A stretch of DNA of 29,429 nt, taken from IMG/VR virus record IMGVR_UViG_3300049432_000168, positions 1-29,429 of that record. One strand, given 5' to 3'. The DNA is from a virus. The notes under the pieces are model-generated. The model was not told where the DNA came from. It searched no databases and worked only from the letters and a program-made list of their open reading frames with translations. Shown here piece after piece: positions 1 to 29,429 of this stretch. How positions within the stretch are numbered: position 1 is the stretch's first letter; every line of letters starts with the position of its first letter. Both the position numbers and the translations under genes were made by a program.

Positions 1-747
1 TTCATTCCGCGGGAAAAACGTCCCGCCGGCAGCCGCAAACGCATTAAAACGGAAAAGCTCGTCCGCCGGACGCCGCGCTCGATTCGGTCGGTCAATTATG
101 AGCTGACCATCTTAAAACAAATTTTCAATTTTGCGGTTCGCAATCGGTGGCTTGATCGTAACCCGTTCGCTGACGGGAAAAATCTGATTGATACCAAACA
201 GGAAAACCGGCGTTATAAAACCTGGACCCGTGAAGAGGAAAAACGCGCCTTGACGCTTTCGACGGGTCTGGCGGCGCACATGAAGCCGGTTATAATCTGC
301 GTTGTTGACGGCGGGTTCAGAAAAGACGAGCTGCTTTCGGCGCGGTGGTCGGACGTTAATTTTGAAACAGGCGAGATGCTCGCTAAAAACTATAAAGGCG
401 ACGCTTTGCGCGTTCGATCCGTTTATATGACGCGCCGGATGAAAGCAGCGCTCGAAGAATGGAAACGGCTGCAGCCGGAACACAAAAACGCCGATCCGTC
501 TTTTGTTATCGGTTACAAAGATGTCAAAAGAGCGTGGAATACAATCAGAAAAAGCATCGGTCGTGAAGATTTACGCCTGCACGATTTGCGTCACGTTTTC
601 GCCACACGACTTTCTCAAAATAACGTGCCGATTGACAATATTTCCAAACTGCTCGGGCATAGCCAAATCAGCACGACGCAAATATATTTAAATCCATCTG
701 CCGCCGATTTGAGATCGTCAATTCAAAAACTGGAAGAGGATGAATAA
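1..747 (+). CDS. int: Phage tyrosine integrase, C-terminal part (5' end outside window)
   Basis: The frame is open from base 1, so the N-terminal arm-binding domain is cut off by the window and about 248 codons remain. The start of the visible part is a SAM-like core-binding domain (LKQIFNFAVRNRWLDRNPF). The catalytic domain follows with all the usual active-site residues: Arg in GGFRKDELL (bases 319-321), His and Arg in LHDLRH (580-591), His in LLGHS (658-660) and the nucleophile Tyr in TQIYLN (685-687). Family role: integrates and excises the phage at att sites. It converges on the last tail gene with only 4 bases between the stop codons and no clear terminator between them. Its place at the end of the late operon is normal for a prophage edge, but no attP/attL core could be identified. 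An internal ATG at 250 is not the real start, because conserved sequence continues upstream of it. Confidence 0.95.
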   Translation, partial: FIPREKRPAGSRKRIKTEKLVRRTPRSIRSVNYELTILKQIFNFAVRNRWLDRNPFADGKNLIDTKQENRRYKTWTREEEKRALTLSTGLAAHMKPVIICVVDGGFRKDELLSARWSDVNFETGEMLAKNYKGDALRVRSVYMTRRMKAALEEWKRLQPEHKNADPSFVIGYKDVKRAWNTIRKSIGREDLRLHDLRHVFATRLSQNNVPIDNISKLLGHSQISTTQIYLNPSAADLRSSIQKLEEDE

Positions 748-751
748 TTTT

Positions 752-1879
752 CTAATCCGTGTTCCAGGCGTAATACCAATTTCCACCTTTTTTTATAATT
801 GCTTTTAACCGGGTTCTATCGCCGCCTTCAAAAGTTATAAAAGCAAAGCCAGAAATAAATGCAATGTTGTAAACGTGCGTGTCATTGACAGGCGCGGACG
901 GCTGATAAATTGTCGGGAACGGTAACGTCGCCGGGTCAACCGTCTCGAAGCTGTAAACATAATTTGTCGGGTCGCCTTCGCTCAATTCTCTTTTCGCCCT
1001 TGCGCCCTGCGGATGGTAAAACTGTTTGGCGAGCATCGAAACTTTATAATCAATGACGTAATCGGAATCGTTGTCAAAATCAATTTCCCAATATTCATTC
1101 AACAATTCGCGCGGCATTACTTCACCGCTATAACCCAAAGCGTCATTAACTATTCTTTCACCGTTGAAAGTAACTCCGAACATTAATCCGTTGGCGTAAA
1201 CCGTATAACTCGACGGCACAATCATCACAGGCATCAAAAAAATATCCATTTTTGGCGTCGGAAGAAATTCCACTTCATCAGCCTCATAATCAGGAACAGA
1301 AGTAAATTTATGATTTTCAAATGTCAAATCATTAGTTCCGTATAACGCGCCCTGCGGTTTTATAATTAAATCTGCGGCTTGGTCTGAATCTAATTTCAAA
1401 CCTTTTTCCGTCCATTCCTCTACGTTCCGCAGATCATCTTCATAATCCGGGTCGCCTTCACGCGGAAATTTTACTTTAATCGTCCGTTCAAATTCCGTCA
1501 ATCCTTTCAAGATTTTGAAAAAATTCGTTTCAAAATTTTCTAACGGAACATCCAAAATAGCCGCATTGAGTTCGTCCAGCGCGTCTAACATTCCAGCTTC
1601 ATTAGGATCATTGACAACAGTTTCATATTCGCCGCGAGATAAAATTTGTTGGAAAAACGCGCCTTGCGTTTCCCAATAATCGTCAACTAAATATTGACCC
1701 AAATCGTAAAAATTAATATAGCCGTCTTGAGTGCGCCGCGCCAAATAATCTTCTTCGCGTCGCGCCCCGATCAAACCCTTCGGACTTTGAACTTTGGACT
1801 TTGAACTTTGAACCTCGCGCGAAAAGTTTATTTCAATAATTACTCTGCCGCCGGATTTGATTGTGAATTTTTTATCCAT
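752..1879 (-). CDS. Last gene of the tail operon; unrecognised tail-tip or fibre-associated protein
   Basis: A 375-residue acidic protein and the final minus-strand gene before the convergent integrase. I do not recognise its family. The sequence is beta-rich and aromatic in its last third (SYTVYANGLMFGVTFNG, HVYNIAFISGFAFITFEGG) and has no signal peptide or membrane segment. Its place at the end of the tail block after the large hub-like protein suggests a baseplate, tail-tip or fibre-accessory role; this is position only. The start is the ATG at 1879, which lies inside a heptamer repeat shared with the upstream stop codon. Residues about 22-34 (VQSSKSKVQSPK) are encoded by a second heptamer array (1782-1814) that looks like a repeat insertion within the gene, read through in frame. 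Confidence 0.75.
   Translation of the reverse strand: MDKKFTIKSGGRVIIEINFSREVQSSKSKVQSPKGLIGARREEDYLARRTQDGYINFYDLGQYLVDDYWETQGAFFQQILSRGEYETVVNDPNEAGMLDALDELNAAILDVPLENFETNFFKILKGLTEFERTIKVKFPREGDPDYEDDLRNVEEWTEKGLKLDSDQAADLIIKPQGALYGTNDLTFENHKFTSVPDYEADEVEFLPTPKMDIFLMPVMIVPSSYTVYANGLMFGVTFNGERIVNDALGYSGEVMPRELLNEYWEIDFDNDSDYVIDYKVSMLAKQFYHPQGARAKRELSEGDPTNYVYSFETVDPATLPFPTIYQPSAPVNDTHVYNIAFISGFAFITFEGGDRTRLKAIIKKGGNWYYAWNTD
1782..1814. repeat. In-gene heptamer tandem repeat
   Basis: Four full 7-base units (GGACTTT, GAACTTT, GGACTTT, GAACTTT) plus a partial GAACC. The array lies within the start of the 752-1879 gene and is translated as a Ser/Lys/Gln-rich stretch, so it has expanded inside coding sequence without breaking the frame. 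Related heptamer tracts occur at 1878-1898 and about 17368-17395. Confidence 0.8.
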
Positions 1880-1898
1880 TTACCACTTACCACTTTCA
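1878..1898. repeat. Heptamer repeat forming a stop-start junction
   Basis: Three imperfect 7-base units (ATTTACC, ACTTACC, ACTTTCA on the plus strand). On the coding strand this tract holds both the TGA stop of the 715-residue tail gene (1896-1898) and the start ATG of the next gene (1877-1879). The repeat is therefore the whole intergenic spacer. No good Shine-Dalgarno sequence is visible in it. Confidence 0.7.
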
Positions 1899-4043
1899 CA
1901 ATTCGGAACACTCGATTTCGGTTGTGACTTTTTGATTGTAGGGATCGGCGAGATTCTCAAGCCGGACGCGATAGCCTTCGGTGATGAATCTTCCCAAAAT
2001 AGATTCGTCGCGGTCTTCGAGCGTAAAAAACACGCCGCGCTCGAGCGATTCGTCGAAACCGATGACCGACACGCTTCCTTCCTGTTTTCCTTCGGCGCGG
2101 CGTTCGAGCAGTCTCTGAAAAAGCGAAATAAAAAACGCTGTCGGAACTTCGCCAGCCGAAACCGGCTCAATCGGATAGCCTTCGCGGTTTTCCTGAGTAA
2201 CTCCTTCGCGCCAGACAATCATTTTCCGCGAGCGCCCGCCGACGGCGCTCAAAGTCGCATCGCCGGTGCGCGGCTCCGAAAGCGAATTCGTTGTCGTGTT
2301 GCGCACGTGATCAACAGTCGTCACGCGGACTTGATACTGTCCGTTTCCGAGAGAGGTTAAAGTTTCCGTGACGGTTTTAATTGGTCCGAACTCGCTCGTC
2401 ATTTCGGCGGTCAAATTTCCGGCTTTATTCGCTTCGACAAAATCCTGCTTGAAATCCTCGTCGAAATATTTGTTTTCCGAATCAATCGCAATCAGCCCGC
2501 GAATTTGAGTGACGATTTTATTTTGAACGAAGCGGAGCGTATTGCGCGGGTCCGGTTTATAGCTAATCGTTTGAGTTTCCGTGCGGACTGTTAAAAGCGC
2601 CGCCGTACCTTCATCAACCAGATTCGGCACTTGCGCTTCGACCGTGCGCTGCGAGCTTTTCTGTTTCCCCTGGGCGTCGTAAACGTGCGTCTCCTGCGTG
2701 CGACCGATTAAGGTTAATTGATTGTCGTAGGTCGAATGAGTTTCCGAGATTAGCTCGCTTCGCAGCACAACATCCGCGTTTTCCGTGTTTTTCCAGTCCC
2801 GAAAATTGCGGACGATTTCCGTCCTGGTAAATTGCTCGTCGCCGAACGTGCCGGATTCTTCAGTCGTTTGTTCTACTCTTGTGACATAGAAATTCGCCGC
2901 CGAATTTGAATCAATGTAGGTGACCTCGAAGCCATCTAAACGAGCGCCCGACGGAATGGAAACGGTCAGATTCTCCACATTGTCGGCGACGATGGCGCGA
3001 GGCTCGAACTCGTCGGGAATGGCAGCGGTTTTGTCTAAAATCCAAAGCACGTTTGAAACTGTAAAATACAATGGATTGAAAACGCCGATAAAAGGCGCGA
3101 CCGACGCGCGATAGTTTTGCGTAATTAAAAAATCGGCGCGCGCGATTTCGTAATTCGGAATATTTGTTTCCAAAGCCGAGAAACCACACGCCGCGCGAAC
3201 CCGTTCAAGAATGTGATAAAGATTCAGTCCGCTGACGGCAATCGCCTGCGTCTGTATCGCGTCGCCGTTATTGTCTAAAAGAGGCTCGATTTCATCCGCC
3301 GACACTTCGGTTTTGTTCGGATCGTAAAGAATCGTATTGACGAGCGGATAGCGATTTAATTTGTCCGCAAACGGCGAAATCGCGCCGAAGCTCAAAGAAT
3401 CCGACGGCGACCGGTTTGCCCACGCGCGACTCAAAGAGCGCGAATCGAGCGGCGCATCTTCGAGAATCGTTTGCCATTCCGGCGCGGAAAGCGGTGAGCT
3501 GCGGATGCCGATTTGAAAAGTATAGGTTTTATCCAAAGTAATTAAGGAGAGTTGTTTTTTGGCGATCTGGCACGAAACCTTTTTGCCGATTTCGCCTTTC
3601 GACGCTTCGATTAAGGCTGATGTAATCGGAATTTCGATGTTATCGCCCAAAAGCCGAGCGGCGTAAGAGAGGGACGAAAAAGCGTTCTCCGCCGTTTCAT
3701 TCAGAATCGGTTCAGGGATAACGAGCGCTAGGGCGACGCGACCGGAAAGCTCGCCCGAAAGCGCGAGACTTAAATTGATTGAAGTCAGCCTTTGCGTGCC
3801 GCCGGTCAAACCACCTGATAAATTCAATCCGAGACTAATGGCGCGGCGAATAACGTGTTGCCGAACCTGCCCGACAAGCTCGCCCGCTAACCCGGCTTCA
3901 AGCGCGATGCTGCGGCGGACAACCCTTGCGCGGACGTTGCCCGCCATTTCGCCGGAAAGCGCGAGCGATAAAGCAATCGGCGCGGACACATTACCGCCCG
4001 CGCCTTCCTGCCCGTAGAGATTGCTGGACGAATTGATTATCAT
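1896..4043 (-). CDS. Large tail-tip / hub-like virion protein with N-terminal repeats
   Basis: A 715-residue protein, the largest after the tape measure. Residues about 22-108 form four imperfect repeats of 20-23 residues with the pattern I-x-L-x-x-x-L-(S/A)-G-x-(L/M)-x-G-x-V. Each ends in a basic or hydrophobic run (RARVVRR, RQHVIRR). The rest is beta-rich and could be the tail hub or a receptor-binding assembly; residues about 110-400 read like a siphovirus tail-hub region. No lytic or protease motif was found. It lies downstream of the tape measure and fibre genes and upstream of the last tail gene, the normal place for baseplate and tip components. Start: ATG at 4043. The exact subunit identity is not established. 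Confidence 0.7.
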   Translation of the reverse strand: MIINSSSNLYGQEGAGGNVSAPIALSLALSGEMAGNVRARVVRRSIALEAGLAGELVGQVRQHVIRRAISLGLNLSGGLTGGTQRLTSINLSLALSGELSGRVALALVIPEPILNETAENAFSSLSYAARLLGDNIEIPITSALIEASKGEIGKKVSCQIAKKQLSLITLDKTYTFQIGIRSSPLSAPEWQTILEDAPLDSRSLSRAWANRSPSDSLSFGAISPFADKLNRYPLVNTILYDPNKTEVSADEIEPLLDNNGDAIQTQAIAVSGLNLYHILERVRAACGFSALETNIPNYEIARADFLITQNYRASVAPFIGVFNPLYFTVSNVLWILDKTAAIPDEFEPRAIVADNVENLTVSIPSGARLDGFEVTYIDSNSAANFYVTRVEQTTEESGTFGDEQFTRTEIVRNFRDWKNTENADVVLRSELISETHSTYDNQLTLIGRTQETHVYDAQGKQKSSQRTVEAQVPNLVDEGTAALLTVRTETQTISYKPDPRNTLRFVQNKIVTQIRGLIAIDSENKYFDEDFKQDFVEANKAGNLTAEMTSEFGPIKTVTETLTSLGNGQYQVRVTTVDHVRNTTTNSLSEPRTGDATLSAVGGRSRKMIVWREGVTQENREGYPIEPVSAGEVPTAFFISLFQRLLERRAEGKQEGSVSVIGFDESLERGVFFTLEDRDESILGRFITEGYRVRLENLADPYNQKVTTEIECSEL

Positions 4044-4051
4044 TTTCTAAA

Positions 4052-4261
4052 TTAAACGACGATTTTTTCAAGCAGAAATATCAAACAAAGCAAAAACAGA
4101 AACGGGAAAAGCTGTCCCGTCGTCGGCGGCTCAATCACTTGCGAGTTGATTCCGCCGCCTGAAATCGGCATAAAAAACGTTCGGGCGTGAACCCAATCAA
4201 CGCCAGAGCCGACAATGTGAATATCCACCATTACTCTTACGTTCGCATCTGAATTCGCCAT
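4052..4261 (-). CDS. Small protein with C-terminal membrane segment
   Basis: A 69-residue protein. Residues about 1-45 are polar with several glycines. The last ~20 (LFPFLFLLCLIFLLEKIV) form one strong membrane-spanning helix, giving a C-tail-anchored layout. The start overlaps the upstream stop as TAATG, so translation is coupled to the preceding tail gene. A membrane protein in the middle of tail-tip genes could be a lysis or superinfection-related product, but nothing in it identifies a function. Confidence 0.65.
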   Translation of the reverse strand: MANSDANVRVMVDIHIVGSGVDWVHARTFFMPISGGGINSQVIEPPTTGQLFPFLFLLCLIFLLEKIVV

Positions 4262-5178
4262 TATTCATACCTCATTACCAGCGCGAAATTTGTCGCTACT
4301 AAAGCTCGGTCTGATGCCGCCATTTCGTTTACAAGCCGAATCATCGTTTGATTGACGCCGCCGACGTTTATCGTATAGGTGCTTTGGTTGATGAAATCCG
4401 TGTGGTAACAAGCCGCGAAATTTCTTCCCGGATAGCGTTGTCGTCCAATATCCCAAACTTCAATCGGGAAAATCGTCGTGTCCGCGCCGACAATCGCCGT
4501 CGTCTGAACATTAGGCGCTGAAATCGCTGATTCTTCTGCGGAAGGAACTGTTCCGGAAAACGGTAAATACTGTGATTTCAAAAACGCGCCGTTATTCTGC
4601 GCCAAAGCGGTGAAATACATACATCCGAAAATTAGAATCAACCCGGCGTTCGTGTCGGCATTTGCCGCGTCTTTTGAGCGTTCCAGACCAAGCGCATACC
4701 GCATCGTATTCGTCGCGCTGTTGTGAAGGAAAAACGAAAATCTGTTTGTCGCCGCCGAAAGGTAATGCGTTCTCAAATTTGTCGAATCTGCGGAATTTGT
4801 GCCAAGCGTCGAGCCGGAATGAATTTGCGTCCGCGCAAACAATGTCCCGGTTATATTCCCTGCGCCGTCCGAACCTGTGCCAATCGTTAGCCATAATCCA
4901 AGATGCGTATGATTCGCCGACATTATCGCCGTTCCGAATTCGAGCTTGAAAAATACAGGCTTCGTCGCTTGCAGAGCGTCGTCAAAGCGGCGGATTTCAT
5001 ACCCGGCAGACGTATTCGATGCTGTCGGCTTGTTAACCGTAACAAGATTAATTTGCCCGGTATCGGCAGTTTTCACAATTCCGCCCGCCGTCAAGTTGTC
5101 GGAAATAAAAGCGCACAATGCTCTGAAACGGGCATCCGTGTCAAGGTAACTTTCTAAATTTGCTGTGTATGCTGACAT
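4261..5178 (-). CDS. Tail-region virion protein, beta-rich, unrecognised
   Basis: A 305-residue protein rich in Ser, Thr, Asn and Ala with short beta-type segments. There is no membrane helix or enzymatic motif. The composition and the place among fibre genes fit a tail-fibre or receptor-binding component (inference). The region FALVMRYE ends in a TAATG overlap with the next gene. Start: ATG at 5178, two bases from the stop of the upstream gene at 5181. A Gly/Ser-rich central stretch (about residues 100-150) resembles fibre shafts or knobs only in general character. Confidence 0.65.
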   Translation of the reverse strand: MSAYTANLESYLDTDARFRALCAFISDNLTAGGIVKTADTGQINLVTVNKPTASNTSAGYEIRRFDDALQATKPVFFKLEFGTAIMSANHTHLGLWLTIGTGSDGAGNITGTLFARTQIHSGSTLGTNSADSTNLRTHYLSAATNRFSFFLHNSATNTMRYALGLERSKDAANADTNAGLILIFGCMYFTALAQNNGAFLKSQYLPFSGTVPSAEESAISAPNVQTTAIVGADTTIFPIEVWDIGRQRYPGRNFAACYHTDFINQSTYTINVGGVNQTMIRLVNEMAASDRALVATNFALVMRYE

Positions 5179-5180
5179 TT

Positions 5181-5906
5181 TTACTCAACCTCTTTTACTA
5201 AATATTTGACCGTAACAATTATTACCCTTACCACCGTGTCTCGATTCTGCACGGCAATCGAAATGTCGCCCGTCCGAAACGCTTCCCGATTTGTTCCTGA
5301 GGGAATTGGCGAGCAATCCAAAATCAAGTTGCTGTCGTCGGTTACAAAATCAGCGACAACGCCGTGTTCGCCTGTCGGCAAATCTCCGACCGCCCTTGCC
5401 GCGTCCGCCGTTCGATAGACGGATTTCGTGTAAAAACGAACGCGAGCCGGGTAGTTGGTTTGGATTTGGTGAATTTCATACGACGGCGACATTTCAATCT
5501 CGCCGTTTTCCATCACCGTCGCCGCGATAGATTCCGTCACATATTCCGCCGTTCTGAATTGTCCGACATACGGATTGCCGTCGTCGAAAACCAGCGTGAA
5601 AGAAATCGGACTCGAAGCCGCACCGCTAAAAAGCTCGAAAATTATCTCGTCATCTTCATTGAGCGTCACGTTTAAGCCTTCTTCTTTCGCCAGCTTGTCT
5701 CCAATCGGTATCGTGACATTCAAGGACGCCAGATTTACGCCGTTTTTCGTGCCTTTGAAAACCGCTGGCGCCCCGGCAACCGGCGTGTCCGTTTTGACAA
5801 TCACCGAGCGCAAAACTCCGTCGGTCGTAATCGGAAGGTAAGCCAGATTCGCCGTCGCGCCCGAGACATCTGCGCCGTCATAAATTTTCGTCATTGGTAA
5901 ACGCAT
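5181..5906 (-). CDS. Tail / fibre-associated protein, unrecognised
   Basis: A 241-residue protein made of alternating beta-type segments (ANLAYLPITTDGVLRSVIV, DEIIFELFSGAASSPISFTLVFDDG). The second half may repeat the fold of the first. The layout is that of a two-domain virion protein. It is transcribed between the fibre-family gene at 5914-6312 and another tail-region gene with tiny gaps, so it belongs to the same operon. The ATG at 5906 is taken as start; an alternative ATG at 5894 (MTKIYDG) is equally plausible, as neither has a convincing Shine-Dalgarno sequence. Confidence 0.65.
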   Translation of the reverse strand: MRLPMTKIYDGADVSGATANLAYLPITTDGVLRSVIVKTDTPVAGAPAVFKGTKNGVNLASLNVTIPIGDKLAKEEGLNVTLNEDDEIIFELFSGAASSPISFTLVFDDGNPYVGQFRTAEYVTESIAATVMENGEIEMSPSYEIHQIQTNYPARVRFYTKSVYRTADAARAVGDLPTGEHGVVADFVTDDSNLILDCSPIPSGTNREAFRTGDISIAVQNRDTVVRVIIVTVKYLVKEVE

Positions 5907-5913
5907 ATTTTTA

Positions 5914-6312
5914 TTAACTTACCTCGAATGAAAGGTCGCCAATGCCAAGCGAATAATACTGTCCGGCTTCAATCACGAACGGAGTGGCGAAAACTTCTCG
6001 GTAGCGAAGATTGCCCGATTCGTCAAATAATCCGGCTGATACGATTTCTTCGGAATCTTCGGTTAAAGTTTCCATATCGAATTGGACGGCGTTTTCTTTC
6101 GTGCCGTCGGAAGTGGTCGGAAAGTTCGTCAGATTGTTAGTGATGTCGAGCGGCTCGTAGCCGTCGGCGGTGATTTCCGTTCCTACGCCCGCCAAAGAAA
6201 CGGTGTTTGAAAACAATTTCAGCGTAAAAGTTACCGCGTCCGGGTAAGTCGTACCGCCGAAGACGGCGTTGGCGACGGCGTTTTTTTCGTAGGTTGATGC
6301 TTCAAGTGCCAT
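5914..6312 (-). CDS. Phage tail-fibre family protein (short form)
   Basis: A 132-residue protein. It follows the pattern of a widespread small phage fibre family: an N-terminal helix, then VTFTLKLFSNT, GTEITADGYEPL, a central N/F/T-rich strand set, SAGLFDESGNLRYREVFATPF and a closing Y/F-G-I-G-L strand. In that family these proteins are structural parts of the distal tail or fibre. GAGGAT lies about 10 bases upstream of the ATG at 6312, an acceptable though long Shine-Dalgarno spacing. It follows two genes downstream of the tape measure. Family membership is from the motif order; the exact role is inferred. Confidence 0.75.
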   Translation of the reverse strand: MALEASTYEKNAVANAVFGGTTYPDAVTFTLKLFSNTVSLAGVGTEITADGYEPLDITNNLTNFPTTSDGTKENAVQFDMETLTEDSEEIVSAGLFDESGNLRYREVFATPFVIEAGQYYSLGIGDLSFEVS

Positions 6313-6327
6313 AAATATAAATCCTCA

Positions 6328-6741
6328 CTAAACTGTAATTAATCTGAAAATCGGCTTTTTGATTCGTTCGTTTTCAAACCCGGAAGCTGAAAACGGTTTC
6401 TGCGGAAAAGCCTTCGCCGTAACGGTAAAATCTCCGACATCGCCTTCGCCCGTCACGACGAAAGACGTATCGTTTTCGAGGGAATCAATCAACAACTCTT
6501 TGAGGTCGTTCCATTGATCGGCGTAAAGATGCGTTTGAATTAAAATGTCAAACTGTTTTCCGACAGTCCAGGGAATTGTCTGAAAAACCGGAACGCCCGA
6601 AGCAGACATTATTACGTTGCCGGCGACGGTCGTTAAAAGGTCTTCGACGCCTGCAACGTCGAGCTTGCAGGGATTCTCTGCGTCCGTCCCGTTTGAAGAA
6701 AGCACTATGTCGCCGATTTGAATTAAATAAAATCTGCTCAT
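6328..6741 (-). CDS. Tail protein directly after the tape measure (distal-tail candidate)
   Basis: A 137-residue protein starting with SRFYLIQIGDIVLSS and rich in beta segments, without membrane helix or enzymatic motif. It begins 7 bases after the tape measure stop. In siphoviruses this is where distal-tail or minor-tail proteins sit, so that is the most likely role. The sequence is shorter than a typical Dit protein (usually over 200 residues) and I cannot confirm the family. Start: ATG at 6741. Confidence 0.7.
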   Translation of the reverse strand: MSRFYLIQIGDIVLSSNGTDAENPCKLDVAGVEDLLTTVAGNVIMSASGVPVFQTIPWTVGKQFDILIQTHLYADQWNDLKELLIDSLENDTSFVVTGEGDVGDFTVTAKAFPQKPFSASGFENERIKKPIFRLITV

Positions 6742-6747
6742 AAATAA

Positions 6748-9135
6748 TTACCTGTTCGATCCGCCTTTTGCGCCGCCGACAAAGCCCAGGTCATAGTAAT
6801 TACGAACGTCCTCCTGACCTGCTGATTTTCCGGTGTCTTCTTCTTTTTTAACGTCCGCCGCGCCGCCGGATTTATTGGTGATAATTACTTCAATAGCTTT
6901 ATTCAAGCCTTGCAATCCTTCTTTTTCGGCGATTGCGAGCAGACGCTTGCCGTTAGCGTCAATTTCTTTCTGCACGGCTAATTTTTCCTTTTCTATTTGC
7001 AGAGAATCTCGCTCAAAATTTGCACGCCGTTCGGCTTCCGATTCGGCTGCTGCGGCAATTTTGTTTCTTAAATCGGAATTGATTTCATTCGGATTAAGCC
7101 CGGATGTTAATGAAAGCAGCTTTCGGTCGGCAATCGCTCTTTCTTCGACGTTTGAAATACCCGAATTGATAATGTCAATCTGTTTTTTCAATCTGTCGTT
7201 GAGCGTCAAATCATTATCGCTCTCGCGCAAACGGTCATTTGCTAAAGCGGTTTGCAATGAATTTTGATTAAGATTATTAAAGCTGGAATCAGGCGAATTA
7301 CCGATAAAACCAAGATTGCCAAACATTCGAGTTTCGTAAATATCGCGCTTCTGATTGTCGGTTAATTTATCGAATCCGCCTGCCTGATTAGCTAAGAATG
7401 AGCCGAAAGAGCCGCCGAAGTTGGGGAAAAATCCGCCGGTTTCCGCCGAGCGTCGCGCCACGTCGTCAATCCTTTTTCGTATTGTTTCGGGAGATTCCTG
7501 CGGATTGCGAAAATTGCGAGCGCGTTCTCTCAAATCGAAAATTGATAAATTATTATCAATCCGCGTCTCGAATAGCGCGTTAGATTTTAGTTTCTGCTGC
7601 ATCGCAATCGCTTTTGATTGTAAATCGGCGTCCAATCCTTTTAAGTTTTCGCGAAGTGATTTCAAAGCTTTCTCGCCTTCGCTGAAGACGCGGACGAAAG
7701 GATTATCAGAATTCGTTTTGCTGAAAAGATTGTCGAAGGCGGAATTGTAAGTTTTACCCAGTTCCTCGACTTTTTTCTTTCCGTCTTCAACGGATTTGTT
7801 GAATTTTTCCTGCGCTTTTATCGCATCTTCCTGCGACTTTTTCCAACTATCCCAACGCTGATTAAACGAATCGTTTGACGTTTTTACGCTTTTTTGCTGA
7901 AGGGCGTCAAGCTGGGCGTTAACAGCGATAATTTGATTTTTGAGACGTTCAAAGTTTTCGTTCGGTTTTGAGACGAGTTTGCCGTCTTCGACCGTCGGAA
8001 GATTGGCGGGCGTCAGCTTTAAAAGCTGTTCCAAGCCGGCGCGTTTATTTTTTAATTCTTCCTGCGTGTTCGTTTGCACCGAAGCAGAAAAACGACGGTC
8101 AAAATCCGCTTGTTTTCGCAACTCTTCAAAATCCTTTAACGCTTGTTTCGTTGATAAAATTTGATTATTAACAGCAGCCGAAATCGCGTTTTCGACTTTA
8201 AGGCGTCTTTCGGCTTCTTCACGAATATTTTCAGTTATTTTGACAATCCCGTAACCGACGGCGGCAATCGCGCCGAACGTGGCGAGCGTCGTCATCGAAA
8301 CAGCGTTTACGGCAAGCATTCCCTTGGCTGCGGCGTTAAAAGGACGATTAAACCCTTCGGGCGCAAAATCGTCGGTCAACTCTAAAACCGTCGCTTGAAG
8401 GTCGGTGATGCCCCCGCGCCGACCACCGCCGGAACGCGCTCCGACTTTGCCGCCGCTTTGTCGTTTCTCGTATTGCTGTTGCCTCGAAGAAAGTTTATCG
8501 AAATTATTTTGCGCTTGAACCAGGTCGTTATTTAATTCGTCAATTAAAGTTTTATTGTTTGTTTGTTTGAGCGCGTTGTTGATCCTCAGAATATCGGCTT
8601 GAGTTTTTCCTAATTGGTCATGAAGACGAATACCCGCTTTTGTCAGCCCGTCGAATTTACCCGCGTCAATCCTTTCGGAATTTAATTTTTGAATTTCAAG
8701 CCGTGATTTTTTAACGCTTTCAAAAAGCGCGTTGTCGGGTTTTCCGAATTCTTTAGATTGCAGCGGGTTCGATTTATTCGGAAACAATTCCGGTCTAGTG
8801 GATTGGTTAATTGAGGCTTTTGCCGTGTCAATGCTCGCCGCTATTCTTTCAGACGCGCTTTTGACCAATCTTTCCTCGTTTTCTAAATAACGTGAAATCG
8901 TCGGCGGCAATCCAAAATTTTCGACTTTTGTTTTTAGTGAATCAACGCCGCCAGCGAGCTTACTTACAGCGTCCGTGCCTTTCGTCAGATCGGCGGCAAG
9001 CCCTTGCCCGAAAGTCGGATTTTGACCTAACGAATTAAGTTTAGTGTCGAGATTGACGAGTTTTGTATTGAGCGCATCTATTTTCGCGTCGTCTTTATCG
9101 TCAAATATAAATCTCGTCAAAAGCTCGTTAGCCAT
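6748..9135 (-). CDS. Tail tape measure protein
   Basis: About 795 residues, mostly alpha-helical and coiled-coil, rich in Lys, Glu, Gln, Asn and Leu, with long charged heptad stretches (about residues 20-270 and 320-750). One hydrophobic segment (MLAVNAVSMTTLATFGAIAAVGYGIV, near residues 275-300) is the membrane-insertion segment typical of tape measures. Family role: sets tail length and helps DNA enter the cell. It follows the tail chaperones in operon order but is separated from them by cargo island B. I prefer the ATG at 9135 (MANELLTRF); a longer frame from a TTG at 9171 would begin inside the arm of the upstream hairpin. No Shine-Dalgarno sequence precedes 9135, unlike many other genes here, so the hairpin element may matter for its expression. 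Confidence 0.88.
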   Translation of the reverse strand: MANELLTRFIFDDKDDAKIDALNTKLVNLDTKLNSLGQNPTFGQGLAADLTKGTDAVSKLAGGVDSLKTKVENFGLPPTISRYLENEERLVKSASERIAASIDTAKASINQSTRPELFPNKSNPLQSKEFGKPDNALFESVKKSRLEIQKLNSERIDAGKFDGLTKAGIRLHDQLGKTQADILRINNALKQTNNKTLIDELNNDLVQAQNNFDKLSSRQQQYEKRQSGGKVGARSGGGRRGGITDLQATVLELTDDFAPEGFNRPFNAAAKGMLAVNAVSMTTLATFGAIAAVGYGIVKITENIREEAERRLKVENAISAAVNNQILSTKQALKDFEELRKQADFDRRFSASVQTNTQEELKNKRAGLEQLLKLTPANLPTVEDGKLVSKPNENFERLKNQIIAVNAQLDALQQKSVKTSNDSFNQRWDSWKKSQEDAIKAQEKFNKSVEDGKKKVEELGKTYNSAFDNLFSKTNSDNPFVRVFSEGEKALKSLRENLKGLDADLQSKAIAMQQKLKSNALFETRIDNNLSIFDLRERARNFRNPQESPETIRKRIDDVARRSAETGGFFPNFGGSFGSFLANQAGGFDKLTDNQKRDIYETRMFGNLGFIGNSPDSSFNNLNQNSLQTALANDRLRESDNDLTLNDRLKKQIDIINSGISNVEERAIADRKLLSLTSGLNPNEINSDLRNKIAAAAESEAERRANFERDSLQIEKEKLAVQKEIDANGKRLLAIAEKEGLQGLNKAIEVIITNKSGGAADVKKEEDTGKSAGQEDVRNYYDLGFVGGAKGGSNR

Positions 9136-9149
9136 AGATTTAATGATTA

Positions 9150-9247
9150 AAAAATGCGAAACGCCTTGCAAAATCCTCCCTCGGAAGAAATTGCAAGGCG
9201 TTTAACTCTTGCGGACGTTCTGAAAAAGCAGAACAACTCAAATTGTT
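9150..9247 (-). ncRNA. Two-hairpin RNA element, copy 1 (before tape measure)
   Basis: Read on the minus strand, this has a small hairpin (GTTCTG-CTTTTT-CAGAAC, 9217-9234), a conserved linker (CCGCAAGAGTTAAACGCC), then a 13-bp perfect stem (AAACGCCTTGCAA with TTGCAAGGCGTTT, 9159-9203). The stem contains a TTT/ATTT internal loop and a short inner stem (CTTCC/GGAGG). A T-rich run follows 3-4 bases later. It is the same as 22290-22385 except for changes that keep the pairing, so RNA structure appears to be under selection. It sits at the exit edge of cargo island B, just before the tape measure start. Possible roles: intrinsic terminator, antitermination site or leader. The type assigned is structural, not a proven transcript. 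Confidence 0.7.
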
Positions 9248-9330
9248 ATTCAATTTACATTAAAAACTTATTTACTTCAATTTATGTATTACTTTTCTGA
9301 GCATTTCGGTTTGATTTCCTTATTTGAAAA

Positions 9331-9858
9331 TTATCTTCTTCTCGCTCTATTCCGCATATGAGGACTAACATAAGTCCCGTTTTTTCGGTAATAACCTTTT
9401 ACCGAAACCGATTTTGAGCCGCTCGAATAGCCGGAAGATGAACTATAATAATCATCGTTTGATGAATAATCGGGAGTTGGCGACGGAGTTGACCAATTAG
9501 GCGATGAATAGTTCGGCGCTACATAAACGTCTTTTGGTTTGCGCGTGATAACCATCGGTTTAAGTTCGGGCGTCGGAGTCGGCGAAGGCTTCTGCGGTAA
9601 AGGCTTGAGTAGTTCCGTATATTCATCAATTTCCGCTTGATTTTCCGCAATTCTTTGTTTTGATTGCAGGTTAAAATTAACAATCAGAACTATGCCTGTC
9701 ACAACGAAAAATACAATCAAAAAATATGTGAAAAATCTCAAGGATGAAGGTTTTTGAATGTTCGGCTTTCGCGATGGAATCGGCAAATAACGCTTGCCTT
9801 GAATCTTTTTCGGCGCAAATTCTTTTAATCCGCTATTGACCCGGTGATGAGGATTCAT
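9331..9858 (-). CDS. Cargo membrane-anchored protein with C-terminal GYYRKNGTYV motif
   Basis: A 175-residue protein: a basic N-terminus, one membrane helix (about residues 42-62, FFTYFLIVFFVVTGIVLIV), a short coiled segment, a Pro-Thr-rich linker (PTPTPELKP, STPSPTPDY), a Ser/Tyr-rich stretch, and a C-terminal VKGYYRKNGTYVSPHMR block. That closing block (GY-RK-GTYV-x-x-H-x-R) recurs at the ends of many bacterial secreted or periplasmic proteins of unknown role. The predicted topology is an inner-membrane anchor with an extracytoplasmic tail. It is not a recognised virion protein and lies in cargo island B after an attC-like repeat. Its leader and first codons are partly duplicated at 28320-28412. 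Start: ATG at 9858, with AAAGGAAAA about 15 bases upstream. Confidence 0.7.
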   Translation of the reverse strand: MNPHHRVNSGLKEFAPKKIQGKRYLPIPSRKPNIQKPSSLRFFTYFLIVFFVVTGIVLIVNFNLQSKQRIAENQAEIDEYTELLKPLPQKPSPTPTPELKPMVITRKPKDVYVAPNYSSPNWSTPSPTPDYSSNDDYYSSSSGYSSGSKSVSVKGYYRKNGTYVSPHMRNRARRR

Positions 9859-9950
9859 TAATTTGATTTTGATTTTCCTTTAGGTAGGTTTCGAGTAGCC
9901 AAATCAATAATAACAGTTCGGGTGAGGGGAAATCAATAGATTTTAACGGG
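9849..9950 (-). repeat. Leader repeat, copy 1 (upstream of the 9331-9858 gene)
   Basis: Read on the minus strand this holds CCGTTAAAATCT, then TTTCCCCTC-A-CCCGAACTG, TATTATTGATT and GGCTACTC, then a spacer and the gene's first codons (ATGAATCCTCATCA). The same order is found on the plus strand at 28320-28412 with only a few substitutions in the central 40 bases. It may carry the promoter of the 9331-9858 gene (TATTAT as a possible -10), but no good -35 is visible. Confidence 0.65.
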
Positions 9951-10033
9951 CGCGAATGGAAAAGGACTGGCAAATTTGTGGAATCTTTTCAAGTCGCTGC
10001 TTCGTCCTCACGACCATTGAATTGTTCGGCGGC
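9941..10033 (-). other. attC-like recombination site after the 10048-10563 gene
   Basis: On the minus strand: an inverse-core-like GCCGAAC (10027-10033), then AATTCAATGG and AGGAC pairing with GTCCT and CCATT across a ~35-base loop, and a core-like GTTAAAA (9941-9947). This matches attC layout (R'' RYYYAAC, paired L''/L', R' GTTRRRY), with one mismatch in each core. It lies just 3' of a minus-strand gene, where a cassette attC belongs. The left half closely matches 10971-11044. The degenerate cores make it weaker than the site at 23733-23835. Confidence 0.5.
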
Positions 10034-10047
10034 GCGTAAATAACGGA

Positions 10048-10563
10048 CTATCTTACACTGCCAGAAGGTGTTGGTGATGGTATTGCCGTCGGTGTTGGGC
10101 TTGGTTTAGAGATAAGTTGCCGCATCAGCAATTCTAAAAGTTTCTTTATTCCTTCCTCAACTGCAAGCTCAGTCCCCGCTTTTACTATTTCCCTGACAAT
10201 CTCGGTGATTTTCTCAATCAATTCTGGACTAGGTGGTATATTATATTGAATGAAAATTCTTACAATTTCTAATACTGCTGATGAAATTGATATATGACCA
10301 TCTTTTGCCCTTCTCAAGACGCTTCTGAAGCTATCTTCTGCATTTCTAGTTTCCTGTTCTTGCTCCAAAGATCTAGTTACAACTGTGCGTGTTCGTGTCG
10401 GCACATAAAACTCATCTTCTATAACCGACCCGATGCCACTACCGAAAAGACTCGATAAAATCGTCATTGCTAGGAACATCGTCGGACCAAACTTCCTAAA
10501 CATCCAATTCGATTCTCCCTTGGTAGGAGTTGCTGAAGGCGAATTTTCTTTGTTTTCATTCAT
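10048..10563 (-). CDS. Cargo single-pass membrane protein, helical, unknown function
   Basis: A 171-residue protein: a polar N-terminus of about 24 residues, one hydrophobic segment (about 25-47, FGPTMFLAMTILSSLFGSGIG), then a largely helical charged domain (RNAEDSFRSVLRRAKDGHISIS, PELIEKITEIVREIVKAGTELAVEEGIKKLLELL) and a Pro/Ser/Thr tail (PSPTPTAIPSPTPSG). I recognise no family. The Pro-Thr tail resembles the linker of the neighbouring 9331-9858 protein, so both may work at the cell envelope. A good AGAGG lies about 10 bases upstream of the ATG at 10563. An attC-like site follows its stop. Base composition is more AT-rich than the virion genes. Confidence 0.65.
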   Translation of the reverse strand: MNENKENSPSATPTKGESNWMFRKFGPTMFLAMTILSSLFGSGIGSVIEDEFYVPTRTRTVVTRSLEQEQETRNAEDSFRSVLRRAKDGHISISSAVLEIVRIFIQYNIPPSPELIEKITEIVREIVKAGTELAVEEGIKKLLELLMRQLISKPSPTPTAIPSPTPSGSVR

Positions 10564-10590
10564 ATGATTTTCCTCTCGTAAAGATATAAG

Positions 10591-10827
10591 TTAAGAAAAT
10601 AGCGAAGCCATCGAACTGTGTATTAACACCAATGCCATTGATAACATTCCAAAACTCTCAGTATTATCAATGGAATCTGCCGTTTCGACACTTGATAATA
10701 CTTTTATATCAAGTCTCTGCCTTATTTCCATATAGTTGCCGTTCCAACAAATTTTGTTTTTTATCAAAGGTGATTTAGCCTGAAAATAAAGTCTTATTAT
10801 TTGTGCAAAAGCCGAAAATCCCGACAT
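10591..10827 (-). CDS. Small hypothetical cargo ORF, uncertain
   Basis: A 78-residue frame with mixed composition, no clear domain and a weakly hydrophobic C-terminal end (FGMLSMALVLIHSSMASLF). The ATG at 10827 has no good Shine-Dalgarno sequence. It lies between a copy of the 60-bp repeat and the gene starting at 10563, in the same direction, with a 27-base gap to that gene. It could be a real small cassette gene or a chance frame; nothing in it favours a function. Confidence 0.3.
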   Translation of the reverse strand: MSGFSAFAQIIRLYFQAKSPLIKNKICWNGNYMEIRQRLDIKVLSSVETADSIDNTESFGMLSMALVLIHSSMASLFS

Positions 10828-10861
10828 CTGCTTTATTTTTCGTCTTCACCTTTGCGTTCGT

Positions 10862-10925
10862 CGGCGGTCTGTATATAATGACTTTTTACCTCGGAATCTT
10901 ACGCATTTTTTGAAAATAATTTCAG
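10862..10925 (-). repeat. 60-bp cargo repeat, copy b
   Basis: On the minus strand it begins AAATTATTTTCAAAAAATG, then GTAAGATT, CGAGGT and AGTCATTA. It aligns with 12280-12340 (minus strand) and 22475-22534 (plus strand). The first half matches best and the second half is diverged. In each copy the repeat lies upstream of a cargo gene and points the same way as that gene. Confidence 0.6.
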
Positions 10926-10970
10926 GCAATAAAAAAAGCTCGTTTAAGCCTCAAATGTAAGTTGAAAATG

Positions 10971-11044
10971 ATGTACGCGATTTGGCGGGAAAGACGAGTG
11001 CGAAGTCGCTGCCCTCGCCGTCCGCGTCCATTGAATTGTTGGGT
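10971..11044 (-). other. attC-like half site after the 11087-12172 gene
   Basis: On the minus strand it starts with a perfect inverse core ACCCAAC (11038-11044). AATTCAATGGACGCGG follows, whose ATGGACGCG pairs with CGCGTACAT (10971-10979) with one mismatch. Inner arms GGCG(a)GGG and CCCGCC also pair, leaving one extrahelical base as in attC folds. The right-hand core (GTTRRRY) is missing at the expected place, so the site is incomplete. It follows the 3' end of the 11087-12172 gene, as expected for a cassette. It shares AACAATTCAATGG and AGCGACTT with the site at 9941-10033. Confidence 0.45.
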
Positions 11045-11086
11045 GTTGGTTGAGCAATATCTCTGAAACAATTAAAGTAAGTTTTA

Positions 11087-12172
11087 TTAATCTAGCTGTA
11101 TACCCATATTTTTCAGCAAATCTTGAATCTTCTCAATTACTTTGGGCTTTCGTAATATATACCTTTCAAAAACTAGCTTTGCCTCCTCTGCTTGAGCAGA
11201 AATTGCTTCAAAAGATTTTTTATATAGATTGTGCAAATTATTGGGGTCAGTGTCAGTTTTTTCTAATAAAACTTCGATAGTTATGCCATACCTTCCGTTG
11301 ATAAAAGGTAAATAATGCTGAACTATTAAAGATTTGTCTGTTATTACAATAACAAAAGGAAATAAGTCTTTATGGATTTTAACATTTAGTTTTTTTTGAT
11401 TAGGAAATATACGCTCGTCGTACTTAAGGTTCAAAACTTGTTCAATAGAATGAATAGCTTGTTGCCATATTCCACTTGGGTCTTGCGGGCGCCGTTGTTT
11501 ACACTCAGTCCTAAAATGTGAATCTTGGTCGTATGGATTAGCAAACACAAAGCTAAACTCGATTGGTTTTTGTTGCAATTTGCTTTCAATGAGAGTAATC
11601 ATTGGTTGTTCGTCAACATCCGTTGGAAATAATTCATTTAATGTTCTTCCAGCAATGTAAACATATTTTTCGGCATCACTAACCAATTCCGTCACTCTTT
11701 CTCGCCAATTTTTCATCTCTGGATCTGTGTTCCTTTGGTAAAGAGCAGTTATTTTTAATTCAGAGGATGATTTTAGAATAGAATTTAAGTCCCCAACCTT
11801 TTGAATTGTGTTTTCTAACTGCTTATTTACCAATTTTGTTAATTCCTGAGCTCTTGTTTCTGCTTGAGTGAGAAGTTGTTCTGTATTTCCTTGGATCCCT
11901 TTTACAGGTTCGACAAACTCCAAATGCTGTAATGTCATATCAAACAACCGTGAGACAATAGGCGCAATGAGCAAGGCTATACCTAAATCGTGTACAATTT
12001 TAGGCAAAATCTTATAAAATCCTGGTGCAGTTTCTGGAACCACCCAAATATTTCCTACTAAAATTAGAACAACTCCTAAAGCAAAAGTAAGAAAAAGAAT
12101 TAATCGTTTTCTATCTTCTCGTGTCATAAACTTCTTGCCTTCTTGAGTCACAAATTTCTTGTCCCATTCCAA
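11087..12172 (-). CDS. Cargo membrane protein with coiled coil and PLD-like C-terminal domain (putative)
   Basis: A 361-residue protein: two membrane helices (about residues 24-44 and 58-77), a coiled coil (about 95-138), and a cytoplasmic alpha/beta domain (about 140-360) containing MKNWRERVTELVSDAEKYVYIAGRTLNELF and later VKIHKDLFPFVIVITDKSLIV. The second block recalls degenerate phospholipase-D-like domains attached to signalling or defence membrane proteins, where a strand ending in GxxL is followed by a H/K-x-D strand pair. A full HxKxxxxD motif is not present, so catalysis is doubtful. The gene begins 12 bases after a core-like GTTGGGC and is followed by an attC-like half site, the layout of an integron cassette. 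A phage-defence effector is possible but unproven. Confidence 0.65.
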   Translation of the reverse strand: MEWDKKFVTQEGKKFMTREDRKRLILFLTFALGVVLILVGNIWVVPETAPGFYKILPKIVHDLGIALLIAPIVSRLFDMTLQHLEFVEPVKGIQGNTEQLLTQAETRAQELTKLVNKQLENTIQKVGDLNSILKSSSELKITALYQRNTDPEMKNWRERVTELVSDAEKYVYIAGRTLNELFPTDVDEQPMITLIESKLQQKPIEFSFVFANPYDQDSHFRTECKQRRPQDPSGIWQQAIHSIEQVLNLKYDERIFPNQKKLNVKIHKDLFPFVIVITDKSLIVQHYLPFINGRYGITIEVLLEKTDTDPNNLHNLYKKSFEAISAQAEEAKLVFERYILRKPKVIEKIQDLLKNMGIQLD

Positions 12173-12177
12173 AAGAC

Positions 12178-12184
12178 GCCCAAC
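12178..12184 (-). other. attC/attI-type core site GTTGGGC before the 11087-12172 gene
   Basis: On the minus strand GTTGGGC fits the GTTRRRY integron crossover core. It lies 6 bases before the ATG region of the cargo gene at 12172, at the distance usual for cassette genes. A 7-base match alone is weak; the support comes from the perfect ACCCAAC inverse core at the other end of the same gene. Confidence 0.35.
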
Positions 12185-12212
12185 TTTGTATTAAACTGAA
12201 TTAAATTTGTGT

Positions 12213-12241
12213 ATTATACGGAATTATTTATAATTCACTAA
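12213..12241 (-). promoter_or_regulatory. Putative promoter with overlapping palindrome for the 11087-12172 gene
   Basis: On the minus strand a perfect -10 TATAAT (12213-12218) stands 17 bases from TTAGTG (12236-12241), a poor -35. The spacer holds a 16-base palindrome (GAATTAT/ATAATTC, 12221-12236) that could be an operator. It points at the cargo gene starting 40 bases downstream and would let island B be expressed independently of the late operon. Confidence 0.4.
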
Positions 12242-12279
12242 TCTTCACCTTTCACCTGTCGAGCGGATAAAATACAAAC

Positions 12280-12340
12280 CGCTTTTATTAGTAATGCCAA
12301 AACACATCGAAATCTTACGCTTTTTCTTAAAAATAATTTT
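12280..12340 (-). repeat. 60-bp cargo repeat, copy a
   Basis: On the minus strand it runs AAAATTATTTTTAAG, GCGTAAGATTTCGATG, TGTTTTGGCATTAC, TAATAAAAGCG. The last 34 bases differ from the copy at 22475-22534 (plus strand) at a single position, and the motif TCCGCTCGA follows both copies a little downstream. It is the first sequence of island B after the terminator and precedes its first gene. Confidence 0.75.
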
Positions 12341-12365
12341 ATAAAGGAGATATTAAGAGGTTGAA

Positions 12366-12400
12366 AAATAAAAAAGACTCTCGAAAAACGAGAATCTTTT
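12366..12400 (-). terminator. Intrinsic terminator at the entry side of cargo island B
   Basis: On the minus strand: AAAAGATTCTCG, loop TTTTT, CGAGAGTCTTTT, then TTTATTTTT. The stem is about 11 bp with one mismatch, followed by a long T-run. It lies after the tail chaperone block and before the cargo genes, so it would stop late transcription before the tape measure unless antiterminated. Confidence 0.8.
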
Positions 12401-12442
12401 GAGAGATTAGACGAGTTCGCCAAAAGCACACAAATTTGGAGA

Positions 12443-12622
12443 TTAGAGTGGCTTTTCCGCGAACTCTTTCTTAATTGTTTCCAAATCCAGTCGGATTGTA
12501 TGCTTTTCCCGGTGATGCACGACTTTGAAACATAACTGTTTTTTACCGCCGCTCGTTTCAATCCAGTAACCTTTCAGCGCGCATCCGACATCTTTTCATT
12601 CAATTTTCTTTTTGTCGCTCAT
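12443..12622 (-). pseudogene. Small coupled tail-region gene with an in-frame TGA at codon 9
   Basis: The frame starts MSDKKKIE at an ATG (12622) overlapping the stop of the GT extension as ATGA. It then meets TGA and continues for 50 sense codons (KDVGCALKGYWIETSGG...LDLETIKKEFAEKPL) to TAA at 12443-12445. The downstream part has coherent protein-like composition and the ATGA coupling implies an original gene of 59 codons. Because TGA also ends neighbouring genes, general UGA recoding is unlikely. A point mutation, readthrough, or a base-call error are the options. I do not recognise the family. The phage tail block ends here, followed by the terminator at 12366-12400. Confidence 0.55.
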
Positions 12623-13388
12623 TTCGGCGTGTTTGCTTTCCTTTCCGCGTCGCGTATCTTTTCCCAGCGCCTTTCTTCAGCTTTATAAACACCGACCATC
12701 GCAGCGGTTTTTATCGTCATCCGTTCGGGCGAAAGTTCGGACAAATTGATCGTTTGATAAAGAACTCGCTCAAACCGCTCAAACTGAAAATCCGTCTTAC
12801 CGAGAAAATCAAAGACCAGTTGTTCCGTGTCGGTTTTGAATATGTCGCGCTCTTGTTTCTGCGGGCAATCCGCGCAAAATTTCCAGCGTTTCAAATCAAA
12901 ATACTTCGTTCCGTTCGGGCATTCAGTCGGGCAGTTGGAAAAAGCCGCGTCAAGGTCTTTTTTCTTTTCCGCGTAGTCGAAATAACAGCGGGCGACGGCG
13001 CGGAATTTTACAAAAAATCGATCTCCGGGTTGAACTGCAAATTGTAAGCGTTATACGCCGCTCTGATCACGCGCTCATTTTCCGGCGTTCTATCGCCGAA
13101 GAATCTTTTCATAGCGTCGAGCGTGCTTTCCGCATCTTCAATCAAGGGCTGCCGCTGAAATTCGCCTTTTATCTTGACGAGCTTTTGCGGAGCTTCAGCC
13201 GACCATTCACTGATCGCCGTAATGCGAATATCAAAATCTTTTTGATACTTTTGATCGTCGCTGTCGGCGATGTCATTGAGCTGTTGATTTACATCATCAA
13301 CTTCGGCAACAGTTGCCATTCGCGGATGAAAAACAATCTTTTCGTCGCCGTATCCGACCTTAAAAGGTTTTAATTCTGCTGATTTCAT
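12619..13388 (-). CDS. GT-type tail assembly chaperone, made by -1 frameshift from the G gene
   Basis: The G frame (13008-13388) ends GAT TTT TTG TAA. Slipping back one base on T TTT TTG (13011-13017) continues as FFVKFRAVARCYFDYAEKKKDLDAAF... with no stop until 12619, adding about 130 residues. The extension has two Cys-rich clusters (SNCPTECPNG, FCADCPQKQ), then a helical C-terminal part. This matches the lambda G/GT layout: the long product bridges tape measure and tail tube during assembly, and the ratio of short to long product is set by slippage. The extension has no good start codon of its own; the only candidate lies well inside the conserved part. The following small gene overlaps its stop as ATGA. 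Efficiency and any stimulatory structure are unknown. Confidence 0.8.
13008..13388 (-). CDS. G-type tail assembly chaperone
   Basis: A 126-residue protein beginning SAELKPFKVGYGDEKIVFHPRMATVAEVDDV, with a charged helical C-terminal half. It has the size, place (between tail tube and tape measure) and frameshift-prone 3' end of the short tail chaperone of siphoviruses. Family role: coats the tape measure before tail tube polymerisation, then leaves. Start: ATG at 13388, without a visible Shine-Dalgarno sequence. A 115-base spacer upstream separates it from the tail tube gene and contains a hairpin (13452-13500). Confidence 0.8.
   Translation of the reverse strand: MKSAELKPFKVGYGDEKIVFHPRMATVAEVDDVNQQLNDIADSDDQKYQKDFDIRITAISEWSAEAPQKLVKIKGEFQRQPLIEDAESTLDAMKRFFGDRTPENERVIRAAYNAYNLQFNPEIDFL
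13011..13017 (-). promoter_or_regulatory. T TTT TTG programmed -1 frameshift site
   Basis: This is a classic X XXY YYZ heptamer in the correct phase (GAT TTT TTG TAA), so both tRNAs can re-pair after a one-base backward slip. The zero-frame stop is the very next codon, so ribosomes that do not slip terminate at once. Confidence 0.8.
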
Positions 13389-13451
13389 AAAATTGTAAAA
13401 TTGTTAAAAACTTGAATTGTGTGTTGCTTTTTGCGTTTTTATGCTTGTCCA

Positions 13452-13500
13452 ACATAACCAAAACCCAATAAACAAAGGCTTCGGTTATGTAATGGTTATG
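13452..13500 (-). promoter_or_regulatory. Hairpin with alternative partner in the tube-chaperone gap
   Basis: On the plus strand ACATAACC (13452-13459) pairs perfectly with GGTTATGT (13483-13490). A second GGTTATG (13494-13500) can pair with the same left arm, so two mutually exclusive hairpins are possible. There is no T-run after it on the minus strand, so it is unlikely to be a simple terminator. It could lower transcription or stabilise the tail-tube message relative to the chaperones. Confidence 0.5.
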
Positions 13501-13504
13501 TGAT

Positions 13505-14845
13505 TTAGGTCAATAAAAATGCCGTCGTCTGGTCAAGAAAAGCTTCAGCCTGCACGGGTGGATTCGAGCCGTCACGTAAAGGCAAACCGTCAAGCGCAAT
13601 CACCGACCGATTACGCGCTCCGGCAAACTGCCGCGAATTCGACTGCGGACGAACTTTTGTGTTCGGCGCGAGTAAAGTAAAACGGTTACCCGGCATTCCA
13701 AAATGAGTCGTGTAATTGATTTTAGACTCCAAACGAACCGCCACCGCCAAAGCGTCCGCCGTATCGTTGACCGCGCCGAAAATCTGCGCCGAAATCGCGT
13801 AAGCCGGTTGATCGCCTCTTTCAAGCGCTTCCGGGTCAATCGAATCGAAACCGAACGTGTCGGCGTCAACCGGCACCGAATCGTTGTTCGTCATTGACTG
13901 CTGGAAAATATCCAGCGTTTTCCACTCGCTGCCGATTGAAAGTCTGCATTCCGAAGTTTTGAGCGGAGTGTAATTAATACACGCCGGAACGGTAAAACCC
14001 GTCACCTGCTCGGCTTCGTAATTACACAGTATGGAAACCGTTAGTGATACGTCTCCGCCGCGATTCAAAGTCGGGTCAAACCTTTCGCACACCGCATTGA
14101 AATATTTCTCAGTCGCCAAGTTTCCGGTTTTGAAACCGAGCGCGAAGGAAAATTCGACTTTCGCGTCAGATGTCGAGTTCGTGAATTCGTGAAATTTTTG
14201 CGCGCCGGCAGTCGTTTGCGTGACCGATATTCCGGCGCCCGCGCCGGTCAAGCTGCCCGCGCCGATAGTCACCAGCGGCAAATCGGCTTTGGCGAATCTT
14301 CCGGTGAAAGTTAAGACGATACCGCCCGTCCAGTCGCCCGTAACGCCGACATCTCCGGCTTTTAATAAATTACCGATCGAGGACCCGACTTTGACGAGTG
14401 CCGCTTGAATCGCCGCCGCCGTCGCGTTCCACGCTATCGGAGCCGTCACGCCGGAGCGTCCTTCAAGACTAAGAGTGATGGTAAACGTGCCGCCTGAAAC
14501 GGTTCCGGTTCTCGCTAAAGTTTGTACTTCATTGGCAGGTGTTCCGGTCGGAGCCGTCGCGCTGCCGAAGAAATAACCAGCCCAACGAGCCAAGATTTGC
14601 GGCGTCAGTCCCGCATAAACAAATGTAAAGCGTTTGAGTCGCGTGTCGGTCGTTTCATCGTCCGGGTAACGTCCTTCACAGTCCAAAATAACGCGCCGCC
14701 CGACGACATCTTCGACCGTGATTTCGCACTTGTCGCGCGTGTCGAGGTCGGCGTTGTCCATTGCCGTATCGTGCGCGGATTGTATTTTTCCGCCGCCGGA
14801 AAACGCGACGAATTGATTAATTAAACGCTGTGCGTTTGAAGCCAT
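13505..14845 (-). CDS. Major tail tube protein with an added beta domain
   Basis: A 446-residue protein. Residues 1-104 and about 220-446 make up the tube protein (KCEITVEDVVGRRVILDCEGRYPD, VKVEFSFALGFKTG, GNRFTLLAPNTKVRPQSNSRQFAGARN). Residues about 105-216 are an extra beta-rich domain starting NEVQTLARTG with GGTFTITL, APIAWNATAAAIQAAL, ITLTF-like strands and a closing TTAG. The domain is related to one in the protein at 18620-19420. Family role: hexameric tail tube around the DNA channel; the added domain is expected on the tube surface. Position between the neck genes and the chaperones supports the call. No sheath gene is present, so the tail is non-contractile. Start: ATG at 14845. Confidence 0.82.
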   Translation of the reverse strand: MASNAQRLINQFVAFSGGGKIQSAHDTAMDNADLDTRDKCEITVEDVVGRRVILDCEGRYPDDETTDTRLKRFTFVYAGLTPQILARWAGYFFGSATAPTGTPANEVQTLARTGTVSGGTFTITLSLEGRSGVTAPIAWNATAAAIQAALVKVGSSIGNLLKAGDVGVTGDWTGGIVLTFTGRFAKADLPLVTIGAGSLTGAGAGISVTQTTAGAQKFHEFTNSTSDAKVEFSFALGFKTGNLATEKYFNAVCERFDPTLNRGGDVSLTVSILCNYEAEQVTGFTVPACINYTPLKTSECRLSIGSEWKTLDIFQQSMTNNDSVPVDADTFGFDSIDPEALERGDQPAYAISAQIFGAVNDTADALAVAVRLESKINYTTHFGMPGNRFTLLAPNTKVRPQSNSRQFAGARNRSVIALDGLPLRDGSNPPVQAEAFLDQTTAFLLT

Positions 14846-14847
14846 AA

Positions 14848-15168
14848 TTATTTTGTCACCTCAACTTTGGACTCAGATTTTGATTTGACCGGCGGTTTTG
14901 CTGTTCGGGTCCTAGCTTTTAAAATCGGTGTTTTGAAATCGTCGGGACGCAAGGCAAACAGGCGGGCAACCGTGTCAGGGTTCATATAAATACCCTTTTC
15001 GATTCCTTTGGGAAGTTTGATTTTATCCGCTCCGTCAATAATGAAAGCCGGAACTTCTTTAGCGACCGTCTCCATTTTCAACGTTTTTTTATTTAATAAT
15101 TGCCGTTTCCCCACATATCGGATATTTGGCACGTCTGTTTGTAAATTCGTTTTTAGTTTTTTGCTCAT
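14848..15168 (-). CDS. Small neck/tail-region protein, unrecognised
   Basis: About 106 residues: a basic N-terminus (SKKLKTNLQTDVPNIRYVGKRQLLNKKT), a central hydrophobic strand set and a Lys-rich tail (RTRTAKPPVKSKSESKVEVTK). The ATG at 15168 is preferred to a TTG at 15180, as the ATG lies 5 bases after the preceding stop and the TTG overlaps it. It lies between the tail-terminator-like gene and the tail tube gene with only 2 bases before the latter, so it is part of the same operon. Its role is unknown; it may be a DNA- or capsid-contacting accessory judging from the basic ends. Confidence 0.65.
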   Translation of the reverse strand: MSKKLKTNLQTDVPNIRYVGKRQLLNKKTLKMETVAKEVPAFIIDGADKIKLPKGIEKGIYMNPDTVARLFALRPDDFKTPILKARTRTAKPPVKSKSESKVEVTK

Positions 15169-15173
15169 AAAAA

Positions 15174-15731
15174 TCAACAATCCTTAAATTTTACAGTTAC
15201 CGTAATCGGCACATCCGCGCCGAATCCATTGACCGTTTCCAAATATCTGCCCGGCTCGTTTTCCTCGAAAAAATCATTCGCATCGGCAAGTTGCGCGTAA
15301 ACTTCGACAACTTCGCTGCCCAAACCTTCAATTACCTGTTCTTGGTAAAATGCCGCGTTTAGGTCAAGAACGGCTTTCAAAAAAAGCGTATAGCTTTTTA
15401 GCGTTCGTTTTAAGAAATCATCGGGCGTTTCGGTTTCATCGGCTCTTTCCAAGGTGTAACGGCGAAAAACGTGGAAATTGTAATAATACTCCCACGCGTC
15501 GCCGTCTGCGGGCGGTTTCCGCGGCATTCTCAACATCGTCAACGTCGTAAAAGCAATTTCGCTCGTCTCAACATCCTTTTGTGTTGTTTTGGGATTTAGG
15601 TTTGCCCAAAAATTGTCCATGCTTTCAAACCGAATCGGTGCGGGAACGATATAACCGCATTCGGAAATATCCGCCGCGACAGCAACAAGATATTCTAAAA
15701 TGATTAGATTTTGGTCGCCATTTAAAGTCAT
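15174..15731 (-). CDS. Tail terminator / tail-completion protein candidate
   Basis: A 185-residue acidic protein in the fourth place of the neck block, between the HK97-gp10-like gene and the tail tube genes, where siphoviruses carry the tail terminator (lambda gpU-type). The sequence is mixed alpha/beta (TTLTMLRMPRKPPADGDAWEYYYNFHVFRRYTL, ITVTVKFKDC). The start overlaps the upstream stop as ATGA (15728-15731), so translation is coupled. The assignment rests on order and size; I see no specific motif. Confidence 0.6.
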   Translation of the reverse strand: MTLNGDQNLIILEYLVAVAADISECGYIVPAPIRFESMDNFWANLNPKTTQKDVETSEIAFTTLTMLRMPRKPPADGDAWEYYYNFHVFRRYTLERADETETPDDFLKRTLKSYTLFLKAVLDLNAAFYQEQVIEGLGSEVVEVYAQLADANDFFEENEPGRYLETVNGFGADVPITVTVKFKDC

Positions 15732-16153
15732 TTAATCAATCCGCGCAATTCAGACAAAGCATTTTGATCGAGTTCACGCTGAGCTTCTTTCAAGTCTTGA
15801 TTTGAAACGATAACGCGACCGCTTTTGACCAACTTTTCCGTATAAGGCAAATTCTCACCGATGCTAACTTCCGTTTCGACCGGTGAAATTCTTTTTACTT
15901 TTCCCGACCTCGCCAAATTTCCGCTCTCGACAGCCGGACGCTCGCCTCTTCTACTCGCTTGATGGCTGCGCGTGAAGCCAACGCCGCTTGTCTTTCGATA
16001 AATCCTGCCGCTCGGATTGCTTTCAACCATTTTTCGTCTGGTTGAATCTTTGAACGCTCGAGCTGTTTTCATCACCGCCCGCCCGCCCGCTGCCTTGCGT
16101 TTTTCAGTCGAGAAAATCGGCGAATCGAGTTTTAACGATGATTTGAAAGTCAT
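15728..16153 (-). CDS. HK97 gp10-like head-tail/neck protein
   Basis: A 141-residue protein with the layout of this family: a basic N-terminal helix (KRKAAGGRAVMKTARAFKDSTRRKMV), the motif HQASRRGERPAVESGNLARSGKV (cf. the usual S/H-x-PG-PPAV-TGxL-x-S), then IGENLPYTEKLVKSGRV (Y-x-x-x-L-x-x-G pattern). Family role: neck component joining head and tail. It overlaps both neighbours by four bases (ATGA), typical of tightly coupled neck genes. The high number of Arg and Lys near the N-terminus may contact DNA. Confidence 0.8.
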   Translation of the reverse strand: MTFKSSLKLDSPIFSTEKRKAAGGRAVMKTARAFKDSTRRKMVESNPSGRIYRKTSGVGFTRSHQASRRGERPAVESGNLARSGKVKRISPVETEVSIGENLPYTEKLVKSGRVIVSNQDLKEAQRELDQNALSELRGLIK

Positions 16154-16548
16154 ACCGGAATGGGAAACCTCTCTTTTGCGTCCCGCGTTAAATAAACTTT
16201 CCAGAACGGTTCGTCACCGCTCGGACTGACCACATCACGACGTTCCGGGTCAATCGCGTAAACATCTAGCTTGGTTGCTTCATCCGGGATGCCGAAAGCG
16301 ACAAATGATGTTTGCGCGATTTCATTGACAAAAACGCTTTCCAGCGTCGCGTAAGATAATCTCATCATCCCGCGATACTCGCTCCATTCGATATACCAAC
16401 CCGCCGTTAACTCTTTGACGACCGCAAACTTTTCGGTTTGACCGGCGCGTTTAATCAAATAACATTTGGCGGTTTCGTCAAAAAATACTTCGCGCAATGC
16501 GTCGAACTCTTCAATCTTGGCACCTATAATGTCGACAAGTTCGCTCAA
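16150..16548 (-). CDS. Head-tail joining protein, unrecognised family
   Basis: A 132-residue protein, mostly beta (KCYLIKRAGQTEKFAVVKELTAGWYIEWSEYRG), ending DAKERFPIPV. The order (after the first adaptor, before the gp10-like protein) matches head-closure or stopper proteins. The ATGA overlaps on both sides show coupled translation. No motif settles the family, so only the neck role is suggested. Confidence 0.65.
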   Translation of the reverse strand: MSELVDIIGAKIEEFDALREVFFDETAKCYLIKRAGQTEKFAVVKELTAGWYIEWSEYRGMMRLSYATLESVFVNEIAQTSFVAFGIPDEATKLDVYAIDPERRDVVSPSGDEPFWKVYLTRDAKERFPIPV

Positions 16549-16916
16549 TTACAGACCTCGTATGTCCGGTTTAGGTTGCAACAATCCCTATCTATGTCCG
16601 CCGGATGCGAGTAACAAACGGCGCCGGGCGCGCTCGATTCGAGCAGTTTTTCATCGTCAACCGCCGACAATCCCAGCCGCCGCCGCACTCGATTAATGAT
16701 AGCTAAACGGTTATCGGATTTATCAATCTCGACGCCGGAACGTCCGCCTTTAATGCGCGTGTGTCGGTCACGCACGGCTTCCCATTTTGTAATATCGGCA
16801 ATAGTCTCCGACTCCTGTACGGCGTTGAGATTCAAACAGAGCGCAGCGGTTGCGTCATAAGATGTAAAACCTATGATTTCCCGCACGCGCTCTATCTGAA
16901 TTTCTGTTAAAGCCAT
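16545..16916 (-). CDS. Head-tail adaptor (connector) protein candidate
   Basis: A 123-residue, mainly helical protein (ALTEIQIERVREIIGFTSYDATAALCLNLNAVQES, NRLAIINRVRRRLGLSAV). It is the first gene of the neck block after the capsid genes, as in phages with gp6-type adaptors that sit under the portal. A Cys-rich C-terminus (CYSHPADIDRDCCNLNRTYEVC) is unusual and could bind metal or form disulfides. The start overlaps the upstream stop by one base (16916). Confidence 0.6.
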   Translation of the reverse strand: MALTEIQIERVREIIGFTSYDATAALCLNLNAVQESETIADITKWEAVRDRHTRIKGGRSGVEIDKSDNRLAIINRVRRRLGLSAVDDEKLLESSAPGAVCYSHPADIDRDCCNLNRTYEVCN

Positions 16917-17332
16917 TATTCAGCTGGCTCCTCTTCTCCTAAAATGAAACGTGAAAGAGTGGCTTTTGGCGCTTTCGGATCGAACTCGATACCTTTATCT
17001 TTAGCTACCGCTTTAGCTTTGGTAACTAAATCTTCGTGATTAAGTTTCATCAAAGACTTAAAAGTATCGGTTTGATCATCGTCGCCCGCGCCGGAATTTT
17101 CCGAATTTTTGTCGACTGACGAATCCTTTTTTCCCGCTTCGAGTTCGTCGAGCTGCGCCTGCATTTTTTGCATTTGCGTTTTCAAATCATCGGCGGCGGC
17201 TTCTTTTTCCGCATCCGTCGAAGCCATTTGCGCGGCGGTCGGCAATTTATCAACGCTTGTGATAATCCTGTTTTTATAGAGAACGGATTTGCCGCCTTTA
17301 ATCCGCTCTATCATTTGTTCTCTGCTTAACAT
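16916..17332 (-). CDS. Capsid-associated accessory protein, FI-like candidate
   Basis: A 138-residue protein: an N-terminal beta/basic part (MIERIKGGKSVLYKNRIIT), an acidic coiled coil (about residues 35-75, AEKEAAADDLKTQMQKMQAQLDELEAG), and a C-terminal small helical domain (EDLVTKAKAVAKDKGIEFDPKAPKATLSRFIL) resembling HeH/LEM-type helix-extension-helix domains of packaging accessory proteins. I infer a role in packaging or capsid maturation, like lambda FI. The ATG at 17332 has CAGGAG 8 bases upstream and is clearly the start. A longer frame from 17398 is an artefact, as the extra residues (FQFLVLSYQLPVN) come from heptamer-like repeat sequence in the spacer. Confidence 0.7.
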   Translation of the reverse strand: MLSREQMIERIKGGKSVLYKNRIITSVDKLPTAAQMASTDAEKEAAADDLKTQMQKMQAQLDELEAGKKDSSVDKNSENSGAGDDDQTDTFKSLMKLNHEDLVTKAKAVAKDKGIEFDPKAPKATLSRFILGEEEPAE

Positions 17333-17367
17333 TTTCGTATCTCCTGTATTTACCGGTAACTGATAAC

Positions 17368-17421
17368 TCAGAACCAAGAACTGAAAACTAAAAAACACTT
17401 CTTAATTCTCGGTTCTTGGTT
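17368..17421 (-). repeat. Repeat-derived hairpin downstream of the major capsid gene
   Basis: Plus-strand AACCAAGAAC (17372-17381) pairs perfectly with GTTCTTGGTT (17412-17421), and the stem can be lengthened with mismatches. The left arm belongs to a run of about 7-base units (GAACCAA, GAACTGA, AAACTAA). The structure starts 6 bases after the major capsid stop and precedes the next gene. It may stabilise the 3' end of the capsid message, or be a neutral repeat insertion. Confidence 0.6.
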
Positions 17422-17426
17422 TTCCT

Positions 17427-18572
17427 TTACTCGAAAGGTATTTCGTCGAAATCAATCGTTTCTTCGATTGAACCCGTTCCGCGATCGGGCGCCACTGTCA
17501 AGCACGCCGTTAATTGACGAAGATGACGGCGCGGGAATCCGCGACCGACGCCCCAGTATGTGGCGGACGGCGGATTGTCTTCCGCTGTTTGATAGCCGAC
17601 CGGACCGCGCACATTGAGCGGCAGTTGACCTTGAATCTTCGAGCCGGGCATATTTGAAACGAGCGCTTCGGTGACAATCCCGTTGGCGAAATCAATCGCC
17701 GATGCGTCGTTGTCGTTTAGCGTAGATTCAAGAATGACTTTATTGTTCGGCTGGAAAGCCTCGCTCCTCAAAGCGCCGTTCGGTTCTTCCTGCCAGAAAC
17801 GCGCGTCGTTTAGCTCGACTTCCTTTAAGCCCAGAACATTTCTCGCCAGATTGCGTTGAAACTCGGTGTCCGCCGCGTTCAGATTTGTAAATGAAACATT
17901 CGGCGCGAGATAAGTTCGCGATTTGTTCTGAAACTCGGTCGTCGCAATCATCGCGTTAAATGCCGAAAGCGTGAATACCATACGGTCAAACTCGATGCCG
18001 TATTTGATAATTCCGATACGCTTTGCAAGAAGAACGTCCGAAACTGGTGTAGCGTTTACCGGATCCGTCCATTCGTTCGCGATTTCGATTTTCAAATCTG
18101 CCGGCATTCCGAAACCGACGCCGTCGAGCTTGATTCCAAGTCGGTCATACGATAAATCACCGATGCGCGCCGCCGTCAACAACATCTCCATCCGGTAATT
18201 GACGCCCATTCGCAGATTGTCAACGATACGCGATTCGGTAGTCGGAAATAAATCATCCATGACTTCGATGCCCGCGAGTTTTGCCGTTAATTGATTCAGC
18301 TGGTCTTGATTGAGCGCCGCGCCGATTTTCAGGTTCGGCACTTTGTTTCCGATCAACGACAGCTTTCCGGCGGAGTAAACGCCCGCGCGCTGTCCGTCGG
18401 CAATAAGGTCGGCTATTAAAATCTGACCTTGAAACTGCGCCATAATTTCGCCTTCCGACGCCGGAACGACCGGCGTGCGGGAAAGGAATTTCAGTTTTTG
18501 CGGAATTCCCCGCAAATCTTGCAGCGAACGCATTAGTTTGGTAACACGCACTGCCGATAAAAGTTCTTTCAT
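17427..18572 (-). CDS. Major capsid protein
   Basis: A 381-residue protein. Size, place after the protease/scaffold and decoration genes and before the neck block, and HK97-fold character all fit the major capsid protein. Features include a helical N-terminus (RVTKLMRSLQDLRGIPQKLKFL), GEIMAQFQGQILIADLIADGQRAGVYSAGKLSLIG, an axis-like central part, FDRMVFTLSAFNAMIATTEFQNKSR and GYQTAEDNPPSATYWGVGRGFPRRHLRQL. The VVPASEGEIMA and GVGRGFPRRHL segments resemble lambda gpE-type capsid proteins. AAAGGAG lies 13 bases upstream of the ATG at 18572, a long spacing, but no better start is present. The capsid gene is followed by a stem-loop at 17372-17421. Confidence 0.85.
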   Translation of the reverse strand: MKELLSAVRVTKLMRSLQDLRGIPQKLKFLSRTPVVPASEGEIMAQFQGQILIADLIADGQRAGVYSAGKLSLIGNKVPNLKIGAALNQDQLNQLTAKLAGIEVMDDLFPTTESRIVDNLRMGVNYRMEMLLTAARIGDLSYDRLGIKLDGVGFGMPADLKIEIANEWTDPVNATPVSDVLLAKRIGIIKYGIEFDRMVFTLSAFNAMIATTEFQNKSRTYLAPNVSFTNLNAADTEFQRNLARNVLGLKEVELNDARFWQEEPNGALRSEAFQPNNKVILESTLNDNDASAIDFANGIVTEALVSNMPGSKIQGQLPLNVRGPVGYQTAEDNPPSATYWGVGRGFPRRHLRQLTACLTVAPDRGTGSIEETIDFDEIPFE

Positions 18573-18619
18573 TTTGTTTTTAATTCTCCTTTATAGAAAT
18601 CCAGCCCTGTGTGTTACTA

Positions 18620-19420
18620 CTACTGCGCGTATGCAACGCGCGGAAACGCCGCTTCAAACTCGGTGACGGTCGGACCGTCGGCGAGTGAATGAGCGCCGGT
18701 TGTCATTAAAATTCGCGGTTTCCAAGCGGTTCCGCCGTCGAACACCTGCGGATGATCCGACGCTCCGCCCGTCTGCAAATCGGCGATTATGCCGTTTTCC
18801 TTGACCGTCCGGTTGTTAATCCAGCAATTACCGCGCGAAAGGGTTTGTCTTCCGTCGGTTGCCGCCGGGTCGTAAGGTCCGTATTTTCCGCCGTAAGCCG
18901 AGCCTTGCGTCGTCGTCGCAATCGTTACAGCCACCGTTCCGCCGCTCGTCAAGGCTGCGCTGTCGACGGTAACAACTGCGGCATTTCCGGTATCTGCGGG
19001 AAATGTGATCGTGTAAACGAAACCGGCTTTTGAAACCGTTACACCCGCCGCGCTGGGCGCGCTCAAAGCTCGAATGAGCGTTTGCAGTGCGGCAGCCGAA
19101 ACGTTCCAGGCGATGCCTTCAATCGTTTCGCCTAAAATCGTCAAATCCCACGTTCCGCCGGTCGGATCGGCATCGCCGGAAAGATCAATCGTTTGAACCT
19201 CCTGCTGCGTGACTTTACAGAAAATCTGACCGAATCGGGCGTATTTCTCACCCGTTTTTATCGGCGTTTGGTCGGTCAGAGCCAGATCCGCTCCCGCCGC
19301 CGCGAATAATTCCCAGGCGAGCGTGATGCCGCCGATCTTAAATTGAGCGTCCTGCAGGTCGGCTAAGACCATCACATCGCGCCCGGTTTTGTTCAATACC
19401 TGTCTGCCGTATGTAGACAT
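18620..19420 (-). CDS. Capsid decoration-like protein with inserted beta domain
   Basis: A 266-residue protein between scaffold and major capsid, where lambda-like phages have the decoration protein (gpD). Residues 1-73 and 175-266 make up the base protein (TGRDVMVLADLQDAQFKIGGITLAWEL, GRQTLSRGNCWINNRTVKENG, HSLADGPTVTEFEAAFPRVAY). Residues about 74-174 are a beta domain with EVQTIDLSG, GGTWDLTI, EGIAWNVSAAALQTLI, YTITF and a closing TTTQG, similar to the extra domain of the tail tube protein. It resembles domains of the type 'EVQT...GGTF.L...PIAWN..AAA(L/V)Q..L' seen in many phage surface and bacterial secreted proteins. Expected on the capsid outside. GGAG lies 11 bases upstream of the ATG at 19420. 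Confidence 0.72.
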   Translation of the reverse strand: MSTYGRQVLNKTGRDVMVLADLQDAQFKIGGITLAWELFAAAGADLALTDQTPIKTGEKYARFGQIFCKVTQQEVQTIDLSGDADPTGGTWDLTILGETIEGIAWNVSAAALQTLIRALSAPSAAGVTVSKAGFVYTITFPADTGNAAVVTVDSAALTSGGTVAVTIATTTQGSAYGGKYGPYDPAATDGRQTLSRGNCWINNRTVKENGIIADLQTGGASDHPQVFDGGTAWKPRILMTTGAHSLADGPTVTEFEAAFPRVAYAQ

Positions 19421-19459
19421 AAATTTTTATTCTCCTTTTTGAAAATTTAACCGTTCGCC

Positions 19460-20008
19460 CTATTGCTTGACGACTCTAAGTTTCGGCGTAATCGTGCCGA
19501 CGTAATCAGCCGCTTGGGTTTCAGCGGCGCGCTCCAGTTCCGCGGTCGGATTATCTTCCGACGGCAAAATCTTTAACCCTGTTTTCGGGTCTAAAGATTC
19601 TTCGGTCAAACCGTGGGTTTTGCGTTTCGATTGAATCGTTTTCAGATTGTCGAGACGCGATCCCGTAACCAGCGGACTTGCCGCATCATCAGCCGCCGCC
19701 TGAATGTAAAGCGAAACGAATTCGCCTTCTTTGTTTTCCGCCGGAAGCATTCGCCCGGCTTTTATTTCATCCGCAACGAAATTTTCAGCGTCGGTTTTGA
19801 TTTGCTTTTGACGCTCTTGTTCACGTTCGGCTTTCAAATCAGCCAGTTCCCGCTCGGCGTTATTTGCACGTATAGCTGCTGCCCCATATTCGGCTGCGGT
19901 TTGCGGCGGCTCGTTCGCGCCGGACGCTGCCGGTTGCGGTTCGTTTCCATCGGCGCTCATTAAGCCGTGTTTAACGGCAAATGTTTTAAAATCATCTTTG
20001 AAACTCAT
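19460..20008 (-). CDS. Internal scaffold protein, nested in-frame start
   Basis: An in-frame ATG at 20008 inside the protease gene is preceded by CAGGAG with 8-base spacing. Translation from here gives 182 residues (MSFKDDFKTFAVKHGLM...) with a long coiled coil (about residues 45-80, AIRANNAERELADLKAEREQERQKQIK) and an acidic, flexible C-terminal part. This is the layout of lambda Nu3 inside C: the same C-terminal region is made both as a protease fusion and alone as scaffold. Scaffold directs procapsid assembly and is then degraded by the protease. Confidence 0.8.
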   Translation of the reverse strand: MSFKDDFKTFAVKHGLMSADGNEPQPAASGANEPPQTAAEYGAAAIRANNAERELADLKAEREQERQKQIKTDAENFVADEIKAGRMLPAENKEGEFVSLYIQAAADDAASPLVTGSRLDNLKTIQSKRKTHGLTEESLDPKTGLKILPSEDNPTAELERAAETQAADYVGTITPKLRVVKQ

Positions 20009-20932
20009 ATTTATTTCTCCTGTATTTTCCGCGCCTGTGAGCGCATTTGATTTACCCTTTCGGGCAAGTTTTTGAACCACTTCCTCGAGACTGCTCGTGC
20101 GGTCAGCCATTTTCACTTTAACGGCATCAATGCCGTTTAAAACGCCGCCTTGATTGAAGTCTTTTTTGACTTGTTCGATTGTCACCTTTCGGTTTCGCGC
20201 GACCGCTTTATGAAAAACATTTTCGAGCGAATCAAGTTCGCGCATCAGTTCGGCGCGATGCTCGTCAATGTCAATATTGAGGCGTTTGAACGGCGCGTTC
20301 GTGGAAGTAACAACTTCGCGCCGAATGCCCATCATCTTGTAAAATCCGGTATCGTCCGTCCAACTGGTAACGACGCCGATTGAGCCTAAAAAAGCGGAAC
20401 GGTCTGCGATAATTTCATCGCAAGCCGAAGCTATCCAATACGCGCCCGAACATCCCAAACCTGAAACGTAAGCCTTAATCGGTTTCGTGCCGCGCGCATC
20501 GTAAATTGCTTGAGCCAGCTCGTTAATTCCGAAGGCTTCGCCCCCCGGCGAATCAATATGAAAAATGATTGAACTGACATTCGGACTGCTCAAAGCCGTC
20601 TGGAAATCTTTGAGCAAGGTTTCGGTCGAAGTTCCGCCGTAACAGATTTCCGCAAAAAACCCCATTCGCTTGGCGATGACGCCGTTCACGTCAATAACGG
20701 CGACTCCGTTTTCGCGTATCTCGACGTAGCGTGTGCCGTTCAGCCGCTCGCCTTTTTTCGCCAGCATCGCGTCGAATTTTATATTTGAATTGTCGTTTTC
20801 ATCGAACTCGGCAGCTTCTAAAATGGCATCAAGACCGTCCGATTCCCGGTAAGCAATCCGGCACAACGAGTCGAATTCCTGTGCGCGACAAGCCCAAAAT
20901 GAAGTTTCGATATAGGTAATTACCCGTTTCAT
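19460..20932 (-). CDS. S49-family prohead protease with C-terminal scaffold domain
   Basis: A 490-residue protein. Residues about 75-300 are an SppA/SohB-type S49 protease: VIDVNGVIAKRM, IIFHIDSPGGEAFGINELAQAI, then VSGLGCSGAYWIASACDEI with nucleophile Ser162, GSIGVVTS, and a likely catalytic Lys at 216 (TNAPFKRLN). Residues from about 309 are the scaffold, which can also be made from its own start at 20008. Family role: cuts scaffold and itself during capsid maturation. The gene overlaps the portal stop by four bases (20929-20932), so portal and protease translation are coupled. Order TerL-portal-protease-decoration-capsid matches lambda-like heads, apart from the cargo inserted before portal. 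Confidence 0.9.
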   Translation of the reverse strand: MKRVITYIETSFWACRAQEFDSLCRIAYRESDGLDAILEAAEFDENDNSNIKFDAMLAKKGERLNGTRYVEIRENGVAVIDVNGVIAKRMGFFAEICYGGTSTETLLKDFQTALSSPNVSSIIFHIDSPGGEAFGINELAQAIYDARGTKPIKAYVSGLGCSGAYWIASACDEIIADRSAFLGSIGVVTSWTDDTGFYKMMGIRREVVTSTNAPFKRLNIDIDEHRAELMRELDSLENVFHKAVARNRKVTIEQVKKDFNQGGVLNGIDAVKVKMADRTSSLEEVVQKLARKGKSNALTGAENTGEINMSFKDDFKTFAVKHGLMSADGNEPQPAASGANEPPQTAAEYGAAAIRANNAERELADLKAEREQERQKQIKTDAENFVADEIKAGRMLPAENKEGEFVSLYIQAAADDAASPLVTGSRLDNLKTIQSKRKTHGLTEESLDPKTGLKILPSEDNPTAELERAAETQAADYVGTITPKLRVVKQ

Positions 20933-22278
20933 TCTTTGTCTTCCTCCGGCGGATTGTTTTGCGGCTGCGGGTCGTCAATCTTTTTGTCTTTGGAGCGCGG
21001 CGTAAAGCCAAGAATCGTGTCGCCTTCGCGCTGGTGTTCGTCAGCCATCCGGTAACCGATTTTCTGCAATGCTCCGGCGGTCGCTTCCCAGTCGCGCCGC
21101 TCGGTATCGCCCAAAGAACAAACGGGCGTAAAATGCGCTTTATCCGCTCCGAAATTAACAATCGTCAAAAGTCGGTAAACGTCGCGGCGAACGGCGTCGG
21201 CAATAATGTTTTTGATTGATTTGACGCGCAGATTAACAACGTCAATCGAAACTTCTTTCGCCGCCTTGACGCCTTTATCGTCTTCGCCGGTTGAAACCGA
21301 ATCGCCTAAGATAGCTTTGCGAATGCCCGAATTGTTGTATTTGAGCGCCTTGACGAACTGCTCGCCGTTGCCTTTGACTTCGAGCTGCCCGATTTCAGTT
21401 CCGTGCGGTGCGGTGACGGTCGAATTGTTGGCGAAGCCTTCGAGCGCGGTCATCAAATCTTTTTCCGCCGAAACCGTTTCCGCGACCCCGCCTTTCATCA
21501 CCGGCTTTCCCTCTTTATCAAAAATCTGTCGCGGGCGCGCCTTTTCCGACGTGATGCCGTATTTCTTCGGAATCGACGACGTGCGGCGCCATTCCTTATA
21601 CTGCTCGCGAGTCAGTTTTTTATCGCACCAATCGTCGTAACCCGCCCGCACCCGGCACACGCCGCGCGGGTCGTTGTCTTCAAGCTCGAACTGTATGATT
21701 AAAAACTTTTCGCGCGGGATAATCTCGTCGCGTTTTTCGCCGATTTCGGTCAGCGAGTAATTTCTATTCCAGCCCGTCAGTCCTAAAACGTTGTTGTGAC
21801 GGTCGCAGACGAACGAAACGGCTGAGTTCGGCTTCGGGTTGATGCGGTCAAGAGCGAGATTGTTTTCATCGTCAAGTTTGAGAACGATTTCACCGCACTT
21901 TACTCCCGAATAAAAAGCATCTCGCGCAACCTCGCGGACGACCGCCGCCAAAGTTCGCGGACAATCGCCGCTCGTCGCCGTTCTGACAAAATCCGCGATT
22001 TCTTTCGCTTGCGGGAAATCCGCGTCTTCGTCATCGGTTATTACCGGAACGGGCGCGATTCCGTCGGCAAAAACGGCATCAAGCAAAAATTCGACCGAAG
22101 ATTCGACTTCCGAATCGTAACGCATTGCGACGCGCGTTTGAGCAGTCAAATTCGGGCGCGTTCGGTCAGTTGATTCAAGCGAGAGCGTTAAGGACTGGTA
22201 AGAACCGCCGCCGCTGACATATTCGCCTTGCAGCTCGGTTTTGTTTAAGTCTTTTGATTTGGTCGCAGGTTGCAACAT
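20929..22278 (-). CDS. Portal protein
   Basis: A 449-residue protein. Family features: an acidic N-terminal part, VAMRYDSEVESSVEFLLDAVFADGIAPVPV, VREVARDAFYSGVKCGEIVLKLD (a common portal pattern, helix followed by W/G-x-E), FLIIQFELEDNDPRGVCRVRAGYDDWCDKK, and a long C-terminal helical barrel region (IRKAILGDSVSTGEDDKGVKAAKEVSIDVVNLRVKSIKNIIADAV). This resembles the DUF935/Mu-gp29-like group of portals. Family role: dodecameric ring at the unique capsid vertex through which DNA is packaged. The ATG at 22278 has no Shine-Dalgarno sequence and is preceded by the second copy of the two-hairpin element, just as at the tape measure gene. It overlaps the protease start. Confidence 0.85.
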   Translation of the reverse strand: MLQPATKSKDLNKTELQGEYVSGGGSYQSLTLSLESTDRTRPNLTAQTRVAMRYDSEVESSVEFLLDAVFADGIAPVPVITDDEDADFPQAKEIADFVRTATSGDCPRTLAAVVREVARDAFYSGVKCGEIVLKLDDENNLALDRINPKPNSAVSFVCDRHNNVLGLTGWNRNYSLTEIGEKRDEIIPREKFLIIQFELEDNDPRGVCRVRAGYDDWCDKKLTREQYKEWRRTSSIPKKYGITSEKARPRQIFDKEGKPVMKGGVAETVSAEKDLMTALEGFANNSTVTAPHGTEIGQLEVKGNGEQFVKALKYNNSGIRKAILGDSVSTGEDDKGVKAAKEVSIDVVNLRVKSIKNIIADAVRRDVYRLLTIVNFGADKAHFTPVCSLGDTERRDWEATAGALQKIGYRMADEHQREGDTILGFTPRSKDKKIDDPQPQNNPPEEDKE

Positions 22279-22289
22279 TAATAAAGTAA

Positions 22290-22385
22290 AAACCGAAAAC
22301 GCCTTGTAAAATCACTATCTTAAGTGAAATTACAAGGCGTTTAACTCTTGCGGGTGTCCTGAAAAAACAGAACAACTCAAATTTT
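22290..22385 (-). ncRNA. Two-hairpin RNA element, copy 2 (before portal)
   Basis: On the minus strand: a hairpin GTTCTG-TTTTTT-CAGGAC (22356-22373), the conserved linker CCGCAAGAGTTAAACGCC, then a 13-bp perfect stem (AAACGCCTTGTAA with TTACAAGGCGTTT, 22297-22342). A TTT/ATTT internal loop and inner stem CACT/AGTG follow the same layout as copy 1. A GC pair of copy 1 is an AT pair here on both arms, and the inner stem differs in sequence but still pairs. The small hairpin has a U-G pair that forms only in minus-strand RNA. It is adjacent to the portal start and at the island A edge. Confidence 0.72.
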
Positions 22386-22474
22386 TTGCGACGGCAAACT
22401 ACGATTACGAGCGCGTTTGAGTGCGTCCGTCTCGCACATCAAAAAACAATCTATCTTATTTTTTTTTGTTTTGC

Positions 22475-22534
22475 AAAATTATTTTCAAAAAATGTGTAAT
22501 ATTTCGATGTGTTTTGTCATTACTAATAAAAGCG
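22475..22534 (+). repeat. 60-bp cargo repeat, copy c
   Basis: Plus-strand sequence AAAATTATTTTCAAAAAATG, GTAATATTTCGATG, TGTTTTGTCATTAC, TAATAAAAGCG matches the minus-strand copy at 12280-12340, with one difference in the last 34 bases. It lies at the start of island A in the same direction as the first cargo gene (22743-23705). Confidence 0.75.
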
Positions 22535-22576
22535 AATCACTATTGAAGAATAATTCGACTTTCCGCTCGAATAAGC

Positions 22577-22656
22577 GTGTTATCAAGAACCAATCGGCAT
22601 AACATGCTGAATTTGAGTGTTATCACAATTCAATCCGCATAATCATTAGTTAAACG
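22577..22656 (+). repeat. Direct repeats with a core-like GTTAAAC before the first island A gene
   Basis: Two imperfect copies of GTGTTATCAA-x-AxCCAATC-x-GCATAA are found at 22577-22603 and 22617-22643. The second is followed by GTTAAAC (22650-22656), which fits the integron core GTTRRRY. TGAATT pairs with AATTCA between the repeats. This may be the decayed attC of a lost cassette, but a proper inverse core was not found. It marks the possible left end of the cassette holding the 22743-23705 gene. Confidence 0.4.
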
Positions 22657-22742
22657 TCGCACATGCTACTTGCTTTGAAATATGACAAAAGACGAATGAT
22701 ATATCCTAGCAAACGACTTGAAAACCAGAATAGAATTTCACT

Positions 22743-23705
22743 ATGGATATAAATACTTTAACACCAAGCCTCGAAAATCTGGTTGATTTTCTACAAAGGA
22801 ATCCGAATGCCGTACTAGTTGTCTTTATCGTTAGCGCTGTTGCAAACATTATTCAAATAGGCACATATTTTCGTGACAGACGACGATTGCGGGAACAGAA
22901 CTCTGAAAGCCAGAAACTCATTAAGTTAGTAGATACATACGAATATATTCTGAACATTGCTCAAAAGAGCCTGGATACGGAAGACAAGCTAGTCGAGGTC
23001 GAGAAAGATATTAACTTAAAAAAGCAGCAAGTAAATGAACTCAACGAACGAATTAAAATGGTGCAGGAGGAAGCCCAACGCGCATTAGTGTCACAGGCAA
23101 TAGAATACAACCTTGGCGTGCTAAAGGAAGCTTATGAAGAAATCACAAGACTGCGCGAGCAATATAATAGTCTGGGAGAACTACCCAAAGTGCTTGAAGC
23201 GAGTCGAGAAATAATAGAGGAAGAAGTACAGATTGCTGTTAAAAGACCTTACGATCTTCCACGCCCGTTCACTTTTAGAAGCGCATTAATGGTATTACTG
23301 ATCATTCTTGTGCCAGGTCCGCTGCTGGGTTTTATTATTCCATTTCTTGCCCAACCCTTGATTATAATCTTCGTGGAAGCAATATCTCTCTTTCCTAATG
23401 AAAGATTGCAGGGATTTGTGCGGAAAAGGCTTTCTCTGCTCGGCTATATAACCGTTCTCTTAGCTTGGAACTCCCTAATTTCATCAATCCTATTCTTTAT
23501 CGGTCTACTGGTTCCGCCCAGTTTATTTCCGCCCAGTTTATTATTAACCGAGCAAGTATCGAATATTCCTTATTTTCTATTCCTACCGCTAAATTTGCTC
23601 ATTTCATATCAGCATTGGCGTATCATACGATCTGATGTACATAAAGCTGCCAGTAAAATGTTATCCAATTCCATACAGAGCCCACCTAAATCTAAAATGC
23701 GATAG
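22743..23705 (+). CDS. Cassette-encoded membrane protein with coiled coil
   Basis: A 320-residue protein: one membrane helix (about residues 22-42), a long coiled coil (about 50-165, rich in Glu, Lys and Gln), then three or four further membrane helices (about 180-212, 232-258, 274-290). Topology predicts a cytoplasmic coiled coil between membrane anchors. I know no family. A tandem duplication of 15 bases (encoding PPSLF-PPSLL, near residues 258-268) is visible. The gene is immediately followed by a well-formed attC, so gene plus attC form a standard integron cassette of roughly 1.2 kb. Its base composition is more AT-rich than the virion genes. Function could be defence or envelope-related (inference from cargo context only). 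Confidence 0.75.
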   Translation: MDINTLTPSLENLVDFLQRNPNAVLVVFIVSAVANIIQIGTYFRDRRRLREQNSESQKLIKLVDTYEYILNIAQKSLDTEDKLVEVEKDINLKKQQVNELNERIKMVQEEAQRALVSQAIEYNLGVLKEAYEEITRLREQYNSLGELPKVLEASREIIEEEVQIAVKRPYDLPRPFTFRSALMVLLIILVPGPLLGFIIPFLAQPLIIIFVEAISLFPNERLQGFVRKRLSLLGYITVLLAWNSLISSILFFIGLLVPPSLFPPSLLLTEQVSNIPYFLFLPLNLLISYQHWRIIRSDVHKAASKMLSNSIQSPPKSKMR

Positions 23706-23732
23706 GAAAGATTATTAACGCTACTCACAGGC

Positions 23733-23835
23733 GTCTAACAACTCATTCGACCGGAGCGCGAATAGCGCGGCTTTCACCCGATAGCTTGAATGCTTGATAC
23801 ATTGAATGCGCGCTCGGTCAATTCGGGCGTTAGGT
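23733..23835 (+). other. Integron attC recombination site
   Basis: Inverse core GTCTAAC (23733-23739) and core GTTAGGT (23829-23835) both fit the RYYYAAC/GTTRRRY consensus and pair through CTAAC/GTTAG. Between them GACCG-G-AGCGCG pairs with CGCGCT-CGGTC, leaving one extrahelical G as in functional attC sites, with a ~45-base variable loop. The site follows the stop of the 22743-23705 gene by 25 bases. No integron integrase gene is in the window. Confidence 0.78.
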
Positions 23836-24031
23836 GTTTCTTGAAAAGAAACTGAACGACAAGATTGTTTATTTGAAAACTAAGACGTTTCGCGTAAAAA
23901 TAAACTTGTGCGAAGTGAAACGGCGAGTTGGATGTTGCACGAACTGTCATGCAATGGTTCATCGCTTTAAATACAAGACTCTTTCGCTTGAAGAATTAAG
24001 AGAAATGGTGTTGAGGTCTTTTGCATTTTAG
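23834..24031 (+). pseudogene. HNH-endonuclease C-terminal remnant
   Basis: A 65-residue frame from a GTG overlapping the attC end. Its second half reads CEVKRRVGCCTNCHAMVHRFKYKTLSLEELREMV, typical of the end of an HNH nuclease (C-x-NCH-x-MVHR, then L-S-x-EEL). The first half lacks the usual preceding ββ metal-binding part (E/D-x-HH), so it is a fragment, probably left by cassette recombination or a deletion. It ends just before the Vsr-like gene. Translation as such is uncertain. Confidence 0.5.
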
Positions 24032-24071
24032 TAAGGCACTACTAACTCTGAATTTAAATTTGGTTGTAAAA

Positions 24072-24542
24072 ATGATTAAAAAAACTCCTTCATATAAAGG
24101 CTTAAAGCCAGCATCGGAATTGGCTTCACGAATTAAAAGTAATAATTCTCGAAGCGATACTAAGCCTGAGCTGCTGCTTAGAAGCGAGCTATGGCGTAGG
24201 GGGTTGCGCTTTAGGAAAAACGTAAGAACATTACCAGGAAAGCCTGATATTGTATTTAATAAAGCTAAAATTGCAATATTTTGTGATGGAGATTTTTGGC
24301 ATGGGCGTAATTGGGACTCAAGAAAAACTAAGCTGGCAAGCGGTACAAATCCTGAATATTGGATAGCAAAGATTACGGCAAATATTGAGCGTGATAAGCG
24401 TAATACAAATCTTCTAGAAGAATTAGGCTGGTATGTGATCAGAGTTTGGGAAGGCGATATAAAGAAAAACTCAAAGTCAATAGCAGGTAATATTGAGAAA
24501 ATTGTTAAAGATGAAATAGCGGGTAATAATTCTCAAATTTAA
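24072..24542 (+). CDS. vsr: Vsr-like DNA endonuclease, variant without zinc ligands
   Basis: A 156-residue protein starting MIKKTPSYKGLKPAS. The family pattern is clear: SDTKPELLLRSELWRRGLRFRKN (E33), LPGKPDIVFNKAKIAIF (D59), DGDFWHGRNW (H77), EYWIAKITANIERDKRNTNLLEELGWYVIRVWE. In E. coli Vsr the active residues are E25, D51 and two histidines, and zinc is held by Cys/His. Here the CFWHHHHC part reads DFWHGRNW, so the zinc site and one active His are missing, as in the large DGDFWHG subgroup. Canonical role: nicks 5' of T at T:G mismatches made by 5-methylcytosine deamination. It sits with a C5 methyltransferase, so a mismatch-repair or restriction role is possible. The ATG at 24072 is chosen over the upstream start at 24021, as family homology begins there. 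It converges on the putative nuclease gene. Confidence 0.82.
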   Translation: MIKKTPSYKGLKPASELASRIKSNNSRSDTKPELLLRSELWRRGLRFRKNVRTLPGKPDIVFNKAKIAIFCDGDFWHGRNWDSRKTKLASGTNPEYWIAKITANIERDKRNTNLLEELGWYVIRVWEGDIKKNSKSIAGNIEKIVKDEIAGNNSQI

Positions 24543-24575
24543 CAGTTTTAAGGACAATCATAGTGACCAGTCAGG

Positions 24576-25514
24576 CTATTCATCAATTTTAGGTAAAGTT
24601 CTAATTCGAGGCTCCAGCCAAGTAATAACTCTTTCTTTAAGAGAGTCAGACATCCAATTAGGGTTATCATGTCCAACAGAAAGCAGCCTATATCTGTCTA
24701 GCAATAAGCCGTTTACTTTGCGGCATTTTTTAGGAAAATCACTCTCAGATAATGCAAAAGGCATTGAAAATGCTCTTTTAGGATCAGATGCCCAATCAAT
24801 AATTTTTGTCCATAAATCTAAGTCAGGAGTTTTTAGCTTAGTCTCCCAGTTACCGCCGCTTGCACATTGCATGAGAAACACCGGCTTGCCTACACGCTTA
24901 TCTGCAAAAGGACGATAGCAAATTAAATCGAGACCTAATTCATTTGCTGTTGCATCCACCCATCGGCTGACACTTCCTTGTGTCTCATCCAAACGATTTG
25001 CAATATCATCAAGCACGTCATTTATTGTTACTGGATTATTTTTTGTCCAACCTGTTGGATGTATTATCCAACCCGGTAGGAAGGCTTTCATTGCTTCTTT
25101 CGTTAATTCCTCAAAAATCTCTCCTTGTTCTGTATAATCAGAGCCAAATGTGCTTGCCCATCTTGGATACCACTGTAAATAAGAAAGTATAATACAAAAG
25201 CTATATCCAGGTACTTCATTCCACGACTTAATACGTGATAACCTCTTAGCAGACATTTTAATTGGTAAGGAAGCAGCATCACCTAGTAGCATAAAGCGTC
25301 GCTTTAATTCAGACCATACAATATCAACCATTTCCATAGCAAAATCTTGATCGGTATAAATTGCATTTTCTTTTAGAACATCAATGACATCTGTTGTTGA
25401 CATCTCCTCTACGTCAATCAAGATGTTGCCTTCTATCCAGTCACATAAAATATCAGAATTAATATTATGTTTTCCAATAGACCGTCTCATGCCTACGATG
25501 GGAAGTTGTAGCAT
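24576..25514 (-). CDS. Putative restriction nuclease of the methyltransferase operon
   Basis: A 312-residue protein I do not recognise with certainty. A possible PD-(D/E)XK layout is seen: E132/E135 (QGEIFEELTKEAM), D196 in GLDLICYRPF, then a strand VFLMQCASGGNW where Q216 would be the E/Q of the third position. The usual Lys two residues later is Ala, so the catalytic Lys must come from elsewhere or the fit is wrong. It starts directly after the ParB-like stop (TGAATG), so the two are translationally linked. The place after methyltransferase and ParB-like genes points to a restriction component. The last residues converge with the Vsr-like gene, with 33 bases between stops. Confidence 0.6.
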   Translation of the reverse strand: MLQLPIVGMRRSIGKHNINSDILCDWIEGNILIDVEEMSTTDVIDVLKENAIYTDQDFAMEMVDIVWSELKRRFMLLGDAASLPIKMSAKRLSRIKSWNEVPGYSFCIILSYLQWYPRWASTFGSDYTEQGEIFEELTKEAMKAFLPGWIIHPTGWTKNNPVTINDVLDDIANRLDETQGSVSRWVDATANELGLDLICYRPFADKRVGKPVFLMQCASGGNWETKLKTPDLDLWTKIIDWASDPKRAFSMPFALSESDFPKKCRKVNGLLLDRYRLLSVGHDNPNWMSDSLKERVITWLEPRIRTLPKIDE

Positions 25515-26621
25515 TCAGCATTCATCCTCCATTAATTCTTCACGTATAGAAGGGAATATTCGTAATAATTGAAATGTATCTATACCCAATCTCTCAACTG
25601 AGTCTTGCAATTCTTTAGACTGTTTGTAATGGTGTGCTGTTGATAATGCTTCTTCAATATTGTCTGAAGCAGAATCAATTAGCTTAATAAGTTCTGGCTC
25701 ATCACCTCCTGCAATTCGATACGCGGTTTCAAAAATAGGTCTTTCAGATCGCTCAAGATATTCCAATGCTTCTGGACTATTAAGAATTACACCAAACTCA
25801 TGAACATAACGAGATTCAGGAACCAAAGGAGGACGCTGATCATCGCCAAAAAGCCAGAGGGCAAATTTTGCTAGCTCATCAAGCTTATCTTCAGGAACAG
25901 GACGTTGTGCCGCTTCAGGAGAAGTTCTCATATCAATCTGTAAATAACGCTGTGCTCCTTCGGTTTTGAGGGACAAATATAAGACGCTGAATTTTTCTTC
26001 TACCCTACTGAGAGAAATATCCTCTTCTTCCTCCATTTGTATCAAGACGCGATACGAGATATAGTTCTCCCTCACCGTAGCTGTCTTGCTGCCAATTTTA
26101 CGCATGACTTCTTCATAAGTCATACCCCTTTCTTCAATTAGCTTTGTAATGTATTCAGCTTTTTCAGCAGGATTCCATTCTTTTATACCCGTAACATGCC
26201 GAAATCCCAAAAACGCCTCTACATCGCTTCGAGAATCCGCCTTGATATATGGAATTTGCTCAAAAAGATTTTCTGGTGGGGCTTTGATGGCAGCAAGGTC
26301 AGCCCATTTTCTTGAAATGGGCTGACCTTCTATAGCAAGCTTCAAATACTTCAATGCCGCTAACCGGCGATTCCCCTCAATTACTGTAAGTGACTCTCTT
26401 CCATAAAGAGGCTCGTTAACAACTATAAGGGCTTCCTGAACCCAAAAGCCGCTTTCTAAAAACGAAATGGCTAACTCATCTAATGTCCAGTCACGCATTA
26501 GCTCAAGAACTTTTTCCTGACTGACATCAGGACCTTTATTGCTTCGTCCTAATCGGGGGTTCAGCGGATCAAGATAAAGCTCATCAATTGTCGCGTACCT
26601 TATCTGATTGTCTAATGCCAT
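25515..26621 (-). CDS. ParB/Srx-like DNA-binding protein of the restriction operon
   Basis: A 368-residue protein. Residues about 5-95 are a ParB/sulfiredoxin-type domain (LDPLNPRLGRSN..., then VIEGNRRLAALKYL at 80-93, matching the ParB EGxRRxxA pattern that in true ParBs binds CTP). FRHVTGIKEWNPAEKAEYITKLIEE (140-164) recalls the ParB segment after that domain, followed by a helix-turn-helix (GMTYEEVMRKIGSKTATVRENYISYRVL). The C-terminal half is helical and acidic. There is no partner ParA, so plasmid-type partition is unlikely. In this cluster it may be the DNA-recognition or loading subunit for the adjoining nuclease (inference). It follows the methyltransferase stop by about 70 bases. Start: ATG at 26621. 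Confidence 0.7.
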   Translation of the reverse strand: MALDNQIRYATIDELYLDPLNPRLGRSNKGPDVSQEKVLELMRDWTLDELAISFLESGFWVQEALIVVNEPLYGRESLTVIEGNRRLAALKYLKLAIEGQPISRKWADLAAIKAPPENLFEQIPYIKADSRSDVEAFLGFRHVTGIKEWNPAEKAEYITKLIEERGMTYEEVMRKIGSKTATVRENYISYRVLIQMEEEEDISLSRVEEKFSVLYLSLKTEGAQRYLQIDMRTSPEAAQRPVPEDKLDELAKFALWLFGDDQRPPLVPESRYVHEFGVILNSPEALEYLERSERPIFETAYRIAGGDEPELIKLIDSASDNIEEALSTAHHYKQSKELQDSVERLGIDTFQLLRIFPSIREELMEDEC

Positions 26622-26690
26622 TTTTTTAATTGATTCTCTTAATAATTAATAACTTCTTTGTCTATATTTGTCATTACAGGTTGCCTAGTC

Positions 26691-28025
26691 TCAAGCTACT
26701 TGAGATAAGGGAAGTCTTGCTTGCCGAAAAATCTTTATTTTCTTAACTTCCGCTGAGTCTAACAATCTTTCCGCTATAATCTTTACGATTCGTGAATTAA
26801 CCGCATTGCCTAATGCATTAAAAGCGGCGGTTTCATTCTCAGGCAGCTTAATTCCTTCGAGAGCCTGGAGTTTTAATCCCTCTTCTTTTGTAATGTATCG
26901 CTGTTGCCAACCGATAATTGGAATTTGGGTCGTAGTACAAACTAGTGAAGGGAAAAAATCAACCTTTTTTACTCTTATTCCTGAAGCCCTAAACTGTAAA
27001 ATATAGCTTGAAATTTTACGCTCGGAATCACCAACATTCCATTCTAATTTTTGCCAATTTTGGAAAGGCTTTTCAGCGATTTTCTTAACAACCTGCCAAA
27101 GATGTTTTTCATGTTCAATGTAAAACTCTCTGCATTGTTTAATCCATTTTTTCTTCCAATCGGGAAATTCTTTTTCGACTCTTGCATAGCTTGGCAACTT
27201 GTTAAGCTGCTCTTTTTTCGCCAACCCTTCTAAGCTACAGCCAAAATTTCCCTTGTACTTTGAAAGTTCCTTTGCTGTGAGATGGTAAGGAAAAGTTTCT
27301 TCAAACGGATAAGTTGCTCCGAATTCCATTGCCCAAATTGGAAAGCCTGGAATCTTTGTTTCTTTAGGAATACAATCAATAAATTCTTGCCACAGCTTTA
27401 TACAGTCCTGCTTTTCTTTTGAAAGTAGCTTGAAATTTGTTGGATTCTTCTCGATGAATTGATTAATATCAATCAAATTCACTCGTTGTTTATCAATTTC
27501 ATCAAAATCAAAATGATCAAGTCCTTTAAGTGAGCCAACAATAAAAATTCTTTTCCGGTGTTGCGGAATTCCAAAATCATGCGGTGAATAGTTTCGATAG
27601 TCAACGGTGTAATCTAATTTTTCCAACTCCGCCTTTATATATTTCAAAGTTTCTTCGTTGTCATGCTTCGCAATAAACGGAACATTTTCGAGAATAAAAT
27701 ATGAAGGTCTTCGGTAATCAAGAATTTTTACAATCTCATCAAATAAAGTACCTCTATCTTCATCATCTCTGCCTAATTGTTTTCCTGCCTTTGAAAATGG
27801 TTGACACGGAAAGCCCGCACACAAAATATCATGAGCAGGAATACTTTCAATTTCTTTCTCAACAATTTTTCTAATGTCTCCTTTTGGCTCTATTCCCCAA
27901 TTCTGCTTATATAAATCTCGTAATACAGGATTGATTTCACTTACAAACACACAATCGTGCCCAAGTTGATTTAATGCTTTGTGAAAACCACCTAATCCGG
28001 CGAATAGATCAATAAATTTTGCCAT
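26691..28025 (-). CDS. C5-cytosine DNA methyltransferase
   Basis: A 444-residue enzyme with motifs in normal order: I (DLFAGLGGFHKAL, residues 6-18), IV with catalytic Cys74 in GFPCQPFS, VI ENV (113-115), VIII QHRKRIFIVGS (155-165), and IX/X (LQALEGIKLP... FNALGNAVNSRIV, near 395-425). Between VIII and IX lies a long target-recognition region. It transfers methyl from SAM to C5 of cytosine in a specific site. It heads the minus-strand cargo operon with the ParB-like and nuclease genes, after the terminator at 28165-28200. Together with the Vsr-like gene these form a restriction-modification-like set. The target sequence cannot be read from the protein. Confidence 0.93.
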   Translation of the reverse strand: MAKFIDLFAGLGGFHKALNQLGHDCVFVSEINPVLRDLYKQNWGIEPKGDIRKIVEKEIESIPAHDILCAGFPCQPFSKAGKQLGRDDEDRGTLFDEIVKILDYRRPSYFILENVPFIAKHDNEETLKYIKAELEKLDYTVDYRNYSPHDFGIPQHRKRIFIVGSLKGLDHFDFDEIDKQRVNLIDINQFIEKNPTNFKLLSKEKQDCIKLWQEFIDCIPKETKIPGFPIWAMEFGATYPFEETFPYHLTAKELSKYKGNFGCSLEGLAKKEQLNKLPSYARVEKEFPDWKKKWIKQCREFYIEHEKHLWQVVKKIAEKPFQNWQKLEWNVGDSERKISSYILQFRASGIRVKKVDFFPSLVCTTTQIPIIGWQQRYITKEEGLKLQALEGIKLPENETAAFNALGNAVNSRIVKIIAERLLDSAEVKKIKIFRQARLPLSQVA

Positions 28026-28164
28026 TTTAAATATTTAGAAGAAATTTGCTGAAAACCTAGCCGCATTTATTTAGAGACAATAAATGCACAAAAACAGAAG
28101 CAGTAATATTAAGTTTTCGCCTTAAAAGTATAGTCTGATCTGTCGAGATTTACCAAATCTGAAA

Positions 28165-28200
28165 TAAAAAGACACACTTATACTTAAAGTTAGTGTGTCT
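28165..28200 (-). terminator. Intrinsic terminator at the entry side of cargo island A
   Basis: On the minus strand AGACACACT (28192-28200) pairs perfectly with AGTGTGTCT (28170-28178) across a 13-base loop, followed by TTTTTATTT. It lies after TerL and before the methyltransferase. Like the terminator at 12366-12400 it stands where late transcription would enter the cargo. Confidence 0.82.
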
Positions 28201-28261
28201 ATGATTCATTGCGAATCGGGGATTGATGACAGGTTAAAGGGTAGTGATGTAACAGTGACGC

Positions 28262-28412
28262 GCGCAACAAGTTATTGGACGCGGAAGGTGAAACAGCGAC
28301 TCTGTTATTGCTAATCACTCCCCGATAAAACCTGCCCGTTTCCCCTCGCCCGAACTGATATTATTGATTCGGCTACTCAAGTCCTGCCCGTAACGAAATC
28401 CTCATCAATTAA
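28262..28412 (+). repeat. Second, inverted copy of the attC-like/leader repeat (decayed)
   Basis: On the plus strand: GCGCAAC (28262-28268), then TTGGACGCGGAAGG and CAGCGACT like the minus-strand site at 10971-11044. Next come CCGATAAAACCT, TTTCCCCTC-G-CCCGAACTG, TATTATTGATT and GGCTACTC, as at 9892-9950. At the end ATCCTCATCA matches the first codons of the 9331-9858 gene, whose reading frame then stops matching. It looks like the 5' remnant of a second copy of that cassette, at the TerL-side edge of island A and opposite in direction. The 28201-28440 spacer contains no gene. Confidence 0.65.
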
Positions 28413-28440
28413 AACAGTAAAATATCTCTCGTTTAATTTG

Positions 28441-29429
28441 TTAAGTTTGATAAGGAACGCCCGTTTCATAACTACCGCCGCCGATAATTTGTTTATAAGC
28501 CATGACGCCATAGCGTAATGTGTCCCCTTCGTCGTCGCCGTCTTCGCCTTCGTCATTCGCGTTCATCTTCAAAACATCTTCCGGGCGATTTGGATTATGC
28601 TGTAGATTCGGAATGCAATTTATTAAATTTACGCACTTGGTCGAAATTGAGATTGTCGGTTGAATCGGATTCGTTTCGCGCAGCGGATCGCCGAAGCGTT
28701 TTAAAAGCTCCGCCCAACCATTAATGCGGTCGTCATTCGCCGGACTGAGAATAATACCGTTTTCTTCATATTGTTGGGCGATGGTTTTGCCTTCCGCGTC
28801 GCCTTTTTGGGCAAAAACGTCTTTTCCGGCAACGAACGTTTCAAGCTGCCAAATCTCGACTCCGTTTCGCCTCAGCATTTCGATAATTTCACGAGCGTTC
28901 TGATCGGGTAATTGTTTTCTCGCTCTGAACTCGTCAACAACGATAATTTTCCCGTCGAATTCCGTGAAAAGATAAACGACCGTCGGATGCGTGAATCCGT
29001 AATCCATCGCGCACCAAAAAGTTTGATAACGCGGGACGGCGACGGTTTTGACAATCGCTTCATAGTTCCAGTTCGAGAAGAATTGACCGGCGGCAATGTC
29101 CCAGTCACCGAAACGATATGCGCGCAGCTTCCAGCCCGTATTGTCTTCGAGTTTTTTCGTATAGTCTTTATCAATAAACTGATTATCGTCAACGGTCGCA
29201 AAAATAAACCGCGTCGCTCGTTCATTCCTAGAACGAGCCGGTTCGATGAATCGTTTCTTAAACCAACCGTGACCGATGTTGCCCGGATTGGTCGAACAGT
29301 ATATGCGCGGGCGAAAGCCTTTTGCGCTTCTATTAGAATCGCGCAACGTTTTGTATTTCGATTCGGTTAAAGTAGTCGCCTCTTCGATGCAGATGATGTC
29401 GTATTCCAGACCGAGATAAGAATCAATAT
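28441..29429 (-). CDS. terL: Terminase large subunit (5' end outside window)
   Basis: The frame stays open to the right end of the window, so the start and the Walker A motif are missing. Visible are a Walker-B-like IICIEEA (29377-29397), the coupling motif STNP (near 29290), and the C-terminal RNase-H-like nuclease: WCAMDYGFTHPTVVYLF (first Asp), later acidic residues, and GDTLRYGVMAY (last Asp region, followed by the final helix). About 329 codons remain. Role: ATP-driven DNA packaging motor and headful or cos cutting, docked on the portal. TerL and portal are normally next to each other in phage genomes; here 6.1 kb of cargo separates them. An internal TTG at 29346 is not a real start. Confidence 0.92.
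   Translation of the reverse strand, partial: IDSYLGLEYDIICIEEATTLTESKYKTLRDSNRSAKGFRPRIYCSTNPGNIGHGWFKKRFIEPARSRNERATRFIFATVDDNQFIDKDYTKKLEDNTGWKLRAYRFGDWDIAAGQFFSNWNYEAIVKTVAVPRYQTFWCAMDYGFTHPTVVYLFTEFDGKIIVVDEFRARKQLPDQNAREIIEMLRRNGVEIWQLETFVAGKDVFAQKGDAEGKTIAQQYEENGIILSPANDDRINGWAELLKRFGDPLRETNPIQPTISISTKCVNLINCIPNLQHNPNRPEDVLKMNANDEGEDGDDEGDTLRYGVMAYKQIIGGGSYETGVPYQT

Follow-up and report, generated by a model that had tools for sequence, protein, structure and literature searches.

A two-hairpin RNA element occurs in two copies on the late-gene (minus) strand of the window, by which we mean the whole 29.4 kb virus record analysed here, and six copies in three phages were found in total. 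We lean slightly towards interpreting it as a transcription attenuator that acts in cis from the 5' leaders of late operons. In its favour are an upstream hairpin (P1), a second putative hairpin (P2) that overlaps a terminator-like stem, and a placement at operon starts, which is the anatomy of ANTAR-type leaders. The anatomy, repetition, covariation and position of the element are evident from comparison of the nucleotide sequences.

Two copies in the window

Copy 1 (9148-9235) and copy 2 (22286-22374) are both encoded on the minus strand and are spaced 13.1 kb apart. An earlier note on this DNA had described two similar copies about 13 kb apart with a common linker. They were 90% identical over the best 61 nt, and the linker sequence CCGCAAGAGTTAAACGCC was present exactly twice (9197-9214 and 22336-22353), compared with an average of 0.04 in shuffled sequences. 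Conservation between the copies begins at AATTTGAG and stops just beyond the long stem, and the flanks are unrelated. Folding z-scores were -6.2 and -6.5, and none of 200 shuffles folded equally well. A sequence-free descriptor consisting of P1, stem and U-rich tail detected both copies and one other site in the window, versus 0-1 sites per shuffled window.

In both window copies, read from 5' to 3', a P1 of 6-7 bp closed by a 6 nt loop comes first. A linker of 12 nt leads from it to a 13 bp stem, which continues through a 2x2 U internal loop into an inner stem; the U-rich tail and the ATG follow. The upstream hairpin was correctly recognized in the earlier note, its size being 6-7 bp rather than the 6 bp given there. 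In copy 1, P1 (9216..9235, UGUUCUG-CUUUUU-CAGAACG) was assigned by the predicted fold and the pairing in six copies. It is followed by the linker UCCGCAAGAGUU (9204..9215), whose segment A (GCAAG, 9208-9212) pairs with 9193-9197 to give the putative antiterminator hairpin P2 (A:B, 9193..9212), a post hoc assignment with a conserved apical GAGUUAAACGC. The terminator-like hairpin (9159..9203) has a 13 bp outer stem, the 2x2 U internal loop and a 6 bp inner stem, and the U-rich tail CGCAUUUUUUA (9148..9158) scored 2.84, which was equalled by 2.8% of random positions. In copy 2, P1 is predicted at 22355..22374 (UGUUCUG-UUUUUU-CAGGACA), the putative P2 at 22332..22351 (GCAAG 22347-22351 with CUUGU 22332-22336) and the terminator-like hairpin at 22297..22342, where a 2x2 U internal loop separates an outer stem of 13 bp from an inner one of 5 bp. 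Its tail UCGGUUUUUAC (22286..22296) scored 3.64, equalled by 0.7% of random positions. The covariance model matched copy 2 at 22374-22286 with 102 bits, copy 2 itself being part of the model. All of these features are on the minus strand, where the C-G to U-A swap described previously in the long stem was also present. The inner stems of the two copies differ in sequence but keep their pairing, again as claimed, and copy 2 has in its P1 the U-G pair that is indeed possible in the minus sense only. The loop of copy 1 contains GAGGGAGGA ahead of an in-frame TTG, which we read as accidental because copy 2 lacks it.

Copy 2 precedes the portal gene (20929..22278, minus strand), whose start lies 18 nt past the stem and whose identity was supported by PHROG 113 (E=2e-21). 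Copy 1, located after a cargo insertion, precedes a gene at 6748..9135 (minus strand, ATG at 9135). The proposed name of this gene, tape measure, is putative and is based only on its length and its position among tail genes, no family match having been obtained in profile searches. Neither ATG, at 22278 or at 9135, is preceded by a Shine-Dalgarno sequence, in agreement with the earlier note.

Cargo genes are also located between terminase and portal (22743-28025). They encode a C5 cytosine methyltransferase (26691-28025), a Vsr-type endonuclease (24021-24542, plus strand), a ParB-like protein (25515-26621) matching PADLOC PD-Lambda-5_A/PDC-M38A, and a neighbour of no assigned function (24576-25514). 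This region is likely a defence or modification island. A 60-nt intergenic sequence recurs at 12280-12339, 10876-10937 and 22475-22534 (85% and 76% as inverted arms), each reading toward a cargo gene, and is possibly a shared cargo promoter region. A 93-nt inverted repeat pair (9858-9950 and 28321-28413, 73% complementary) lies in or at the edge of two cargo regions.

Copies in related phages and their covariation

The homologous structure that the earlier note had called for in related phages was found as four additional copies in two phages, IMGVR_UViG_3300037833_000028 and the MAG contig JAGXTF010000107.1. The former was reached via its portal protein (76% identical) and carries one copy before portal and one before a gene assigned to the endolysin type by family matches. 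The latter was reached via its capsid protein, and its two copies, near-identical over 100 nt, are located before portal and before the orthologous endolysin (46% identical). JAGXTF010000107.1 (L011/L033) comes from a Bacteroidetes MAG bin and represents the same virus as IMGVR_UViG_3300001798_000017 (L034) from another dataset, the two being identical over 15.7 kb. This virus, in its two records, was the only one added by protein searches for further relatives.

All six copies share a 6-7 bp P1 with a 5-6 nt loop, a linker and a 12-14 bp stem that leads into two U runs. A late gene has its start codon 18-32 nt past the stem; this gene is portal in 3/3 phages, endolysin in 2/2 and the putative tape measure in one, the window. 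The endolysin count refers to the phages whose record covers that region, as the window record lacks the region upstream of terminase. In both relatives the first copy separates the early/replication region from the first late gene and lies before endolysin (with a RusA resolvase upstream in one of them), and the second copy lies before portal. This early-to-late junction position and the pairing between linker and stem were both beyond the earlier note.

The sequence-free scan for P1, stem and U tail recovered 6/6 copies and, in the real phages, a few other sites; each shuffled phage gave 0-2 hits. A covariance model trained on three copies retrieved a fourth, left out of the training, at E=5e-11; the remaining two, which are the most distant, were weak matches (E of 0.02 and 0.11). 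When 296 genomes of the MAG's phylum were scanned with this model, three terminator-like matches without a good P1 were obtained. The exact pattern had no match in viral or genome contigs, gapped DNA patterns matched only IMGVR_UViG_3300037833_000028 and 16 sites judged to be chance, with less certainty for one in L026, and BLAST of the element against phage records gave no match. In another virus of 93 kb (L026, 1350-1430), a hairpin and a GAGTTAAACGCCCG stem lie between structural genes, which may be chance.

Pair counts over the six copies were made on a hand alignment, since MAFFT failed to align P1 across phages. In P1, 41/42 cells were paired and 6/7 pairs had changed on both sides; for the long stem (B:C) all 72 cells were paired, with changes on both sides in 8/12 pairs. 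The two long stems of IMGVR_UViG_3300037833_000028 are almost wholly different in sequence and both pair. In the three-copy alignment 97% of positions were paired and 11 pairs had two-sided changes. The corresponding count was 4.0 for shuffles and 1-3 for slid versions, and none of 500 shuffles reached the real value. The six copies represent only four independent lineages, one of them with a one-base register shift. The 2x2 internal loop is at the same height in 4/6 copies despite the sequence differences. The P1 hairpins of one phage resemble each other, but those of different phages do not (loops CUUUUU, UUUUUU, CUUCU, CAUUCU, CCGAGU and CGGAGU), the alignment of P1 across phages being by position and not by sequence homology. 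Taken alone, the long stem could be that of any terminator. It is stable and GC-rich and is followed by a U tract, which is interrupted after 3-5 U.

Two other identities were rejected by inspection. GTTAAAC fits the GTTRRRY core of an integron attC site, but there is no partner box and the motif is in the wrong place in the stem. A leader peptide of 17 codons in JAGXTF010000107.1 is not conserved elsewhere.

Linker-arm pairing and competing readings

In 6/6 copies, segment A of the linker, which directly precedes AGUUAA, can pair with arm B, the 5' side of the long stem; the A/B pairs are GCAAG/CUUGC, GCAAG/CUUGU, CGAG/CUCG, CUAUCG/CGGUAG, ACAAG/CUUGU and GCAAG/CUUGU. By the same hand alignment of six copies, 29/30 cells of A:B were paired and 4/5 pairs had changed on both sides; where the stem was replaced by CGGUAG, the linker had changed too, to CUAUCG. 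The resulting P2 has a conserved apex, GAGUUAA[AG]CGC or AUCAACAACGC, and is separated from P1 by 2-5 nt. P2 and B:C are mutually exclusive, having arm B in common. Stepwise folding predicted P1 and P2 side by side before the 3' arm is made, followed by displacement of P2 by the long stem, with predicted energies of -23 to -30 kcal/mol for B:C versus -2.5 to -7 kcal/mol for P2.

The A:B duplex energy gave p=0.003 against shuffled linkers and p=0.018 against the genome background, with p below 1/4000 for the hairpin energy. With fixed geometry, p was 0.004 by shuffling and 0.005 versus 58 other terminator-like hairpins. The pairing was noticed before testing, and the joint p of about 0.004 is post hoc. 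A 5 bp helix of P2 geometry is found in 22% of ordinary terminator-like hairpins, among which the P2 energy is not unusual. The overlap of P2 with the terminator 5' arm, as in ANTAR leaders, is moderately supported.

From this arrangement we infer termination, read-through and a late factor. P1 would fold first during transcription, and then P2, by pairing of linker A with arm B around the conserved GAGUUAA[AG]CGC apex. If P2 were held, the B:C stem would be blocked and polymerase would continue into the portal, endolysin or tail genes. If not, B:C would displace P2 and, together with the U tail, stop transcription just ahead of the start codon. The default state would be off, because the much more stable B:C is expected to displace P2 unless P2 is held. 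All copies would be turned on together by a late factor that holds P1/P2; this factor would probably be encoded by the phage and recognise the phage-specific P1. The constancy of P1 within a phage and its difference between phages suggest such a phage-specific factor. By position only, two small CxxC zinc-ribbon-like proteins are candidates. One, of 67 aa, is encoded by the nearest gene upstream of the first copy in JAGXTF010000107.1 (L011:68-271); the other, of 74 aa, is encoded upstream of the first copy in the other relative (L004:690-914), with a cargo gene between. Neither matched a Pfam or PHROG family, and they are not clearly homologous to each other.

A plain intrinsic terminator would end the upstream unit, either moron cargo or the early region, and shield the late genes, with P1 and linker as passengers and late transcripts arising from low-efficiency read-through or an internal start. 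The terminator-like stem and U tail agree with this, as do the cargo genes, on either strand, upstream of 4/6 copies and the stem look-alikes that end host genes (two of the three closest in other genomes are at gene 3' ends). However, P1 is kept with covariation in 6/6 copies, the 18-32 nt between stem and start codon are too short for a normal promoter, and the near-identical 100-nt blocks of JAGXTF010000107.1 precede two different genes, the portal copy having no adjoining cargo. We consider this explanation unlikely. In that portal copy, TTGACA-17-TATTTT ends where the block common to the two copies starts; neither the window copies nor those of IMGVR_UViG_3300037833_000028 are preceded by a recognisable Bacteroidota-type (TAnnTTTG) or sigma-70 promoter. 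Because this copy has promoter-like hexamers but no cargo, and an insulator needs neither P1 nor a covarying linker, an insulating terminator can account for only part of the element. The same hexamers, with about 100 nt from there to the terminator-like stem, would suit a multi-copy small RNA gene (promoter, hairpin and terminator) ending by chance before late genes. This is hardly credible, as the same late genes are preceded in different phages and no promoter was seen at the other copies.

Two adjacent hairpins near operon starts, in several copies per phage, could also be a put-like cis antitermination RNA, in which P1 and P2 (or P1 and the long stem) bind polymerase and confer resistance to downstream terminators with no protein factor. 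It is improbable, since the long stem ends in a U tail, the operons are late and not early, and the P1 and stem sequences are wholly different between phages, while a polymerase-binding RNA should keep its contact bases. In a leader for mRNA processing or stability, the long irregular hairpin would be a substrate of an RNase III-type enzyme or shield late mRNA at its 5' end, much like the hairpins at T7 gene starts. The internal loop kept at the same height and the location directly before start codons are consistent with such a role, but it needs neither the U tail, nor the conserved GAGUUAA, nor the linker-arm pairing, and we regard it as equally improbable. The start codon so near the U tail also fits a translation role, namely a leader in place of the Shine-Dalgarno sequence (a U-rich standby site plus hairpin). 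The Shine-Dalgarno sequence is absent at 6/6 downstream starts and the capsid genes have AAGGAG; against this, many other genes of these phages also lack one, the spacing varies and P1 is unexplained, making this account very unlikely. The roles proposed in the earlier note were in the right area: the evidence favours a combination, a terminator-like stem that competes for its 5' arm with an antiterminator hairpin upstream, over a put RNA or an insulating terminator.

Comparison with known systems

The sequence hallmarks of ANTAR leaders, put and the Rfam families are missing from the six copies, and no Rfam family matched above its gathering score. HK022 put RNAs form two stem-loops of about 70 nt below early promoters, in two copies per genome (PMC9378689). 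The element is similar in having two adjacent stem-loops in phage leaders and differs in that put belongs to early operons, is factor-free, has different stem details and has no U-tailed stem described. Identity with put is ruled out by the late-gene position and the U-tailed terminator stem of the element. The ESAS/SAS sequences of mycobacteriophages are repeated inverted repeats just upstream of several phage start codons and differ between subclusters (PMC3203893); they consist of 17-bp repeats with a 13-bp Shine-Dalgarno-like motif and belong to non-structural genes, unlike the element.

In ANTAR-responsive leaders (eut, nasF, amiE), P1 is followed by P2, the distal arm of P2 shares bases with the proximal arm of an intrinsic terminator, and several copies precede different genes of a genome (PMC3369936). 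The element is alike in this P1-P2-terminator anatomy and in its multiple copies per genome. However, A1 and G4 are required in the loops of both ANTAR hairpins, whereas the P1 loops and P2 apex of the six copies lack this combination, and the element sits in phage late operons. The ANTAR domain (PF03861) had no match in the three partial phage records and none in control genomes either. In LicT/BglG RAT, a protein holds an antiterminator hairpin that cannot coexist with the terminator (PMC3369936). Two asymmetric internal loops interrupt the single RAT hairpin, while P2 as predicted is uninterrupted or has one bulge and comes after a separate P1. The dfn leader of LoaP, at the head of long operons, carries a small hairpin ahead of an intrinsic terminator (PMC12691694). 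It is a looser likeness than ANTAR, since dfn has a UNCG-type hairpin and serves host biosynthesis operons, and no such loop was found in the element.

In lambda, the terminator tR' before the lysis genes keeps the late operon off until antitermination by Q. The first copy in both relatives, at the replication-to-late junction, occupies the site of the Q-controlled terminator of lambda-type phages. Q acts at late genes (PMC7171158). Lambda Q is loaded at a DNA element, whereas the signal of the element is apparently RNA and is repeated before later operons. Phage_antitermQ (PF06530, the one Q family covered by the scan) had no match in the three partial records, with positive controls.

For most phages beyond a handful of models, no late switch is known. 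A leader that recurs at each late operon and is recognisable by structure would reveal the means by which such phages keep lysis, head and tail genes in step once cargo has split the late transcript, and the late-operon leader would be a ready reporter for finding its factor. The boxB sites differ between phages, as P1 of the element does. Tentatively, the copies may belong to a class of phage late-gene switches in which a P1-P2-terminator RNA at each late operon would be read by a dedicated phage RNA-binding factor, the P1 target having diverged in each phage as in the case of N and boxB.
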